DNA of 64,000 nt. Origin: Magnetococcales bacterium (GTDB taxonomy: Bacteria; Pseudomonadota; Magnetococcia; Magnetococcales; Magnetaquicoccaceae). The position numbers and the translations under genes were made by a program. The number at the start of each line of letters is the position of its first letter. Position 1 is the first letter of the stretch. Under the pieces are notes generated by a model. The model saw nothing but the letters and a program-made list of their open reading frames with translations. It made no database searches and was not told the origin of the DNA. The stretch covers positions 1-64,000 of the forward strand of contig JADFWP010000008.1 of assembly GCA_015234115.1 (NCBI GenBank), given 5' to 3'. Below are positions 1-64,000 of this stretch, piece after piece.

Positions 1-47
1 GTCAATAATCACCTTGTCAAGGCTTGGCACCTTTGTTTCTGATCTGA

Positions 48-290
48 ACGGTTACCTTCGTGGTGGGACGCAAGAATTGGCTGTTTTCGGATACCGTGCG
101 CGGGGCCAAGGCCTCTGCCAACCTGTACAGCCTGATCGAGACGGCCAAGGCCAACGGTCTGGAGCCTTTTGCTTATCTTCGGCATGTCTTCGAACGCATT
201 CCGACGGCTCAGACCCTGGAAGATTTTGAGGCGTGTCTGCCGTGGAAGTGGATCAAGGATATGCAGCCAAAAGTCAACCCGTCTGACTGA
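48..290 (+). pseudogene. IS66-family transposase, C-terminal remnant
   Basis: Only the last part of an IS66-type transposase is readable. From about position 60 the frame gives GRKNWLFSDT, then SLIETAKANGLEPFAYLRH and a tail with LPWKW, which are the conserved C-terminal blocks of the IS66 DDE transposase (TnpC). The frame is closed by a stop at 45-47, so the catalytic core is missing from this frame. The GTG at 60 is not a credible true start. It lies 9 bases from the end of the integrase fragment on the other strand, so two decayed mobile genes abut here. More of the insertion sequence could lie left of the window. Confidence 0.8.
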
Positions 291-299
291 CGGGGAGAA

Positions 300-430
300 A
301 TGGACGCATACTTTGAGACGCCAATATCGGCCTCCGCTCGGGTTGATGAGCAGGTACAAAAGCCGTCGGTCAGTTTGATCGGACGCTCGGAAGGCTTGGT
401 ATTCCTGATGGCGACTTCGGTCAATGGCAT
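300..430 (-). pseudogene. P4-type tyrosine integrase, frameshifted N-terminal fragment
   Basis: Reading the minus strand from the ATG at 430 gives MPLTEVAIRNTKPSERPIKL followed by TDG, the start of the DUF4102 arm-binding domain of P4-like integrases. The next expected block, LYLLINPSGGRYWRLKV, is present but in another frame, so a small deletion lies near 361. Similarity stops at about 305, where the IS66 remnant begins. No catalytic domain remains. The fragment starts about 160 bases past the 3' end of the tRNA-Glu gene, the usual position of an island integrase, so it is read as the scar of an integrative element that used this tRNA. Confidence 0.75.
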
Positions 431-523
431 CTGGGGGCACCTCATTTGGGGGGGGTGAATACCCCAAAATCTACCCACAAACGTTGCGGATGTGAACGGA
501 ATAATGCAGACGCACGCGGACAC

Positions 524-557
524 AAAAAAGCCCGCAAACATTGATTTTGCGGGCTTT
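524..557 (-). terminator. Rho-independent terminator of tRNA-Glu
   Basis: A 12-bp perfect stem, AAAGCCCGCAAA with TTTGCGGGCTTT, and a 7-base loop lie about 35 bases past the tRNA 3' end. In the minus direction the stem runs into a short T-tract. The rest of the interval 431-590 holds only a weak G/C hairpin near 445-468 and no gene. Confidence 0.8.
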
Positions 558-590
558 GTGGTCTTATACGGATTGTTGCGGAAGGTGTTC

Positions 591-666
591 TGGCGTCCCC
601 AACGGGAGTCGAACCCGTGTTACCGGCGTGAGAGGCCGGCGTCCTAGGCCACTAGACGATGGGGAC
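591..666 (-). tRNA. tRNA-Glu (anticodon CTC), CCA encoded
   Basis: A 76-base cloverleaf on the minus strand. The acceptor stem GTCCCCA pairs with TGGGGAC, followed by G and an encoded CCA at 591-593. The anticodon arm is CCGGC-CTCTCAC-GCCGG with anticodon CTC, and the T arm is CGGGTTCGACTCCCG. It decodes GAG. Its 3' end faces the integrase fragment and so is a likely attachment site. A rho-independent terminator follows. Confidence 0.95.
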
Positions 667-761
667 CCATGGACTTGATCCGCCTTTTTTACCTGTTGTC
701 AGGCTGGGGAGCAAGGGCTTTTTTGTGCAATGGGATACTTTTTTCTGCTTGACCGGTTTTG

Positions 762-1157
762 CTACGAGGCCACGGCAATCGGGATCACGCTGGCCTTGCG
801 CCGTTTGCCGGCGACTTTCAGCGCCTCCAGATAGGCGGCCCAGATCGCTTCCTGGTTGATTCCCAACTCGAACAGCGTCTCCCACGAATAGAGTCCGCTG
901 TCGTGGCCATCGCTGAAGACGATCTTTACCGCATAGTGACCCACCGGGGTGATGGCGGAGATGGTGACATCCTGTTGGCCATCGATCAGTTGCGCCTCTT
1001 CGGGGGTGTGGCCCGCGCATTTGGCGCAGGGGCACTGCACGCGCAGATATTCCATGGTGTAGCGGAATTTCTCGCCCGTGTCCCAGGTGATCTCGACCAC
1101 ACGTTCGGCGCGTTTCTGACGGATTTCGGTGGGGATGTGCTGACTGCCGTAAGACAT
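762..1157 (-). CDS. DUF971 / GBBH-like N-terminal domain protein
   Basis: A 131-residue single-domain protein of the DUF971 family, which matches the N-terminal domain of gamma-butyrobetaine hydroxylase-like proteins. It keeps the Cys cluster QCPCAKC (C42, C44, C47), the usual metal-binding site, and the closing block SWETLFELG. Free-standing members are found in many Pseudomonadota and have no settled function; links to Fe-S protein assembly have been proposed. The ATG at 1157 lies 15 bases after the nagZ stop, so the two genes are probably co-transcribed. Longer upstream frames only overlap nagZ. Confidence 0.85.
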   Translation of the reverse strand: MSYGSQHIPTEIRQKRAERVVEITWDTGEKFRYTMEYLRVQCPCAKCAGHTPEEAQLIDGQQDVTISAITPVGHYAVKIVFSDGHDSGLYSWETLFELGINQEAIWAAYLEALKVAGKRRKASVIPIAVAS

Positions 1158-1171
1158 GATTTCAGGCTCCT

Positions 1172-2260
1172 TCACGTCGAGGGAATGGTGGGATCCAGGG
1201 CAAAGACCTCTTCGGCGACCGATTCCACCTGCTGGCGGCGTTTGCGATAGCCCGGATCCTTGAGCAGACGTCGAATGGATTCGGGTTGCAGCCGATACGG
1301 GGCAAGCACATGGCGTACCCGGCGCCGCGAGGCTTCGGACTCTCCGGAATCCAATGCCTTGGTGCCCCGTGCGATCCCTTCGATCACCGCCTCGTTGTCC
1401 TCCATGCGGCCGGTGCAACACAAGACCAGATCGCATCCTGCGATCATCGCCCGTCGTGCCCGTTCTTCCATCGTGCCGTGCAAGGCGCCCATCTCCAGAG
1501 CGTCAGAAACGATGACACCCGGATAGTGCCATTTTTGACGCAACAGCTTGTGCAACAGGGTGCGCGACCAGGTTGCCGGCGCGCCGTCGTCCACTTTTGA
1601 CAGGGCCAGATGGGCGGTCATGATGCCGGGCAGAAAATGCAACATGGCGCGAAATGGATTCAATTCCCATTTTTCCATGGACTTGAGGGTTTTGTCCAGG
1701 ATCGGCAGGGCGTGATGGGAGTCGGCATGGGCGGCTCCGTGGCCTGGGAAATGTTTGCCAATCGCCATGACGCCGGTTTGACGGAAACCATGCAGCCAGG
1801 AGGTCGCGTTCAGGATCACTTCGGAAAAATGGGATCCGAAGGCGCGTTCTCCGATCACCGGACTCGCTCCCGCCTCGCGAATATCCAATACCGGCGCACA
1901 GTTGACCCCGATTCCCAGGGCGCGCAATTCCTCCCCGCACAGCCTGCCGGCTGTGAACAGCAACCGTTCGGCCCGGATCGGATCCTTGCGTGCCAGCAGC
2001 GCAAATTGATAAGGACTGGGATAACGGGCCAGAGGATCGCGGAGTCTTTGTACCCGTCCGCCCTCCTGATCGATCCAAATGGTTGGTACGCCGGCAGTTT
2101 CTCTGATTTCCCGGATGAGTGCCACCGTCTGTTTCAGGCCCGTCAGGTTGCGACCGAACAGAATCACGCCCGCAGGACGTGCCTGATTCAGAAAGGCGAA
2201 CTCTGCGGCGGTGAGTTCTGGCCCTTGAATTGCGATAATGAGGTGGATTTGTGGTTTCAT
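1172..2260 (-). CDS. nagZ: Beta-N-acetylhexosaminidase, glycoside hydrolase family 3
   Basis: A 362-residue cytoplasmic GH3 enzyme that removes N-acetylglucosamine from anhydro-muropeptides in peptidoglycan recycling. It has WIDQEGGRVQRL (62-73), the diagnostic GKHFPGHG with a following DSHH (168-183), whose Asp/His pair acts as general acid-base, and VSDALEMGAL (251-260), where Asp253 is the expected nucleophile. It is slightly longer than typical NagZ because of a basic C-terminal tail. There is no signal peptide. DUF971 follows 15 bases downstream, and a VanZ-like gene diverges upstream across about 40 bases. Confidence 0.92.
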   Translation of the reverse strand: MKPQIHLIIAIQGPELTAAEFAFLNQARPAGVILFGRNLTGLKQTVALIREIRETAGVPTIWIDQEGGRVQRLRDPLARYPSPYQFALLARKDPIRAERLLFTAGRLCGEELRALGIGVNCAPVLDIREAGASPVIGERAFGSHFSEVILNATSWLHGFRQTGVMAIGKHFPGHGAAHADSHHALPILDKTLKSMEKWELNPFRAMLHFLPGIMTAHLALSKVDDGAPATWSRTLLHKLLRQKWHYPGVIVSDALEMGALHGTMEERARRAMIAGCDLVLCCTGRMEDNEAVIEGIARGTKALDSGESEASRRRVRHVLAPYRLQPESIRRLLKDPGYRKRRQQVESVAEEVFALDPTIPST

Positions 2261-2302
2261 TCTGCTATAATCCCATCCCGTCCCATGGAGGGCTTTGAGA
2301 AA

Positions 2303-2800
2303 ATGGTGTCAGGCCTCATCAACACTAGGATATGGTCCGCAAAAATGCAACTCGAACCGAACGGTCAATCAGGGATTCCCGCCTTCACCAGGAAAAAAGG
2401 TCTGCTCGTCGGGCTTTTGCTGGGGTATTCGTTCGTGATGTTTGGTCTCTCCTCGATGACGGGCCAGGAGTTGCCTGAACCGTTTTTCGAGAATCAGGAC
2501 AAGCTCGAACACATGTTTGCGTATGGTGTCATGGCCGTCGTCGCCTGGTCGGTTCTGCGTCAATGGACCGTGTTGCGTCATTGCTGGTTGTGGGCCTGGG
2601 TCTATGCCGTGGTCTATGGCGTGACCGACGAGTGGCACCAACTCTTTGTGCCGGGTCGTTATGGCGATCTGTTCGATCTGCTTGCCGATGCCGTGGGTGC
2701 GGCTTTGGCCATTGCCATGCTGGAATTTCTGCGTACCCGGCGCGGGTCGCGGCTGCTGTTGGTCTGTCCCCGGTCTGTCCGGGCCTCTTCCGTGCCTTGA
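2303..2800 (+). CDS. VanZ-like integral membrane protein
   Basis: A 165-residue protein with about four membrane segments and the VanZ-family pattern: a DKLEHMFAYGVMAV helix, then GVTDEWHQLFVPGR and a small-residue helix LADAVGAALAIAM. VanZ domains are linked to teicoplanin resistance in enterococci, but most bacterial members have no known role. I chose the ATG at 2303 because GGAGGG lies 10 bases upstream; ATG at 2285 or 2345 is possible. It diverges from nagZ and converges on the molybdopterin oxidoreductase. A second VanZ-like gene lies at 39311. Confidence 0.82.
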   Translation: MVSGLINTRIWSAKMQLEPNGQSGIPAFTRKKGLLVGLLLGYSFVMFGLSSMTGQELPEPFFENQDKLEHMFAYGVMAVVAWSVLRQWTVLRHCWLWAWVYAVVYGVTDEWHQLFVPGRYGDLFDLLADAVGAALAIAMLEFLRTRRGSRLLLVCPRSVRASSVP

Positions 2801-2808
2801 GCCAGTCG

Positions 2809-2854
2809 CTCCCGTCCTTTCCTCGTACTTTATTAAAGAAGGAGAGGACGGGAG
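2809..2854. terminator. Hairpin between convergent genes
   Basis: An inverted repeat with a 10-bp perfect outer stem (CTCCCGTCCT / AGGACGGGAG) extended by TTCCT/AGGAG-type pairing around an A/T-rich loop. It sits between the stops of the VanZ-like gene (2800) and the oxidoreductase (2863) and probably ends transcription both ways. There is no long T-tract. Confidence 0.55.
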
Positions 2855-2862
2855 GGCTGTTG

Positions 2863-4884
2863 CTAGGGCAAACGCACCACCTCGACCCGGTTGTCGTGCA
2901 GGGCCGGTCCGCCATCCGGTGCCGTGACCCGCGCGTGTGAGAGGGCGTTCAGGCCGATCCCTTCCGGAAAGGCGTCGGCAGGCTGATTGGATTCGCACAA
3001 GGTCAGCCCCGCCCGCACATCGGTGGTCACCCGTGCCCGCATGGTCAATTGTCCCACGCCGTTGAACACCGCCACCCGATCCCCATCCTCGATCTGACGT
3101 TTGGCCGCATCCTCGGGATGAATCCAGAGCATCGGAGGTTTCCGTTGCGGTCCGGGTGTTGCGCTGAAGGTGGTGTTGAGCACCTCCAGACGGGGAGGGG
3201 TCATGAAATCCAGGGGATAGGCGCGGGCTTCGTCCGGGTGGTCCCGATGGTTGACCGCCCAATGATCGGGAAATGCCGGCATGTCGGCGTGCGACCAGCC
3301 GGGTCGGAAGTGAAACCGTCCATCGGGTTGGGGAAACCGCTCCACAAAGTGGCATTCGGCCCAGGAGGGGGCGCAGTCGAGCCAGGGATGTTGCCACTGG
3401 TCCGAAGGCGGCAGATGGGATTCGGCCAGCACGAAATCAATGGTTTTGGCGGCGTCCATCCGGAATGACGGATCCTCGTAGCCCAGTCTGCGGGCCAGGG
3501 CGTTGACCAGATCGTGATTGCTCCGCGCCGCGCCGGTGGGGGGCAGCACGGGTTTGGCCCGTTGCAGGGTGTATTGCCCGTAGGCCTTGTAAAGATCCTC
3601 CTGTTCCAGAAACGTGGTGGCCGGCAGGAGCACGTCGGCAAAACGGGCGGTATCGGTCATCACCTGTTCGTGGACCACGGTGAACAGATCCTTGCGCGCC
3701 AGTCCGGCGTAGACCCGTTGCAGATCCGGGCAACTGCCTGCCGGATTGGCGTGGGAGACCAGCAGCGCCAGCACCGGCGGCGCAAGGTTGGGATCGGTGA
3801 GAATCTCTCCCAGGCGGCTCATGTCGAGCAGGCGCGGGGTGTGGTGCGGATCAGCCGGAGGGGGAAGGGGTTGCGCGGTCAGGTTGAACGCACCTCCCGT
3901 GGCAAAGAGCGCGCCGCCGCCGGGTCGGTTCCAGGCGCCGGTCAGGGCGGGCAGACAGGAGACGGCATGAATGTTGACCGCGCCGTTGTTCTGGCGACTC
4001 ATCCCCAGCCCGATGCGAATGAAAGGGGCGCGCGCCTGTCCATAAAGACGGGCGAACGCCCGGATCGCGGCAGCGTCCAGGCCGGTGATCGGTGCTGCCC
4101 ATTCCGGCGGGCGGGCGGCCAGATGATTTTCCAGGGCCGGATCGAAGTCGGTGAGGCGCTGGAGATAGGCCCGGTCGGCCAAGCCTTCGTCCAGCAGCAC
4201 ATGCATCATGGCCACGGCCAGGGCGGCATCCGTGCCGGGCCGCAAAGGCAGATGCAGATCGGCCAGCCGGGCGGTCTGGTTGCGATAGGGATCGATCACC
4301 ACCAGTTGCGCGCCCTGGCGTCGGGCCTGTTTGACGTGGCTCATGAGGGAGATGTGGGTGGCGGCGGCATTGATCCCCCACAGAATCGGCAGATCGCTTT
4401 GCGCCATTTCGGCGGGATCCGGTCCCAGGGCCAGACCCACCCCGGCCCGCCAGCCCGCCCAGCCGATGGAATAGCAGATGTTGCCATCCAGTCCGGAGAA
4501 TCCGGCCCGTCGTGTCAGTCGGGCATAGGCGCGGCGCTGGATCACCCCCATGGTGCCGCCATAGGAAAATGGCAGAATCGCTTCGGGACCGGGATCGGCC
4601 ATGATGGCTTGTAACCGTTCGGCCACATGGTCCAGGGCCTGATCCCAGCTCACCTCCTTGAAGTCGGCCATCCCTTTGGGGCCTTGGCGCAGCAGCGGCA
4701 CGGTGATGCGGGGTCCGTTCTGGATTTCGTGATAGCGGCTCACCTTGCCGCAGATCACGCCACGGGTCATGGGATGGTCCGGATGGCCGGCAATGGCCTG
4801 AAGCCGTCCCTGATCGATCGTGACCTGCAAGGCGCAGGTTCCGGGGCAATCCAGAGAACAGACACTGTTGTGGGTCGTGACCAT
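2863..4884 (-). CDS. Molybdopterin oxidoreductase, DMSO-reductase family
   Basis: A 673-residue bis-MGD oxidoreductase. The N-terminus has C9-x3-C13-x3-C17-x27-C45, a [4Fe-4S] site. The central part has LPILWGINAAATH, VVIDPYRNQTA and LPLRPGTDAALA, the cofactor-binding blocks, and the C-terminal MopB_CT domain includes EGIGLNALSHA. No twin-Arg or other signal peptide is visible, so it is probably cytoplasmic. No electron-transfer or membrane-anchor subunit is adjacent. It resembles the widespread single-gene 'molybdopterin-dependent oxidoreductase' whose substrate is unknown. ATG at 4884 has AAGGAG five bases upstream. It diverges from nth with only 29 bases between starts. Confidence 0.88.
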   Translation of the reverse strand: MVTTHNSVCSLDCPGTCALQVTIDQGRLQAIAGHPDHPMTRGVICGKVSRYHEIQNGPRITVPLLRQGPKGMADFKEVSWDQALDHVAERLQAIMADPGPEAILPFSYGGTMGVIQRRAYARLTRRAGFSGLDGNICYSIGWAGWRAGVGLALGPDPAEMAQSDLPILWGINAAATHISLMSHVKQARRQGAQLVVIDPYRNQTARLADLHLPLRPGTDAALAVAMMHVLLDEGLADRAYLQRLTDFDPALENHLAARPPEWAAPITGLDAAAIRAFARLYGQARAPFIRIGLGMSRQNNGAVNIHAVSCLPALTGAWNRPGGGALFATGGAFNLTAQPLPPPADPHHTPRLLDMSRLGEILTDPNLAPPVLALLVSHANPAGSCPDLQRVYAGLARKDLFTVVHEQVMTDTARFADVLLPATTFLEQEDLYKAYGQYTLQRAKPVLPPTGAARSNHDLVNALARRLGYEDPSFRMDAAKTIDFVLAESHLPPSDQWQHPWLDCAPSWAECHFVERFPQPDGRFHFRPGWSHADMPAFPDHWAVNHRDHPDEARAYPLDFMTPPRLEVLNTTFSATPGPQRKPPMLWIHPEDAAKRQIEDGDRVAVFNGVGQLTMRARVTTDVRAGLTLCESNQPADAFPEGIGLNALSHARVTAPDGGPALHDNRVEVVRLP

Positions 4885-4913
4885 GGAACTCCTTTGCCTA
4901 ATGGAGGCGGTTC

Positions 4914-5567
4914 GTGGATAATTCGAGGGCTATGGAAAACGCTCGCATTATCGCACTCTTTAACGCCTTCAGGGAAGCGGATCCGCATCCGGTGGGCGCA
5001 CTTCGTTTCCGGACCTCCTACGAACTGCTGGTGGCTGTGGTTTTGTCCGCCCAGTCCACGGATGTGGGGGTGAACCGGGTGACTCCCGGACTGTTCGCCC
5101 TGGCCGAGGATCCGGCGGCCATGGTCCGACTTGGCGAAGAGGCGATCCGCGAGCAGATCCGCTCCCTGGGGCTGTTCAACACCAAGGCGAAGAACATCCA
5201 TGCCTTGAGCCGGATCCTGGTGGAGCGTCACCAGGGCCAGGTGCCGCAGAGCCGCGAAGCGTTGCAGGCTTTGCCCGGTGTGGGGCGCAAGAGCGCCAAC
5301 GTGGTGTTGAACATCGCCTTCGGACAGCCCACGCTGGCGGTCGATACCCATGTTTTCCGGGTTTCCCACCGTTTGGGGCTGGCCCAGGGCAAAACGCCCG
5401 AGGCGGTCGAGCAGGAGTTGCTGCGCTGCATCCCCGAAACTTTTCTTCTTCATGCCCATCATTGGTTGATTCTTCATGGCCGTCATGTCTGCACTGCCCG
5501 CAAACCCGCCTGTGATCGTTGCCTGGTTCGCTTCTGGTGTCCTCTGGGTTCTTCAATCGCATCCTGA
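4914..5567 (+). CDS. nth: Endonuclease III
   Basis: A 217-residue base-excision-repair DNA glycosylase/AP lyase. It has the helix-hairpin-helix LPGVGRKSANVVLN with the catalytic Lys, the catalytic Asp in AVDTHVFRVSHRLGL, and the C-terminal [4Fe-4S] cluster C-x6-C-x2-C-x5-C. The GTG start at 4914 has GGAGG six bases upstream. The ATG at 4932 has a purine run only two bases away and would remove six residues, so GTG is preferred. The SNF2 gene starts 25 bases downstream on the same strand and may be co-transcribed. Confidence 0.93.
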   Translation: MDNSRAMENARIIALFNAFREADPHPVGALRFRTSYELLVAVVLSAQSTDVGVNRVTPGLFALAEDPAAMVRLGEEAIREQIRSLGLFNTKAKNIHALSRILVERHQGQVPQSREALQALPGVGRKSANVVLNIAFGQPTLAVDTHVFRVSHRLGLAQGKTPEAVEQELLRCIPETFLLHAHHWLILHGRHVCTARKPACDRCLVRFWCPLGSSIAS

Positions 5568-5592
5568 GTGGAAAACAGAGGTCTGATCGGCT

Positions 5593-8500
5593 ATGGAAAT
5601 TCGCAAACAGATTGCCGCGTTGTCTGCCTTGGATCGCTGCGTGCTGTGGTTGATCGCGATTTTTTATCTGCCGGTGACCCGCACCGAGCTGCTCAAGGCG
5701 TTGCAGAAGTGTGCGCCGCCCGCGCTGGGTGCGCGGGCCGGTCTGAGTCATCAACTGGATGCGGTGCTCCGGCGGTTGAACGTCAATGGATTGATTCTCG
5801 AAGAAAAAATCTCCAGAGGGGTGCAGGGGGTGCGGATGTCGCCCGCCATCTCCTGGGAGGCGATGGCAGATGCGGTGCGCGATGCCTCTTTTGTCACTCT
5901 GGTGGCGGCGGTGCAAGAGACCGTGCCTGCGGTCATCCACTACAGTTGGGGCATGCCCAGGGCGGTATCGTATGAATTGTGCCTTAGAGAAATCCGCATC
6001 GGACTTTTTGCCGATGATCTGAATCCGGTGCGCTATTTTCTGGAGTTGGCCGGACGGGCCTTTCCGGATGCGACCCGTGCTTCGCCGTTTGCCCGGTTGT
6101 GTTTGCAGCCGTTTCGTCCCGAATGGTTTGGCAGTTGTTCGCCGGTGTTGCAGGCCGAGGTGCTGGGCGAACTCAAAATGGAGATCGTGCGCAGGATTCT
6201 GCCGTTTGCCGAGATCATTCCATTGCTGGAGGCGTATCGCGCTCATGCGGTCGAGCAGCATGGTCCCCAGTTTCGGCATGTATGGGTGGTGCTGCTGTTG
6301 CTTGCGGATCGTCTGGACGAGGCCAGAGCGATTTTGTATGGCGAGTTGCCGGTGGATGCTCCGTTGTGTTTGCGGGGGTGGCTTTTCTGCATGCAAGGGG
6401 AGTATGAGCGGGCCATTCCCGCCTTTGAGGAGAGTCTGCGCACTCTGGAGAAAAGCAATAAGGGGAAGAACAAGAAACCCTTTTTGCGCCATCCGAGCGG
6501 GCCGTTTTTCATTCTGGCGTTGCTCAAGACCGGCAACCGGTTGCAGCGTCGCACGGCCATGGAGTACATGGATCGGGTGTTCCGGGCCGAATCCGATCCG
6601 TTGCGTCCTGCCTACGAGGGGTTGTTCGCCCTGGCGCTGGTGATGGACAACCGGGTGCGGGCCGCGCAGAGCTGGCTGGAGCGGGATGAGGTGTTCGGCC
6701 TGACCGAGCAGATCGACATCCAGTCGCTGCATCGTCAGATCGTGAACGGATCGGGTCTGAACAAGCTGGAGGAGATGGTTCCTTTTTGTCAATTTTTTCA
6801 TGTGCTGGCCCGGTTCTGGATCGATGCGGGCAAGGCGCGGGCGCATCTGCCGCTGTTGCAGGAGTTGACCCGGTTGGCCGAGGGGAATGGTCATCTTTGG
6901 ATGGCCCGGGAGAGCCGGGGGCTGTGTGCCGTGCTGGAGGGGCGCGAGGCCGAGGAGCGGCGGTGCATTGTCGCGGTGATGCGGCCCAAGGAGATCTGGG
7001 AGTGGGCGCTGGAGGCGCTGGAAGGGGTGGCCGGGGAGTTGAGCGCCGACGACGAGGACGGGGAGAGTGCGGCGGTGCGGGAGGCGAGTCGTCTGATCTG
7101 GCTGATCAGCATTCCCAAAGCCGGACACTGCATGGTGCAGGCCAAGGAGCAGAAGTGGACCGCCAAGGGGGAGTGGACCCGGGGGCGCGCGCTCAGTCAG
7201 CGTGGTTTGCGCAGTCTGAGTCTGATTCCGGGCAAGCTGTTGCCCCAGGACCTGAAGCTGTGCGCGGCGGTGGAGGCGGATTTCAACCGTTACGGAGCGC
7301 GGGAAAACCGGCTGGAGGGGCATCGTTTTTTGCCGTTTCTGGTGGGTCATCCTCTGGTTTTTTGGGAGGAGGAGCCGACGGTCAACGTGGAGGTGGTGGC
7401 CGGTGAGCCGGAGTTGTGCGTCAAGGAGGAGGGGGGCAAGCTGATCATCCACTTTTCCGAAGATGCCTCGCGGCTTGGGGCGTATGCCATTCGCGAGACT
7501 CCGACCCGGTGTCGGGTGGTGGAGATTCTGCCCCGTCACAAGGAGGTGGCGGAGATTCTGGGCAAGGGGCTGGAGATTCCGGCGCAGGAGCGGGAGCGGG
7601 TGTTGCGGATTCTGCCGGGTTTGTCCACCCTGGCCACGCTGCAATCGGAGATTGGGGGGGTGGGCGGCCATCTGCCCGAGGTGGAGGCTGTGGATCGTCC
7701 CCGGATTCATCTGTTGCCGTGCAATCAGGGGTTGAAGATCCGGATCATGGTTCGTCCTTTTGGCGACGAGGGGCCATGGCTGGCGCCGGGGGAGGGGGCG
7801 GCCACATTGATTGCCGAGGTTGCGGGCCGGCGGGTTCAGACCACCCGTGATCTCAAGAGCGAGCGGGAGCGGGCCGGGCGCATTCTCAAAACCTCTCCGT
7901 TGTTGGCTGCGGCGTGGAGCCGGGAGTGGGAGTGGAGCTTTGAAGAACCGGAGTTGTGTTTGCAATTGCTCTCCGAGTTGCACGACCTGGAAGACGGGAT
8001 TGCCCTGGAGTGGCCGGAAGGCGAGCGGTTGCGGGTGAGCCGTCCCTTGTCGTTCGGCGCGTTGAGCATTCGCTGTGAGCGGCAGAAGGATTGGTTTGCC
8101 GTGGAGGGCAGCGTGCGGGTGGACGAGTCGCTGGTGTTTGGCTTGCAGGAGTTGTTGAAACTGATGGAGGGGGCTGCCGGTCGTTTCGTTCCTTTGGGAG
8201 AGGGGCGATATCTGGCGTTGACCGATGAGTTCCGCAAGCGTCTGGCCCAGTTGGAGGCCTTTTCGCAAGGGAGCGGGAGCAAGCGGCATGTGCATCCATT
8301 GGCGTTGGGGGTGTTGGAGCCGATGATGCGCGAGGCCGGATCCTGTGTCATGGATCCGGAGTGGGAGAGTCGTCTGGAGCGGTTGCGCACCTTGCAGGAG
8401 TGGGTGCCGGAGGTACCGTCCACCTTTACCGCCGAGTTGCGCGAGTATCAGAAAGAGGGGGTGCGTTGGTTGGCCCGTCTGGCGGCCTGGGGTGCCGGAG

Positions 8501-9807
8501 CCTGTCTGGCCGACGACATGGGGTTGGGCAAGACGTTGCAGGCATTGGCGTTGCTGGTGGCGCGCGCGCCGGACGGACCGGCTTTGGTGGTGGCGCCGAC
8601 TTCGGTGTGCATGAACTGGCTGGATGAGTCCCGCCGTTGGGCGCCGACCTTGAACGTGCAGCTTTTTGGCGGCGTGGAGCGGCAGGAGTTGTTGGACGGT
8701 CTGGGGCCGTTTGATCTGTTGGTGTGCAGTTATGGATTGTTGCAGAACGAATCCGAGCGTTTTGCCAAGGTTTCCTGGCATTCGGTGGTCTTGGACGAGG
8801 CCCAGGCGATCAAGAATCGCATGACCAAGCGTTCCAAGGCGGTGATGGAGTTGAATGCCGCTTTCCGCATGGTGACCACGGGCACGCCGGTGGAAAATCA
8901 TCTGGGGGAGTTGTGGAACATTTTCCGTTTCATCAATCCGGGGTTGCTGGGATCGTTGGAGCGGTTCAATAAAAGATTTGCCATGCCCATCGAGCGGGAT
9001 CGGGACGAGGATGCGCGGGTGCGGTTGAAGACGCTGATCCGTCCTTTTGTCTTGCGACGTTTGAAGAGTCAGGTCTTGGACGAACTGCCGCCGCGCACCG
9101 AAATCACCTTGCGGGTGGAGATGGATGCGGAGGAGCGGGCCTTTTACGAGGCTTTGCGGCGCAATGCGGTGGAGCGGTTGAGCGGCAGTCCCATGCCGGA
9201 CGAGGATCGGCGTTTTCAGATTCTGGCCGAGATCATGAAGCTGCGTCGGGCCTGTTGTCATCCAACGCTGGTGGCAGCGGATTGCGGGTTGTCCGGCGCC
9301 AAGATCGTCTTGTTCAAGGAGGTGGTGGAGGAGCTGTTGGCCAATGGTCACAAGGCCCTGGTTTTCAGTCAGTTCACCAGTTATCTGGCGATCATTCGGG
9401 ATTTGTTGGATCAGGAGAAGATTTCCTATCAATATCTCGACGGCACCACTTCACCCATGGCGCGGCGCGAGGCGGTGCGGGCTTTTCAATCCGGGAGCGG
9501 AGATCTGTTTCTGATCAGTCTCAAGGCGGGCGGCTTGGGATTGAATCTGACGGCGGCGGATTATGTCATTCACATGGATCCCTGGTGGAATCCGGCGGTG
9601 GAGGATCAGGCGTCGGACCGCGCCCATCGTTTTGGTCAGCAGAGGCCGGTGACGGTCTATCGACTGGTGATCCGGGAGTCGATCGAGGAGAAGATCGTCG
9701 ATCTGCACCGTCACAAACGGGATCTGGCCGAAGGTCTGCTCGATGGCGGTCAGACTGCGGCCACGATTTCGGCGGAAGAGTTGATGCGGTTGCTGGCAGA
9801 GGGGTGA
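5593..9807 (+). CDS. Large SNF2/HepA-type DNA-dependent ATPase
   Basis: A 1404-residue protein. The C-terminal 500 residues form a complete SNF2 motor: DDMGLGKT (about 973, Walker A), VLDEAQAIKN (about 1068, a DEAQ box), TTGTPVENHLGELWNIF, a C-terminal lobe starting near KALVFSQFTSYL (about 1252), and DRAHRFGQ (motif VI, about 1339). The first 900 residues have no domain I can name. They look largely helical, with short repeats of the WLER/ALE kind, and occupy the place of the N-terminal extensions in other bacterial SNF2 proteins. No methylase, SWIM domain or nuclease partner is adjacent. Bacterial SNF2 proteins remodel DNA- or RNA polymerase-bound complexes, and some act in defence; here the role is open. 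Confidence 0.88.
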   Translation: MEIRKQIAALSALDRCVLWLIAIFYLPVTRTELLKALQKCAPPALGARAGLSHQLDAVLRRLNVNGLILEEKISRGVQGVRMSPAISWEAMADAVRDASFVTLVAAVQETVPAVIHYSWGMPRAVSYELCLREIRIGLFADDLNPVRYFLELAGRAFPDATRASPFARLCLQPFRPEWFGSCSPVLQAEVLGELKMEIVRRILPFAEIIPLLEAYRAHAVEQHGPQFRHVWVVLLLLADRLDEARAILYGELPVDAPLCLRGWLFCMQGEYERAIPAFEESLRTLEKSNKGKNKKPFLRHPSGPFFILALLKTGNRLQRRTAMEYMDRVFRAESDPLRPAYEGLFALALVMDNRVRAAQSWLERDEVFGLTEQIDIQSLHRQIVNGSGLNKLEEMVPFCQFFHVLARFWIDAGKARAHLPLLQELTRLAEGNGHLWMARESRGLCAVLEGREAEERRCIVAVMRPKEIWEWALEALEGVAGELSADDEDGESAAVREASRLIWLISIPKAGHCMVQAKEQKWTAKGEWTRGRALSQRGLRSLSLIPGKLLPQDLKLCAAVEADFNRYGARENRLEGHRFLPFLVGHPLVFWEEEPTVNVEVVAGEPELCVKEEGGKLIIHFSEDASRLGAYAIRETPTRCRVVEILPRHKEVAEILGKGLEIPAQERERVLRILPGLSTLATLQSEIGGVGGHLPEVEAVDRPRIHLLPCNQGLKIRIMVRPFGDEGPWLAPGEGAATLIAEVAGRRVQTTRDLKSERERAGRILKTSPLLAAAWSREWEWSFEEPELCLQLLSELHDLEDGIALEWPEGERLRVSRPLSFGALSIRCERQKDWFAVEGSVRVDESLVFGLQELLKLMEGAAGRFVPLGEGRYLALTDEFRKRLAQLEAFSQGSGSKRHVHPLALGVLEPMMREAGSCVMDPEWESRLERLRTLQEWVPEVPSTFTAELREYQKEGVRWLARLAAWGAGACLADDMGLGKTLQALALLVARAPDGPALVVAPTSVCMNWLDESRRWAPTLNVQLFGGVERQELLDGLGPFDLLVCSYGLLQNESERFAKVSWHSVVLDEAQAIKNRMTKRSKAVMELNAAFRMVTTGTPVENHLGELWNIFRFINPGLLGSLERFNKRFAMPIERDRDEDARVRLKTLIRPFVLRRLKSQVLDELPPRTEITLRVEMDAEERAFYEALRRNAVERLSGSPMPDEDRRFQILAEIMKLRRACCHPTLVAADCGLSGAKIVLFKEVVEELLANGHKALVFSQFTSYLAIIRDLLDQEKISYQYLDGTTSPMARREAVRAFQSGSGDLFLISLKAGGLGLNLTAADYVIHMDPWWNPAVEDQASDRAHRFGQQRPVTVYRLVIRESIEEKIVDLHRHKRDLAEGLLDGGQTAATISAEELMRLLAEG

Positions 9808-9891
9808 GGGAAATCGATTGAAAAAAGAGGGGGTTTGGGGGATTCATCCCGCAGGGTTTTGATTTTCACTGAAAAGTTTTTGAATCGTTTT

Positions 9892-9940
9892 CAAACCGCG
9901 CCCACTTCGGGAGGCGCCATCTCGCAATGGGCGCGGTTTG
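9892..9940. terminator. Inverted repeat between SNF2 and DUF47 genes
   Basis: CAAACCGCGCCCA (9892-9904) is perfectly complementary to TGGGCGCGGTTTG (9928-9940), leaving a 23-base loop. It lies between two convergent genes, so a terminator role is likely. The right arm AATGGGCGCGGTTT recurs at 45651 next to a dispersed repeat, so this may instead be part of a mobile intergenic element. Confidence 0.5.
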
Positions 9941-9982
9941 CATTGGGACAGCGTGCCGGTTGCTGTCTGATCCGGGTTTGGG

Positions 9983-10684
9983 TTAGGAGATTTGCACCAC
10001 AATATCATGCAGCACATCGCCCGCTTTGGCGATCTGGTCTGCGGAGTTGGACAGGTGACGATAGAGTTCGCGTCGTTTGAACATCTCCATGACCTGAGCA
10101 ATGGCTTTGGACTTGGCACCGGGTTCACGATCGTCCAAAGCTTTCATCATCTGTTCGTCGGCCTGGAACAGCACCGCAATGGCCTTGCGATAGGCTTTTT
10201 CGGTATTGCGTTCTGATTTGTGCGCAGCGGCGGCGTCTTCAGATGCCAGGGCCGGGGAGAGTTCCAGTTTCTTGAAACCGTTCTTCAGGGCGGCAACCCC
10301 TTCCTGCAACAATTTGGCCATCTCCAGGGTGTATTGATCAGGGGTCAGAGACAAGACTTCCATTTCACGAATCGTCGTCTTGGCATAATTCATGATTTGA
10401 TCGATGGAGACAACGGCACGGTAGATGTCTTCACGGTCCATGGGTGTGGCAAAGGCCTGGTTCAGGACACTCATGTTGCGGTCCTTGATTTCATCGCCTC
10501 TTTTTTCCAGTTCGCGGACCAGTCCCCCTTTTTCGGGGTCGTTGGTTTCCATGAATGCGACCATGGCGTCCATGGCTTGCAGACAAACATCGCACTGCTC
10601 ATTGAGCATGCCATAAAAATCCGGGACACGGGGAAAGACATTGTTCAGGATTCTTGATGTCAGAGAATTGGAATTGCCACTCAT
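9983..10684 (-). CDS. DUF47 / PhoU-like phosphate transport accessory protein (copy 1)
   Basis: A 233-residue all-helical protein of the TIGR00153/DUF47 family, related to PhoU and normally encoded beside low-affinity PiT phosphate transporters. It starts with NNVFPRVPDFYGML and contains ATPMDREDIYRAVVSID, which is highly characteristic, and ends in LHDIVVQIS. It is a close paralogue of the copy at 42512, which sits beside a pit gene, while this copy stands alone. Cytoplasmic regulation of phosphate uptake is inferred from the family only. Confidence 0.88.
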   Translation of the reverse strand: MSGNSNSLTSRILNNVFPRVPDFYGMLNEQCDVCLQAMDAMVAFMETNDPEKGGLVRELEKRGDEIKDRNMSVLNQAFATPMDREDIYRAVVSIDQIMNYAKTTIREMEVLSLTPDQYTLEMAKLLQEGVAALKNGFKKLELSPALASEDAAAAHKSERNTEKAYRKAIAVLFQADEQMMKALDDREPGAKSKAIAQVMEMFKRRELYRHLSNSADQIAKAGDVLHDIVVQIS

Positions 10685-11224
10685 TGTTTTGTATCTCCTG
10701 GCTCTTGCTGGATAGTTCAGCCCAGATCAAGTTGTTTTCCGATTGTATGGTCGCCTTGGACAGGGACCACCGATAAATTTGTTGATAGAATATGGTAATC
10801 GATCTTTGTTAATCTCTTGTGAGTGGATGATTAAAAAAATGTTAAAAACAGGTTAAGAAGACGGTCGCCGCTCATGATATGAAATTCTACAGAATAACCA
10901 TTCAAATGGTTTGTCACGATATGGATGGTTACCCGCATTGCCTGTGCGGTTGGCGATGCAGGGGATTGGCGGCTGCCGACAAATTAATAAATGTTAATGT
11001 TGTCTGCAACACTACGCCAGATCTTTCAGTCAAAACATATAAGTGTATATTTTCTCGCTTTATAAGATGTTATTTTTATGTTATTTATCAATTAGTTTGA
11101 TCAATAATGTCCAGTATTGCAGAATTTTCATATTTGGTGTTTCTAAAACCGTGCGTAGAGAATTGGTATATGATAGGATCCTTTCCTGATTCTGTGTTAT
11201 CAGAAATGGGAAAGGGGCCGATGG
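10685..11224. other. AT-rich intergenic region with divergent promoters
   Basis: This 540-base stretch is clearly more A/T-rich than its flanks and separates two divergent starts. It contains T-rich repeats such as ATGTTAAAAACAGGTTAAG near 10840 and a TATGAT element at 11169-11174 that could be a -10 box for the response-regulator gene, but no good -35 box at the right spacing. A 73-codon open frame at 10879-11100 has no recognisable features and is not called. Confidence 0.4.
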
Positions 11225-11860
11225 ATGGTTCGCATCGTTCTGGTTGATGATCATGGTATTGTGCGTGATGGGCTGAAGCTGCTGTTGAGCGCGGAAAGCG
11301 ATCTGTGCATCGTGGGCGAGGCCGGGAGCGGGGCCGAGGCGGTGACCTGGGCGGCGCGGGAGGATTGGGATCTGGCGCTGTTGGATGTCAATCTGCCGGA
11401 CATGAACGGTCTGGAGGTGCTGCGTCAACTGCGCGGTTCCGGATGCTCCCGCCCGGTGCTGATCCTGACCATGTACCGGGATTTCCATCTGGCCAGAAGG
11501 CTGATGCAGAGTGGCGCCAACGGCTTCATCGACAAGTCGCGCCTGGCTGCGGAGTTGTTGCGGGCCATCCGCGTCGTGGTCGGGGGCGAGTTGTTCCTGA
11601 CCGACGAATTGCGGGATCAGTTCACCCAAAGTGCGATTCATCACGAGGTCTCCCATCCTCATGATCGTTTGTCGGCCCAGGAGTTTCAAATTCTGTTGCT
11701 GATCGCCCGAGGCTATACGGTTTCACGCATCTCCGAGGAGTTGAAACTCAGTCCCAGCACCGTGACCACCTATCGGCGCCGCATCAAGGAAAAGCTCGCC
11801 ATCCAAGGATCCACCGCAGAGATGGTCCGCTACGCCGTGGAGCATGGTCTGTTGGTCTGA
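11225..11860 (+). CDS. NarL/FixJ-family response regulator
   Basis: A 211-residue two-component regulator. The receiver domain (about 1-120) has VDDH, the phospho-acceptor Asp54 in [13 protein letters not shown], and Lys in FIDKSRL. The LuxR-type helix-turn-helix (about 145-205) has [19 protein letters not shown] and [20 protein letters not shown] at 11225 follows a GGGAAAGGGG purine run. The gene ends 12 bases before a hybrid kinase with a receiver and an Hpt domain, so the pair can form an Evg/Bvg/Tor-like phosphorelay with this protein as the final acceptor. Confidence 0.93.
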
Positions 11861-11872
11861 CCGCCGGATGCC

Positions 11873-14026
11873 ATGAAATTTCCCGCCACTCCCCTGGCTT
11901 CATGGATGGTCATCTGGATGATCCTGGCCATTACCCTGGCGGGATTGGCGGTGGGCGGCTGGTCCTGGTACGCCCTGTCCAGGGTCGAAACCGGATTGCC
12001 CGATGGCTTGATGCAACGTCAGGGATTTCTGTCCGGGGTGATCCAGTCCCTGGCCCGCCTGGAACAGGCGATCCAGTCCCTGTCCGTGGCTGCGACCCCG
12101 GCCCATCGCAACGAATTGCTGCTGGCCGCCGATTATCTGTTCGCCACCCTGGCCCGCTCCGAAATGGTCGTCGAGGATCCGCTTGCCCAGGCCGAACCGG
12201 CGCTCCAGGCTGCCCGCGACGCCCTGGAGCGGATCGACGCGCCGCACACCTTTGCCGCAGATCCGGCGGCGCAGCAGATGGTGCGGGAACGACTCACCTA
12301 TGCCCGTCATCAGTTGACCCAACTCTACATGGCGCTTCAGGAGGGGACGATCCGCGATCTGGCGGTCACCCGCCAGCAGTTGCGCGCCTTGCGCACGGCA
12401 TTGGTTTCCGCGCTGGTGGTGCTGGTCATCTTCACCCCGGCCCTGGCAGGGGTGATCCTGTTGCAGCGCCGCACCCGCGAGCGGTTGCAGCAGGCCATGC
12501 GGCAGGCCGAGCAGGCCAACCGGGCCAAGAGCCATTTTCTGGCCACTATGAGCCACGAAATCCGCACCCCCATGAACGGCGTGCTGGGCATGGCGCAACT
12601 GCTGCGGCAGACGCCGTTGTCCAGGGTGCAGGAGCGTTATGTCCAGGCCATGAACCAGGCCGGAGAGCATCTGTTTCACACCCTCAACGACATTCTCGAC
12701 CTGGCCAAGATCGAGGCCGGCAAGATCGTGCTCGACCCCATCGATTTTTCTCCCCGTTTGCTGGTCGAGGGGGTGAGCGCCCTGTTTGCTCCACAGGCCG
12801 AGGCCAAGAGCATCGATTTCCTCTGTTCTTTGGATGGTGATTTGCCGGAACGGCTGCATGGGGATGTGGTCCGGTTGCGGCAGATTCTGTTCAATCTGGT
12901 CGGCAATGCGGTCAAGTTCACCGCGCAGGGGCATGTTTCTTTGGAAATGGGGTATGCGCCGCTGGCGGCTGCGGGGGGAGAATTGTGCATCACGGTGGCG
13001 GATACCGGCATTGGCATTCATCCGGAGCGGCTGGCAGGGCTGTTTGATCCGTTTGTCCAGGAGCAGGCCTCGACGGCGCGGTTGTACGGGGGGAGCGGTC
13101 TGGGTCTGGCGATCAGTCGTCATCTGGCGCGGTTGATGGGCGGATCCCTGGAGTTGGAAAGCGCGCCTGGCGCAGGGAGTCGATTTCTGGTGCGTCTGCC
13201 GGTGGAGATCGGCCATGGCGCGTGCCCCCTGGATGAAGAGAGCCGGATCGTGCGACCCCTGTCCATTCTGGTGGTGGAAGACGAACCGATCAACCGGGAG
13301 GTGATCCGCCATTGGCTGGAGGGGGAGGGACATCGGATCACGCTGGTTGCGAGCGGCCCCGAGGCGCTGGAGGAGTTGGCCTGGGAGCGGTTTCACGCCA
13401 TCCTGATGGATCTGCGCATGCCGGGCATGGATGGCGTTGAGGCGACCCGGCGGATTCGCGACTCCGGGGAGCCGTGGGCCGGGATTCCCATCGTGATGCT
13501 GACCGCCGACGTGGTGAGCGACGAGGTGGCGCGCTGCACTCGGGCCGGGGTCACGGCGGTGTTGTCCAAACCGTTGCGGCTCTCCCGGTTGCGGACCATT
13601 CTGGCCGACGTGGCCGGGAGTCTTGCGGTTGGGGTGCTGCCGGACGAGGAGGCCATCCCTGCGGATGAGGCGCCGGTTTTGCTGGACAGGACGGTGGTTG
13701 CGCCGTTGGTGCGGGGCATGGGCCGCGCTCCCTGGGAGGGGTTGGCGTTGCGTTTTCTCGATCAGGGGGAGGCGTTTGCGGCGGAGCTTGGCGCGCTTTT
13801 GGATCAGGGTGAACTGGAGCAGGCACAGGACCGGCTGCATCGTTTCAAGGGGGCGGCGGCCTTTCTGGGATTGGCCGGGTGTGTGGCCTGGTCCGATGCG
13901 TTGCGGGTCGGGATGGCAACGGGTGGAGCGTCGGCGACCGGCGACCGGCTCCATGCCTTGACGGCGTTGATCGGGCAGACGGGTCAGGCGGTCAGGGCGT
14001 ATGCTCTGCGGCCATCGCCGGGTTGA
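11873..14026 (+). CDS. Tripartite hybrid histidine kinase (HisKA-HATPase-REC-Hpt)
   Basis: A 717-residue membrane sensor. TM1 is near 11-33 and TM2 near 175-198, enclosing about 145 periplasmic residues that look helical. HisKA follows with [20 protein letters not shown] (His228), then HATPase ([29 protein letters not shown]), a receiver (ILVVEDEP, Asp513 in [11 protein letters not shown]) and a C-terminal Hpt ([13 protein letters not shown], His656). The order matches TorS/BarA-type kinases. TorS works with a periplasmic binding protein, and such a protein is encoded convergently just downstream (13992-15449, 35-base overlap). That functional link is an inference. Confidence 0.92.
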
Positions 14027-15449
14027 CGCGGCAGGGGCGTTCCCCGGCCCGGTCCGGCGGGACGCAAGGGGCGTTGGCGCTCTGGTAGAGGGTGGCGAGT
14101 TCCGCACCCTGGGCGCGGATCACCTCGGCAACCGGCTTGCCCCGCAAGACGATCCGGCTGAAGGTGGTCAGGAAAATGGCATTGAAATCCGTCTCCTGAT
14201 GACCCAGTTCGCGCGGTTGATGCACCCTTTGGGTGAGGGGATCCCGGTTCTGGCGTTCGGCGGCCTGGACCATGCCCATGAGTTCCGGCGCGCTCTGGTC
14301 GGTGATCGGCGTGACCGGCAGAAAACCCTCTTCGAGCAGCAGTTGTTCCTGGGTGGCGGGTTGGGTGAGGAATTCGATCACCTTTCTGGCAGCCTCCGGA
14401 TGCGGGGCATTGTCGGGAATGGCCAGGCCGTTGGTGGTGAGCCGGGAAAACCGGCCTTTGGGACCGCGCGGCACCGGCAGGGCCACGAAGGTGTCCGGCT
14501 GGCGGCGGAAGGCGTCGGTCAGGCGCGCGGTATGTTCCAGGGTGACCCAGACCTCCCCGGAGAGCAGATGATCCTGCATGAAATGGAAGGTGGTCGAGGC
14601 GGGATGCACATGAGGCCACACGCGGCGCAACCACTCCCAGGCCGCTTCGGCCTCGGGGCTGACAAAACCGTTCACCACGCTGCCGGTGAAGGCGGGCAGG
14701 ATCGTGCCGGGCAGGAGCATCAGCAGCAACCCTTTTTCTCCAGCCGGCAGACCGATTTTCGGGCTGCCGGTGACGCGATGGAGCGTTTCGCCCCAATGCA
14801 ACAGGTCGTCGTAGGTGAGGTTCTGGGGGTCGGCTCCGGGCGGCAGGTGGGCCAGGGCCTCTTTGCGGGCTGCCATGATGTAGGTGGCGTGCAGCCAGGG
14901 AACGATGTAGCGAGGGTGTTGCGGGTTCGGGCGGGTGGCGTCGAGCGTCTCGTCCGGGATGCCCTGTTGGCGCAGTCTGGGTTCCAGATCGGTCAGGGGC
15001 AACAGGCGGTGTTGATCCGCAAGCGGTTGCAACTCCTCCACCACCAGTCCGGCGGCGAGATCGATTTCGCCTGTGGCGTGCGGCGGACGGTCGGCCAGTC
15101 GGGAGAGAAAGACGCTCAGTTGCGCGGGCTGAAAGATGACCCTTGGTCCCGTGAAACGGGAGAGAATGTGTTCCGTGAAGCGGCGTGCCTCTTCGATCGG
15201 GGCCAGTTGGGTGGAGAGCATGTGCACGGTCGGTTCGGCGGTGGCCTCTGACGCGCACAGCGTCAGCAGGGCCAGAACCAGAAACCGGACGGCAAGGCGG
15301 ATCGGGTGTGTCAGCGGGGTCCAGGGGCCAGTGGCCCCTGGTGGGGTCCAGGGGCGAAGCTTCTGGGACTTTGCCTTGGGCGCGCTTTGAAGGCAGCGCG
15401 CCTCCTGGTCGCCGCAGGCGCCGCCTTTGGACCCTTGGTCGCGGTTCAT
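13992..15449 (-). CDS. Orphan ABC-type sugar-like solute-binding protein
   Basis: A protein of 485 residues from the ATG at 15449, whose A overlaps the TGA of the upstream GGDEF-EAL gene (ATGA, 15446-15449). Residues from about 60 onward form a family 1 extracellular binding protein: the segments [32 protein letters not shown] and [20 protein letters not shown] match the periplasmic carbohydrate-binding fold. A secretion signal ([20 protein letters not shown]) is present but only after about 50 extra residues, which are encoded by the dispersed repeat at 15341-15425. The real start may be internal, for example a CTG just before the hydrophobic run, or the extension may be processed. No permease or ATPase is nearby. 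Confidence 0.8.
15321..15341. repeat. Perfect 10-bp hairpin beside the dispersed repeat
   Basis: CCAGGGGCCA-G-TGGCCCCTGG is a perfect odd-centred palindrome inside the 5' coding part of the binding-protein gene. In the mRNA it would form a stable stem just after the repeat and before the signal-peptide codons. Confidence 0.7.
15341..15425 (-). repeat. Dispersed GC-rich repeat, copy A (inside a gene start)
   Basis: Read on the minus strand, this segment holds GGCGGCGCCTGCGGC, a 22-base insert, then AAAGCGCGCCCAAGGCAAAG and TCCCAGAAGC, ending CCTGGACCCCAC. The same blocks, without the insert, occur at 45564-45630 in a gene-free region. Here the repeat is in frame with the binding-protein gene and supplies most of its N-terminal extension. 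Confidence 0.75.
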
Positions 15450-17167
15450 ATCGGGAAATTCCTGCCCAGAATCGCCTCGAACGCTGCCGCGTCCACGGGT
15501 TTGTGGAACAGATAGCCCTGGCCCATGTGGCATCCGCGCGAGCGCAGGAAATCGGCCTGGATTTTGGATTCGATCCCTTCGCCGATCACCTTGCGGTTGA
15601 GCGCCTGGGCCAAAGAGAGGATCGCCTGCACCAGGACGCTGGCTTCGGGATTCTGGGTGATGTCGGGAATGAAGGTGCGGTCGATCTTGATGCCGTTGAC
15701 CGGCAGGCGCTTGAGCACGCTCAGGGAGGAGTAGCCGGTGCCGAAGTCGTCCAGCCAGAGGTTGACTCCGAGCCGGATCAGGCGATTGAGCATGGCCATG
15801 GCCTTTTCTTCGTCTTCGGAGAGGATGTTTTCGGTGATTTCCAGGATCAGGGCCGTGGGCGGCAGACCGGTGGCGCGCAGGATTTCGGGAATTCTGTCGT
15901 CGGTGGAGAGTTCCCGGCAGCGGGTGCAGGAGATGTTGACCGAAACGAAGAAATCCGCGCTGTCCGGTCGTTGACGCCACTGGTGGGCCTGGGCGCATGC
16001 GGTCTGGATGGTCCAGGCGGTGATCTGGCTGATCATGCCGATCTCTTCGGCCAGGCGGATGAAGGTGCCGGGGGCGATGCTGCCCCGGGTCGGGTGTTCC
16101 CAGCGCAGGAAACTTTCGGCGCCCACCAGCCGTCCGCTGGCCAGCTCCACGATGGGTTGATAATGGACCACCAGTTGTCCCCGTTCCAGGGCGTAGTGGA
16201 GATCTTTTTCCAGGGCCATGCGCTCTTCGGCTTCGGCGTGCATGTCCGGGGTGTAGAAGCGATAGGCGTTGCGGCCATCGCTTTTGGCGCGATACATGGC
16301 GGTATCGGCGTTTTTGAGCAGGCTGTCCAGATCCTCGGCATCGTCCGGGCAGACTGTCACCCCCACGGATCCGGAGATGAAGGCCTCTTGACCGAACAGC
16401 ACGAAGGGGCGCACCAGTTGGGTGAGAATCTCGGCGGCCACCCGTTCGGCATAGGGGCCGTGGGCCATGTCCGGCAGGATCACGGTGAATTCGTCCCCGC
16501 CGAGGCGCGCCACGGTATCGGACTTGCGCACGCAGGAGAGCAGCCGTTTCGAGGTCTGGCGCAACAGTTCGTCTCCGGCGGCGTGTCCCAGGGTGTCGTT
16601 GACCCATTTGAAACGGTCCAGATCGATGAACATCAGCGCGACCCGGCTGCTGGAGCGTTTGGCGCGGATCAGTTCCCGGTTCAGCCGGTCCAGGAACAGG
16701 CTGCGGTTGGGCAGACCGGTGAGGGTGTCGTAGTTGGCCTGACGCCGCATCTCCTCTTCGCCCCGTTTGAGTTGGGTGATGTCCCGCAGGGTGGTGATCA
16801 GCGCCGGTGATCCCCGGTAATAGGTCCAGCCTGTGGCGGTGTCGATGATGGCGTTGCGATCATCGCACCGGGTGAGTTCCAACTCGGCGGTCCAGCGGCG
16901 CAGGTTCATCGCGGGGGGAACGTCGATAGTTTGCAGCAGCCGTTTCCAGGCGTCGGGATTGAAGAAGGAGAGCAGCGAGGCGCCGATCAATGTTTCGGCC
17001 TGGTCATGGCCGAGAATGGCGGCGGCCGCGCGGTTGGCCAGCAGGATGGTGCCGTTGAGGTGCAACAGGATGCCATCCGGGAGGTTTTCGACCAGGAGTC
17101 GGAAATCATCCAGGGCCAGCGTTTCATCCGTGATGCCGGATGCCGGGGTAGCGGGAAGATCCGTCAT
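15446..17167 (-). CDS. PAS-GGDEF-EAL c-di-GMP enzyme
   Basis: A 573-residue soluble protein. A PAS domain (about 20-140, with GILLHLNGTILLANRAAAAI) is followed by a GGDEF domain with an intact GGDEF motif and an RKSD inhibitory site five residues upstream, so diguanylate cyclase activity is expected. The EAL domain keeps NISCTRC, LEITENIL, DDFGTGYSSL and KIDRTFI, but its signature reads ESF instead of EAL; the metal-binding Glu is kept. No membrane segment is seen. I start at ATG 17167 (AAGGA nine bases upstream); ATG 17203 has no ribosome site. It is translationally coupled to the binding-protein gene. Confidence 0.9.
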   Translation of the reverse strand: MTDLPATPASGITDETLALDDFRLLVENLPDGILLHLNGTILLANRAAAAILGHDQAETLIGASLLSFFNPDAWKRLLQTIDVPPAMNLRRWTAELELTRCDDRNAIIDTATGWTYYRGSPALITTLRDITQLKRGEEEMRRQANYDTLTGLPNRSLFLDRLNRELIRAKRSSSRVALMFIDLDRFKWVNDTLGHAAGDELLRQTSKRLLSCVRKSDTVARLGGDEFTVILPDMAHGPYAERVAAEILTQLVRPFVLFGQEAFISGSVGVTVCPDDAEDLDSLLKNADTAMYRAKSDGRNAYRFYTPDMHAEAEERMALEKDLHYALERGQLVVHYQPIVELASGRLVGAESFLRWEHPTRGSIAPGTFIRLAEEIGMISQITAWTIQTACAQAHQWRQRPDSADFFVSVNISCTRCRELSTDDRIPEILRATGLPPTALILEITENILSEDEEKAMAMLNRLIRLGVNLWLDDFGTGYSSLSVLKRLPVNGIKIDRTFIPDITQNPEASVLVQAILSLAQALNRKVIGEGIESKIQADFLRSRGCHMGQGYLFHKPVDAAAFEAILGRNFPI

Positions 17168-17424
17168 GCGCTCGTGTCCTTCATTGCTGGTGACTTTTTC
17201 CATATTTTGCGCGGTGTGGCAAATGGGTAACTTGGAACGATAGCAAAATCTGTCAGGTTACGATACCCCAAATGGGGGGGGCTGACACGGGGAGCGGCGT
17301 TATGGTGCGGGGAATCGAGGTCGGATTGGACTTCACGCCCGGAGTGTGGCACGATCACGCTTCACAAAAGACGCCCGAGAGCGCCGACGGCAAGGCCGCA
17401 TGAATGAGGATGGGGAGAGATTGC

Positions 17425-17811
17425 ATGGCTCTTTTTCTGGGAATCGCGATTGGTGTGATGTCGGTACTGTTGCTGTTCGTACCGCTCGTCGGGGGCTATC
17501 TGACCGTATTGCCTGGGGTGCTGGCCTTTTTTGTCGGTCGGGCCGGAGCGGTCGCGGCTCTGGTCGGCGTGGTGATCAACGCGGGGCATGTGTTGTTGCT
17601 GTCGGATTTCATCCGCTTCAACGCCACTGCCGGGATTCGGGCAGGGGTCTATCGTCCGGCGATGATCTATGTGGGGTTGGCCCTGTTGCAGGTGGCTGCC
17701 GGGGTGGTGATCGTCCATCGTCACCTTGCCGCGGCTTCGGGGGGAACCGGGTCCAAAGCGGCTGCGGCTGCCTTCCGGTCCAGGCCCAAACCAAGACGCG
17801 GCGCCAGATGA
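17425..17811 (+). CDS. Small hydrophobic membrane protein
   Basis: A 128-residue protein that I do not recognise. It has about three membrane helices (LFLGIAIGVMSVLLLFVPLV, then VLPGVLAFFVGRAGAVAALV, then PAMIYVGLALLQVAAGVVIV) and a basic C-terminal tail rich in Ala and Arg. GGGGAGA lies nine bases before the ATG at 17425; the ATG at 17404 would add an unlikely charged lead. The last 91 bases overlap the convergent tesA gene. The interval 17168-17424 upstream contains only a CCCCAAATGGGG palindrome near 17263. Confidence 0.65.
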   Translation: MALFLGIAIGVMSVLLLFVPLVGGYLTVLPGVLAFFVGRAGAVAALVGVVINAGHVLLLSDFIRFNATAGIRAGVYRPAMIYVGLALLQVAAGVVIVHRHLAAASGGTGSKAAAAAFRSRPKPRRGAR

Positions 17812-18419
17812 CCCCAGACATTTTCCAGAATCACCCGATAGCCCGCAGCCGTGGGATGGATGCCATCGGGTTGATTGAGCGCCGGGTCTCCGGCCACTCC
17901 CTCCAGAAAAAAGGGAATCAGCGTGGCGCCGGTTTCTGTGGCCACTTCCGGATAGATGGCCTGGAACCGGGTTTCGTAACCGGCTCCGTAGTTGGGGGGC
18001 AGTCGCATGCCGCCAAGCAGCGGATCCACGTTGGCGGCGCGCAATCTGGTGAGGATCTGGACCAGATTCTGTTTCATGGCCTCCAGGTCCAGGCCGCGCA
18101 GACCGTCGTTGGCCCCCAGCACCACGATGGCGATCACCGGGCGGGAACGCAGCGCCCACTCCAGGCGGTAGAGGCCGCCGGTCGTGGTATCCCCGGAGAC
18201 GCCGGCATTGATCACCCGGTGGGGAAACCCTTCTTCCCGGAGTCGTTTTTGCAGCAGGGAGGGGTAGCTCTCGCCGGTGGCGACGCCGAAACCGGCGGTC
18301 AGGCTGTCCCCCAGACAGAGGATCGCGGGGGGGTCGGTGGCAGGGGTGGCGTCGGCGCCCATGAGCAGGATTCCCAACAAAAAGGTGAAAAGGGATGTCA
18401 GACGGAGGTGTGGTGACAT
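17721..18419 (-). CDS. tesA: SGNH-type lysophospholipase/arylesterase
   Basis: A 232-residue exported GDSL esterase of the TesA group. It has a signal peptide (LTSLFTFLLGILLMGADA), block I CLGDSLTAGFGV with Ser nucleophile, block II with INAGVSGDTTTGGLYRLEW, block III VLGANDGLRG (Gly/Asn oxyanion residues) and block V PDGIHPTAAGY with the Asp-His pair. It acts in the periplasm on acyl esters and lysophospholipids. The C-terminus has a 20-residue Ala/Pro-rich extension. Its start codon overlaps that of the divergent ybbA-like gene by two bases, an extreme version of the tesA-ybbA divergence known from enterobacteria. Confidence 0.9.
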   Translation of the reverse strand: MSPHLRLTSLFTFLLGILLMGADATPATDPPAILCLGDSLTAGFGVATGESYPSLLQKRLREEGFPHRVINAGVSGDTTTGGLYRLEWALRSRPVIAIVVLGANDGLRGLDLEAMKQNLVQILTRLRAANVDPLLGGMRLPPNYGAGYETRFQAIYPEVATETGATLIPFFLEGVAGDPALNQPDGIHPTAAGYRVILENVWGHLAPRLGLGLDRKAAAAALDPVPPEAAAR

Positions 18420-19119
18420 GATTGCGTTGTCATCTTTGGTCTATGGGGTGACGCACGCCGGACGGCGGCTGGAGATTCTGCGCGGCGTGGATCTTGCCGT
18501 GGCCGCCGGGGAGATCGTGGCCCTGACCGGTCCGTCCGGGAGCGGCAAAAGCACTCTTTTGTCCCTGATCGCAGGCGTGGAAGTGCCCACGGCTGGTCGC
18601 ATCCGGGTCGCCGGGGTGGATTATGCCGGACTTTCCCAGGACGAGCTGGCCCGCCTGCGCGGCAGACGGATGGGGATCGTGTTTCAGGATTTTCATCTCA
18701 TCACCACCTTGACCGCTTTGGAAAACGTTGCTTTGCCATTGGATCTGGCCGGCCTTCCGGATGCCCTGGAGCAGGCGCGCCGGTTGCTCGATCAGGTGGG
18801 GCTGGGGGATCGGCTGCACCATCGTCCGTTGGAGCTTTCGGGCGGGGAGCAGCAACGGGTGGCCATCGCTCGCGCTTTTGTGGCCCGTCCGGCCCTGATT
18901 CTGGCCGATGAGCCGACCGGCAACCTTGATCCCGAGACCGGCCATCGGATCATGGATTTGTTGTTCCGACTGGCCCGCAGTTGGCAGGCCGCCATGGTGC
19001 TGGTGACCCATCAGCCGGAGCTGGCGGCCCGCGCCGATCACCATTACCGGCTGGATGGGGGAACCCTACAAAAAATGGCGCCCCAGGGCAATCCTTTTTG
19101 CGCCGGAGATCGCGTCTGA
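18418..19119 (+). CDS. ybbA: LolD/YbbA-type ABC transporter ATPase
   Basis: A 233-residue ABC ATPase of the MacB/LolD/YbbA group. It has Walker [11 protein letters not shown]-loop VFQDFHLI, signature [15 protein letters not shown] and Walker [14 protein letters not shown] with the H-loop THQ. GGAGG lies nine bases before the ATG at 18418. In enterobacteria ybbA is followed by the large permease gene ybbP; here the next gene encodes an Rpn-like nuclease and no permease is within reach, so the ATPase is either orphaned or works with a distant partner. The C-terminus is extended by about 15 residues beyond the core fold. Confidence 0.88.
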
Positions 19120-19157
19120 CCGCTGTTGATCCTGACTGTGAAGGGGAGGCCAAGGAG

Positions 19158-20114
19158 ATGAAAAGAGATCGTTCGCTGGTCACGTTTGATTGGGCCTTGA
19201 AACGTCTGTTGCGCAGCAAGGCCAATTTCAATATTCTGGAAGGTCTTTTGAGCGAATTGCTCATGACCGATATCCAGATCATCGAAATCCTGGAGAGCGA
19301 GAGCAATCAGGAGGATCGGCTCGACAAGTACAACCGGGTTGATCTGAAGGTCCGGAATGGCCAGGGGGAGGTGATCCTGATCGAACTGCAATACGAGCGG
19401 GAGTTCGATTATCTGCAACGGGTGCTCTATGGCGTGTCCAGAACGATCACCGAGCATCTGGACGCAAGCGATCCCTATTCCCGCCTGCCCAAGGTGATTT
19501 CGGTCAGCATTCTCTATTTTGATCTGGGCCAGGGCGATGATTACATCTACCACGGCACCACCTCGTTCAAGGGGCTGCACACCCATGACGAATTGGTGCT
19601 GAACGAGGGCCAGAAGGATCTGTTCCGTCGCCAGTTGGTGTCGGAAATCTTTCCGGAATTCTATCTGCTCAAGGTCAACCGTTTCAACGACGTGGCCCGC
19701 GATCCATTGGACGAGTGGATCTATTTTCTCAAGAATGGTGAAATCCGTGCGGAATTCACCGCCCGTGGTCTGGACAAGGCCAAGGAGTTGTTGGACATTC
19801 TGAAACTTCCGGCAGCCGAACGTCGGGCGTATGAGCGCTATCGGGAGGATCTCCATTTCCAGGCCAGCATGGTGGAATCGACCTGGGTGGCGGGCCGGCT
19901 GGAGGGCCGGCGGGAAGGCAAACGGGAAGGCAAACGGGAAGAGCGGATCGAAATGATGCTGGAGCTGCTTCAGGAGCGTTTCGGTGCGGTGCCGGATTGG
20001 GTGCAGGCCAGACTGGCCGCCGCCGACCCCGAAACCTTGAAAAGGTGGGGCAAGAGGATGATGGGTGCTGAAACCATGGAACAGGTGTTTCGGTCAGAGG
20101 CGTCAGACGATTGA
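19158..20114 (+). CDS. Rpn/YhgA-like PD-(D/E)XK nuclease family protein
   Basis: A 318-residue protein of the Rpn recombination-promoting nuclease/putative transposase group. It opens with FDWALKRLL (the motif following a basic start), carries the nuclease core VDLKVRNGQGEVILIELQYE with Asp and Glu-x-Gln, and ends in an Arg/Lys/Glu-rich repeat region (GRREGKREGKREER) followed by a DUF4351-like helix ending near RWGKRM. Such genes are abundant and mobile in many genomes; E. coli RpnA has DNase activity and raises RecA-independent recombination. ATG 19158 follows GGGGAGG at eight bases. LOG-family gene starts six bases downstream. Confidence 0.85.
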   Translation: MKRDRSLVTFDWALKRLLRSKANFNILEGLLSELLMTDIQIIEILESESNQEDRLDKYNRVDLKVRNGQGEVILIELQYEREFDYLQRVLYGVSRTITEHLDASDPYSRLPKVISVSILYFDLGQGDDYIYHGTTSFKGLHTHDELVLNEGQKDLFRRQLVSEIFPEFYLLKVNRFNDVARDPLDEWIYFLKNGEIRAEFTARGLDKAKELLDILKLPAAERRAYERYREDLHFQASMVESTWVAGRLEGRREGKREGKREERIEMMLELLQERFGAVPDWVQARLAAADPETLKRWGKRMMGAETMEQVFRSEASDD

Positions 20115-20120
20115 GGAATC

Positions 20121-20777
20121 ATGAAAGAGATCGAGGATTTCAAGACCAGCGAAGCATGGCGGGTATTCCGCATTCAGGCCGAATTGATCGACGGCATCGA
20201 GTCGTTACGGGGGTTGGGACCGGCGGTGACCATTTTCGGTTCGGCCCGCACGCCCGACTCTTCACCCTACTACAAGGCGGCCCGCAAGGTGGCCAGGGCC
20301 TTGTCCCGCAAGGGGGTTTCGATCATCACCGGCGGCGGGCCGGGGATCATGGAGGCGGCCAACCGGGGGTGTTACCAGAATGGCGGCATTTCGGTCGGAT
20401 TGAACATCGAGTTGCCTTTTGAGGAGTATTCCAACAGCTATCTCGATATCCGGATCGTCTTTCGCTATTTCTTTGTGCGCAAACTGATGTTCGCCAAATA
20501 TGCCGAGGCGATGATCGTCTTTCCCGGCGGTTTCGGCACCCTGGACGAACTGTTCGAGGCCTTGACCCTGGTGCAGACCCGCAAGACCCGTCCTTTTCCC
20601 ATGATCCTGTTCGGTTCGGAGTATTGGCATGGACTGGTCGAATGGATGAAAAAGACCCAGTTGGCTGCCGGTACCATCTCCCCGGAAGATGTGGAATTGT
20701 TCATGGTCACGGATGATCCCAAGGCGGTGGTGCGGACCGTTCTGGATTCCCTGGCAAAGCACAAAAAAACGCGATGA
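20121..20777 (+). CDS. LOG-family nucleotide-binding protein (cytokinin riboside 5'-monophosphate phosphoribohydrolase-like)
   Basis: A 218-residue Rossmann protein of the TIGR00730/LOG ('lysine decarboxylase-like') family. It has IFGSART, then GGGPGIMEAANRG (about 72) and PGGFGTLDELFE (about 134), the two signature blocks that form the phosphoribohydrolase site. Bacterial homologues cleave AMP or N6-modified AMP to base and ribose phosphate; others such as PpnN act on purine monophosphates in the stringent response. TGAGG lies just before the ATG. It follows the Rpn gene by six bases, while acnB downstream has its own promoter. Confidence 0.88.
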   Translation: MKEIEDFKTSEAWRVFRIQAELIDGIESLRGLGPAVTIFGSARTPDSSPYYKAARKVARALSRKGVSIITGGGPGIMEAANRGCYQNGGISVGLNIELPFEEYSNSYLDIRIVFRYFFVRKLMFAKYAEAMIVFPGGFGTLDELFEALTLVQTRKTRPFPMILFGSEYWHGLVEWMKKTQLAAGTISPEDVELFMVTDDPKAVVRTVLDSLAKHKKTR

Positions 20778-20778
20778 C

Positions 20779-20807
20779 TTGCCAACCGGGTGATATTGGA
20801 TTATGGT
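20779..20807 (+). promoter_or_regulatory. Predicted sigma-70 promoter of acnB
   Basis: TTGCCA at 20779-20784 and TATGGT at 20802-20807 are separated by exactly 17 bases and lie about 75 bases before the acnB ATG. A GAAGGAGAA ribosome site stands shortly before that ATG. Confidence 0.5.
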
Positions 20808-20883
20808 AGCCTAAAGATGCGTCCCTTGGCGGACGTCCCACGAAAAAGGCTGCCGTACTTCCCATCGAAGGAGAATCCATTCC

Positions 20884-23418
20884 ATGCTCGAAGCCTATCG
20901 TCAACATGTCGAAGAACGTGCCAAACAGGGTGTTCCGCCCCTTCCGCTGACCGCGCAACAGACCTCTGAAGTGACGGCGCTGTTGCAGAATCCCCCGGCA
21001 GGCGAAGCGGAATTCCTGAAGAATCTCCTCGTCAATCAGGTCCCTCCGGGTGTGGATGATGCGGCCAAGGTCAAGGCAGAGTTTCTCGACAACGTGGCTC
21101 AAGGCAAGGTCTCCTGCGCGGTGATCAGTCGTCAGGAGGCCGCCCGCCTTTTGGGGACCATGATCGGTGGTTTCAATGTCATGCCGCTGATCCGCCTGCT
21201 CGACGATGCCGAACTGGCCGCCGAGGCCGTGGCCGCGCTTTCCAACACCCTGATGATTTATGATGCCTTCGAGACCCTGGCAACCAAGGCCAAAAGCAAT
21301 GCCAACGCCAAACAGGTGTTGCAGAACTGGGCCGATGCCACCTGGTTCACCTCCCGTCCGCCCATGCCCGAGGAGGTGACCGTCACCCTGTTCCAGGTGG
21401 CGGGCGAAACCAATACCGATGACCTCTCCCCGGCCTCCGAGGCGTGGAGCCGTCCCGATGTTCCGGTCCATGCGCTTTCCATGCTGGGGACCCGTCAGCC
21501 CGGCTCTCTGGAAGAGATTGCCCGCCTGAAACAGAAAGGGCACCCTCTGGCCTATCTCGGGGATGTGGTCGGCACCGGTTCTTCCCGCAAGTCGGCGGTC
21601 AATTCTCTGCTTTGGCATATCGGTAATGACATTCCCTTTGTCCCGGCCAAGCGGACCGGCGGCGTGGTGATCGGTGGCACGATTGCGCCGATCTTCTTCA
21701 ATACCGCCGAAGATTCGGGCATGCTGCCGATCCAGTGTGATGTCAGTGCCTTGAAGAATGGCGATGTGGTCACCATCAACACCCGCACCGGGACCATCAG
21801 CCGGGATGGCGCTGTGGTGACCCGCTTTCAGGTCAAGCCCGACACCCTGCCGGACGAAGTGCGGGCCGGTGGCCGGGTCAATCTTATCGTGGGTCGCAAG
21901 CTCACGGCCAAAGCCCGCGAAACCCTGGGCATGCCGCCGATCCAGTTGTTCCTGGCGCCCGAAAGCCCACCGGATACCGGCAAGGGCTATACCCTGGCCC
22001 AGAAGATGGTCGGCAAGGCCGTGGGCAAGACCGGCGTGCGTCCGGGCGAGTATTGCGAACCCACCATGACCACGGTCGGCTCGCAAGATACCACCGGTCC
22101 CATGACCCGCGACGAAATCAAGGAACTCGCCTGCCTCGGCTTCTCGGCGGATTTCGTGATCCAGTCGTTCTGCCATACCGCAGCCTATCCCAAGGCCGTG
22201 GATGTCCAGACCCACAAGACCCTGCCGGGCTTCTTCGAGGAGCGGGGCGGGGTGGCCTTGCGTCCCGGTGACGGCATCATCCACTCCTGGCTCAACCGCA
22301 TGTGCCTGCCCGATACCGTCGGCACGGGCGGGGATTCCCACACCCGGTTCCCGATCGGCATCTCCTTCCCGGCTGGATCGGGCCTGGTGGCCTTTGCGGC
22401 GGCCACCGGCGCCATGCCGCTGGTCATGCCGGAATCGGTGCTGATCCGTTTCACCGGCACCATGCAACCCGGCGTCACCTTGCGGGATCTGGTCAACGCC
22501 ATCCCCTATGTGGCCATCCAGAAGGGCTTGCTGACCGTGGCCAAGGCTGGCAAAAAGAATGTCTTCTCCGGTTGCATCCTGGAGATCGAAGGGCTGCCCG
22601 ATCTGAAAGTCGAGCAGGCGTTCGAGTTGAGCGATGCCTCCGCAGAGCGGTCGGCAGCGGCCTGCACCGTGCTGTTGAACAAGGAACCGGTGATCGAATA
22701 CATCCGTTCCAATGTCACCTTGCTCAAGACCATGCTCAATCAGGGCTATCAGTCTGCCACGGCGATTTCCAGGCGCATTGCCGCCATGGAAGCCTGGTTG
22801 GCCAATCCCACCCTGCTGCAACCCGATCCGGATGCCGAATATGCCGCCGTGGTCGAGATCGATCTCAACACGATCAAGGAGCCGATTCTCGCCTGCCCCA
22901 ACGATCCGGACGATGTGAAGCTGCTGTCCGAAGTGGCTGGCACCCCGGTGGATGAGGTTTTCATTGGTTCGTGCATGACCAACATCGGCCATTTCCGTGC
23001 CACGGCCAAGATCCTCGACAATCAGCCGCCGGTGCCGGGCCGTTTGTGGATGTCGCCGCCCACCCGCATGGACGAACGGCAATTGATTTCCGAAGGGGTG
23101 TACAGCACCTTTGGCAAATCCGGTGCCCGCATGGAAATTCCGGGTTGTTCGCTCTGCATGGGCAATCAGGCGCGGGTGCGGGACAACACCACGGTGGTTT
23201 CGACCTCGACCCGCAACTTCAACAACCGCATGGGCAACGGCTCCAAGGTCTTTCTCTCTTCGGCGGAAGTGGCGGCCATCGCCTCTCAGCTCGGGCGTCT
23301 GCCCACGGTGGAAGAGTACATGAAGATCATGGAGGAGCGGGTGGCCCCGAAGTCGGCCAATGTTTACAAGTACCTGAACTTCCATGAAATCCCCAACTAC
23401 GAGCAAACCGCGGCCTGA
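20884..23418 (+). CDS. acnB: Aconitate hydratase B
   Basis: An 844-residue TCA-cycle aconitase B, close to the usual length of about 865. The order is AcnB type: HEAT-like N-terminal domain (1-160), the swivel domain ([19 protein letters not shown] near 180), then the catalytic domains. The three [4Fe-4S] ligands are in [13 protein letters not shown] (about 697) and [10 protein letters not shown] (754 and 757). It interconverts citrate and isocitrate and often also hydrates 2-methylaconitate. In other bacteria it also binds mRNA when the cluster is lost. It has its own predicted promoter and a strong terminator cluster. Confidence 0.95.
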
Positions 23419-23443
23419 TCCGGATTGCTGGTGAAGTCAAAAG

Positions 23444-23477
23444 AAACGCCCAGGGCTGCCTGGGCGTTTCTTTTTTT
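23444..23477 (+). terminator. Rho-independent terminator of acnB
   Basis: AAACGCCCAGG (23444-23454), loop GCTG, CCTGGGCGTTT (23459-23469), then C and seven T. A perfect 11-bp stem with a T-tract, 26 bases past the acnB stop. Confidence 0.92.
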
Positions 23478-23504
23478 ATGGTGCGCCCAGGCAGGGCGCA
23501 CCAT
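23478..23504. repeat. Central hairpin of a three-hairpin stack
   Basis: ATGGTGCGCCC (23478-23488) and GGGCGCACCAT (23494-23504) form a perfect 11-bp stem around AGGCA. It sits exactly between the two terminators and lets the whole of 23459-23520 fold as one long imperfect palindrome. Confidence 0.85.
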
Positions 23505-23536
23505 AAAAAAAACGCCCAGGAAACCCTGGGCGTTTT
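23505..23536 (-). terminator. Rho-independent terminator facing acnB
   Basis: AAAACGCCCAGG (23509-23520) and CCTGGGCGTTTT (23525-23536) form a stem that, read on the minus strand, runs into eight T (complement of 23505-23512). It ends the transcript of the small exported Lys-rich protein gene at 23572. Its stem is nearly the same sequence as the acnB terminator. Confidence 0.9.
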
Positions 23537-23571
23537 TTCTTTGGATCGGGGGAAATCGCCCGATCGTGGAA

Positions 23572-23868
23572 TTACCGTGCGCCGCCGGTATCCCACTGTC
23601 CGGCATTGCCGCCGGCTCCGGCGCCGAAATCATTGGCACCAGCCGTTTTTTGCCGTTTGGATTTTTTCGCTTTTTTCTTTTTCTTCTTCTTCTTGTCGAT
23701 TGTGGTGGCCTGATCTTCATCCACAATCTGGACCGAATCCGCCGAAGCCATGATCAAGGGCTTGGAGGGCAGGGCGAGATCTTCGGAGGAGAGCGCAGTC
23801 GCGGAAGCGGTGCCCGCACCAGCGGCCATGCCCAACAGCATGGCGATCATCAACAGATTTTTCTTCAT
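23572..23868 (-). CDS. Small exported Lys-rich protein 1
   Basis: A 98-residue protein of unknown function. It has a clear signal peptide (MKKNLLMIAMLLGMAAGAG, cleavage near ASA), a short acidic middle part, then a run of eight Lys followed by AKKSKRQK and a Gly/Ala/Asn-rich tail ending WDTGGAR. The ATG at 23868 has AAGGAT nine bases upstream; an upstream ATG adds 13 non-signal residues. It lies 70 bases from a second small exported Lys-rich gene on the same strand. The layout (signal, acidic linker, poly-Lys) suggests a periplasmic or surface polyanion binder, as inference only. Confidence 0.75.
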   Translation of the reverse strand: MKKNLLMIAMLLGMAAGAGTASATALSSEDLALPSKPLIMASADSVQIVDEDQATTIDKKKKKKKKAKKSKRQKTAGANDFGAGAGGNAGQWDTGGAR

Positions 23869-23938
23869 CAATCGGTATCCTTGAGCGAAAAAAGGTGGAA
23901 AAGACATCTCTGTGAGGCGGTGTTAACGCCTCAGGAGA

Positions 23939-24208
23939 TCATTTGGGGGCCATGGGGTCGGTTTTGCTGCCAGCGGTCTTGGCGGCGGCTTTTTTCTTGG
24001 CCTTTTTGGCTTTTTTCTTGGTGGCCTTGGTGTGCGTGGCGCTCTTGTCCGTCTTGTCGGTCGTGGCGGTCGTGGCATGGGTATCGGCAGCAGCAGCGGC
24101 CATGGTCATGGAACCTTGGCTGTTGCCAGCCATTTGTCCCGCATCCACCGTGGCGACCGCAGCCATCAAGCCCAGAGCCAGGGCCAACGAGGTCAAACTC
24201 TTATTCAT
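23939..24208 (-). CDS. Small exported Lys/Ala/Thr-rich protein 2
   Basis: An 89-residue protein of unknown function with a signal peptide (SLTSLALALGLMAAVATVDA), a Met/Ala/Thr-rich middle and a histone-H1-like C-terminus made of KATKKKAKKAKKKAAAK. GGAG lies eight bases before the ATG at 24208. It is upstream of, and in the same direction as, the Lys-rich gene at 23572, with a GAGGCG/CGCCTC hairpin at 23914-23932 between them. The low-complexity tail makes homology calls unreliable. Confidence 0.75.
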   Translation of the reverse strand: MNKSLTSLALALGLMAAVATVDAGQMAGNSQGSMTMAAAAADTHATTATTDKTDKSATHTKATKKKAKKAKKKAAAKTAGSKTDPMAPK

Positions 24209-24327
24209 AGATCCAACTCCTTGTTTGAGTCCATTTTCGGGTTATGCTCTTAACGAGAGCTTGCAGACAGGATAGCACGTCTTGAGGATCTTGAATAGCC
24301 AAGTTGAAAAAAAATTCAACCAAGCCA

Positions 24328-25995
24328 TCATTCGGTTCCTCCTCCCGATTCCGAGGCGCAGTGGTTGCGCAGAAAATCGACCAGAACCGGGAGCGGCACC
24401 GGCTGCGGGCGCTGTTGTCCATCGGTCCAGGTGATTTCACCACAACGGACCGCATCGTGCAACGCCCCAAGAGTGTGCCAGCGGAGCACTCGTTCCGGCG
24501 CGAGGGAAAGCAGCCGACCGCCGCGCTCCAGAAAACGTTGCAGCATGCGATTGGTTTCCGGCCATTTTGGCAGGCGGGGAAGCGGGTAACGGCCGTCGCG
24601 GACCAGGGTGACCTGCCCTTCCGGATGGTGTTGCAGCCACTCCACCCCCTGTTCAAACCGATGAAAAATGGCTTTGGGGTGGAATTGGGTCTCGATCAAC
24701 CATAGCCGGGCGGGTTGGTTGTCCGCAGCGGGGAGTTCGATGGTGCCGATCTCTTCACCCTCCCTGGGGAGCGCCTCGCCGAACAGATAAAGTCGCAATA
24801 CCTGGGCAAGCCGTTCGGGACGCATGGGTTGATCGTGCAGGTTCCGGGCATGATGGAGCATCGTCTCCCAGGTGGCGGTCAGGCGTGTCAGGGGATCTTC
24901 GGGGGGAACCAGCGGCAGATCGAGCTGTTCTTGCAGGCAGCGGTTGGCCAGGGTCAGAACCACGCGCGGCGTGTTCCGGCCTGGCGGCAGGCGTGCCAGC
25001 AGCGTGGCCGGATCGAAAAGAAGTCCGGCCATGCCTTCCGGTCCCAGCACCGATTCCAGACGGCTCCGCACCAGCGCCTCGGCTTCGCTCCGGGCACAAC
25101 CGGTCATTTCGAAGCGGTTGCTTTCCATCCGGCCCACGGTCTGGGCGTTCCAGTGTTGCTGGCGCAACTCCTCCCAGAACTGTCCCCGGGCAAACAGCAC
25201 GGGCAGCGTCGCTTCCATCCGATCCACCAGAAAGGTGAGCAACAGATCCATGGCCGCATGCTGATCCGGCGAGCGCAGATCTTCCAGCCGATCCCAGCAG
25301 ATCAGGAATGGCATCCGGACCTGAGCGAGCAGCGCGCCCAGAGCGATCAGCAGGGCGCGCGCCTGATCTTCCATGGCTTCGGTTGTCATTCCGGAGCGGT
25401 CGAAACGGGCAGGCAGGTCGGCGAACGCGCGGATTTCACCCCGCAGCCAGGAGAGGGCCGCGCGGCGCTCAACGGCGGAACCGGGCAGCCGACGCACGAT
25501 CAACTCCACCAGTTCATGGGTCATCGGGGGCATGCGCTCCAGAAAGGAGGCGTTGCGCAGCTGTTTCCATTTGCGGGCAGCGGGGACGCCAGGAAGCAGC
25601 CGGTTGGCCAGATGGCGCCATGGGGTCGCGTTCTTTTCGTCCAGGGGGTGGTGCAGGGCTGTGGAGATTTCGCGCAGCAGATAGCCAAACGGCGCGATAC
25701 CGTTTTCGGGCGGGGTGATCAGGGCAAAGGCGGCGGGGCGTTTGCCGGTCTGACAGGCCAGACGCAGCCGGGCGGCCAGATGGCTTTTGCCGGTGCCCAC
25801 TTCGCCGAGGATCAGGGCTGCCAGAGGCTCGGACGGCGTGCGGGCGAGCTGGGCCAAAAGACGGCTCACCCCCTCGAAGGGAAGACGGTTGATTTCCGCC
25901 ACATCCACCCGTTGCAAGGTCCAGGGATCCGCCGCCGCCACCGAAGCCAGAGGATTGTGGTTGAGCAGGCGTTTGCGGATCCGGTCGGGTTTCAT
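24328..25995 (-). CDS. P-loop AAA-type ATPase of an uncharacterised two-gene cassette
   Basis: A 555-residue protein. Walker A is GEVGTGKS (64-71), close to the N-terminus, and the likely Walker B is MPFLICWDRLEDL (about 228-240), where the acidic pair is replaced by a single Asp before Arg. A third block with RFEMTGCARSEAEALVRSRL and the later NTPRVVLTLANRCLQE resemble sensor and lid regions of STAND/ORC-like ATPases. The C-terminal 170 residues have a compact domain (RLWLIETQFHPKAIF...) I cannot name. The start at 25995 overlaps the TGA of the upstream gene (ATGA), so the two products are probably made in fixed ratio. Function unknown; candidates are DNA-bound ATPase, defence or segregation. 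Confidence 0.8.
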   Translation of the reverse strand: MKPDRIRKRLLNHNPLASVAAADPWTLQRVDVAEINRLPFEGVSRLLAQLARTPSEPLAALILGEVGTGKSHLAARLRLACQTGKRPAAFALITPPENGIAPFGYLLREISTALHHPLDEKNATPWRHLANRLLPGVPAARKWKQLRNASFLERMPPMTHELVELIVRRLPGSAVERRAALSWLRGEIRAFADLPARFDRSGMTTEAMEDQARALLIALGALLAQVRMPFLICWDRLEDLRSPDQHAAMDLLLTFLVDRMEATLPVLFARGQFWEELRQQHWNAQTVGRMESNRFEMTGCARSEAEALVRSRLESVLGPEGMAGLLFDPATLLARLPPGRNTPRVVLTLANRCLQEQLDLPLVPPEDPLTRLTATWETMLHHARNLHDQPMRPERLAQVLRLYLFGEALPREGEEIGTIELPAADNQPARLWLIETQFHPKAIFHRFEQGVEWLQHHPEGQVTLVRDGRYPLPRLPKWPETNRMLQRFLERGGRLLSLAPERVLRWHTLGALHDAVRCGEITWTDGQQRPQPVPLPVLVDFLRNHCASESGGGTE

Positions 25996-26708
25996 GGTGT
26001 GGATCCCAGCCAGTTGAGGGTGAGATAACGCATGCCGTTGTCATCCTGGAAGGCGTTGTCCAACTCGGCGCGGCTCAGTCGGGTGGGATCCCCCATGTTC
26101 AAAAGGATTCGCTCCGCAGCGCGCAACCGGATCAGGGTTTGATCGAAACGGGTGCGTTCCCAGCCAAGCTGGCTGCGCAGACGGTGGATGGCGACAAAGT
26201 TGCGCCCCTGTCCAAGTTCCAGGAACGCCTGGTGAAAGGCGCGGTCATCTTCTGGTGTGGCGCTTTGATGCGGTACGGCGGGAGGGGGGCGCGCGCCGAT
26301 CCAGCGCAGCAGCGGGGTGAAATCGGCCCGCAGCGCCACGCAGGTCACCTCGCCGGATTCCAGGAGTTGGGTCAGGGCGAAAGCGACCTGTGGCTTGGCC
26401 ATGGGGAGATTCAGGGCGAGTTGCGCCGGGGTGAACAGGGCGGGAAATTTTCTGGCCTTGGCGCGCAGAAAGGCTTCGTCCGGCAGATTCAGGGCGACGT
26501 AGATCGTGCGTCCGCCCTGGGCCAGCCGAAACCGCTCCGGGCAGTGGGTGCGCAACGCTTCGGTCAGTCGGGCCAGCGGATCGGTCGGGGTCACGCCAAG
26601 GCGACGGGTGAGGGGAGCGCCGATGATCTTGAAGAATTCTCCCCGTGCTGCGAAGAGTTTTTCTTTGGCTTCCAGGCGTTGGGTGATGAGATCGGCGAGC
26701 GTGTCCAT
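25992..26708 (-). CDS. Partner protein of the ATPase cassette
   Basis: A 238-residue soluble protein that I do not recognise. The first 100 residues are mixed alpha/beta; the middle (FTPAQLALNLPMAKPQVAFALTQLLESGEVTCVAL) reads like a winged-helix with a recognition helix and beta wing; and a second similar helical unit follows (FVAIHRLRSQLGWERTRFDQTLIRLRAAERILL). Tandem winged helices are thus possible, which would fit a DNA-binding partner for the ATPase. It comes first in the operon and is coupled to the ATPase by an ATGA overlap. The toxin-antitoxin pair upstream is in the same direction, 20 bases away. Confidence 0.7.
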   Translation of the reverse strand: MDTLADLITQRLEAKEKLFAARGEFFKIIGAPLTRRLGVTPTDPLARLTEALRTHCPERFRLAQGGRTIYVALNLPDEAFLRAKARKFPALFTPAQLALNLPMAKPQVAFALTQLLESGEVTCVALRADFTPLLRWIGARPPPAVPHQSATPEDDRAFHQAFLELGQGRNFVAIHRLRSQLGWERTRFDQTLIRLRAAERILLNMGDPTRLSRAELDNAFQDDNGMRYLTLNWLGSTP

Positions 26709-26728
26709 GGTTGGTTGATCATCGTGGG

Positions 26729-27100
26729 CTACTGAATGAATGTGGCAGACATTGGTATGGAACGGAGATTTGAAACGCGCCGAAGTTTTGTATCATTGGT
26801 AATGAGTGTGGCCTGCCAGACCATGGCCGTGGCTGCAATGACCGCATCCGGCAATTTCAACCCGTGCTGGCGTCGCAACAGGATGGTTTGATCGCGGATG
26901 GGTTCATTCAACTGGATCCGGTGTAAAACAGTCAAAAGTTCATGGATGGCCTGTTCTTCTTCTGCCCGGAGCGATTGCAGCGATAACAGCTCGATTTCGC
27001 TGATGATGGATAGACCATAAGCGCCATCAGGCAATGTGGGTATGCGGCCAGCCAGGAGATCGATGGCAATATTGGTATCCAACAAAAATCTCATGGCCAT
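26729..27100 (-). CDS. PIN-domain toxin (VapC-like ribonuclease)
   Basis: A 123-residue PIN protein. The acidic site is complete: Asp in FLLDTNIAIDLLAG, Glu in ISEIELLSL, Asp in KLPDAVIAATAM and Asp in LITNDTKL. It is expected to cut RNA when free of its antitoxin. The UPF0175 gene upstream overlaps it: the ATG at 27094 shares ATGA with the antitoxin stop, while the ATG at 27100 adds two residues. The order antitoxin then toxin with overlap is typical. Confidence 0.88.
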   Translation of the reverse strand: MAMRFLLDTNIAIDLLAGRIPTLPDGAYGLSIISEIELLSLQSLRAEEEQAIHELLTVLHRIQLNEPIRDQTILLRRQHGLKLPDAVIAATAMVWQATLITNDTKLRRVSNLRSIPMSATFIQ

Positions 27101-27426
27101 TCATCCCGTAATGCGCGTTGCCACGCTACACCATCCACCGTGGCAAGAGAAGGGACAGAGCCAAACCATTTCTGGAGTTTGTGGGCATTGTCCGGTTCGT
27201 TCGTCTCGGTGCTGGCCGAACCGGTGGAGACCTGGCGGAACATGAGTTCATCCAGAAATGCTTGACGGGTCAGCCCTGCCAGCTCCGCAGCCCGGATCCA
27301 GGAAATTTTCCCCTGGGTGTACCAATGAATACAGGCTGCGATCCGTAGTTCGTTGGTAAATTCAGCAGGCGCCATATGGAGCGTGTTGAAGACTTCGGCA
27401 TCAAAGTCCAACGCAACGGTGATCAT
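27091..27426 (-). CDS. UPF0175-family antitoxin
   Basis: A 111-residue protein of the UPF0175 family. It has the family blocks EFTNELRIAACIHWYTQGKIS and RAAELAGLTRQAFLDELMFR, a helix-turn-helix-like unit that binds DNA in related antitoxins. It precedes and overlaps the PIN-domain gene, so the pair forms a type II toxin-antitoxin module. The C-terminal 35 residues, rich in Ser, Thr and Asn, probably neutralise the toxin. The gap 27427-27661 behind its start holds no gene. Confidence 0.85.
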   Translation of the reverse strand: MITVALDFDAEVFNTLHMAPAEFTNELRIAACIHWYTQGKISWIRAAELAGLTRQAFLDELMFRQVSTGSASTETNEPDNAHKLQKWFGSVPSLATVDGVAWQRALRDEWP

Positions 27427-27661
27427 CGCTCATCTCCAGATTGGTTCGTGCGCCATTTTATCAGTACAGGAATGCAATTTTGAAAGAAAATTCTTTCAAA
27501 TAATGTCACCATGGCCGGTTCCTGCGCCAGAATGACGATTCTCAAAAATGGGTGCGGATCCATTCATGGGAACGTCGCCAGTTTACCCCGCTCTTTCATG
27601 GCCTGTCAAATCGTGATCCCGGCCAGAGCCTGTGAAAGCGGCTCTGGCGCGGGAGAGGCGG

Positions 27662-28450
27662 TCAGGGGCAGTTTTTGGCGAGGCGGAAACCTAAGCTGTT
27701 GTTGCGGCCCGACTGGCCAAAATAGAAACGGATGGCCGAGCGGATGTGATCCGGGTCATCGTGCCAGCCGCCGCCGCGATGCATGCGCAAAGGCGGTCCG
27801 GAGAGCGGCCCCTGGGGATCGGTTTTTGGGGATTTGGCGTAGTAGCCATCTTCGTAACGGTCCGAAACCCATTCCCAGACATTGCCCAGCATGTCGTGGA
27901 ATCCCCAGGCATTGGGTTTCAGTTGTCCGATTGGATGGGGTTTGCCGCCGGTGACGCCGTTTTCATCGCCATACCAGGCATATTTGATCATATCGTTGTC
28001 GTTGTCGCCCCAATAGCGGATGGTGGTGGAGCCGGCGCGGGCAGCATACTCCCATTCGGCCTCGGTGGGGAGACGGTAGTCGGAGGTCTTCTCAAGTTCA
28101 TTGATTTTTTTGATGAAATCCTGAACGAGATTCCAGGAGACCTCCTGCACCGGCAGGGTGCGTCCCTTGAATTCGCTGGGATTGTCTTTCATGACTGCCA
28201 TCCATTGCTCCTGGGAGACCTCGTATTTTCCCAGACAGAACGATTTGGTGATGGTGACCGGGTGACGGGGCAATTCCGAGTTGCTGGCTTCGGTATCGAA
28301 GAGTTTGTCCGAGCCCATCATGAATTGTCCTGCGGGGATGCGGATCAGGACCATGCCGATGGAATTGGTGATCTCCTCTGGCGCGTCGGCCATGGCACTG
28401 TTCCAGGCGACGGTCAGCGGAAGGATCAGGAGAACGAAGAGGCGGATCAT
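27662..28450 (-). CDS. Exported SUMF1/FGE-fold protein without the catalytic cysteines
   Basis: A 262-residue protein with a signal peptide (MIRLFVLLILPLTVAW) and the formylglycine-generating-enzyme fold: MVLIRIPAGQFMMGS, YEVSQEQW, VQEVSWNLVQDF, RLPTEAEWEYAARAG, DMLGNVWEWVSD and RGGGWHDDP. In true FGE two cysteines lie in the block before GFR; here this stretch reads RFYFGQSGRNNSLGFR with no Cys, so formylglycine formation is unlikely. It is closer to binding or structural members of the family. GGAG stands eight bases before the ATG at 28450, which fits better than starts further upstream. Confidence 0.87.
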   Translation of the reverse strand: MIRLFVLLILPLTVAWNSAMADAPEEITNSIGMVLIRIPAGQFMMGSDKLFDTEASNSELPRHPVTITKSFCLGKYEVSQEQWMAVMKDNPSEFKGRTLPVQEVSWNLVQDFIKKINELEKTSDYRLPTEAEWEYAARAGSTTIRYWGDNDNDMIKYAWYGDENGVTGGKPHPIGQLKPNAWGFHDMLGNVWEWVSDRYEDGYYAKSPKTDPQGPLSGPPLRMHRGGGWHDDPDHIRSAIRFYFGQSGRNNSLGFRLAKNCP

Positions 28451-28506
28451 GTGGGTGATCTCCATGGTGCGGTGATGGAAGAATGGTTGCACATTACTCT
28501 TTTTCT

Positions 28507-29898
28507 TCATGGATGAAAAGTGAAGAACGCGATGATCAGGTAGTTGGTGGATCCCACCAGATCGATGAAGGTCAGCGCCAGCGGACCCGAGGCAATGGCC
28601 GGATCCGCACCGATTCTTTTGAAGAAGAAGGGCAGGGACATGGCGATGGCCGAAGCGGCGGTGATGTTGACCATCAAGGCCGATCCCACGGTGAGGGAGA
28701 GCAGCGGATTTTGGAAAAAGAGATAGGCGGCGACCGCCAGACAGAGGCCATAGACGATCCCCTGGATCAGATTGGCGGCCAACTCCTTGAACAGCAGGCG
28801 GAAGAAATGGGAATAGTTGAGCAGTCCCAAAGCCAGTCCGCGCACCGCCACCGAACCGGTCTGACTGCCGGCGTTGCCCGACATGCCGATGACCACCGGG
28901 AAGAAAAAGGCCAGTTGCACGATCGAAGAGAGGGTCTCTTCGAAGCCGTCGAGAATCGCGGAGATGAGCAGATAGCCGATGAAGGCGCTGATCAGCCAGG
29001 GCACCCGGACCATGAAGATGCGCAACGGGGATTGGGCCAGCACGTCGTTGTTCTGGGAGCCGATTCCGGCCCGTCTGAGCATGGCGCGGTTGTTTTCGTC
29101 CTGGATCACATCCACCAGATTGTCGATGGTGATCTGACCGACCAGGGATCCCCGGTCATCGACCACCGGTATGGCCAGCAGACGGTATTGGGAGATCTGG
29201 CGGGCCACCTCGTCGAGCGGGGTGTTGACGTGTACCCGGACCAGGCGGGAGTTTTCCAACTCTTCGAGGGTGGTTTCCGGTTCGGCCAGCATCAGACGGC
29301 GCAGGGAGCAGACGCCGGCGAGTCGTTTTTTGGCATTCGTGGTATAGAGATAAAAGACCGAATCATGGACCGCAAGCCCCTGAATGGTCCGGATCGCTTC
29401 GGCGGCGGTGGTGGTTTCCGGGAGAGCCAGCACCCGGGGACTCATCAGGCTGCCTGCGGTGTTGTTGGTATAATCGGACGGATTGGCGCCTTCGAGGGTG
29501 AGATCCTCGTTCAGGGCGCTTTTCAGCCGTTTCGCCGTTTCGACGTCCAGATCCTCCAGGTTGCGTTGGCACGCTTCATCCGGGAGGCATTCCAGCATGG
29601 CCACCATGTGTTCGAGTTCACAGTGGGTGAGAAGGTAGCGCTTGTGGCCTTCGCGCATCTCTTCGAACACCAGGGCCGCGTGCTGGGGGGGAGAGACGAA
29701 TTCAAAGAGATCGCAGGCCTTCTCTTCCGGGAAATCGCACAGGACATTGGCGAGATCATCGGGTTTGAGCTTGAAGAGCATCTGCGACAGGTGAAATTTG
29801 GCTCCTTTGCGATAGAGCCGCTCAATGGCCTCCGGGATCTGGGGATCGTAGGCCTGAGACGTGTGTGCGTCGGAATCGTCTAGGTTGACCATGCTCAT
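28507..29898 (-). CDS. mgtE: MgtE-family magnesium transporter (copy 1)
   Basis: A 463-residue MgtE. The cytoplasmic N domain (about 20-135) is followed by two CBS domains (TAGSLMSPRVLALPETTTA and DEVARQISQYRLLAIPVVDD) that sense Mg2+, and by five membrane helices. The pore region keeps GMSGNAGSQTGSVAVRG and GADPAIASGP, which holds the essential TM5 Asp. It is predicted to import Mg2+ down the membrane potential and to close when cytosolic Mg2+ is high. It lies 72 bases downstream of a second MgtE gene on the same strand. Confidence 0.92.
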   Translation of the reverse strand: MSMVNLDDSDAHTSQAYDPQIPEAIERLYRKGAKFHLSQMLFKLKPDDLANVLCDFPEEKACDLFEFVSPPQHAALVFEEMREGHKRYLLTHCELEHMVAMLECLPDEACQRNLEDLDVETAKRLKSALNEDLTLEGANPSDYTNNTAGSLMSPRVLALPETTTAAEAIRTIQGLAVHDSVFYLYTTNAKKRLAGVCSLRRLMLAEPETTLEELENSRLVRVHVNTPLDEVARQISQYRLLAIPVVDDRGSLVGQITIDNLVDVIQDENNRAMLRRAGIGSQNNDVLAQSPLRIFMVRVPWLISAFIGYLLISAILDGFEETLSSIVQLAFFFPVVIGMSGNAGSQTGSVAVRGLALGLLNYSHFFRLLFKELAANLIQGIVYGLCLAVAAYLFFQNPLLSLTVGSALMVNITAASAIAMSLPFFFKRIGADPAIASGPLALTFIDLVGSTNYLIIAFFTFHP

Positions 29899-29970
29899 GG
29901 TGGCGTCAGGTCCTTTATTGACTTGGGGTGGTGTGGTGACGGGGTTCGATCGTGGTCGGGGCGCCCGGAT

Positions 29971-31359
29971 TCATAATCCGTAGGTGAGGGTGGCGATCAG
30001 CAGATAGTTGATCACCCCGAGGACATCGACCGTGGTCAGGACATAGGGACCGCCGCCCACGGCCGGGTCATGACCAAATTTCTGGAGCAGGATCGGAAGA
30101 GTGGAGGCGATCACGCCGGCGTAGACGATGTTGCTCAGGATGCTGATGCCGACCACAAAGGCCAGGATGCCGCTTTTGAAGACCACCAGGGCATAGGTGG
30201 AGAGACAGAGACCATAGAATCCGCCCACCAGCAGTCCGACGCTGGTCTCTTTGAAGAGCAGTTTGATGTAGTTGTTGACGCGGATGTTGCCGGTGGCCAG
30301 GCCACGGATCGCGACGGTGGTGGTTTGATTGCTGACGTTGCCCGCCATGCCGAAAATCATGGGCATGAAGAAGCTCAACTGGATCACCGTGGCCAGGGTG
30401 TGTTCGTAGTGGCTGAGGATGTAGGCTGCCACCAGACCGCCCAGAAAGGGGGCGGCGAGCCAGGGAATGCGCGAAGTGGCCACATGGAAAAAGGAGTGGG
30501 ACATGATGTCCAGCTTGGCGGTGACATCGGCCAGTTTCTGCAAGGATTGCAGGTCGGCGGCGCGGATGACGTGGATCAGATCCTTGACCGTGATGATGCC
30601 GCACATCACCCCCTGATCGTTGACCACCGGAATGGCCAGCAGACGGTTGCGGGTGACTTTTTTGGCCACCTCTTTCTGTGGCGTGTTGACGTGGACCGAA
30701 TGGACCTCGGTGGAGACGATTTCTGCGATGGGGCGATCCGGATGGGAGAGCAGGAGTTGTCTCAGAGAGCTGACGCCGATCAGGCGGTTCTCCTTGTCCA
30801 CCATATAGGCATAGAAGACGGGAGACTGTTTGGAGAGTTCCCGCACGGTGTTCACCGCTGCTCCGGCTGTGGTATCGTCGGGCAGGGCGAAGAAACGCGA
30901 GGTCATCAGCACGCCAGCCGAGTTGGGCGGATAACGCAGCAGATTGCCCCCCTCGATCTGGGTGGTTTGTTGCAGCGCCTCCATCAGGCGGTTGCCCACC
31001 TTGCTGCTGAGATTGTTGATCACCTTGACCCGGACATCGGAGGCGAGTCGTTCCAGAATCTGGACCGACTGTTCCATCGAGCAGTGCGAAAAGATGTAGT
31101 TCTGAAACTCTTCGCTCAGATCTTTGATGGTGGCGCTGGCCTGCATGGGACAGGCGATCAACTCGAACAGATCCATGGCCTCCTTGGGATCGAGCGACGA
31201 GTTGATCACCTGGGCGATGTCGGCAGCCGGCAGGGTCTCGATCACCCTGGCCAGATGCGGGGTGGCCCCTTTTCGGTAGAGTCGGTGGATGGTCTCCGCA
31301 TATTTGGCTGGCTTGTTGTGGGTGGATGGATGGGGTTCGTCGATCAAGATTGCGCTCAT
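29971..31359 (-). CDS. MgtE-family magnesium transporter (copy 2)
   Basis: A 462-residue MgtE paralogue with the same N domain, two CBS domains and five membrane segments. The pore block reads GMAGNVSNQTTTVAIRG, so the usual Ala-Gly-Ser is Val-Ser-Asn, and the TM5 block is GHDPAVGGGP with the Asp kept. The signature IHRLYRKGATPHLARVIE near the N-terminus matches LYRKGAKFHLSQML in copy 1. GAGGAG precedes the ATG at 31359. A heteromeric channel or a different cation preference is possible. The two copies form an operon-like tandem. Confidence 0.9.
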   Translation of the reverse strand: MSAILIDEPHPSTHNKPAKYAETIHRLYRKGATPHLARVIETLPAADIAQVINSSLDPKEAMDLFELIACPMQASATIKDLSEEFQNYIFSHCSMEQSVQILERLASDVRVKVINNLSSKVGNRLMEALQQTTQIEGGNLLRYPPNSAGVLMTSRFFALPDDTTAGAAVNTVRELSKQSPVFYAYMVDKENRLIGVSSLRQLLLSHPDRPIAEIVSTEVHSVHVNTPQKEVAKKVTRNRLLAIPVVNDQGVMCGIITVKDLIHVIRAADLQSLQKLADVTAKLDIMSHSFFHVATSRIPWLAAPFLGGLVAAYILSHYEHTLATVIQLSFFMPMIFGMAGNVSNQTTTVAIRGLATGNIRVNNYIKLLFKETSVGLLVGGFYGLCLSTYALVVFKSGILAFVVGISILSNIVYAGVIASTLPILLQKFGHDPAVGGGPYVLTTVDVLGVINYLLIATLTYGL

Positions 31360-31416
31360 GCTCTCCTCAATTGTTGATGATTTGTGACGTGTCAAATCAG
31401 GTCATTGGCGACCGAT

Positions 31417-32253
31417 TCATGCCTGGGCACTTCCGAAAAAGCGGATGGCGCGCCGTCCGATCAAGAAAGGAGAGATTTTTACGGGGGCGGACACCTCTTC
31501 CACCAGGTCGGTCGTCAAGTCCCTGGCATTGGCGATGCTGCCTTCCAGGCTGCCCTCCAGAGTGTGCCAGGGCGCTACGGCCAGAGAGGCGGAAAATGAC
31601 TCTCGATTTTTGCGTCTGAAGAGGACTTTGCCGGAGTAGCGTTTGGTGCCATCCATGTAACTCAAGGAGAAATTGCCATTCTCTTTGTGGAACAGCCCTG
31701 CCACCGGTTTGCCTTTGATCTCGTTTGCCGCATAGCCGAAGGCCTTTTCTGCGGCGGGATTGAACTCCACGATATTCTGGTTGGCATCGACCGAGAAGAT
31801 GATGTCCATGGAGCGATCAATCATATCGTGCATGTATTGATTGGTGCGCACCAATTCATTGGCGGACTGTTTCAGCTTGATGGTCTGCCTCACCATGCCT
31901 TGCAGTTCATAGATGTTGAACGGTTTGCGGAGAAAGGCGTTGATCCCCAGATTGAAACATTCCGCGATCTCCTTGCTTTCGGCGTGTCCGGTAAGGACAA
32001 TCACGGAGAATGGATCGTTGGAGGTGAGTTGCAACTGCTGAAGAAATTCGACGCCTCCCATGTTGGGCATCCGGATATCCAGAATGATCAGGATCGGATT
32101 GTGCTCTTGCAGCATCCGGAAGGCGATACGGCCATCTGGCGCATGCATGAATTGATATTCACGGCTGTTCAACGCATTTCGCACGGATTTGAAAATGATC
32201 TCCTCGTCATCCACAACCAGAATGAGGGGTTGTGTGGCAACGGTTTTGTTCAT
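31417..32253 (-). CDS. Response regulator with a PAS output domain
   Basis: A 278-residue protein. The receiver (10-130) has ILVVDDEE, the acceptor Asp in ILDIRMPNMGGVEFL, a Thr in VLTGHAES and Lys in LRKPF. After a helical linker comes a PAS domain (MDIIFSVDANQNIVEFNPAAEKAFGYAANEIKGKP shortened) and a C-terminal region typical of PilZ-like or PAS-extension folds, with RRKNRESF and APWHTLEG. There is no DNA-binding or enzymatic output, so it probably works by protein contact. The start at 32253 lies 47 bases inside the end of the sensor-kinase gene, so the two are coupled. Confidence 0.88.
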   Translation of the reverse strand: MNKTVATQPLILVVDDEEIIFKSVRNALNSREYQFMHAPDGRIAFRMLQEHNPILIILDIRMPNMGGVEFLQQLQLTSNDPFSVIVLTGHAESKEIAECFNLGINAFLRKPFNIYELQGMVRQTIKLKQSANELVRTNQYMHDMIDRSMDIIFSVDANQNIVEFNPAAEKAFGYAANEIKGKPVAGLFHKENGNFSLSYMDGTKRYSGKVLFRRKNRESFSASLAVAPWHTLEGSLEGSIANARDLTTDLVEEVSAPVKISPFLIGRRAIRFFGSAQA

Positions 32254-34090
32254 GGGGGATCTCCTTGCGCGGAAGTTGAATGATGAACCGGGTTCCTTCA
32301 CCTGCAACGGATTGGCAATCGATCGTGCCGCCATGGTCATGGACGATTCCGTAGACGATGGACAATCCCAGCCCCGTACCCTCACCAACCGGTTTGGTGG
32401 TGAAGAAGGGCTCGAAAATTTTGTCCAGCAGTTCTGCCGGGATGCCTGCGCCATTGTCGGCAAAGACGATGCGGATACCATCATGTTCCGGATCCCGCGT
32501 CATCGTGATTGTGATCAGCGGTTCAGCGACGTGTCCGGCGGTGGCGTGGATGGCATTTTGCAGTAGATTGATGAACACCTGCTCCAACTGATTGGCATTG
32601 CCGGTGATCTGCACATCCGCTTCCTCGTGTCGTTCCAGGCGGATGTTTTTCAGTCGGATTCTCTCTCCCATGAGCAGCAAGGCGTTGTCCAGAATCTTGC
32701 CGGGACAGACTTCCGTGGCGGCTGTTTGAGCCAACAGGTTGTCATCCCGTCCAAAAGTTCTTAGATGTTGAATGATGATATCGATTCTTTGCAGTTGGTG
32801 CTGACTGGTGGAGAATCCCTCCAGCACCTCCTCCTCTTCCAGGGGGGCGCCCTGCTGACATTTCATTTCCAGGAGTTGGATGAAGGTGCTGATGTAGGTC
32901 AATGGTTGATTGAGTTCATGCGCGATGCCGGTGGCTACCTCTCCCAGTGTGGCCAGTTTGGAGCGATTGAGCATTTTGACTTGCATGGCATGGATGATGC
33001 GGTGGGCCTGGACGAATGCAATCACATCCTTGGCAGTCAGGAAGGTGATCAGGATGCCGATCACCAGCACGATCCAGGGGCCGAATGTGTGCTCCAGGGG
33101 GAACGATTTCTTGTTCTGAAATGCCACGAACGACCACTGTTGATCAAAAAGGGAAAAATTCTTCTCGAAATGCAGATCCTCCGGCGTTTTTTCGGGCCAG
33201 GAGATGACGGTTTCCCGCGCATCGTCCGAGAGGCGGGAGGCATGTTCGTAAATGAGTTTATGCGCATCGTCGAGCAAAACAAAGTTGATTCCTCTCGGCA
33301 CCAGGCTGTCCAGCAGGCCATGCAGCATGACATCCATATCGATTCCGCTCCAGATGAATCCCTGGAGAGATGTGCGTCGTTCTTCCGGGGTGTTGTGTGG
33401 CTGACCGGCGCGATAGATCGGAGACAGCACCATCAGATCGACTTCTGTGGCATGATGTTTGATCGGCAGCGATCCTTCCATGATCATGGGAAGGCCGCTT
33501 TCAATGACCTGATGCAGTGTTTTTGACCAGGAGGCATTACATCCAATATTGAAGCCAAGAAAGCGTTCGTTTCCTGCGTAAGGTTCCAGATAGAAGACAG
33601 TGAAATCATCATTTTGTTCTGTGGTAAACCCGTTCGTGTATTTCTTGGCCTCCTGTATATATCTGCCATCCTCTGCGTTGGCCATCGCGATCCAGGCGAA
33701 GAACCGGATACCCGGCAGACGATGCAATACGGGGGTAACGAAGTGATTGAAATTCTCTTTTCCGACCCATTCGGTGCCTTCAAAATATAATTGTATATTT
33801 TCAAGGATATGTCGCATCTCCTGTGCGCTGCGATGGACCAGATTGAAACGTTCGCTGGCAGCCCAGACAAATTCGTTTTGAAGTTCTTTATGAAAATGTT
33901 TATGCAAGAACAGGGAAAGAATGACAGAAAAAGAAATTCCAATCAGAAATATGGACAGCAGATAGCGACTTTCCGGGCATGGGGTGTTATCGGTTTTTTG
34001 CTGTATAAAAACTGAAAGTTGCGGACTGTAACTCAGGCCAATCTTTTTACAGATGTATCTTTCAATAACGGTTCTGTATTGGTTGGTCAT
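32207..34090 (-). CDS. Membrane histidine kinase with a CHASE-like periplasmic domain
   Basis: A 627-residue kinase. TM1 is at about 40-65 and TM2 at about 340-362. The 275-residue periplasmic part has the CHASE pattern: HRLPGIRFFAWIAMANAEDG, YLEPYAGNERFLGFNIGCNA and LMVLSPIYR, the ligand-binding fold found in cytokinin receptors. HisKA has GIAHELNQPLTYI (His about 391) and HATPase has FINLLQNAIHAT, DNGAGIPAELLDKIFEPFFTT shortened, and GTGLGLSIVYGI. AGAGGA precedes the ATG at 34090. It is coupled to the REC-PAS gene. Confidence 0.9.
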   Translation of the reverse strand: MTNQYRTVIERYICKKIGLSYSPQLSVFIQQKTDNTPCPESRYLLSIFLIGISFSVILSLFLHKHFHKELQNEFVWAASERFNLVHRSAQEMRHILENIQLYFEGTEWVGKENFNHFVTPVLHRLPGIRFFAWIAMANAEDGRYIQEAKKYTNGFTTEQNDDFTVFYLEPYAGNERFLGFNIGCNASWSKTLHQVIESGLPMIMEGSLPIKHHATEVDLMVLSPIYRAGQPHNTPEERRTSLQGFIWSGIDMDVMLHGLLDSLVPRGINFVLLDDAHKLIYEHASRLSDDARETVISWPEKTPEDLHFEKNFSLFDQQWSFVAFQNKKSFPLEHTFGPWIVLVIGILITFLTAKDVIAFVQAHRIIHAMQVKMLNRSKLATLGEVATGIAHELNQPLTYISTFIQLLEMKCQQGAPLEEEEVLEGFSTSQHQLQRIDIIIQHLRTFGRDDNLLAQTAATEVCPGKILDNALLLMGERIRLKNIRLERHEEADVQITGNANQLEQVFINLLQNAIHATAGHVAEPLITITMTRDPEHDGIRIVFADNGAGIPAELLDKIFEPFFTTKPVGEGTGLGLSIVYGIVHDHGGTIDCQSVAGEGTRFIIQLPRKEIPHEQNRCHTTPHSGCG

Positions 34091-34445
34091 ACAAATCCTC
34101 TGTTGGGTTTTATATTTCAACGGGATCATTCCCGGTTTTTAACCAGCTCTTATCAATGAAGATAGGGTACAAATGATTGTTTGAGAAAAATAGTAGAAAT
34201 TTTTTGTCTTTTTCATGTCCTTGTGTCAATCACAAGTCATGATATTGGGTTGTTTGAGAATTCTGACGGATTGATTTCTGTATACGTTGATCTCAGTTCG
34301 CATTGTATCCAACAGAGAGAAATTTATTTCTCGTTGCATCCGGAAATCGGAAGTGGAAAATGATATTGTCGGGTGAAATGAGTGATCCTGTCCGCAATGG
34401 CCTGGGATGGAAAGCGGATTTCAAGTTTTCCGGGAGTGACGTGCC
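34091..34445. other. AT-rich divergent promoter region
   Basis: This 355-base interval separates the CHASE kinase start (minus) from the next kinase start (plus) and is markedly A/T-rich. A 60-codon frame at 34181-34363 shows no known motif and is not called. No clear operator was found. Confidence 0.4.
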
Positions 34446-36038
34446 GTGGGACATCTATGGGATCTGAAAGCGCGCTTCGTCGGCATGGTCGTGATCATCA
34501 TGCTGGTCATTGCCATCGAAGGGATGGTGGGGGTGCGGGGAATCGGTCTGGTTCGGGAGCGGATCGAGTATCTGGACGAGTTCATGATCCCTTTGCTGCG
34601 TGGTCTGTCGCGGATCGAGAGCTTGCAGGTGCAGTTGAACCATCAGTTCGAGAAGGCGCCCCGTGATGAGAACCTGCCGGAACATGTGGTGGTGAATCAG
34701 CGCATTGTCCACGATCAGACGACCCGGATCCGACTGGAGATCGCACAAGGGCTGGAGACGGCGGACCATGCCCTGAAGAGCCTCCAGGTGCCGGAGAATC
34801 ACGCCGAACTGACCAAGATCCACCAGCGTCTCGAAGAGTTGCGCACGCTGCAATCCCGGCTGGATCGCACCCTGGAGCAGACCCCGGTGGATGCGGTCGA
34901 TGGCATGATCCATCTGCCCCAGGCCATCAACCGGCAACTGGTGGACGACTCGGAACATCAGGAGTCGCACGCGGATCGATTGCTGGAGGTGACCGAGGAT
35001 GTGCTGGATCAATCGGTGAACAGCACCCTGCACCTGAGCGACCGAACCGTTTTCTGGCTGGTGGCGGTCTGGGTGGTGAGCATGGTGGTCTGTTCGCTGC
35101 TGGTCTTGTTTCTGGCCGTGAGCATTTTGCGACCGCTGCATCTGGCCCAGAAGGCGGTGCGTCGCATCGCGGCAGGGGAGATGGAGATCGAGGTGGAAAC
35201 CCCTTCCCACGACGAACTCGGGCGTCTGCTCGAAGCCATGCGCGCCATGGCGTTGGCGGTGCGGGAGCGGGAGCGGGTGTGGGATCTGTTGCGGCAAACC
35301 GAGAAGATGTCCTCCGTGGGACGTTTGGCCATCGGGCTGGCCCACGAGGTCAACAATCCCCTGGCCAATGTCATGCTCCATCTGGAAATGTTGGAGATGG
35401 AACACAGCGACTCGGGTTCCGAGTTGGTCACCCGGCTGGCGGTGATCCGGCGCAATGTCGAGCGGGCCATGGCCATCACCCGTGAATTGTTGAGCTTTTC
35501 CCGTCCGGACCGGCCCGAGTTCGGGCCGGTGTCATTGCACGATGCCATCGACGGCGTGTTGGTGCTGCTCGGGCAACGGTTGCGTTCGATCACGGTGCGG
35601 CTGGAGTACGATCCGGAGTTGCCCGAGGTGTCAGGTCTGAGTGGCAAGTTGCAGCAGATCTTCATGAATCTGATCCAGAATGCCCTTGAGGCCATGCCGC
35701 ATGGCGGGGTGCTGGTGATTGCCACGGGTCGGGATGGGGAGGCCTGGGCCTGCGTCGAGGTGCGTGACAGCGGACCCGGCATTCCCGCTTCGTTGAGCGG
35801 CAAGGTGTTGGAACCATTCTTCACCACACGGGTCGAAAGTGGTGGCGTGGGACTGGGCCTGACCGTGTGTCAGAGCATTGTGGATCAGCATGGCGGTCGT
35901 TTGGAATTCGATCCGCTGCCGGCTCCGGAGGGTGGTCTGCGGGTCATCGTCCGTTTTCCCTTGAACCCCTTTGCGCAATCCGACCCGTCCCGGGCGGAGT
36001 GGAGCCTGGAGCATGAATCCGATTCTGATCGTGGATGA
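34446..36038 (+). CDS. Membrane histidine kinase with HAMP domain
   Basis: A 530-residue kinase. TM1 spans about 13-31 and TM2 about 200-222 (VVSMVVCSLLVLFLAVSI), enclosing a helical periplasmic region of about 165 residues like a four-helix-bundle sensor. HAMP is seen as LRPLHLAQKAVRRIAAGEME. HisKA has GLAHEVNNPLANV (His about 300) and HATPase has MNLIQNALEAM, RDSGPGIPASL and GGVGLGLTVCQSIV. The start is GTG at 34446 (reading GHLWDLKARF). The 3' end overlaps the next gene by 26 bases, so the cognate regulator is the REC-ArsR protein. Confidence 0.9.
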   Translation: MGHLWDLKARFVGMVVIIMLVIAIEGMVGVRGIGLVRERIEYLDEFMIPLLRGLSRIESLQVQLNHQFEKAPRDENLPEHVVVNQRIVHDQTTRIRLEIAQGLETADHALKSLQVPENHAELTKIHQRLEELRTLQSRLDRTLEQTPVDAVDGMIHLPQAINRQLVDDSEHQESHADRLLEVTEDVLDQSVNSTLHLSDRTVFWLVAVWVVSMVVCSLLVLFLAVSILRPLHLAQKAVRRIAAGEMEIEVETPSHDELGRLLEAMRAMALAVRERERVWDLLRQTEKMSSVGRLAIGLAHEVNNPLANVMLHLEMLEMEHSDSGSELVTRLAVIRRNVERAMAITRELLSFSRPDRPEFGPVSLHDAIDGVLVLLGQRLRSITVRLEYDPELPEVSGLSGKLQQIFMNLIQNALEAMPHGGVLVIATGRDGEAWACVEVRDSGPGIPASLSGKVLEPFFTTRVESGGVGLGLTVCQSIVDQHGGRLEFDPLPAPEGGLRVIVRFPLNPFAQSDPSRAEWSLEHESDSDRG

Positions 36039-36675
36039 TGATCACGATTTCCGTCAGGTGGTCGCGGACCTGCTCAACAAGGCGGGTTTTTCCACCTGTC
36101 AGGCCAGCAACGGGCACGACGCCCTGGCGGTGCTCAAGCAGGAGAAATGCGAGATCGTCCTGCTGGACATGGTGCTGCCCGGCATGGATGGTCTGGAGAT
36201 TCTGCGCCGCATCCAGCAACAGGATGAACAGGTCCGGGTGATTCTGATCACCGCCTTTGCCACCATCGAAAACGCGGTCACCAGCATCAAGATGGGGGCG
36301 ACGGAGTTTTTGACCAAACCGTTCCGGATCAACGATTTCACCACTTTGATTCATCGTACCGTGGAGGAGATTCGTTTCGAGCGCAAGGCGCTGGAGCTGA
36401 ATCTCGATCCGATTCTGGCCTGTCTGGCTCATCCGATCCGGCGCGGCATCGCCGAAGCCTTGAGCGATCATCAGGTGTTGCGCATGACCGATCTGATGCA
36501 GCAACTGGTGATCACCGATCACACCAAGCTCACCTTTCATCTGAAAAATCTGCTGGAACAGGGGATCATCGACAAGACCCGGAACCGCGCCTATCTGCTC
36601 ACCCAGCGCGGGCGGACCCTGTTGGCGGGTTTGCGGCGTTTGTCCATGACCCTGGGTGGCAACGGCACGGTGTAG
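36013..36675 (+). CDS. Response regulator with an ArsR-like winged-helix output
   Basis: A 220-residue protein. The receiver has IVDDDHD, acceptor Asp52 in VLLDMVLPGMDG, Thr80 in ITAF and Lys102 in LTKPF, most like NtrC/FixJ-type receivers. The output domain (about 130-210) starts LDPILACLAHPIRRGIAEAL, then MTDLMQQLVITDHTKLTFHL and a wing (DKTRNRAYLLTQRG). This is an ArsR/HTH_20-type winged helix, not OmpR, NarL or Fis. That pairing is known mainly from archaea and is rare in bacteria. ATG 36013 lies 26 bases inside the kinase gene. Confidence 0.88.
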   Translation: MNPILIVDDDHDFRQVVADLLNKAGFSTCQASNGHDALAVLKQEKCEIVLLDMVLPGMDGLEILRRIQQQDEQVRVILITAFATIENAVTSIKMGATEFLTKPFRINDFTTLIHRTVEEIRFERKALELNLDPILACLAHPIRRGIAEALSDHQVLRMTDLMQQLVITDHTKLTFHLKNLLEQGIIDKTRNRAYLLTQRGRTLLAGLRRLSMTLGGNGTV

Positions 36676-36739
36676 CGAGGCCGGGACGGGTTGCGGCTGG
36701 TTGTGTGGTCGGAATCCGGAGCCTGCCGACCATGGCGTG

Positions 36740-36764
36740 AGCGGCATGGCCGGGGTGTGCCGCT
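36740..36764. terminator. Short hairpin between convergent regulators
   Basis: AGCGGCA (36740-36746) pairs with TGCCGCT (36758-36764) between the stops of two convergent genes. There is no T-tract, so it is a weak terminator at best. Confidence 0.35.
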
Positions 36765-37865
36765 TCAGACGGTCAATTCGACCAGGGTGATGTCGTCGCG
36801 TTGGTTGTCATCCCCACGGAATTGATCCAGCGCGCGTTGGATCGATTCCAGGGGGGCGCCGGAGGTGGCAATCCCCGAGAGCACCCGATTCAGCCGTTCT
36901 CCACCGAAAAAATGGCCCTCCGGGGATTGGGTTTCGTACACGCCGTCGGAATACAGATAGATCTGATCTCCGGGTTGGACCGTCATGATCGCCTGGGCAT
37001 GATCGGTGGGAATTTCGGACACGATTCCCAGGGGCATCAGGCGAGAGGTGGGGCCGGGCATGCCGCTTCCGTCACGGTACAAAAACAGGGGATGCATGCC
37101 GGCGTTGTAGAGGAGCATTTCGCCGGCCTGGCGGTTCAAGGCAATGTAATTGGCCGTCAGGAACATGTCCACGGGCAGGCGGTCGTGGATTGTCTTGTTG
37201 ATTTTTTTCAGAATCTCCAGGGGAGAGAAGCCGTTTAACACCATGTCGTGAAAAATGTCCGAAACCAATGGTCCGCAGACCGCCGCCACCAGTCCGTGAC
37301 CGGTGAAATCTCCCAATAAAACATGTTGTGTTCCGGTTGCGTCGCGGGCCGACAGCACCAGATCACCCGTTGTTTTCTCCACGGGAGTCATGATAAAACG
37401 CATATTGTACGGATCAAAACGAGCATCCTTGCGCATTTTCAAGATGATGTTTTCGATTGCCTCCCGGTCCATGGCGATCTTTTCGGCCAGTTCGACCCGG
37501 CGCAGCCAGGCGTTGAGACGGGCCTGGAGAATGACATAGTTGAACGGCTTGGAGATGAAATCATCTCCGCCGCAGCGCAGGCATTCGGCCAACATCTGCT
37601 GGTCTTCGACCCCGGTCAGGAAGATCACCGGGACCGGCACATCGGCTCCCACCGATTCGGCCCGGATGCGGCGGGTGGCCTCGTGCCCGTTCATGACCGG
37701 CATCATCACGTCCATGAGGATCAGGTCCGGAGCCTGGGCACGAAATTTTTCCAGCCCCTGCTGGCCATCGAAGGCCATTACGACCGCATGCCCTTCCCGT
37801 TTCAGGAAACGTTCCAGATGCAACCGGGCCAAGGGGTCATCATCCACAACCAGTATGGTGCGCAT
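36765..37865 (-). CDS. Response regulator with SpoIIE/RsbU-type PP2C phosphatase output
   Basis: A 366-residue protein. The receiver has VVDDDPLA, Asp52 in LILMDVMMPVMNG and Lys in FISKPF. A helical linker (about 125-165) leads into a PP2C domain with KTTGDLVLSARD, GDFTGHGLVAAVCGPLVSDI, NAGMHPLFLYRDGSG and YSDGVYETQSPEG, with DDITLVEL at the end. Metal-binding Asp residues are kept. Such proteins dephosphorylate anti-sigma-factor antagonists in partner-switching pathways (RssB/HsbR-like); no anti-sigma kinase or STAS gene is nearby. GAGGAG precedes the ATG at 37865. Confidence 0.9.
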   Translation of the reverse strand: MRTILVVDDDPLARLHLERFLKREGHAVVMAFDGQQGLEKFRAQAPDLILMDVMMPVMNGHEATRRIRAESVGADVPVPVIFLTGVEDQQMLAECLRCGGDDFISKPFNYVILQARLNAWLRRVELAEKIAMDREAIENIILKMRKDARFDPYNMRFIMTPVEKTTGDLVLSARDATGTQHVLLGDFTGHGLVAAVCGPLVSDIFHDMVLNGFSPLEILKKINKTIHDRLPVDMFLTANYIALNRQAGEMLLYNAGMHPLFLYRDGSGMPGPTSRLMPLGIVSEIPTDHAQAIMTVQPGDQIYLYSDGVYETQSPEGHFFGGERLNRVLSGIATSGAPLESIQRALDQFRGDDNQRDDITLVELTV

Positions 37866-37931
37866 CTCCACTCCTCATCCCATCCCAGTGATTTTTCTTC
37901 CATTCGAGGCCAAGCGGCGCATCACCTCCGC

Positions 37932-37960
37932 TTGCCTCCTGGCGCACGCTGGAATAACCT
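37932..37960 (+). promoter_or_regulatory. Possible sigma-70 promoter of serC
   Basis: TTGCCT at 37932-37937 and TAACCT at 37955-37960 are 17 bases apart, 140 bases before the serC ATG. The -10 box is weak, so confidence is low. Confidence 0.3.
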
Positions 37961-38100
37961 CTCAAGGCGAGCCACTGTGCCGCCGAAATATCCCTGTATT
38001 GGGGTGCGGCACCGGCACTTGTCAGTTCAACATATCAGAAACGGCCCGGTCAAGCCAAGCCCAATGCCGTCTTGACGGCCAAACGAGGAGAATTTTTCCG

Positions 38101-39189
38101 ATGAAACGTGTCTACAATTTCAGTGCCGGACCTGCGGTCCTTCCCCTCTCCGTGCTGGAGCGGGCCAGAGATGAAATGATCGATTACCGGGGTTCCGGCA
38201 TGTCGGTGATGGAGATGAGCCATCGCTCCAAGGATTACATGGCGATCATCGAGGCCGCCGAAGCCGGATTGCGCGAGCTGATGGGCATTGACGAGGCGTA
38301 TGCGGTGCTGTTTCTGCAAGGCGGCGCCTCGTTGCAGTTCTCGATGATTCCGATGAATCTGATCACCGATCCGGCCACCCAGAGCGCCGACTACGTGATG
38401 ACCGGCAGCTGGTCCGAGAAGGCGTATTCCGAAGCCAAAAAGATCTTTGCCGATGTCCGGGTCGCCGCGTCGAGCAAGAATGTCAACTACAGCCGCATCC
38501 CCACCCAGGAGGAACTCACCCTCAATCCGAATGCGGCCTATGTGCACATCACCAGCAACAACACCATTTTCGGCACCGAATATCCCTATCTGCCGGATAC
38601 CGGAGCAGTGCCTCTGGTGGCCGACGCCTCATCCAACATCCTCTCCCGTCCGGTGGATGTGGCAAAATACGGGATGATCTATGCCGGGGCGCAGAAGAAT
38701 CTCGGACCCAGCGGCGTCACGGTGGTGATCGTGCGCAAGGAGCTGCTGGGCCGCAAGGCCAACCTGCCGAGCATGCTCGATTATCAGGCGCTGGCCAAGG
38801 AAGGCTCGATGCTCAACACGCCTCCCACCTATGCCATTTACATTCTTGGGCTGGTGCTGGATTGGGTCAAGGAGCAAGGCGGTGTGGCCGAAATGGAACA
38901 GCGCAACATCCGCAAGGCGGGCAAGCTCTATGCCGCCATCGACGCCTCGGGATTTTATCTCTGCCCGACCGAGCCGGTGAGCCGTTCGCGCATGAACGTC
39001 CCCTTCACCCTGGCCAAACCCGAGTTGACCGACGCTTTTCTGGCCGGAGCCAAGGCCGCCGGACTGGTCACCCTCAAGGGACATCGCTCGGTGGGGGGGA
39101 TGCGCGCTTCGATCTACAATGCCATGCCCGAAGCAGGGATCGATGCCCTGATCGCTTTCATGCAGGAATTTGAACGTACCAACGGTTGA
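38101..39189 (+). CDS. serC: Phosphoserine aminotransferase
   Basis: A 362-residue class V PLP aminotransferase that makes 3-phosphoserine from 3-phosphohydroxypyruvate and glutamate, the second step of serine synthesis. It begins KRVYNFSAGPAVLP, has FLQGGASLQFSM, the PLP Lys in YGMIYAGAQKNLGPSG, TPPTYAIYILGLVLDWV and the C-terminal GHRSVGGMRASIYNAMP. The length and motif set match SerC of Pseudomonadota. CGAGGAG stands upstream of the ATG. SerA is not in the window. Confidence 0.95.
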   Translation: MKRVYNFSAGPAVLPLSVLERARDEMIDYRGSGMSVMEMSHRSKDYMAIIEAAEAGLRELMGIDEAYAVLFLQGGASLQFSMIPMNLITDPATQSADYVMTGSWSEKAYSEAKKIFADVRVAASSKNVNYSRIPTQEELTLNPNAAYVHITSNNTIFGTEYPYLPDTGAVPLVADASSNILSRPVDVAKYGMIYAGAQKNLGPSGVTVVIVRKELLGRKANLPSMLDYQALAKEGSMLNTPPTYAIYILGLVLDWVKEQGGVAEMEQRNIRKAGKLYAAIDASGFYLCPTEPVSRSRMNVPFTLAKPELTDAFLAGAKAAGLVTLKGHRSVGGMRASIYNAMPEAGIDALIAFMQEFERTNG

Positions 39190-39310
39190 TACCCATCAGG
39201 ATCCGCGAGGCAGGAGTCGATTCGATGATTGATGATCATGATCCCTTTTCGTCTGGCGGAGTTCGCCGTGCCATCCCCATCCTCTCTGGTCGCATGGATG
39301 GGGGTGGCCG

Positions 39311-39895
39311 ATGAGAAACCCTTTTCTTGGTCTGGTGCAGTTTGTGGATGTGCCCAGACATCTTCACCTTCATTATCCGGGTCCGCTTTGGGCGGTGGTG
39401 GCGGGTTACATGCTCACCATCTACCTGACCCTGCCGCTCACGCCGATCGTCTCCAGGGCCGCTTTCCGGATGATCGGCAGGCGGGAGACCGGGATGATCA
39501 TTTCGTTCGGATTGCTGATCATCCTGATCGGGGTGCTGTGGTTTGCCTTTCGTCGCATCCGGGTCGAACAGCGGTTCAAGGTGTTGCGGCCCTTCATGGT
39601 GCTCATCGGGGTTGCCGCCTACATGGACAATCCCGTGGAGCGGGTCCATCTGCTGGAATACGGCATTTTGGCTTTTCTGGTTTTTCACGCCATGGGACAA
39701 CCTCGGGGTACGCGGCTGGTCTGGACCTATCTGCTGGTCGTGGTGGCGGGGTTTTCCGATGAGACCATCCAGTGGATCCTGCCGAACCGTTTCTTCGATT
39801 TGCGGGATGTGGGGATGAACGGCATTGGTTCGGCCTGCGGATTGTGGTTGAGCGTGCTGATCCGGCCTGCCGAATCCGATGCCGGGAACGCATGA
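39311..39895 (+). CDS. VanZ-like membrane protein (second)
   Basis: A 194-residue membrane protein with about five helices and the VanZ pattern: HLLEYGILAFLVFHAM then GFSDETIQWILPNRFFDLRD and NGIGSACGLWLSVL. It is larger than the VanZ-like protein at 2303. Role unknown. Its stop overlaps the start of the XPB-like helicase gene by the ATGA 39892-39895, so it belongs to the same transcript, possibly by chance. Its upstream neighbour serC ends 121 bases away. Confidence 0.8.
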   Translation: MRNPFLGLVQFVDVPRHLHLHYPGPLWAVVAGYMLTIYLTLPLTPIVSRAAFRMIGRRETGMIISFGLLIILIGVLWFAFRRIRVEQRFKVLRPFMVLIGVAAYMDNPVERVHLLEYGILAFLVFHAMGQPRGTRLVWTYLLVVVAGFSDETIQWILPNRFFDLRDVGMNGIGSACGLWLSVLIRPAESDAGNA

Positions 39896-41268
39896 TCCGG
39901 CTCACCTTCGATCAGGGTTCGTTGCTGGTTTCTGGCCCGGATGAGGCGTTGCAACCGGTGATCCATCTGTTGCGTTGGGACGAGCGCGCCGAATGTCACC
40001 GCGCCGAGGCCCGACATTACGGCCCGATCGTTCTGGCCTTGCATCGGGGGAAAATTCCGTACGACGATCAGGCGCGTGCTTTTCAGCCGCGTCCATTTCA
40101 GGCCAGGGATGACCATCCGCCACGTCCCCACCAGCAGGCCGCCTTCGATGGATGGGTGAAGGCCGCCTCCCGAGGCGTGGTGGTGCTGCCCACCGGCGCG
40201 GGCAAAACCCTGATCGCCCGCATGGCCATCACCCGCATCCAGCGGGATACCCTGATTCTGGCCCCGACCATCAATCTGGTGCAACAGTGGCACGAACAGC
40301 TCGGTTCCACCTTCGGCATGCCGATCGGGATGCTCGGCGGCGGTGAATATCAATTGGAACCGATCACGGTCAGCACCTACGATTCGGCCTATCTCCACAT
40401 GGATCGGATCGGTGCCCGCTTCGGGCTGCTGATCTGCGACGAATGCCATCATCTGCCAGCCCCCACCACCCGTCTTGCCGCCCAGATGTGTGTGGCGCCT
40501 TACCGGCTGGGACTCACGGCAACACCGGAACGCGCCGATGGCCAGGAGGAGGATCTCTTCAATCTGCTGGGTCCACTGGTCTATCGCTGCGAAATCGCCG
40601 ATCTGGAGGGGGCCTTTCTCGCCCCCTACCGGCTGGAACGGGTGCCGGTGGTGCTGGATCCGGACGAACGCGCAGCCTATGACGCGGCCTATGCCCAGTA
40701 TCGGGAGTTTGCCCGTTCCACCGGGGTCAATCTCTCCCGTCCGGAGGGGTGGAGCCAGTTCATCATGGTCTGTTGCCGTTCCAGGGAGGGGCGGGCGGCC
40801 ATGGCCGCCTACCGGATGCAAAAACGGCTCGCGCGCGCCTCGCGGGCCAAGCTGCGCATGGTCTGGACCCTGATGCGTCGCCATCGCCAGGAGCGCGCCC
40901 TGCTTTTCACCGATGACAATGCCACGGCCTATGCCATTGGCGAGACCTTTTTTCTGCCGGTCATCACCCACAAGACCCGACTCTCCGAGCGCGCCCGGTT
41001 TCTGGAGGGGTTTCGTGCCGGGGAGTTTCCTTTTCTGGTCAACTCCCGCGTGCTGAACGAAGGGATCGATCTGCCCGAGGTGAGTGTGGGGATCATCGTC
41101 TCGGGCAGCGGCTCGATCCGCGAACATGTGCAACGGCTTGGGCGTCTGCTGCGTCCGCGTGCCGGCAAACAGGCGATTCTCTATGAACTGGTCTCCCAGG
41201 ACACGGCTGAAACCTTCACCAGCGAACGCCGCCGTCAACATTCGGCCTATCAGCGGGGGGACGGCTGA
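39892..41268 (+). CDS. XPB-like superfamily 2 DNA helicase
   Basis: A 458-residue SF2 helicase of the XPB/Rad25 type. Walker A is PTGAGKT (100-106), the DEAD-box is DECHH (183-187), motif III is LGLTATPER (XPB has a RED loop here; this one reads ERADG), and motif VI is QRLGRLLRPRAGKQ. A Lys/Arg-rich thumb-like insert follows (about 260-320). The N-terminal damage-recognition-like domain covers 1-75. The next gene starts in the TGATG overlap and encodes a Bax1-type protein, the known nuclease partner of archaeal XPB. This gives the call strong context support. Confidence 0.88.
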   Translation: MIRLTFDQGSLLVSGPDEALQPVIHLLRWDERAECHRAEARHYGPIVLALHRGKIPYDDQARAFQPRPFQARDDHPPRPHQQAAFDGWVKAASRGVVVLPTGAGKTLIARMAITRIQRDTLILAPTINLVQQWHEQLGSTFGMPIGMLGGGEYQLEPITVSTYDSAYLHMDRIGARFGLLICDECHHLPAPTTRLAAQMCVAPYRLGLTATPERADGQEEDLFNLLGPLVYRCEIADLEGAFLAPYRLERVPVVLDPDERAAYDAAYAQYREFARSTGVNLSRPEGWSQFIMVCCRSREGRAAMAAYRMQKRLARASRAKLRMVWTLMRRHRQERALLFTDDNATAYAIGETFFLPVITHKTRLSERARFLEGFRAGEFPFLVNSRVLNEGIDLPEVSVGIIVSGSGSIREHVQRLGRLLRPRAGKQAILYELVSQDTAETFTSERRRQHSAYQRGDG

Positions 41269-42506
41269 TGCTCAACCGGGAATTGTTGCGCTTCGATCGG
41301 CGTGCAGGCAAGCTTCATCCCCGTTTCGTGGATACGGAAAATGGTCATCTGCTCGATTTCGCTCGGGATCTGGCGTTGGTCTATGTGGCCGGGGAGGGAC
41401 AGAGCCGGGAGGAGCTGGCCGAAACCGTCCTGCCGCGCATCAACGGCTTCCGGGCGCCGCTGGTGGCCAAGGGGTTGAACAAGCTGCTTTTGGACCGATG
41501 CACCTTCCGCGAATCCCTGGAAGGGCTGGAAGCGCGCCGCATGGCCATTTTCAGCGCAGCGGCCCGTCATCTGCGTGGCGAGGCGCACAACGATCTGGAG
41601 GCGTTCCGGCAGGCTGTGGCGGGCGAGCTGGACAGCGATGATCCCGATCGACTGGCGCTGGATCTGCATGCCGATCTGCCGGACCGGCAACCGCTGATCG
41701 CCTTTGATCCCATCGAACCCGAAGCGTTGTTGCAACGCTACAATATGGCCCTGGCGCAGGGTCCGCTCCTCTGGTCCGACCGGCTGACCGTGCAGATCCG
41801 TGAAGCCGATCCGGGACGCCAGAGACGTTTCTTTCAACTGTTGAAATGGTTCCAGTTGCTGGCCACCGTGACCCGCGTTTCCGGCGGGGGGGCGGGCGGG
41901 TTCACGTTGGAGCTGGATGGGCCGTTGAGCCTGTTTGACGTGCAGCGCAAATACGGGATCAAGCTGGCCTCTTTTCTGCCGGCGATTTGTGGTCTGTCCC
42001 ACTGGAAATTGACGGCGGTCACCCGCCTTGATGGTCAGGTGGCCACGCTGGAGCTGGACGAGACCATGGGTTTGAAATCCCATTTCAGCCGGACGGCGCA
42101 CTACGTTCCCGATGAATTCACCACATTTGCCGCCCAGTTTCGCAAGGAGGTGGCGGACTGGGTGATTCTGCCGCATCCGACATTGCTGGAACTGGGTGGT
42201 CAGGAGCTGGCCATGCCCGATTTCACTTTTCAGCATGCTGCCGGGGGGGTGGTGCATCTGGAGCTGTTTCATCGCTGGCATGCGGGTCAATTGCCGCGTC
42301 GTCTCAAGCGTCTGGACGCCTCTTCCAATCCGCCGCCGCTGGTGGTGGGGGTGGAGCGCGGATTGAGCAGACAGGGGGAACTGGTCCCCCTGTTGGAACA
42401 GTCGGCCTGGTTTCAGGCCCACGGTCTGCTGTTCAACCAGTTCCCGCCGGTGAAACGGGTGGTGGGACGGTTGGAGGGGCTGCAACATCCCGCCCCTCCG
42501 GGGTGA
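41268..42506 (+). CDS. Bax1-like nuclease partner of XPB (DUF790)
   Basis: A 412-residue protein of the DUF790/Bax1 family. The N-terminal NRE-like region starts MLNRELLRFDRRAGKLHPRF, and the C-terminal nuclease core has the PD-(D/E)XK pattern MPDFTFQHAAGGVVHLELFH with Asp318 and Glu332. In archaea Bax1 is a DNA endonuclease that binds XPB and cuts bubble-type DNA, a helicase-nuclease unit for nucleotide-excision-like repair. Its ATG shares one base with the XPB stop. Bacterial pairs are uncommon. In the canonical family Glu is followed by a 'GFW' block, here FHRW. Confidence 0.87.
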   Translation: MLNRELLRFDRRAGKLHPRFVDTENGHLLDFARDLALVYVAGEGQSREELAETVLPRINGFRAPLVAKGLNKLLLDRCTFRESLEGLEARRMAIFSAAARHLRGEAHNDLEAFRQAVAGELDSDDPDRLALDLHADLPDRQPLIAFDPIEPEALLQRYNMALAQGPLLWSDRLTVQIREADPGRQRRFFQLLKWFQLLATVTRVSGGGAGGFTLELDGPLSLFDVQRKYGIKLASFLPAICGLSHWKLTAVTRLDGQVATLELDETMGLKSHFSRTAHYVPDEFTTFAAQFRKEVADWVILPHPTLLELGGQELAMPDFTFQHAAGGVVHLELFHRWHAGQLPRRLKRLDASSNPPPLVVGVERGLSRQGELVPLLEQSAWFQAHGLLFNQFPPVKRVVGRLEGLQHPAPPG

Positions 42507-42511
42507 GGCGA

Positions 42512-43210
42512 TCAGGAGATCTGCACCACGATATCATGCAGCACATCGGCGGCTTCGGCCATCCGGTCGGCGGTATTGGAAAGATGGCGATACAGCTCGC
42601 GCCGTTTGAAGACCTCCATCACATGCGCGATGGCTGCGGATTGCGCGCGTGGTTCCTTGTTGTCCAAAGCCTGAATCTGGGCATCCACTTTGAAAAGTTC
42701 GGCAATGGCGCGGCGATAGGCTTTTTCGGTGGAGCGTTCCGACTTGCGGACCGCATCGGCATCCAGGTCGGCGAGAGCCGGGGTGGTGCCGAGTTTCTGG
42801 TAACCGCGTTTCAGGGAATCCACCCCTTCGCGCAGCAACTGGGCGATTTCCCGGGTATGTGCATCGGGTTGCAGGTTGAGGGCTTCCATCTCCCGGACCG
42901 TGGTTTTGGCATAATTCAGGATGTGGTCCAGGGAACTGATGGCCCGGTAGATGTCTTCGCGATCCATGGGCGTGGCAAAGGCCTGATTGAGGACGCCCAT
43001 GTTGCGCGCTTTGATCTCATCGCCCTTTTTCTCGCAATCCCGCACCAGCACACTGTGCGATTCGGCGCCGGATTCCATGAAATCGACCAGGGCATCCATG
43101 GCCTGAGCGCAGATGTCGCATTGATCGTTGAGCATGCCGTAGAAGTCCGGCACCCGTGGAAAGACGTTGTTGAGAATTCTGGAACCCAGAGAAGTGGAAC
43201 TGCCACTCAT
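42512..43210 (-). CDS. DUF47 / PhoU-like phosphate transport accessory protein (copy 2)
   Basis: A 232-residue helical protein nearly collinear with the copy at 9983 (same NNVFPRVPDFYGMLN start, ATPMDREDIYRA core and LHDIVVQIS end). It sits 85 bases downstream of pit on the same strand, the usual pairing in which the DUF47 protein is thought to control PiT activity. It ends 5 bases from the convergent Bax1 gene. Confidence 0.9.
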   Translation of the reverse strand: MSGSSTSLGSRILNNVFPRVPDFYGMLNDQCDICAQAMDALVDFMESGAESHSVLVRDCEKKGDEIKARNMGVLNQAFATPMDREDIYRAISSLDHILNYAKTTVREMEALNLQPDAHTREIAQLLREGVDSLKRGYQKLGTTPALADLDADAVRKSERSTEKAYRRAIAELFKVDAQIQALDNKEPRAQSAAIAHVMEVFKRRELYRHLSNTADRMAEAADVLHDIVVQIS

Positions 43211-43295
43211 GATAACGACTCCTTGATTTGGATTGGGGCCATTTCGGCCCGAAACTGGTACGAATACGATGGATGACGACTGGTGGATCCGGGGG

Positions 43296-44339
43296 TCAAA
43301 TCGCGCCGCCGGTGATCACTTTGACGATCAGGTAGGTCAGGGCGCCCACCAGTGCGGCACTGGGGATCGTGATTACCCATGTGCTGACGATCTCTTTGGC
43401 TTTGGCCCAGCGGACGGCTTTGGGCCGCTCGGAGGCGCCGATCCCCATGATGGCAGAGCTGACGACATGGGTGGTGGAAACCGGCGCGCCCAGCAGGGAG
43501 GCGGACAGAATCAGGGTGCCAGAGGTGATTTGGGTATCCAGGGCGTGCAGGGGACGCACCTTGAAGATGCCGAAGCCGACCGTCCGGACGATTCTCCAGC
43601 CGCCGGACATGATTCCCAGCGTGATGACCGTCGCACAGGAGATGATCACCCAGGTGGGCACCTCGAATTTCTCGATAAATCCGCCCAGAACCAGAATCAT
43701 GGTGATGATCCCCATGCTCTTCTGTGCGTCATTGGCGCCGTGGGAGAAGGCAAGTCCTGCGGCGGTGATGAATTGCAGTTTGCGCAGGGGTTTGTTGGCA
43801 GAGGGCGTTGCGTTGCGCAGCAGACCACGCATGAGGCGATGAATCAGAAAACCGACCCAGAAGCCCAGCACGGGTGAGACAAGCAGCGAAATGAGGATCT
43901 TGGTGAAACCTGTGATCTTGCCATGCAGCAGGTCGGAGAATCCCCACAACACATTGTCCACTCCGGTCGAAATGATGACCGCTCCGACCAGTCCGCCCAC
44001 CAGGGCGTGGGAGGAGGAGGAGGGCAGCCCGAACCACCAGGTGAGCAAGTTCCAGAAGATGGCGCCGACGATGCCGCACAAAATGATGGAGACGGAGACA
44101 AGTTGCGGCAGTTCGTTGACGTTGATGAACTTTCCGATGGTATTGGCCACGGCGGTGCCGCCGAGCACCGGGCCCAACAGTTCAAAAGTGGCCACGATGA
44201 TGACCGATTGGATCGGAGTCATTGCCCGCGATGCGATGATGGTTCCGATGATGTTGGATGCGTCATGAAATCCGTTGGTGTAGTCGAAGATCAAGACAAT
44301 GATCACTGCGGCTACGGCCAGAGTGTAAAGCGTGTCCAT
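43296..44339 (-). CDS. pit: PiT-family low-affinity inorganic phosphate transporter
   Basis: A 347-residue inner-membrane phosphate transporter. The two duplicated PiT signatures are present: DYTNGFHDASNIIGTIIASR at the N-terminus and AFSHGANDAQKSMGIITMIL in the second half, with ten or so membrane helices and the SSSSHALVGGLVG and APVSTTHVVSSAI pairs. It cotransports phosphate, usually as a metal-phosphate complex with protons. DUF47 copy 2 follows and a possible promoter lies about 300 bases upstream. Confidence 0.93.
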   Translation of the reverse strand: MDTLYTLAVAAVIIVLIFDYTNGFHDASNIIGTIIASRAMTPIQSVIIVATFELLGPVLGGTAVANTIGKFINVNELPQLVSVSIILCGIVGAIFWNLLTWWFGLPSSSSHALVGGLVGAVIISTGVDNVLWGFSDLLHGKITGFTKILISLLVSPVLGFWVGFLIHRLMRGLLRNATPSANKPLRKLQFITAAGLAFSHGANDAQKSMGIITMILVLGGFIEKFEVPTWVIISCATVITLGIMSGGWRIVRTVGFGIFKVRPLHALDTQITSGTLILSASLLGAPVSTTHVVSSAIMGIGASERPKAVRWAKAKEIVSTWVITIPSAALVGALTYLIVKVITGGAI

Positions 44340-44987
44340 GGTACTTGGATCCTTGGAGTCAAACCTTGCCAGGCTGAACGATCACGAAGAGGCCCTTGGA
44401 CGGGCCGGTTGTGGACGTGTCCGGTGGTCCCGGAATTTTCCTTCATATTATCAATCGAGTAGAATCAAACATGGCACCTCCTCTTGTTTTTGTTTTTTTG
44501 ACATTGAACTATTTAAATCATATATAGTTGTATTTATGATCATGCCTTCATCCTGTTTCCAAGGATACGGCTGTGGCGGGTTGGAACTCTGCGACCGTGG
44601 GGGATGTTTGCCGGGGTCGGGTTGGCGTCTTGAGAGGCAGTTAACGCTATAACGAACATAGCGTCAAGTAAAATTAACAGCAATCCGTGAATATTTCTGC
44701 CTTCCGCCCTCTGGCGTCTGATTTCCGGAGCAGAGGGTGGTTTTTCTTGTGTGTGGTGGCGTGGTGGCGGATTGTTTTTCAATATATTGATATTATTGGT
44801 ATTTTTTTGGATGCGCTCCGGATTTCAATGGGCGGGATCGTTTGGAAACAGGCTGATTTTTTTAAATTTCCTTGCCGACCGCTCTTGACAAGGTTATGTT
44901 GACCTGGAATCGGTGGTTGCTGCCGATCCATTTCAGGGGGCATACATAAAAATTGACGTGTGTTCGTTTTTACAGGATGATTCTGCC
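44340..44987. other. Gene-free AT-rich interval before the XRE gene
   Basis: The 648 bases between pit (minus) and the XRE-cupin gene (plus) contain no recognisable gene. The notable content is the palindromic promoter-like element at 44639-44667 and a TTGACA near 44883 before the XRE gene, with no good -10 box at 17 bases. Confidence 0.45.
44639..44667 (-). promoter_or_regulatory. Promoter-like element with a palindromic spacer
   Basis: Read on the minus strand, TTGACG and TTAACT are separated by exactly 17 bases, and almost the whole spacer is the inverted repeat ACGCTAT/ATAGCGT (44644-44650 with 44658-44664). A repeat placed between -35 and -10 is how MerR-type and some other regulators control promoters. 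It faces pit, about 300 bases upstream of its start. Confidence 0.35.
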
Positions 44988-45536
44988 ATGGCTGTCAAGG
45001 TGCATCTTCGCATTCAGCAATTCCGTCAGGCGCGCGGGTTGTCGCAACGGGCTTTGGCCGAGAAGGCGGGGATCAGTGCGGCGGGTCTGTCACAGATCGA
45101 AAGCGGGCAGACCTCTCCTTCGGTGGCCACTCTGGAAAAACTGGCGGATGCTTTGGAATCCCCCATGGCCTCTTTTTTTACCGAACAGGAAGAGGCGTCG
45201 GTGCGGGTGGAGGTGTTGACCATCGGCAGCAGACCTGTGTTCCAGGCCCGTCAGGGAGCCGAGGTGATCCCGTTGGGGTCACGGGTCTATTCGGTTCCTT
45301 TTGAACCGATCCTGATCCGGTTGAATCCTGGGGGTGAGATGTCGGACAAGCCTTTTGGTGCCGGGAACGGGGTTGAGTTCGTCAACGTGCAGCGGGGGCG
45401 GGCCATGTTGAGTTATGACGGGCAACAGATTGAAATTTCCGAAACCCAATCGGTTTTTTATGATCCATCCAGAAATCACAACTGGACCAATCCATTTGAC
45501 GGCTGGTGTGAATTGTTGCTGGTGCGTTGCCGATAA
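44988..45536 (+). CDS. XRE-family regulator with a cupin domain
   Basis: A 182-residue regulator. The XRE helix-turn-helix (about 5-65) has RGLSQRALAEKAGISAAGLS and QIESGQTSPSVATLEKLADA. The cupin sensor domain (about 100-180) has GVEFVNVQRGRAMLSYDG and HNWTNPFDGWCELLLVRC. XRE-cupin proteins often control sulfur, amino-acid or polyamine genes, but no such gene is adjacent. The ATG at 44988 follows AGGA at ten bases. Confidence 0.85.
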   Translation: MAVKVHLRIQQFRQARGLSQRALAEKAGISAAGLSQIESGQTSPSVATLEKLADALESPMASFFTEQEEASVRVEVLTIGSRPVFQARQGAEVIPLGSRVYSVPFEPILIRLNPGGEMSDKPFGAGNGVEFVNVQRGRAMLSYDGQQIEISETQSVFYDPSRNHNWTNPFDGWCELLLVRCR

Positions 45537-45563
45537 TTCCAATCGGTTGCGTTTCCGGCTCAA

Positions 45564-45630
45564 GGGCGTCGCCTGCGGCAAAGCGTGCCAAAGGCCAAAG
45601 TCCCAAGAGGCTCTCGCTCCTGGACCCCAC
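45564..45630 (+). repeat. Dispersed GC-rich repeat, copy B
   Basis: GGGCGTCGCCTGCGGC, AAAGCGTGCC, AAAGGCCAAAGTCCCA and CCTGGACCCCAC occur in the same order as in copy A (15341-15425), which is on the other strand and inside a gene. A GGACA/TGTCC hairpin and AATGGGCGCGGTTTT follow directly; the latter also occurs at 9926. Confidence 0.75.
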
Positions 45631-46097
45631 GGACAAATGACCTGTCCTGGAATGGGCGCGGTTTTACATGAAAATAATTTATATCTTTTCTGGTTTTGAG
45701 TGGATTTTGATTTGTCTGGGATGGTTGCGAATTTTTTGTTTATTTCAAAATCATGGGGTAAGAATCATCCGGACCCCTTCTTTTCTTTCGTTGGTGTGCG
45801 TTTTGAAAGGGGCGCGGTTTTTTGATGGAGGTTTTTGTCTGGATTGTATTTTTGGGCGGTCAACTGATCCAATGCGCTTCGGTGTAGCGAAGATGTCACT
45901 GGGTTCCTGATCCTGGCATGCGTTGATGCAAGCAACCCTGGCATGGATTGGGATGGCGTTTCACGAAAACATGAACAGAAAAAGAAGAGATTCCCTCCAT
46001 GATGAGAGGCGGGATGCGACCAGCCGTCGTTGCCCGCCCCTCAAATTCCCAGAGATTTTTTGTGTCGGTTTCAGCAGATCGCCCTGGTGCGGTCTGC
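45631..46097. other. Gene-free AT-rich interval
   Basis: Apart from the motifs trailing the repeat (a second GGGGCGCGGTTTT at about 45810 and a CTTCG-CGAAG hairpin near 45878), I see no gene or RNA in these roughly 470 bases between the XRE gene and the end of the convergent DUF2252 gene. Confidence 0.4.
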
Positions 46098-47345
46098 TCA
46101 GGACACGATGCCGTATTTTTGTTTCATGAGGTCACTCATCGTCCGGGAATTGGCAAGCAGTTTATTCCGTTTCGACCGGATGGCCTTGCGGTACGCCTTC
46201 GGTTTGGCAATGGTTTTTCTGTGGATCCTGCCCAACACCCAGGCTTCGGCATGCATGAGGTGGACATCGTTCTTGATTTCCCTGGCGGAAAGGTTGAACT
46301 GACCTTGCCAACGGGGGCGCAGCAGATAGGGCCCCATCTGGTCGATGACCACGGAGCGGGTAAAATAGTCGGAGTTGTTGCCCCGTTCGATGCGCAGACT
46401 CTTTCTGGTTCGCTTCCGGATGAGTTCCGGATCCATCGAGGTGGATTTGCGCGGTTGCAAGGCGGTTTTGTACCAGGCATAGAGGCCGGGGCGCATCTCG
46501 GGTTTGATGTCCAGGACCAACCATTTGGGCCATTTTTGCTTGGTATTCTTCTTGCGTTTCATCAGGACGCGGTACTGGAGCAATCCGCCCGATCCGCCAT
46601 TCTGCTTGGAATAGGGAATCAGATCGCGGAGTTTTTTCTTGTAGCGTTGTCCGTATTCTTGTTGCAGGAGATCCCGCAACCGTTTCCTGATTTTCTGCGG
46701 AATGCAGTAATTGCTGGTGTGCAGGTCTTTCGATACCAGCCTCTTCTTGCCGTTTCTCTTTTCGTAGAAATCGGTCTTCGGCGTGCATCCTTCTATCATC
46801 TTGTCCCGGATGTCGTTTCTGGTTTTCTTTTTGACATCGCGATCTTTCAGGAGCTTCAGAACCCCTTTTCTGCGTGTGGGCCACCGGTCCGATTCCAGCC
46901 CCTGGCGATAAAGGCGCATCACCTGTTCCAGTCGTTTCTTGATCGGTTTGCCGTGTTTGATCCGTTTCTTTTTTGCCAGGCGGATGCTGGTCATGAAGCG
47001 CAGCAGATCGGCCGCCGGGTCGCCCCGCCCGCCATCATCCGGATCGTTCATGGTAAAGAAGGTCTGCTTTTTTTTGCCGGTCCGCAATTGGGCCAGCACC
47101 CCGAAGTTATCCAGATGGGGATCGCCCACACACCAGCAGCGGAATTTCTTTTTGGCGATTTTTTTGCCTTTCAGTATGCCTTCCTTTCTCAGCAGATCAT
47201 AGAAATAAGGCACGAACGCCCGAAAGAAGGAGAATTTGCTGGGCTGCTCGTCCAGGTCATCCGGATTGATTTTGTTTTCAATGCTTTGTCTTGTCAGGTG
47301 AGGATACAATTGGTGCAGTCGGTCCACCAGCCTGGTTCGTCCCAT
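46098..47345 (-). CDS. DUF2252 family protein, Lys/Arg-rich
   Basis: A 415-residue cytoplasmic protein with the DUF2252 signature CVGDPHLDNFGVLAQL and the acidic block MNDPDDGGRGDPAADLLRF, which resemble the catalytic and metal-binding sites of aminoglycoside/choline kinase-like folds. The protein is unusually basic, with many Lys/Arg clusters (KKRIKHGKPIKKRLEQ, KKKTRNDIRDK). The function of DUF2252 is not established. GAGGAAA precedes the ATG at 47345. It is separated from the defence-like pair upstream by about 160 bases. Confidence 0.82.
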   Translation of the reverse strand: MGRTRLVDRLHQLYPHLTRQSIENKINPDDLDEQPSKFSFFRAFVPYFYDLLRKEGILKGKKIAKKKFRCWCVGDPHLDNFGVLAQLRTGKKKQTFFTMNDPDDGGRGDPAADLLRFMTSIRLAKKKRIKHGKPIKKRLEQVMRLYRQGLESDRWPTRRKGVLKLLKDRDVKKKTRNDIRDKMIEGCTPKTDFYEKRNGKKRLVSKDLHTSNYCIPQKIRKRLRDLLQQEYGQRYKKKLRDLIPYSKQNGGSGGLLQYRVLMKRKKNTKQKWPKWLVLDIKPEMRPGLYAWYKTALQPRKSTSMDPELIRKRTRKSLRIERGNNSDYFTRSVVIDQMGPYLLRPRWQGQFNLSAREIKNDVHLMHAEAWVLGRIHRKTIAKPKAYRKAIRSKRNKLLANSRTMSDLMKQKYGIVS

Positions 47346-47506
47346 CGCTGTTTCCTCGTGTCTGGGGGTGATTGCCGAATCATCTGTCTGCGGCGTGGTG
47401 TACGCACGCGACAAGTCATGCGCACGGGATCATTACGGATCTTTGAACCAGAAGCAAGTCTTTCTGATTTCCGGGAGTCTTTTTTGGTCGGATTGGCGGC
47501 GGATGG

Positions 47507-48067
47507 TCATTGTTTCTGTTCGTGTACGATCCTCTGAAGGCCGCTCAAGAAACAATTAAAACTGTGTGACAGATTGTGTTGCAGGTCCATGACCCGGCCC
47601 AGTTGACGGGATCCGGCGATCTGTTCATAGCTGGGTACCAGTTTCTTGAGTTCCTGCTTTGGGTTATCCAAGGCATCCGGGTCGCGGAATTTGCGACTGT
47701 TTTGTCGCGCTGCCGTACTCTCTGCCTCCAGAGTTGTGGTCACGGCAGCCAGATCGCCCAGATACCAGGACTCCAGTTCCCGACAGACAATACGAATCAG
47801 CACATCCTCTTTTCCGCCTTCGCGGCACAGGGTTTTCAATCGTTCCTTGATGATGCGACAATCGCCCCCGTCCCGATCGCGCAACACCACAAATCGGCAC
47901 TCTGGTCGTTGCCAGGCGCGCAATTTCCTGGGAAGCTGTTTTTCCAGATCCTGTTTGCCTTCAAAGACAACGAAAAAAGGGGTGATATGGGCAGGGAGCA
48001 GTCGGGGCAGCAGTTCTTGCAGCAACGCCTTGGCAGAGGCCTCTTCCAGGAAGAAAACCAGTTGCAT
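47507..48067 (-). CDS. DUF4276 (TOPRIM-like) effector partner
   Basis: A 186-residue protein of the DUF4276 family. Acidic residues fit a TOPRIM-like metal site: FLEE at 6-9, DRD at 64-66 and the family block CRELESWYLGD at 95-105. It starts two bases after the stop of the AAA ATPase gene, so they form a strict pair. TOPRIM-type partners are the nuclease in OLD/Gabija and the toxin in PARIS (AriB, DUF4435). By analogy it is the effector and the ATPase the sensor, but this pair has not been shown to be active. Confidence 0.82.
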   Translation of the reverse strand: MQLVFFLEEASAKALLQELLPRLLPAHITPFFVVFEGKQDLEKQLPRKLRAWQRPECRFVVLRDRDGGDCRIIKERLKTLCREGGKEDVLIRIVCRELESWYLGDLAAVTTTLEAESTAARQNSRKFRDPDALDNPKQELKKLVPSYEQIAGSRQLGRVMDLQHNLSHSFNCFLSGLQRIVHEQKQ

Positions 48068-48069
48068 GG

Positions 48070-49254
48070 TCACGGCTCCACACCCGGAAAGAAACCCTGT
48101 TTCCACAGATAGCCCATTTTGTCTCCTTCTGCCATGAAGGCGGCCAGTTGACGATCATCCTGTGCCCGGTGGACTTTGGTGTATCCCTGCTGTTTGGTGA
48201 GCCAGAAGACCTCTTCGAGGGTGGTGGCATTCAGAAAATCTGGCGAATGGGTGGAGACAAAAACCTGTCCTCCCTGGTTGGCGTAGCTGCGGAACTCTTC
48301 GGCCAACTCCAGAAGCAGGGAAGGATAGAGTTGATTTTCCGGTTCCTCGACACACAGCAAGGGATGCGGTTTCGGATCGTACAGCAAGGTGAGATAGGCC
48401 AGCATCTTGATGGTGCCGTCCGAGACATAACGTGCCAGAAAGGGATCCTCGAAAGCTTGATCCTGAAAACGCAACAAGACGCGTCCCTCTTCCGTGGTTC
48501 TGGCATCCACCTTGGCAATTCCCGGGACTCTTCGGGTCAGTTTTTCCAGGATCTGATCAAAGATTTTTCGGTGGCGGTTGTAAAGGTATTGGATCATCAG
48601 CGAGAGATTCTCGCCTTCTTTGGACAGATGTTCCGCATGTCCCGCTTCTTGTTCCGGTCGGGCACGGTTGATGTGAAAATCGGAGACATGCCAGTTTTCG
48701 ATCAGGTTGCCCAACTCTTTGACCATCGGAAATCGTTCAAATTGTGCCAGTCCCTTGATGGCCAGGATGTCGGGAGATTTCAATTTCTGCTCCTCCCGGT
48801 TGAGGCGTGTGTAATCATTGACATTTTCCAGTTCGTTGGTGACGGCATAGCCGCTTCCCTGGCTGAAGTCGAGAAAATGCCAGGGTTGGCCATGGCTTCC
48901 CCGGCGGTATTTCAAGATTTCACGGCGGACGACCGGACTGCCCTCCTGTTCCCCGATGGCCAGAAAATAGGTGGCCAAAGGGGTTTCCGGCCTGATGCGG
49001 AATTTCAGTTCGATTTCAATGTCACCTTCCGCACCCCGACTGCGCACCTCATGGAATCCGCGACTGCCCCCCGTCTTGGCCAGGGCGGTGTGGATGTTGC
49101 TGGAAAAGGCCTCCCGCAAGAAGCCAAAGAGGTTGAACAGGGTGGATTTTCCGGTGCCGTTGGCCCCGACCAGCACACAGAAACGCGGAATATTTTTGAA
49201 TTCCATCTCTCTGAAGCATCTGAAATTTTTTAGACGAATCGCTTCGATCTGCAT
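48070..49254 (-). CDS. AAA_21-type ABC-like ATPase (OLD/AriA-like)
   Basis: A 394-residue ATPase with the SMC/ABC-type head. It has Walker A VGANGTGKST (29-38), a coiled middle part with RARPEQEAGHAEHLSKEGE, an ABC-like signature (YVSDGTIKMLAYL), Walker B LLCVEEPENQLYP and the D/H-loop STHSPDFLNATTLEEVFWL. It begins MQIEAIRLKNFRCF, typical of RecF-like DNA-associated ATPases. AGGAGA precedes the ATG at 49254. Together with DUF4276 it makes a two-gene module of the kind found in phage-defence islands. Confidence 0.87.
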   Translation of the reverse strand: MQIEAIRLKNFRCFREMEFKNIPRFCVLVGANGTGKSTLFNLFGFLREAFSSNIHTALAKTGGSRGFHEVRSRGAEGDIEIELKFRIRPETPLATYFLAIGEQEGSPVVRREILKYRRGSHGQPWHFLDFSQGSGYAVTNELENVNDYTRLNREEQKLKSPDILAIKGLAQFERFPMVKELGNLIENWHVSDFHINRARPEQEAGHAEHLSKEGENLSLMIQYLYNRHRKIFDQILEKLTRRVPGIAKVDARTTEEGRVLLRFQDQAFEDPFLARYVSDGTIKMLAYLTLLYDPKPHPLLCVEEPENQLYPSLLLELAEEFRSYANQGGQVFVSTHSPDFLNATTLEEVFWLTKQQGYTKVHRAQDDRQLAAFMAEGDKMGYLWKQGFFPGVEP

Positions 49255-49403
49255 GCGTTTTCTCCTGTATAGACCCACCCTGACCGGGTTTCATCCTATC
49301 CCAAGGAAGTGTGGGGCGCCAACAAGACATTTTTGGAAAAGATTTTATAGAGTGGTGTAAAAGTTGCTTCTGGCCGATTGTTGAAAGAGAGCGCTTTGAT
49401 AAA

Positions 49404-50930
49404 ATGACGCAACGGACCGCTATTCTCCTGAGACCGCTTTCTGCCCTCTTGCCACGAGACGACCGATTCATGGAATTCATTCCCCTGCACTACCCGGAAA
49501 AGCTGGAGTTGATCAATCTGCAAGGGGATGTGGGGGTGGTCACCTTGTGGTCTCCCCTGAAGGTGGTGCGGGATCATCTGCAAAGAGCGGGCATCGACCT
49601 GACCCACGAGGAGTCCCGGATTGCGGTGCTCGGGACGCTCTACGGGGAGGGATTGCCCGAACTGCTGCGCAATCTGCTGTACAATCCGCAAATTCGTTAT
49701 CTGGTGCTGTTTGGTGTGGACCTGGGCGGCGCGCGGGAGAGCCTGCTGGGGTTTTTCGCGCGGGGGCTGGAGCCTACGGTTTGTCTGGGTTCCGAGGTGT
49801 GGCAGATCGTCGGCACCCATCAGAAATTGGACAACGGCGTGCAACCGGCGGATTTTCAGGAGCGCCTGCGGTTGAGCGATCTTGGCAAGCCGGGTGACGC
49901 GGAGGCCGGAGAGGGGTTGCGGCGGTTTTTCGCGACCCTGCCGCCTGTCCAACCCGTGACCGTGGAACGGCGCGAGGTTCCTTTGGCCCGGTTCGAGGTG
50001 TTGCGTTTTCCGTCGGATCCCCGGGGACACCAGATCCTGGCCGATGCGCCCCTCGCGGCCTGGAAAGAGGTGGTTCATCGCCTTTACCGTTTTGGTCACC
50101 GGGTACGGCTGACCAAAGGGGAGCGGTTGGAGTTGCAGAATCTCAAGGTGACGATCCGCCAGCCGACCGAAGAGAGCGCCGCACATCTGCGGGAGCATGG
50201 ATTCGATCCCGAGGCTTTTGTGCGTTATCAGCAGGCCATCCTGTCCGCCGCGTTGCCGCCGGATCAGCATTACGGTTATGGCCATCGCCTGCGGAGCCAT
50301 TTCGGCGGCGATTCCCTGGTCAGGGTGGCCTCGATGCTCCGACAGGATCCCGACTCCCGGCATGCCTACATCGCCCTTTGGGACACCAAACGCGATCTGC
50401 TTTCGGAGGCTCCCGGCCATCCCTGCCTGGTCTCTTTGTTCGTGCGGCGTTTCGAGGAGGCGTTGACCCTGACTGCGACCTTCCGCACCCATAACGCCCT
50501 TCAGGCATGGTTGATGAATGTCCATGGTCTGATCGCCATTCAACGCCTGATCGCCGATGCAAGCGGTCTGACCCCTGGTGCCATCACGATCTTCAGCCAT
50601 TCCATCACCATCGATCCCCAGGGGGGTGGGTTGGAGCGGGCCAGGTCGATCCATGATTTCAGGAACCAGGAGCGTGCGCGCAGCGATTTTCAACAGGATC
50701 CCCATGGCGATTTTGTCATTTCGGTCAACGGGGAACTGGGTCAGATCGTGGTCGAGCACCGGTTTGAAGGGCAGCGGCTCAATCGCTATGCGGCTGGTAC
50801 GGCAGAGGAGATCGAACGGATGCTGGTGCGCGACGTGGCACTTGCCGACATCGGGCATGCCCTGTATCTGGGGCGGGAACTCGGACGGGCCGAGGCGCGG
50901 TTGAAAAGCCTGAAACGGGGTCATTTATAA
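49404..50930 (+). CDS. Thymidylate-synthase-like protein with N-terminal MtrA/DUF4346-like domain
   Basis: A 508-residue two-part protein. The region 190-430 is a thymidylate synthase fold: HYGYGHRLR (289-297), QDPDSRHAYIALWD (314-327) matching the phosphate-binding DPDSRR block of ThyA, GHPCLVSLFV (338-347) with Cys341 at the nucleophile position, RTHN (361-364) for RSCD and AWLMNVHG with Asn372 at the uracil-selecting Asn. The PCH His is Leu and the RSCD Asp is Asn, so it is a diverged member. Residues 30-150 resemble the methyltransferase-associated MtrA/DUF4346 domain, which may bind a pterin. It is first in an operon that ends in dCTP deaminase. Confidence 0.82.
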   Translation: MTQRTAILLRPLSALLPRDDRFMEFIPLHYPEKLELINLQGDVGVVTLWSPLKVVRDHLQRAGIDLTHEESRIAVLGTLYGEGLPELLRNLLYNPQIRYLVLFGVDLGGARESLLGFFARGLEPTVCLGSEVWQIVGTHQKLDNGVQPADFQERLRLSDLGKPGDAEAGEGLRRFFATLPPVQPVTVERREVPLARFEVLRFPSDPRGHQILADAPLAAWKEVVHRLYRFGHRVRLTKGERLELQNLKVTIRQPTEESAAHLREHGFDPEAFVRYQQAILSAALPPDQHYGYGHRLRSHFGGDSLVRVASMLRQDPDSRHAYIALWDTKRDLLSEAPGHPCLVSLFVRRFEEALTLTATFRTHNALQAWLMNVHGLIAIQRLIADASGLTPGAITIFSHSITIDPQGGGLERARSIHDFRNQERARSDFQQDPHGDFVISVNGELGQIVVEHRFEGQRLNRYAAGTAEEIERMLVRDVALADIGHALYLGRELGRAEARLKSLKRGHL

Positions 50931-50942
50931 AGGGGTCACAGG

Positions 50943-51626
50943 GTGTTTGTTTTTCTGGATATCGGTTTCACCATGGTTGGCGGACCGGAGATCGGTCCCA
51001 CGGCCTTTCTGATCCGCGAGTTGGGTTTGCCTGCCGATGCCAAGGCAAAGCTGAAGCAATGGCTGTTCACGACGGCGTTGACCACCCCGGAGGAGTTGGC
51101 CGATCGGCTGATGGTCGAGTATCGGCTGGATCCGGACGATACCCGCGCCGTGGTGGGAGAATACTGGGAGCGGCAGATCCATGACGCCTATCCCCTGCCG
51201 GGTGCCGCCGAACTCGTGACGGAGTTGGAGCAGGCCGGGGTGCCTTATGGTTTCATCACCAACATCTGGACCCCGTTCCTGATGGGATTTGCGCGGGTCT
51301 TTGCCGAAGTGTATGCCCAGGCTCCGATGTTTGCTTCGTGCGTGTCGGGAATTTCCAAGCCGGATCCGGCCTTGTATCGACAGGCGCTCGACAGTTGCGG
51401 CGTGTCGCCCGGAGAGGCGGTGATGGTCGGGGATACTTATGAGATGGATATCGCTCCGGCGATGCGGCTTGGCATGAAGAGCGTGTGGCTGTTGCACAGG
51501 CCGGAAAAAGAGAAACAGGATTTGATTGCGCTGTTGAACCGGCGCGCCCCGCTGCCGGATCTGACCCTGGCGCGGATGGCGGAGTTGAATGTGGATCGTT
51601 TGGCCAACCTGTGGGAGACGCGATGA
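50943..51626 (+). CDS. HAD-fold hydrolase lacking the second motif I Asp
   Basis: A 227-residue HAD protein with a helical C1 cap. Motif I is FLDIGFTM (Asp6 kept, second Asp replaced by Gly8), motif II is FITNIW (Thr106), motif III is ISKPD (Lys139) and motif IV is VGDTYEMD (Asp164, Asp169). Ordinary phosphatases have DxD in motif I; DxGxT-type changes at the second position are seen in phosphonatase- and dehalogenase-like members. It starts at GTG 50943 and its stop overlaps the next ATG (51623-51626). Context suggests a nucleotide-linked substrate. Confidence 0.85.
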   Translation: MFVFLDIGFTMVGGPEIGPTAFLIRELGLPADAKAKLKQWLFTTALTTPEELADRLMVEYRLDPDDTRAVVGEYWERQIHDAYPLPGAAELVTELEQAGVPYGFITNIWTPFLMGFARVFAEVYAQAPMFASCVSGISKPDPALYRQALDSCGVSPGEAVMVGDTYEMDIAPAMRLGMKSVWLLHRPEKEKQDLIALLNRRAPLPDLTLARMAELNVDRLANLWETR

Positions 51627-52267
51627 AAATCACCCGGATCGAAACCATTGGCGCAGCGGAGTTGCTGCAACGTTTTGCCACCACCCGGTTGCGCGGTCAC
51701 GGGCAACCGTTGATCTACGAACAGGCCAGGCTGGAACTGGTGCGTCAGGTCGATCCGGCGACGCTGTATCCGGCGCAGCGTTATGTGTTGCGGGAAGATC
51801 ATCAGCGGTTGCACGATCTGTATGGCTTGTTCCGGGAGCAGGGGATCGACATCTTCAATCTGGACGGGGGGCTGTTTTTCTGGTTGGCCGATCCGGAGGC
51901 GCCGAACGGAGAGGATGGCCCGATTCCGCTCATGCCGCCGGTGGTGGAAATCTCTTGTGAACCGGATGGCCGGATTCTGCCTTTGATCAACGATGGCATG
52001 CACCGGGTCTACACGGCCATGCGGCTTGGGTTGAAGATCAACATCGTTCTGGTGCACAACGTGCCTCGGGAATATCCCTATTATGCCTTTGCCCTGGAAC
52101 AGGGGTGGCAGGAGGTGATGGAACTGGAAGCGTTGCCGGATGATTTCATCAAGAAATTCTATCGGGATCCGACCCAGTACAAATCCCTGTTCCGGGATTT
52201 CAACGCCGTGTTCGACGGGATCCAGAAACAGCGCAAGCAGACCAATCCATCCTCCCTGCGCGCTTAG
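51623..52267 (+). CDS. ParB/sulfiredoxin-like protein of the nucleotide operon
   Basis: A 214-residue protein I cannot name. The segment GRILPLINDGMHRVYTAMRL (116-135) with its NDGMHR box resembles the GxxR/'DGHHR' nucleotide-binding box of the ParB/Srx fold, used by CTP-binding ParB and by ParB-fold kinases such as SbnI/SerK. Flanking strands (PVVEISCEPDGRI; INIVLVHNVP) fit that fold. The C-terminal third is helical. It is coupled to the HAD gene by ATGA and ends 10 bases before dcd. A nucleoside or nucleotide kinase role is an inference. Confidence 0.65.
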   Translation: MKITRIETIGAAELLQRFATTRLRGHGQPLIYEQARLELVRQVDPATLYPAQRYVLREDHQRLHDLYGLFREQGIDIFNLDGGLFFWLADPEAPNGEDGPIPLMPPVVEISCEPDGRILPLINDGMHRVYTAMRLGLKINIVLVHNVPREYPYYAFALEQGWQEVMELEALPDDFIKKFYRDPTQYKSLFRDFNAVFDGIQKQRKQTNPSSLRA

Positions 52268-52277
52268 GAGAAAGACG

Positions 52278-52859
52278 ATGCGACTGTCAGACCGGGAGAT
52301 CTGGAGCGCCATCCAGGAAGGCAGGATCGTGATCGATCCGTTGCCGCCGGAGCACTGTTTTGGTTCCTTTTCGGTGGATGTGAGTCTCAGCCAGGTTTTT
52401 CGTACCTTTCGGCATGTGCGGGTCCCGTATCTGGATCTGGCCGATTCCGGGAACATCCGTGCGGTCTCCGAAGAGAGCATGGAGGAGGTCATCCTGGGGG
52501 AACACGAACGTTTCATCCTGCATCCGGGTGAATTCGCCCTGGGCATGACCCGCGAGCGGGTCGGGGTGGCCGATGATCTGGTCGGCTGGCTGGATGGCCG
52601 CAGCAGTCTGGCGCGGGTGGGTTTGATGGTGCACATCACGGCCCATTCGATTGATCCGGGTTGGGATGGACACATCACCTTTGAATTTTTCAATGCCGGT
52701 CGTCTGCCGCTGGCCCTGCATCCCGGTCTGCGCATCGGGGCCATCTCTTTCGAGACTCTCTCTTCGCCCACCACCCGTCCCTATGGCAAGAAACTTGGCG
52801 CCAAGTATCACGGCCAGCAGGCGCCCTTGTCGAGTCGGCTTGGGCTGGATGGGGTGTGA
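52278..52859 (+). CDS. dcd: dCTP deaminase
   Basis: A 193-residue homotrimeric deaminase, the same length as the E. coli enzyme. It starts MRLSDREIWSAIQEGRIVID, has LVGWLDGRSSLARVGLMVH (101-119), ITAHSIDPGWDGHITFEFFN (120-139) with catalytic Glu136 in FEFFNAG, and the C-terminal AKYHGQQ. It converts dCTP to dUTP, feeding dUMP to thymidylate synthesis. GGAG stands upstream of the ATG. It is last in the operon with the TS-like, HAD and ParB-like genes. Confidence 0.94.
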   Translation: MRLSDREIWSAIQEGRIVIDPLPPEHCFGSFSVDVSLSQVFRTFRHVRVPYLDLADSGNIRAVSEESMEEVILGEHERFILHPGEFALGMTRERVGVADDLVGWLDGRSSLARVGLMVHITAHSIDPGWDGHITFEFFNAGRLPLALHPGLRIGAISFETLSSPTTRPYGKKLGAKYHGQQAPLSSRLGLDGV

Positions 52860-52909
52860 GCGGGGGCGTGGCGCAGTGGGTGTAGCCTGTCAACCGGTTG
52901 GGGGGCGGG

Positions 52910-54268
52910 TCAGAGTTCTCTTTGCTGCGTGATCCATTTTTGCACCTGGGCGCGCAATTCGAATTTGTTGTTGCGGTAGGGTTCGCGGGTGACCAGTTCG
53001 ACGAGTTTGTTTTGCAACTCCCCGAGCCAGGGACCAGGGTTGATGCGCACGATATCCTGGATTTCGCCGCCGGAAAGCGCCAGATCAACGGCCCGCAGGC
53101 TGTGTTCCGCCTGGCGCAAGGCGCGGCATCGGGCGCGAATCGCCTGAAACTTCAATTCTTCTTCGATCCGAACCGCTTCCGGGATGTGGGGATTGGCGGT
53201 GGTGATCGCCTGCATGAGCCGAAAGACCCCTTCCATGGGGATGTGATCCTGAAGATAGCGTTTGAGCTGCCGGTCGGTGGGATGGGTATTGCTGTTCAGG
53301 TTGCGCAGCAGACTCAGGATGCGTCGCGCCCGGCGTTTGGAAAACTCCAACGCTTCGAGTCGTTTGTTGACCAATGCCAGACTGCTCTCCATGAGATCCT
53401 GGGAGGTCTGTTTGGCCAGGCCGAAACCGCCCAGCAGAATGGCCCAGCGCAGATCCAGCAGCGAAATCTCCTCCCCGTCCGCCGGAGCCGTGATTCCCAG
53501 AGTGGTATCGAGCATTTGTTTCCAGGGATCCTCTCCGCCCGGAACCGTTTCGATATATTTCAGGGATGCCAGATGGGGCAGGAACTGGTCGGCCAACGGG
53601 GATGAAAAGAGGGTGCGCAGATGGTTCTGGGTCTCCTCGTCGGCCAGGGGCAGGGAGAGGATGCGATCCATTTCGGCGCGGATCAATTCCGGCGGCACGG
53701 TTTCCAGATCGGTGTGGATCACCCGTTCCAGGTCGTCCTGGTTCATCGGACGGTTCAACTGCATGGCAAAGCGGAAGAACGTCAAGGCGCGCAGCGGATT
53801 CTGGTCCAGGGTCTCCTGCCCATTGACGAGGCGGATCTCTCCGGTGAGCAGATCCATGCGTCCCTGGAAGGGATCGATCAGCGGGCCATGGGGCCAGGTG
53901 TAGGCCATGGCATTGACCGTGACATCGCGATGGAGCAGATCCTCTTCCAGGGTGGCCAGATGGTTGGGACGGTTTTTGAAAGAGGCGATGTCCAGAATTT
54001 TGGGATGGCTCCAGTCCTTGAGGGGGAGCAGCAGGCTGTTGTGTTTGTGTCCCATGATCGCTTCGGGGTGATCCCCGCGCAACAACCGTTTGCGGCATTC
54101 GGTCAGGGGACGGGCCACGAGCAGTTCGAGGGTGTTGGGCAGGGGTTTTCCCTGGATTCCGCAGAGCGGAGCCTCGCCGACAAGGTGGATCGGCCCGATC
54201 AGACGATTGAGATCGTCCAGGAGATTGCGGATGAACGGCGCGAAAGCGTTGGGAAAAGATGGGATCAT
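52910..54268 (-). CDS. tRNA nucleotidyltransferase/poly(A) polymerase paralogue with a lost catalytic site
   Basis: A 452-residue class II CCA-enzyme/PAP-like protein. Conserved parts are HRDVTVNAMAYTWPHG (113-128), IDPFQGRMDLLTGEIRLV and NPLRALTFFRFAMQL (157-171). The catalytic block, normally VGGxVRDxLLG...DxD, reads VGEAPLCGIQG and TLELLV (30-51): the second Gly, the Arg-Asp and both metal-binding Asp of DxD are gone. It should not add nucleotides and may bind RNA. ATG 54268 has AAGGG upstream; a GTG at 54289 is possible. It converges on dcd. Confidence 0.85.
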   Translation of the reverse strand: MIPSFPNAFAPFIRNLLDDLNRLIGPIHLVGEAPLCGIQGKPLPNTLELLVARPLTECRKRLLRGDHPEAIMGHKHNSLLLPLKDWSHPKILDIASFKNRPNHLATLEEDLLHRDVTVNAMAYTWPHGPLIDPFQGRMDLLTGEIRLVNGQETLDQNPLRALTFFRFAMQLNRPMNQDDLERVIHTDLETVPPELIRAEMDRILSLPLADEETQNHLRTLFSSPLADQFLPHLASLKYIETVPGGEDPWKQMLDTTLGITAPADGEEISLLDLRWAILLGGFGLAKQTSQDLMESSLALVNKRLEALEFSKRRARRILSLLRNLNSNTHPTDRQLKRYLQDHIPMEGVFRLMQAITTANPHIPEAVRIEEELKFQAIRARCRALRQAEHSLRAVDLALSGGEIQDIVRINPGPWLGELQNKLVELVTREPYRNNKFELRAQVQKWITQQREL

Positions 54269-54493
54269 GGTGCCCTTTGTCAAGTTCACGTTCCAATACT
54301 TTAGACCCGTTGTCGGCGGACGTCAATGGCCGGGCGCAGGGGATGGGGCGGAGCACGCTCCGACAGCGGGTCGTCTGGTGCCGGGTTGTTTGATGCGGAT
54401 CGCCTCGCTTTGGGAGGGTTTTCAAGGCATGATGTCGGAGTTCTGGTGTTTCAGGATTGGCGCACATCGGTTTGGATCTGTAAGGAAGGGAGC

Positions 54494-55873
54494 ATGTCCA
54501 TTTCGCAGGAGAATCGGTTATCCGAAGGTGGCATTCATGGGGCAGGACGCCCCATGACCGTGTTGACCATGGGGTGTCGGGTCAATCAGTTCGAGAGCGC
54601 GTTGCTGGGGCAGGGTGGCACGGCGCGGGGTTATCGGGTGGCCGAGGCCGGGGAGGTGGCGGAGTTGGTGGTGATCAACACCTGTTCGGTCACCGGCGAA
54701 AGCGACCGGCAGGCGCGTCAGTTGATCCGGCGGGCCTTTCGGGACCATCCGGGGGCCAGAATCGTGGTGACCGGCTGTTATGCCCAGAACGCTCCCGAGC
54801 AGGTGGCGGAGCTGCCGGGTGTGGCGCTGGTGCTGGGCAATGGCGAAAAGAGTCAGTTGTGGGCGTGGCTCGACGGCGCCATGGCCCGCGAGGGGCCGGG
54901 AAAAATCCAGGTGGGGGATGTGTCCCGATTGACCCGCGTGCCGGATCAGGATCCGGTGGAGCGTTTTGCGGATCGGGCGCGGGCCTTTTTGCAGGCCCAG
55001 GATGGGTGTGACCGGGCGTGTGCCTATTGTGTGATTCCGCGTTTGCGGGGTCCGAGTCGATCGATGCCGCCGGAACGGGTGGTGGCGCAGGCAAGTCGTT
55101 TTCTGGAGGCCGGATACGAAGAGCTGGTGCTGACCGGAGTCAATCTGGGCGCCTATGGCCGGGATCTGGAGGGTCGGCCCACTCTGGCGGAACTGGCGCG
55201 GCAGATTCTGGCCATTCCCGGCGTGGGTCGGTTGCGGATCTCCTCTCTGGATCCTTTGGATATCGATGCGGGATTGATCGCGCTGTTGGGCGAATCCGAA
55301 CGGTTGTGCGGTCATTTGCATTTGTCGATCCAGTCCGGGGATGACGGCGTGCGGCGGCGCATGGGGCGGGGGCGGGGACGGGACGAGGTGCTGGAGCGGA
55401 TCCGTCGCGTGCGTCTGGCGCGTCCCGAGGTGGTATTGGGCGCGGATTTCATCGTCGGCTTTCCCGGGGAGAGCGAAGCGGCCTTCGAGCAGACCCTGGC
55501 ATTGACGGATGAGGCGGAGTTGGCATTGTTGCATGTGTTTCCCTATTCAATCCGTCCCGACACTCCGGCGGCGGCCTGGTCTGCGGCCATGCTGGTTCCC
55601 GGCGATCGGATCCGCGTTCGTGCCGCCCGTTTGCGCAGTGCCGGGGAGGCGCAACTGGCGCGGGTGCTGGCCGGTCGTGTCGGGCGGGAGGAGCAGGTGT
55701 TGATCGAGAACCTGGAGGCCGGTGTCGCGGTGGGCAAGAGCGCCGGATTTCTGTCCGTGCGTCTGCCCGAGGGTCAGGAATCGTGGCGTGGCGCTGTGTT
55801 GCCGGTAACGATCGAGGGGGTGGATGCAACGTGTTATGGTCTGATCGGTCGTCTGTCGGGTCGGGTTTTTTGA
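54494..55873 (+). CDS. mtaB: tRNA t6A37 methylthiotransferase
   Basis: A 459-residue radical-SAM methylthiotransferase of the MtaB group that makes ms2t6A at position 37 of ANN-decoding tRNAs. The MTTase domain has TMGCRVNQFES, VINTCSVTGESDRQARQ and VVTGCYAQ (three Cys for the auxiliary cluster). The radical-SAM site is QDGCDRACAYCVIPRLRGPSRS with C-x3-C-x2-C. FIVGFPGES and HVFPYSIRPDTPA follow, then a C-terminal TRAM-like part. AAGGAAGG precedes the ATG at 54494. Confidence 0.94.
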   Translation: MSISQENRLSEGGIHGAGRPMTVLTMGCRVNQFESALLGQGGTARGYRVAEAGEVAELVVINTCSVTGESDRQARQLIRRAFRDHPGARIVVTGCYAQNAPEQVAELPGVALVLGNGEKSQLWAWLDGAMAREGPGKIQVGDVSRLTRVPDQDPVERFADRARAFLQAQDGCDRACAYCVIPRLRGPSRSMPPERVVAQASRFLEAGYEELVLTGVNLGAYGRDLEGRPTLAELARQILAIPGVGRLRISSLDPLDIDAGLIALLGESERLCGHLHLSIQSGDDGVRRRMGRGRGRDEVLERIRRVRLARPEVVLGADFIVGFPGESEAAFEQTLALTDEAELALLHVFPYSIRPDTPAAAWSAAMLVPGDRIRVRAARLRSAGEAQLARVLAGRVGREEQVLIENLEAGVAVGKSAGFLSVRLPEGQESWRGAVLPVTIEGVDATCYGLIGRLSGRVF

Positions 55874-55888
55874 GGGATTGCCATCAGG

Positions 55889-55923
55889 TTATCCACAAGG
55901 TTATCCACAGACTCTGTGGATAA
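55889..55923. promoter_or_regulatory. Cluster of three perfect DnaA boxes
   Basis: TTATCCACA occurs at 55889-55897 and 55901-55909 on the plus strand, and TGTGGATAA (the same box inverted) at 55915-55923. Boxes 2 and 3 form a 13-bp palindrome, AGGTTATCCACAG and CTGTGGATAACCT, around ACT. All three match the strong E. coli consensus exactly, in a 116-base gap between mtaB and the next gene. No AT-rich unwinding element, dnaA, dnaN or parAB is near. Confidence 0.85.
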
Positions 55924-55989
55924 CCTGGTTGCCGGGCGCGATTTTGGCGCCGGAAAGGGGAAAGTGATTTCAATCAGGAGTGGGTGGGC

Positions 55990-58089
55990 ATGGGCAGCAG
56001 TCTGTTCGACGGCAAATTTCTGAGCGCATTGACCTTGTTGAATCTGGAGCGGGAGCACCCTTTGTCTGCCGTGGTGGATATCGGCGCGGGCATGGGAACC
56101 TGGTCCCGTTTGTTGCGTGGTGTGTTGCCCACGTCGCGTTGGATCGCGGTGGAAATCTGGGGACCGGACGTGGAACGTTACGCGCTTCAGGAGTTGTATG
56201 ACGCGGTGCATGTCTCTGACCTGCGTTGTTTCGATCTGCGTCTCCTGCCCGCAGGCGGGGTGGCGCTCCTGGGCAATGCGATGGCGTGCATGCCCCTGGA
56301 TGATGCGGTGGCCTGTCTGGGTCGGGTGTTGACGGTCTGTGATTATGCCTTGTTGTCGATACGGGTCGGAGAGTGGAAAGTCGCAGGCAGAGGAGAGCAC
56401 CCCTGGGCGCGGCAGATGCATTGCTGGCAAGCGGACGATCTGCACCGTTTGCCGGGAGGGGTGCATGCGGTTTTTTTGGGCGATCCGGCCCTGGTCGTGA
56501 TGATTTGCGCGGCCTCGCCGCAGTTGCAGGCGCGTGCCAGAACGGCGATCCAGGAGGCGTGCCAGGAACTGGAGCGCCATGGTTTGTTGCATGAACCGGG
56601 TGCGCGTGGCCGGGATTACACCGATCCGGCGTTTCTCAAACAGTTTCAGACCCGACTGCTTGGATTGCCTGCGGTCGTTCAGGCCGGGGAGCGGATGATC
56701 GAGACGCTGGAGGCGGATCCGGAGCGCAGGGCGTATGCGGAAGGCTGGTTGTTGGGCAGATTGCAGGCGTATGTCCGGGCGGAGGCCTGGGAGGCGGCGC
56801 TGCGCGTGCTTGAACGGATGGGCGTGGATGCGAAGCGCGGCAGTCGGGAGTGGCTGGAGGCGGCCTTGAGAGTCAGCGTGGCCCTGAAGCGATATGAACA
56901 GATTCAGTACTATGCCATGGCGCTGCTGGAACGCGATGGGGGGCATGTCGAGGCCCATCAGGCTCTGATCGAGCGTGCGACCGAATTCAATGCCGAGCAG
57001 ATCGAAGCCCTGTTTGCCTTGGCCACCAGACCGCCGCAGAGCGATCAGGAGGCTTCGGCTTGCATGCAAAGGGTGTTTTATGGGTTGAGTGCCGTGTTGT
57101 TGTTTGGCGGTTTGGATCCGGTCCGGCTTGTCCAGGCCAGGGAGTTGTTGGCGTTGGGTCTCTCCCTGCCTCCGCCGGTTGAACCGGATCCGGTATTCAC
57201 GAAGATTCAGGGCATGCTCTCCGTGGTGGATCTGGAGCGGGTCTTCACCCCCGGCCCCCAGGTTCTGCCAGCCTTGGCCGTGCGGTTGCTGGGGGGGGAT
57301 GGCCGGGAGAGAAGTCTCCAGGCGGTGCAAGCCACGATGGCGCGTCATGGGACGAAGGTGCTGTTTCTGACCGCCATGGATGAAAAATATTTCAACCGCT
57401 ATGCCAGGGATTTTGTGCAGGGTCTGTTTGAGCGCTGCGAGGTGCCCTTTCTGGTGGTGATCGGTCTGGTGGGGTGTGGGGAGCGCGTGCCGGTGCTGGC
57501 GCAATCATTGGGAATCGACGATGAGCGGCTGGTGATTTGCGGCCATGATCCAGAGCCGGCGATTGCCGATGGTCGGGTTTATGGCTGCGTGCGTTTCATG
57601 CTGCTGGAGTATTTTCTGGAAGCTTTCGCCGTACCGGTCTGTTGCACGGATGTGGATCTGGTGATGCAACGGGGGCTTGGGAGTCTGGTGGAACACTGTG
57701 CGGGGTATGATATCGTCTTCAACGAGAATCGCATCGTGCTGACCATTGGGGATCGGTTTGTGGCCAACCTGACCTGGTTCAATCCGACTCCGGTCACCCG
57801 CCAATTTGCCCGTTTCATCCGCAGTTATTTCCAGAAGCTGCTGGATGCGGGTCTTGCGTCCGATTTCGTCGATCAGATTGTTCTGTCCCTCTCCCGCAGG
57901 CATCTGGAGCAGTTCGCCGCACCCCGTTTGGGTCGTCTCGATCCGCTGGACATCAACAATTTCATGTTCAATCAACACAATATCGCACAGTTTCGGACGA
58001 TTGCCGGTCTGTATCGCTTCTTGTCCCTGTATGTTTCGGGAGAATCGTCCCCGGAAACCGTCTCGTGGTGGAAAGGGGTGCCCTCCTGA
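55990..58089 (+). CDS. Methyltransferase-like/TPR/glycosyltransferase-like fusion protein
   Basis: A 699-residue protein. The N-terminal 190 residues look like a SAM methyltransferase: VVDIGAGMGTWSRLLRGVLP with AVEIWGPD afterwards. The middle (about 220-400) is helical and TPR-like (WLLGRLQAYVRAEAWEAALRVLERM). The last 250 residues contain VLFLTAMDEKYFNRYARDF and CCTDVDLVMQRGLGSLVEHC, a DxD-type pattern of the nucleotide-sugar glycosyltransferase fold. AGGAG lies nine bases before the ATG at 55990; GTG 55984 is also possible. A role in modifying a glycan is a guess. Confidence 0.7.
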   Translation: MGSSLFDGKFLSALTLLNLEREHPLSAVVDIGAGMGTWSRLLRGVLPTSRWIAVEIWGPDVERYALQELYDAVHVSDLRCFDLRLLPAGGVALLGNAMACMPLDDAVACLGRVLTVCDYALLSIRVGEWKVAGRGEHPWARQMHCWQADDLHRLPGGVHAVFLGDPALVVMICAASPQLQARARTAIQEACQELERHGLLHEPGARGRDYTDPAFLKQFQTRLLGLPAVVQAGERMIETLEADPERRAYAEGWLLGRLQAYVRAEAWEAALRVLERMGVDAKRGSREWLEAALRVSVALKRYEQIQYYAMALLERDGGHVEAHQALIERATEFNAEQIEALFALATRPPQSDQEASACMQRVFYGLSAVLLFGGLDPVRLVQARELLALGLSLPPPVEPDPVFTKIQGMLSVVDLERVFTPGPQVLPALAVRLLGGDGRERSLQAVQATMARHGTKVLFLTAMDEKYFNRYARDFVQGLFERCEVPFLVVIGLVGCGERVPVLAQSLGIDDERLVICGHDPEPAIADGRVYGCVRFMLLEYFLEAFAVPVCCTDVDLVMQRGLGSLVEHCAGYDIVFNENRIVLTIGDRFVANLTWFNPTPVTRQFARFIRSYFQKLLDAGLASDFVDQIVLSLSRRHLEQFAAPRLGRLDPLDINNFMFNQHNIAQFRTIAGLYRFLSLYVSGESSPETVSWWKGVPS

Positions 58090-58097
58090 AAGGGGAG

Positions 58098-58118
58098 CGG
58101 GGGAGGGGCACTCCCCCG
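58098..58118. terminator. Hairpin between convergent genes
   Basis: CGGGGGAG (58098-58105) pairs perfectly with CTCCCCCG (58111-58118) around GGGCA, in the 43-base gap between two convergent genes. No T-tract follows in either direction. Confidence 0.5.
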
Positions 58119-58132
58119 TGGTTGCGGATGTC

Positions 58133-58639
58133 TTATGCGTTGGGCAGGGTTTCGAACAGCCGGAAGCGATGGGTCAGGAACCATTCGGTGGCCTCTTCGG
58201 CGCGCATCGCGTAATGGACGCGGATCTCCTCGATGGCGTTCTGGCGTCGTTTGAATTCGCTTTCGGTGATGCGGCCTTCGGCCCAGTCGGCCCGGTCTGC
58301 CAGGCTCATCATGTTCAGGCGGGTGAAGACCGCGCCTGTGGTCGCCGGCACGGACCAGATCTCCTGCAACGCCTCAAAGGCGTTCTGGTAGGCCTCGTCC
58401 GGCACTTCGGGGGGGCGGGCCGGGGGGATGAGGCGGTCGATGTAGGCAGCGTCGTGTGCGGTCGGACGGGATTTGCGCACGCCCCGCAGTGCATAGTCTT
58501 CGAACGTCACCCAGGTGTCGGGCAGGGGACCGGGATGTCTGCCGATCGGATGCACAACGCGACTTTTCGGTTTGCGTACTCCATCCAGGAGATAATCTTC
58601 CAAAGGGATCCAGGCATCCAGCGAGGGATCTTTTTTCAT
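58133..58639 (-). CDS. Small protein with a duplicated WxxxEDYxxxGVRK motif
   Basis: A 168-residue soluble protein of unknown function. Its N-terminus carries two copies of one unit: LDAWIPLEDYLLDGVRKPKS and PDTWVTFEDYALRGVRKSRP, about 32 residues apart. The remaining two-thirds are helical with many Ala, Glu and Arg (FKRRQNAIEEIRVHYAMRAE). The ATG at 58639 has AAGGAG ten bases upstream. It is followed, at higher coordinates, by a Gld-type operon on the same strand but about 140 bases away, and could belong to its transcript. Confidence 0.65.
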   Translation of the reverse strand: MKKDPSLDAWIPLEDYLLDGVRKPKSRVVHPIGRHPGPLPDTWVTFEDYALRGVRKSRPTAHDAAYIDRLIPPARPPEVPDEAYQNAFEALQEIWSVPATTGAVFTRLNMMSLADRADWAEGRITESEFKRRQNAIEEIRVHYAMRAEEATEWFLTHRFRLFETLPNA

Positions 58640-58781
58640 GGCAACCAAGCTCCTTGCTCTTCCAAAGGGACCATCCATGTGGTGAGACTCTTTTCGTCCG
58701 TCTGGATGGGGAGGATGAGGGATTCTTGGGAGAAATTTAATCCGACGTATGTGGGTGGTGGTTGTCTCCGGAAGCAGATTT

Positions 58782-60047
58782 TCAGGATCCCTTGGCAGGC
58801 AGCAGGCCGGTCACCGCTTTTTGTATGGTTTCGGCTTGCAGCGGGGTCAACTCCAGGGCCACGGGACGATCCGGCAGGGAGACCCGCAGGCTCTGTTCCT
58901 CCTGGAACAGCGCCAGGGTGCGCGCCTTGTCGCCCGCTCCCAGCGTGATCGTGGCCCATGGCGTCCCCCCGGCTGGCAGGACCACACCCCGTTGGGCATC
59001 GCGCATCAGCATCTCTTCGAGATCCGCCCATTCGTTCCGGGGCCACTTGCCCTCTTTCTTTTCGGCATTCACGCTTTGGCCGTGCTGATCGAGCTTCAAT
59101 GTGGCCAGATCGCTCTTGTCGGCCACAGGACGCATATCCACCAGTTCCAGCGGGTTTTTGTCCAGCTCTTCGGCCAGATACTGCGGCAGGATCAGAGCGT
59201 CCGGTTCGCCGGAACGCACCGTCACCAGCGTTGTCCCCGCCCGCCAGATCGGGATGCTCTCCACCTCCCCCTGGGCCGGGGTCAACTCCACCCGCCAGTC
59301 CGGATCTCCCTGGGGACGCGCCTGCTGAAACGTGCTTCCCTGGGAACCGGTCACGGCAAAGATCCAGGCGCTGATCCGGTTGCCATCGGCCCGATCCTTG
59401 AGCGGTGCCTCGATGCGCCAGGACTCCTCTTTTTCCCGGCTCAAAAGCAGCGTCTCTCCGGATTTCTGAATGCGTTGAATGCGGGTCAACCGGGTAGCAT
59501 CGGTGCGGGCAATGCGCTTGTCACGCAGCTCTTCGCTTTTTTTCAACAGGTTGGTCAGATCACTGTTGGCCATCAACACCACCGGCCCCTTTTCTCCCAG
59601 ACTCACATAGCGTTTCTGGGCATTGGCCGGAGCCGTGTTGCCCGCCAGCAGCAGACGTGATCCACCCGCACGGTCTTGAACCTGCAACCGGGCGGTCGGC
59701 GCATCCAGTCCAAAGGCGGCTGGATCGGTGATCGTATCCACGCTTTTTTTCTCATAGGTCTTGTTCAAGACCTCCAGCATGCTTTTGACCGCTTCGCTGT
59801 TGGTGCGCAGTTTGGCCGGAGCCGTGATCTGCCACTGCCCCTCTTCTTGCGCCAGGGTCAATTCCTGACCCGAACCATCCCGGAAGTTGACCGAGGCAAT
59901 GGTTTCGGCCCGCAGGGAACTCACGGCGCGGGACTCCTTGTCCGCCGCCTCCTTGGCCTGGTCGCGGCTCTCCTGATACCAGAGTCCGCCTGCGGCCAGA
60001 GCGAGAATCCCCGCCAGCACCAGATTGTTGCGCCATCCTTTGGACAT
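58782..60047 (-). CDS. DUF4340 protein of the Gld-type ABC operon
   Basis: A 421-residue membrane-anchored protein: one N-terminal TM (NLVLAGILALAAGGLWYQ), then a periplasmic body with DUF4340 repeats (AFGLDAPTARLQVQDRAGG, ITAPAKLRTNSEAVKSMLEV, EESWRIEAPLKDRADGNRI). It is the last gene of the four-gene ABC operon and starts 19 bases after the GldG-like gene. In this operon type the DUF4340 protein is a constant partner. The short gap to the upstream gene supports co-translation. Confidence 0.85.
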   Translation of the reverse strand: MSKGWRNNLVLAGILALAAGGLWYQESRDQAKEAADKESRAVSSLRAETIASVNFRDGSGQELTLAQEEGQWQITAPAKLRTNSEAVKSMLEVLNKTYEKKSVDTITDPAAFGLDAPTARLQVQDRAGGSRLLLAGNTAPANAQKRYVSLGEKGPVVLMANSDLTNLLKKSEELRDKRIARTDATRLTRIQRIQKSGETLLLSREKEESWRIEAPLKDRADGNRISAWIFAVTGSQGSTFQQARPQGDPDWRVELTPAQGEVESIPIWRAGTTLVTVRSGEPDALILPQYLAEELDKNPLELVDMRPVADKSDLATLKLDQHGQSVNAEKKEGKWPRNEWADLEEMLMRDAQRGVVLPAGGTPWATITLGAGDKARTLALFQEEQSLRVSLPDRPVALELTPLQAETIQKAVTGLLPAKGS

Positions 60048-60066
60048 GTTCGACCTCCCGGATTCC

Positions 60067-61431
60067 CTAACGCCGCCGTCTTTTCATCCAAATGGTGGTG
60101 CCGATTCCGAGCAGAACCACCGGGATTCCCACCGTCAATCCCCAAAAGAGCAACACCGCATCCCCGCCCGGCAACTGAATCCCGGCATCCTGGACCGCCT
60201 TGGGCTTGATGGCGATGAAGTTTTCGTCCTCGGCCAGCCAGCGGGTGATGTTGAGGAAGAGATCCGCATTGCCCAGGGCGCCGACATAGGCGTCGGCGGC
60301 GAAGTTGGAGTTGGCGGTCACCACCAGACGCTGTTTGCCCGACTCGATGGCCACGCCCATCAGCACCGGCCCTTTGCGATCCTGATCCGCATTGAACTCC
60401 ACCTGACCCGTGGAGAGATCCCCGGTCTCCAGCCAGCCCCGCGCCGCCCCCTCCAGCAGGCGGACGCGCTGTTCCTTGCTGTCGGCTGGCGGCGTTTCCA
60501 GGTCGAGACCGCCGGTATCCGGGAAGATGGTGGCCGCCGTCATCCCTTTGGTGATGGCGTGCTCGGTCGGATAACGGCTGACCAGCGGCGTGGCCGCCGA
60601 ACCGCCGATCATCTGGGCGGTCGGGTCCACGGTGATCCCTTTCAGGAAGGTGATGCCATGGGATTTGAGCAGCTCTTCCAGTCCCATCTCCTTGCCTGGC
60701 CCGAGCATCACCAGCAGCCGACCGCCACTCTCCAGCCAGCTTTTGAGTCGTTGCAGCTCGATGTCGAGCAGGGCCTTGCGTGGCCCGGCAAGCACGACCA
60801 CGGCGGTGTTGTCCGGGATTTTCTCCTGTTCGGCGAGGTTGATCGGCTCCACCTGATACCCTTCGCCCTTGAGCAGCGCCTTGGCCTGAATGTAGGCAAA
60901 GCGATCCTTGCCCGCGCCGCCGCTGGCGCTTTCGTTCAGCGGGTGCTCCCCGTGGCCGCTGATGAAGCGGATGGTCTTGGCGCCCCCCTTGGCCAGACGG
61001 ATCAGACCATTGGTGACCGCCTCTTCGCTGGCTTCGGTGATTTTTTCCGATTTCTCGCCGGTACGCAGGATCACGGTGCCATAGACCGCCACTTCGGCCT
61101 GTCGGGCCGCCGCCGGATCCAGATCCGGATCCACATAGCGCACGGTCACGGCAGGGTTGACCACCTGGTATTTTTCCATCAACTCCTTGAGTTGCTGGCG
61201 TTTGTCTCCCTGTTCCTGGACATAGACCGTGACGGTCAGTCCGTCAGGAAAGCTCTTGACCGCCTTCACCGATTGTTCGGCCAGGGTATGCCGTCCACCT
61301 TTGGTCCAGTCCCAGCGGAACTGATAGCGGTGGCTGGCATAGGCGGCCAGAGCCAGCAGAATCGCCAGAATCAGCCCCATGACGAAATTCTGGGAACGCA
61401 GGTTCAAGCGGGTGGAAGAATCCATCTTCAT
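60067..61431 (-). CDS. GldG-like auxiliary ABC component
   Basis: A 454-residue protein anchored by an N-terminal TM (NFVMGLILAILLALAAYASH) and a C-terminal TM (AVLLFWGLTVGIPVVLLGIGT), with a large periplasmic middle part. The GldG/ABC_transp_aux block is KTIRFISGHGEHPL, then VVVLAGPRKALLDIELQRLKSWLESGGRLLVML shortened, and RLVVTANSNFAADAY. It is encoded between the permease and DUF4340 genes. The family acts with GldA and GldF in Bacteroidota gliding, and in other phyla exports an unknown substrate. Confidence 0.88.
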   Translation of the reverse strand: MKMDSSTRLNLRSQNFVMGLILAILLALAAYASHRYQFRWDWTKGGRHTLAEQSVKAVKSFPDGLTVTVYVQEQGDKRQQLKELMEKYQVVNPAVTVRYVDPDLDPAAARQAEVAVYGTVILRTGEKSEKITEASEEAVTNGLIRLAKGGAKTIRFISGHGEHPLNESASGGAGKDRFAYIQAKALLKGEGYQVEPINLAEQEKIPDNTAVVVLAGPRKALLDIELQRLKSWLESGGRLLVMLGPGKEMGLEELLKSHGITFLKGITVDPTAQMIGGSAATPLVSRYPTEHAITKGMTAATIFPDTGGLDLETPPADSKEQRVRLLEGAARGWLETGDLSTGQVEFNADQDRKGPVLMGVAIESGKQRLVVTANSNFAADAYVGALGNADLFLNITRWLAEDENFIAIKPKAVQDAGIQLPGGDAVLLFWGLTVGIPVVLLGIGTTIWMKRRRR

Positions 61432-61459
61432 CGTCTGTTCTCCTCGAAGCAGTGGTCGC

Positions 61460-62227
61460 TTAACCTTGGATCCGTTCGGCCATCAGCCGCTGCCGGGCAA
61501 AGAGCACGCCGGCAGAGGAGAGCAGCAGGAAATAGATCAGATCCGCACTGCTGACCACGCCGATGAGGAAATTCTGGTAGTGGTTCAGGAGTGAAAAATA
61601 AGAGAGGATCTTTTCTGTGCCTCCGCCGGTGGCATTGCCCATCCAGGAGAGAATCCAGAGCATCAGCAGCACGCCAAAGGAGATGACTGCCGCCACATTG
61701 GGATTTTCCGTTGCGCTCGATGCCGCCAGTCCCACGGCCCCGAAGGCGGCGGCGGTGAGGAACAGCCCCAGCAGACCGGCCAGGAACTGCCCGGTATCCG
61801 GTGTGCCATATGCGTAGAGGGTCAAGGGCGGAATGGCGAGCAGACCGATGGCAATGGCCAGAAAGAGCAGCAGTCCGAAATATTTGCCCAAAATGATTTC
61901 CATCGGGGACAAGGGCGAGCAGGCCAGAGCAGGCCAGGTGCCCTGGCGTTTCTCCTCGGCGATCAGTCGCATGGAGAGCAGAGGCATGAGCAAAAGCAGC
62001 AGCACCGCCGCATTGCCCAGCATCGGGGCGATGGTGCGCTCGGTCAAAGGCAGCGAGCCGTGCATGCCATAGCTTTGGTATTCGAGCATCTGGATCTGGT
62101 AGCTGATCACCGCCGCGTTGAACATGTAGGCGCAGATGGCGAACAGCACCGCAAGCAGGGTCCAGGCGAGGGGCGAATGAAACATGCCGCGCACCTCTCT
62201 CAGGGCGATGGTGACGATGGCTCTCAT
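61460..62227 (-). CDS. ABC-2 type permease (GldF-like)
   Basis: A 255-residue inner-membrane protein with six predicted helices. It begins IVTIALREVRGMFHSPLAWT and contains LLPLLSMRLIAEEKRQGTW and ALACSPLSPMEIILGKYFG, the ABC-2 permease pattern. Its start overlaps the ATPase stop by ATGA (62224-62227), so it is translationally coupled to the ATPase. Confidence 0.9.
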   Translation of the reverse strand: MRAIVTIALREVRGMFHSPLAWTLLAVLFAICAYMFNAAVISYQIQMLEYQSYGMHGSLPLTERTIAPMLGNAAVLLLLLMPLLSMRLIAEEKRQGTWPALACSPLSPMEIILGKYFGLLLFLAIAIGLLAIPPLTLYAYGTPDTGQFLAGLLGLFLTAAAFGAVGLAASSATENPNVAAVISFGVLLMLWILSWMGNATGGGTEKILSYFSLLNHYQNFLIGVVSSADLIYFLLLSSAGVLFARQRLMAERIQG

Positions 62228-63180
62228 GCGGCGGCCTCCTTGCCCTCTTCCGGGCGCTCCTCGCGGGTGGTCAATTGCAGGAAGATCTCTTCCAGAGAGC
62301 CGCCTGCCGGGGTCAATTCACGCAGATCCCAGCCCGAGGCCGCCGAAAGACGGACCAGTTCCGGGATCGGGTCGCTCTCCGGATTGGCGGTGATCAGCCA
62401 TCCTTCCTCTTTGGGCGTGGCCTGGGCCACGCCGGGGATCTGGCGCAGGGTGTCGGGTGTCGGGGGATGCTGCCAGCGCAGGTAGTGGATGCTTTTGCCA
62501 TGCGCCCGGTTTTCCAGGCCGTCGAGGGTGTCATCGGCCACGATGCGTCCCTGATGGATCACCGCCACCCGCTGACAGGTCATGCGCACTTCGGGCAGGA
62601 TGTGGGTCGAAAGCAGCACCGAATGTTCCCCGCCCAACTCCCGGATCAGGGCGCGGATTTCGCGGATCTGGATCGGATCGAGTCCCACGGTGGGTTCGTC
62701 GAGCACCACCACATCCGGGCCGTGAACGATGGCCTGGGCGATGCCGGCGCGCTGTTTGTAGCCCTTGGAGAGATTGCGCAGCAGCCGATCCGTCACCGCA
62801 GTCAAGCCGCAGCGCTCCATGGCCCGGTCCACCGCCGCACGGACCTTGCCCCCCGGCACGCGACGCAGGGTGGCCAGATAGGTGAGATACTCCCGCACGG
62901 TCATTTCGCCGTAGATCGGAGGATTTTCCGGCAGGAAACCGATGCGGGCACGGGCTTCGACCGGATTTTCCAGCACATCCACCCCTGCCACGGCCACGCT
63001 GCCCGCAGAGGGGGCGAGCAGGCCGCTCAAGATACGCATGGTGGTGGTTTTGCCGGCCCCGTTGGGTCCGAGAAATCCCATCACCTCGCCACGGTGTACC
63101 TCCAGGTCGATGCGGTCCAGCGCCCGGACGCCGCCAAAAAGCCGGGTCACCCCGGACAGGTGAATCATGGTTTCCGTCAT
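62224..63180 (-). CDS. ABC transporter ATPase (GldA-like)
   Basis: A 318-residue ATPase of the ABC-2 (GldA/CcmA/NodI) group. Walker A is GPNGAGKTTT, signature LSKGYKQRAGIAQAI (LSxGxxQR type), Walker B VVVLDEPTVGLDP and H-loop STHI. The C-terminal 90 residues form an auxiliary domain seen in drug-export and Gld ATPases. ATG 63180 or 63168 may start the protein. It is first in the four-gene operon. The 299 bases upstream, up to the outer-membrane gene, hold the divergent promoters and no gene. Confidence 0.9.
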   Translation of the reverse strand: MTETMIHLSGVTRLFGGVRALDRIDLEVHRGEVMGFLGPNGAGKTTTMRILSGLLAPSAGSVAVAGVDVLENPVEARARIGFLPENPPIYGEMTVREYLTYLATLRRVPGGKVRAAVDRAMERCGLTAVTDRLLRNLSKGYKQRAGIAQAIVHGPDVVVLDEPTVGLDPIQIREIRALIRELGGEHSVLLSTHILPEVRMTCQRVAVIHQGRIVADDTLDGLENRAHGKSIHYLRWQHPPTPDTLRQIPGVAQATPKEEGWLITANPESDPIPELVRLSAASGWDLRELTPAGGSLEEIFLQLTTREERPEEGKEAAA

Positions 63181-63479
63181 TGCTGAATGGTTTCCCTCGT
63201 TGGGTGAAGCGGTGAACAGGTTCGTGATGCGCTCCTTCCGGCAAGCCACGGTTCGATATGGGGATGATTGCGGAAAATGCAAGAGGGAGAGAAAAAAATC
63301 CTGATCGTTCTTTCCCAAAAGCGGGCCTGACCACTGGACAAAAATTTGCTCCCTCGCTTTTGGGATCAAAAAGATGTATAACTGGATCTTATGAATCATG
63401 GAAAGAGGGGGGAGTGCCATGCCGATTCAAGGCTGTGGCGCTTCTGCCAGGCGGGATCATTCTATTGAGGATACCGGAT

Positions 63480-64000
63480 ATGAACACAATCGGAAAAGTG
63501 GTGGTGGCTGGTCTCTCCGTGGCGTCGCTGGCCTGTGGATCGCAGGCGCAGGCCGGAGAACAGGGCCATTACATCAATGGGGTGGAGGGGATCAAGGCGG
63601 CCAGCCTGCCTCCTCCGGGGGTCTACTGGCGTTGGTACAATGTCTTGTATCAGGCCTCGGATCTCAAGGACAAGAACGGCAACGACCTGCCGGTCGGGTT
63701 GGATCTGGATGTCTTCGCCACGGTCAACCGTTTCATCTGGATCACCCCGCATAAAGTGCTCGGGGCCGATTACGGCATGGATATCATCGTGCCTTTGGTC
63801 AATACCGATCTGGATCTGAACAATGTCGGCGCCGAGTTCGATCAGTTCGGACTGGGGGATGTCGCCATCGAGCCGTTGCTGCTCTCCTGGCACGGCCCGA
63901 ACTGGGATGCCTCGACCGCATTGGGATTCTATGCCCCGACCGGTCGCTACAGCGTCACCGAACCCGCTTCTCCGGGCAAGGATTACTGGACCGTGATGGC
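63480..64000 (+). CDS. Outer-membrane SphA/MetA-pathway-type protein, 3' truncated by the window
   Basis: The 5' 173 codons of an exported protein; the frame runs off the right edge. It has a signal peptide (MNTIGKVVVAGLSVASLACG with cut near QAQAGE) and then a beta-rich segment with the phenol-degradation MetA/SphA pattern: GHYINGVEGIKAASLPPPGV, YWRWYNVLYQA, and later VATVNRFIWITPHKVLGADY-like and GDVAIEPLLLSWHG blocks. Members are outer-membrane barrels that may help hydrophobic substrates in. The gene diverges from the Gld-type operon. Confidence 0.8.
   Translation, partial: MNTIGKVVVAGLSVASLACGSQAQAGEQGHYINGVEGIKAASLPPPGVYWRWYNVLYQASDLKDKNGNDLPVGLDLDVFATVNRFIWITPHKVLGADYGMDIIVPLVNTDLDLNNVGAEFDQFGLGDVAIEPLLLSWHGPNWDASTALGFYAPTGRYSVTEPASPGKDYWTVM

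Follow-up and report, generated by a model that had tools for sequence, protein, structure and literature searches.

A thymidylate synthase fusion with a ParB-CE partner as a probable route to dTMP in Magnetococcales

How does a bacterium make dTMP if its genome contains neither ThyX nor a canonical ThyA? This question is raised by four genes at positions 49404-52859 of the window (the whole stretch of DNA that we analyzed, 64,000 nucleotides long). All four share the + strand, and the spacings between neighbors are 12, -4 and 10 bases, as a sequence-only reading of this DNA had described. In order, they encode a fusion protein with a thymidylate synthase (TS) fold, a HAD-family protein, a ParB-CE protein, and dCTP deaminase (Dcd). 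The order TS-HAD-ParB-Dcd recurs in relatives with protein identities of ~44-85%, so the operon is not a chance arrangement. That reading had proposed checking for co-conservation, and we found that the genes are kept together across phyla. A scan for promoters and terminators gave signals that were not clearly above those of shuffled sequences.

We consider it likely that the operon is the cell's thymidylate synthase together with a module that supplies its dUMP, leading from deoxycytidine nucleotides to dTMP. Dcd would convert dCTP to dUTP, a step that is well supported by its family. ParB-CE, perhaps with the HAD protein, might then degrade the nucleotide to dUMP, standing in for the absent dUTPase (Dut), which is a tentative assignment based on gene presence. 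Finally, the TS-fold fusion would methylate dUMP at C5 to give dTMP. The features are listed in Table 1.

Table 1. Coordinates of the four genes and of features within them, in window positions.
Feature	Position	Strand	Evidence or remark
TS-fold fusion gene	49470..50930	+	486 aa from ATG 49470; PF14251, PF00303, TIGR03283; Foldseek to TS/MilA
N-terminal MtrA-like domain	49527..49934 (limits approximate)	+	Profile A3 vs solved MtrA 8q3v, E 6.4e-5
TS domain	50058..50609	+	TIGR03283, residues 219-402 of 508-aa form
Codon of catalytic cysteine C319 (= C146 of E. coli ThyA)	50424..50426	+	Profile alignment; 63/63
C-terminal DUF4346 domain, "pterin-binding" in Pfam	50694..50909	+	PF14251, residues 431-502 of 508-aa form
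HAD-family gene	50943..51626	+	PF00702, PF13419
ParB-CE gene	51623..52267	+	PF24392; candidate hydrolase of dUTP (or dCTP), or an obligate partner of another kind
D-G-M-H-R motif of ParB-CE	51992..52006	+	D124, G125, H127, R128 the same in all 56 sequences; M126 in nearly all
Dcd gene	52278..52859	+	TIGR02274 4.9e-56, above cut-off

The open frame of the fusion gene also permits a start at 49404, which would give a 508-aa form. This start adds 22 residues that are absent from the aligned relatives, and the stretch upstream of it is more GA-rich than that upstream of 49470. Despite this, 49470 is the likelier start, because homology among relatives begins at its ATG (M-E-F-I-P-L). The sequence-only reading had described a fusion of a TS-like protein with an MtrA-like part, starting at 49404. 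The fusion is real, but its MtrA-like part proved to be two distinct pieces, and the proposed start is the less likely of the two.

The two pieces flank the TS-fold domain: an MtrA-like domain is N-terminal to it and DUF4346 is C-terminal. In Pfam, the fusion matches PF14251 (PterinBD-DUF4346; 8.7e-15) and, just at the cut-off, PF00303 (TS; 2e-5, 24.3 bits). In NCBIfam, the TS domain matches the methanogen-type, or archaeal, ThyA best (TIGR03283; 4.2e-26 for the window and 5.1e-36 for L106), but the six fusions that we scored (the window, L106, L081, L075, L160, and L161) reach 64.1-124.1 bits and miss that model's cut-off of 174.55 bits. Compared to archaeal ThyA, the fusion has two further domains, a ParB-CE partner, and bacterial hosts. 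The model for canonical ThyA (NF002495) gives just 24.6 bits against a cut-off of 327. Foldseek's top matches include TS, a dCMP hydroxylase from a phage, and MilA, which is a CMP hydroxymethylase. The structure model of the fusion has a pTM of 0.48, and none of our claims rests on the relative placement of its domains.

The TS domain keeps residues for catalysis and for dUMP binding. Like ThyA (EC 2.1.1.45), the fusion has the fold, the catalytic cysteine, and an arginine at the R166 position; C319, R297, R339, N342, and N350 are kept in 63/63 fusion sequences. The position aligned to N177 of E. coli ThyA, the residue that chooses dUMP, is asparagine in all 63. This agrees with the earlier statement that the protein keeps the residues that select uracil, and the check for a pyrimidine pocket came out in its favor (TS fold by Foldseek; pocket residues kept in the profile alignment with ThyA and across the 63 sequences). 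Unlike in ThyA, the position of H147 is leucine in the window and the position of D169 is asparagine in 63/63 fusions.

The N-terminal domain is remotely homologous to MtrA of the methanogen methyltransferase (8q3v, as in Table 1, and 5laa), and the MtrA-family model NF002128 also matches the C-terminal domain. The cytosolic domain of MtrA holds its corrinoid through a histidine ligand. Unlike MtrA, the fusion has no conserved histidine at that place: no histidine is among the columns of this domain that are kept in 95% of the 63 sequences, and the nearest column is Ser 88 (61/63), in a part of the alignment with an insertion. No membrane part of MtrA was seen either. The lack of a conserved histidine makes it less likely that this domain is a working corrinoid protein.

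The distribution of thymidylate synthases bears directly on the role of the fusion. We examined 61 genomes: 48 from Magnetococcales and 13 from outside the order. Within the order, 25 genomes contain the fusion, 19 contain ThyX, and none contains both; four contain neither, and these are 65-76% complete. Among the 30 genomes that are at least 90% complete, the fusion is present in 17 and ThyX in 13, and there are none with both or with neither. The fusion is absent from the 13 comparison genomes. Canonical ThyA was not found in any of the 48 Magnetococcales, as the PF00303 matches (in 23 genomes) were all on the fusion, and ThyX (PF02511) had no match in the fusion protein or in the window's genome. 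Searching with these two families, we found the fusion to be the only detectable thymidylate synthase in 25/25 fusion genomes of the order, of which 17 are at least 90% complete. In the window's genome, which the sequence-only reading had suggested checking for thyA or thyX, neither is present beyond the fusion. The fusion/ThyX swap occurs within the window's own genus, where ThyX is present in G001, G002, and G004. The ThyX loci of these three genomes and of G027 matched neither the window's operon nor its flanking genes.

To look beyond the order, we used 37 genomes that were picked for having the fusion (the completeness figures above cover the order). None of them has ThyX, and in 34 we detected no thymidylate synthase other than the fusion (PF02511, PF00303). 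The other three (G066, G080, and G081) carry an additional single-domain, archaeal-like TS. We found no partner gene near the fusion in 18 of 63 loci; 6 of these 18 are close to the end of the locus. Phages carry the fusion as well, and one also has ParB-CE. A phage contig with a terminase and a head protease encodes the fusion, an adenosylcobalamin-dependent ribonucleotide reductase, and a cobalamin adenosyltransferase. In phage collections, the fusion matched 160 records. Coverage of the query stayed below 80% in all of them, and the best 20 of these 160 match mainly its TS part.

The archaeal-like TS sequence, the catalytic cysteine, the uracil-selecting asparagine, and the distribution strongly support the view that the fusion is very probably the cell's only thymidylate synthase, methylating dUMP. 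Formation of dTMP was one of two options in the sequence-only reading; the other was a C5-modified dUMP, such as hydroxymethyl-dUMP, for DNA modification or for a small molecule. The presence of MilA and the phage dCMP hydroxylase among the Foldseek matches fits this second option, as does the occurrence of the fusion in phages. But a cell without another synthase needs the fusion for ordinary dTMP, the fusion and ThyX co-occur in none of the 61 + 37 genomes, and the recurrent neighbors of the fusion, among those annotated, are deaminases and electron-transfer genes rather than base-modification genes. We consider a C5-modifying role very improbable, and we dropped the idea that the operon is a DNA-modification cassette because most fusion genomes show no other thymidylate synthase.

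The fusion may not run the same reaction as ThyA, which leaves dihydrofolate. FolA was not found in any of the 48 Magnetococcales, including those with ThyX, while it is present in 10/10 of the ThyA genomes from outside the order. Given the lack of FolA, we tentatively suggest that the fusion might use another reductant or a donor that is already at the methyl level. The lack of FolA and the fused domains set the fusion apart from ThyA. Genomes without FolA and the proposed product, dTMP, are what it shares with ThyX (EC 2.1.1.148), which is an unrelated protein and was never in the same genome among those examined.

How would the fusion be supplied with dUMP? Dcd had been called a real dCTP deaminase, and its Pfam assignment and its score against TIGR02274 (189.3 bits, with a cut-off of 92.8) bear this out. 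Dcd is present in 24/25 fusion genomes of Magnetococcales, as weak PF00692 matches that we checked by profile, and no such match was found in the 19 ThyX genomes. Across all loci, a deaminase is near the fusion in 33/63, and it is either Dcd or dCMP-deaminase-like, depending on the lineage. Clusters with a deaminase that yields dUTP or dUMP occur in several phyla.

Trimeric Dut is missing from the fusion genomes. Strong PF00692 matches, which indicate Dut, occur in 0/25 fusion genomes of the order versus 17/19 ThyX genomes. We found no strong match in the 37 fusion genomes from outside the order, so all 62 fusion genomes lack one. In the window's genome, Dcd is the sole PF00692 match, and Dut was not found among the other operon proteins.

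ParB-CE is the strictest partner of the fusion. It is present in 24/25 fusion genomes of the order, in 36/37 outside it, in 0/19 ThyX genomes of Magnetococcales, and in 0/14 control genomes. The two fusion genomes that lack it are G007 (in the order; 57% complete) and G080 (outside it). A tblastn search of phage and plasmid collections with the L120 ParB-CE protein gave no match. Neither the strict partnership nor the missing Dut was part of the sequence-only reading.

That reading did call this protein ParB/Srx-like, and our results agree. It matches PF24392 (Parb-CE) with 112.4 bits (2.4e-32; the gathering score is 23), and its predicted model, with a pLDDT of 90, has the ParB/sulfiredoxin fold. 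The best Foldseek match has E = 1.1e-3; sulfiredoxin (E = 2.9e-3, probability 1.0), SerK, and ParB-CDP are also matched, all at E = 0.003 or weaker. A sequence search against solved structures gave nothing useful. The protein shares with the ParB/sulfiredoxin/SerK superfamily the fold and the D-G-x-H-R loop, which in ParB-CE we take, by analogy, to bind phosphate. Unlike that superfamily, it is linked to nucleotide genes and has no sequence match to solved structures.

Judging from gene presence, ParB-CE could be a dUTPase (or a dCTP hydrolase) that replaces Dut, although this is somewhat doubtful. The proposed reaction, dUTP to dUMP, is that of the known dUTPases. The abstract of PMC6770826 distinguishes two classes of these, trimeric and all-alpha dimeric; ParB-CE has a different fold from both. 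Also, two ThyX genomes (G018, which is 97% complete, and G022) and two ThyA genomes from outside the order (G052 and G058, which are 100% complete) have neither a strong Dut match nor ParB-CE, which implies that another route for handling dUTP exists. Because of the two ThyA genomes, we slightly lowered our estimate for a dUTPase.

This other route is one reason to consider that ParB-CE might instead be an obligate partner of the fusion, for example activating it in a nucleotide-dependent way or serving as its kinase or redox partner, with an all-alpha (MazG-like) dUTPase removing dUTP. This is quite possible. ParB-CE accompanies the fusion in 60/62 genomes, even beside a dCMP-deaminase-like gene, which would deliver dUMP; ParB-CE and the fusion are together, with a cupin gene between them, in the phage fragment L160/L169; and its fold family includes non-hydrolases (sulfiredoxin and SerK). 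On the other hand, HAD-ParB-Dcd or ParB-Dcd remain adjacent where the TS gene is elsewhere (L135, L136, and L140), and in the 30 kb that we saw of the 67.5-kb phage contig L158, ParB-CE and a dCMP-deaminase-like gene occur without the fusion. The lack of a strong Dut match in all 62 fusion genomes also argues against a mere partner.

In phage fragment L160 and in several bacterial loci, ParB-CE is next to the fusion and the HAD gene is missing. The HAD protein had been described as atypical, and we can specify how: 43/43 sequences have D-I-G-x-T instead of D-x-D-x-T, so the two aspartates of DxDx[TV] are not both present. The nucleophile Asp 6, the lysine, and the later aspartate pair are kept (D6, G8, T10, K139, D164, and D169 are in 43/43 sequences).

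The missing Dut could also be explained if the substrate of the fusion is at another phosphate level, with dUTP turned into dTTP or dUDP used; neither Dut nor a dUMP step would then be required, and ParB-CE and HAD would trim by-products. Dcd delivers dUTP, and the reductase of phage L161 matches the triphosphate type, with a TIGR02505 score just under the cut-off. But outside the order, a dCMP-deaminase-like gene, which would yield dUMP, is near the fusion instead in 18/37 loci. Also, in the profile alignment, R297 and R339 occupy the positions of R126 and R166 in E. coli ThyA, arginines that bind the 5' monophosphate. We consider this explanation improbable.

We give almost no credence to a defense cassette, for instance one that depletes nucleotides against phages, and dropped it: some dCTP deaminases do serve in defense, and a HEC-01-type defense pair adjoins the operon on the opposite strand, but no operon protein matches PADLOC, the pair did not turn up in the 25 loci that we fetched from relatives, and the presence of the fusion or ThyX in each of the 30 genomes that are at least 90% complete is the pattern of an essential gene.

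The review PMC5954106 names two principal families of thymidylate synthase, ThyA and ThyX. The sequence-only reading knew of no pathway with this gene set. In the open-licence PMC literature, we found no description of the fusion/ParB-CE system among the matches listed (including PMC9012536, PMC9931769, and PMC5954106) and nothing on DUF4346. Searches there for ParB-CE with thymidylate synthase or pterin listed no ParB-CE, those for a new or third thymidylate synthase listed, judging by titles and the opening of abstracts, no comparable new family, and those for the four-gene set, or for Magnetococc with thymidylate, gave nothing relevant by title.

Returning to the operon as a source of dTMP, its most far-reaching form would be a third genomic solution for dTMP synthesis. 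Here an enzyme of the TS fold, carrying MtrA-like and DUF4346 domains, would release no dihydrofolate, either because it uses another reductant or because a methyl pterin hands over its methyl group directly, and it would work with the first dUTPase of the ParB/sulfiredoxin fold. In Magnetococcales, the pair would take over from ThyX and Dut, and it would also serve lineages of several other phyla and phages. All of this holding at once is rather unlikely, and we lowered our estimate a little because G052 and G058 also lack Dut and ParB-CE. Besides ThyA and ThyX, the fusion system is a further, widely spread arrangement, and it takes the place of ThyX, along with the dUTPase, even within one genus. 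The operon offers a set of genes for asking how these cells make thymine, how they exclude uracil from DNA without Dut, and what role an MtrA-like domain has outside methanogenesis. It also gives a functional context for PF24392 and PF14251.

Four genes lie on one strand of the window, with gaps of 12, -4, and 10 bases, and the last encodes a true dCTP deaminase (Dcd). Both points were claimed in the sequence-only reading and hold, the deaminase by Pfam and NCBIfam. The first product had been described as a fusion of thymidylate synthase (TS)-like and MtrA-like domains; the TS fold stands, as does the MtrA-like N-terminal domain (profile versus MtrA 8q3v, E = 6.4e-5), and there is a third part, DUF4346. 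For the TS domain, the nearest model is the methanogen family TIGR03283, with a score under the cut-off. The start that had been chosen, 49404, probably lies 22 codons upstream of the true one, because relatives begin at the residue encoded by the ATG at 49470; given the GA-rich stretch upstream, 49404 is a possible start.

Next to the operon is a candidate HEC-01 defence system (PADLOC PDLC04144, 2.5e-202, and PDLC04143, 3.5e-76). No such pair turned up in 25 retrieved loci from relatives. The open frame beside it has no PADLOC match.

Coordinates of genes and domains in the window and in related loci
Feature	Location	Strand	Remarks
TS-fold fusion gene	49404/49470-50930	+	Pfam, NCBIfam: TS fold with DUF4346
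HAD protein gene	50943-51626	+	Pfam, NCBIfam
ParB-CE protein gene	51623-52267	+	Pfam, NCBIfam
dCTP deaminase gene	52278-52859	+	Pfam, NCBIfam
AAA ATPase and DUF4276 pair	47507-49278	-	candidate HEC-01 (PADLOC)
438-aa open frame	46098-47414	-	beside defence pair
Single-domain archaeal-like TS genes	L153:391-1197, L154:1278-2051, L155:2384-3163		three bacterial genomes also with fusion
ParB-CE domains in long frames	G036 C21:1680-2024, G042 C20:2243-2605, G047 C44:19179-19526		frames of 807-1039 aa
TS fusion and HAD in one open frame	L050:4331-6568		genome G012, 746 aa
Phage fusion, reductase, adenosyltransferase	L161:6001-10383		in this order

Within the order, the fusion and ThyX exclude each other. 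A protein search covered 61 genomes; the 25 with the fusion all belong to the 48 from the window's order. ThyX (PF02511) is present in 19 of the 48, and none has both (Fisher p = 7.7e-10, uncorrected for kinship). One of the ThyX matches (genome G019) is partial and lies near a contig start; completeness is 65 to 76% in the four genomes that lack both synthases. In the 30 genomes of 90% completeness or more, the split is 17 with the fusion and 13 with ThyX, and none has both or neither. Canonical ThyA was not found in the 48 genomes: the PF00303 matches (23 genomes) are weak and all are to the fusion. ThyX occurs in three members of the window's own genus, pointing to a recent swap there.

ThyX is also absent from the 37 fusion genomes outside the order, which were picked for having the fusion; the fusion-less genomes sampled outside the order are the 13 from the first set. 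In 34 of the 37, PF00303 matches only the fusion. The other three (G066, G080, and G081) contain the fusion plus a second, single-domain, archaeal-like TS (TIGR03283, below the cut-off).

The residues also point to thymidylate synthesis. When aligned to E. coli ThyA, C319 of the fusion (508-aa form) corresponds to C146, R297 to R126, R339 to R166, N342 to D169, and N350 to N177, and these five residues are identical in all 63 fusion sequences. The position of ThyA's H147 is L320 in the window's fusion. In TS and in dCMP hydroxymethylase, an asparagine at the N177 position selects uracil, not cytosine; the earlier claim that the uracil-selecting residues are kept thus holds for every sequence. 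The product of the fusion is very probably dTMP.

The cofactor chemistry is less clear. Dihydrofolate reductase FolA (PF00186) was not found anywhere in the order's 48 genomes; among the 13 fusion-less genomes outside it, FolA is in all 10 with ThyA and in none of the 3 with ThyX. Cells with ThyX can live without FolA. Since a true ThyA requires some dihydrofolate reductase, either the fusion does not oxidize its pterin or a different reductase is present in the order. Perhaps, then, the fusion's redox chemistry differs from ThyA's. The reference list of a review (PMC5954106) includes the title "Life without dihydrofolate reductase FolA," and a passage of PMC9012536 states that cofactor use is little known even for methanogen ThyA.

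The gene set recurs in relatives. The sequence-only reading had suggested checking if the four families co-occur, and the order TS-HAD-ParB-Dcd does recur around fusion genes. Scanning named genomes for the fusion, restricted to conserved motifs, gave 57 loci: 20 with Magnetococcales or Magnetaquicoccus in the title and 37 others, which carry submitter or NCBI labels of Thermodesulfobacteriota, Myxococcota, Armatimonadota, Bacillota, Nitrospirota, Acidobacteriota, or Vulcanimicrobiota (some are unassigned). The "Myxococcota" loci carry the title "Deltaproteobacteria," and in the tree they fall with Thermodesulfobacteriota. Many of the outside loci have the same neighbours in rearranged order, such as HAD-ParB-TS (Armatimonadota) or Dcd-HAD-ParB-TS (a Nitrospirota genome).

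We counted same-strand profile matches within 3.5 kb of the fusion at 63 loci (26 from 25 Magnetococcales genomes and 37 others). HAD is nearby at 37 loci, ParB-CE at 36, a deaminase at 33, and at least one of these at 45; of the 18 loci with none, 6 have the fusion close to the locus end. The deaminase is Dcd in 15 cases and dCMP-deaminase-like in 18, the latter counted with a profile built from these same neighbours. Of the dCMP-deaminase-like proteins, those from loci L103 and L106 belong to PF00383 (Pfam), and those from L106, L076, L084, and L109 match ComEB (NCBIfam) below the cut-off. Where the TS gene is elsewhere, partners can still be together, as HAD-ParB-Dcd (L135 and L140), HAD-ParB (L137 and L139), or ParB-Dcd (L136).

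Some loci have other arrangements. Genomes G035 (L142) and G042 (L141) have a second ParB-CE besides the one near TS, and G035's copy adjoins Dcd. The continuous TS-HAD frame of G012 is possibly a natural gene fusion. The genes just before dCMP deaminase-TS-HAD in L101, L103, and L106 have NuoE/F/G-like iron-sulfur and flavin domains (annotated in L106 and for one L101 gene; by clustering in L103), and might supply electrons to TS.

ParB-CE (PF24392) occurs almost strictly in genomes with the fusion. It is found in 24 of the 25 fusion genomes of the order (the exception, G007, is 57% complete) and in 36 of the 37 outside, and in none of the 19 ThyX genomes or the 14 control genomes. G047, which has neither synthase, has one distant match in a long frame; the long-frame proteins are a second, distant kind of ParB-CE within the order.

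Trimeric dUTPase (Dut; PF00692, E below 1e-27) has the opposite distribution, with 0 of 25 fusion genomes versus 17 of 19 ThyX genomes of the order. All 25 weak PF00692 matches in the fusion genomes (24 genomes) are Dcd, as assigned by coordinates for the window's and by profile for the other 24, and no such Dcd-like match occurs in the 19 ThyX genomes. Of the four genomes with neither synthase, G031 and G043, whose genus otherwise has ThyX, have Dut; G040 and G047, whose genus otherwise has the fusion, do not. Strong Dut matches are also absent from the 37 outside fusion genomes (three weak matches are Dcd). Within the order, ThyX and Dut are replaced by the fusion, ParB-CE, a deaminase, and mostly HAD.

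What ParB-CE does is more speculative. It may act as partner to the fusion enzyme, a reading as serious as that of a dUTPase. Tentatively, ParB-CE would instead take over the hydrolysis of dUTP (or dCTP). Its D-G-x-H-R motif is invariant, and its predicted fold (pLDDT 90) is distantly akin to sulfiredoxin, SerK, and CDP-bound ParB (the best Foldseek E, 1.1e-3, does not reach 0.001). Against a dUTPase, four genomes lack both a strong Dut match and ParB-CE: G018 (97% complete) and G022, with ThyX, and G052 and G058 (both 100% complete), with ThyA and from outside the order. Because of these four, a further route for handling dUTP may exist.

The fusion is also found in phages. The first search with its profile identified seven viral contigs, one with the full fusion (L161) and six with the TS part only. 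A full fusion also occurs in L160/L169, and L170 has a divergent one. L161 encodes a terminase, a head maturation protease, and a polymerase clamp, and downstream of its fusion gene lie those for an adenosylcobalamin-dependent ribonucleotide reductase (TIGR02505, 4.5e-98, 329 bits where the cut-off is 340; phrog_367, 4.8e-99) and for a cobalamin adenosyltransferase. L160 has baseplate genes, ParB-CE, a cupin, and the fusion. ParB-CE is also in L159 and in L158. The latter has a terminase, a portal, and a dCMP-deaminase-like gene; the 30 kb examined of its 67.5 kb contain no fusion. These contexts fit a role in DNA precursor supply.

The review PMC5954106 recognizes two principal TS families. 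Among the papers listed, mostly from non-subscription literature, none described the operon, the fusion, or a part for ParB-CE in making thymidylate. The fusion is very probably a variant thymidylate synthase with the TS fold, and ParB-CE in the same operon might be a dUTPase of a new kind.
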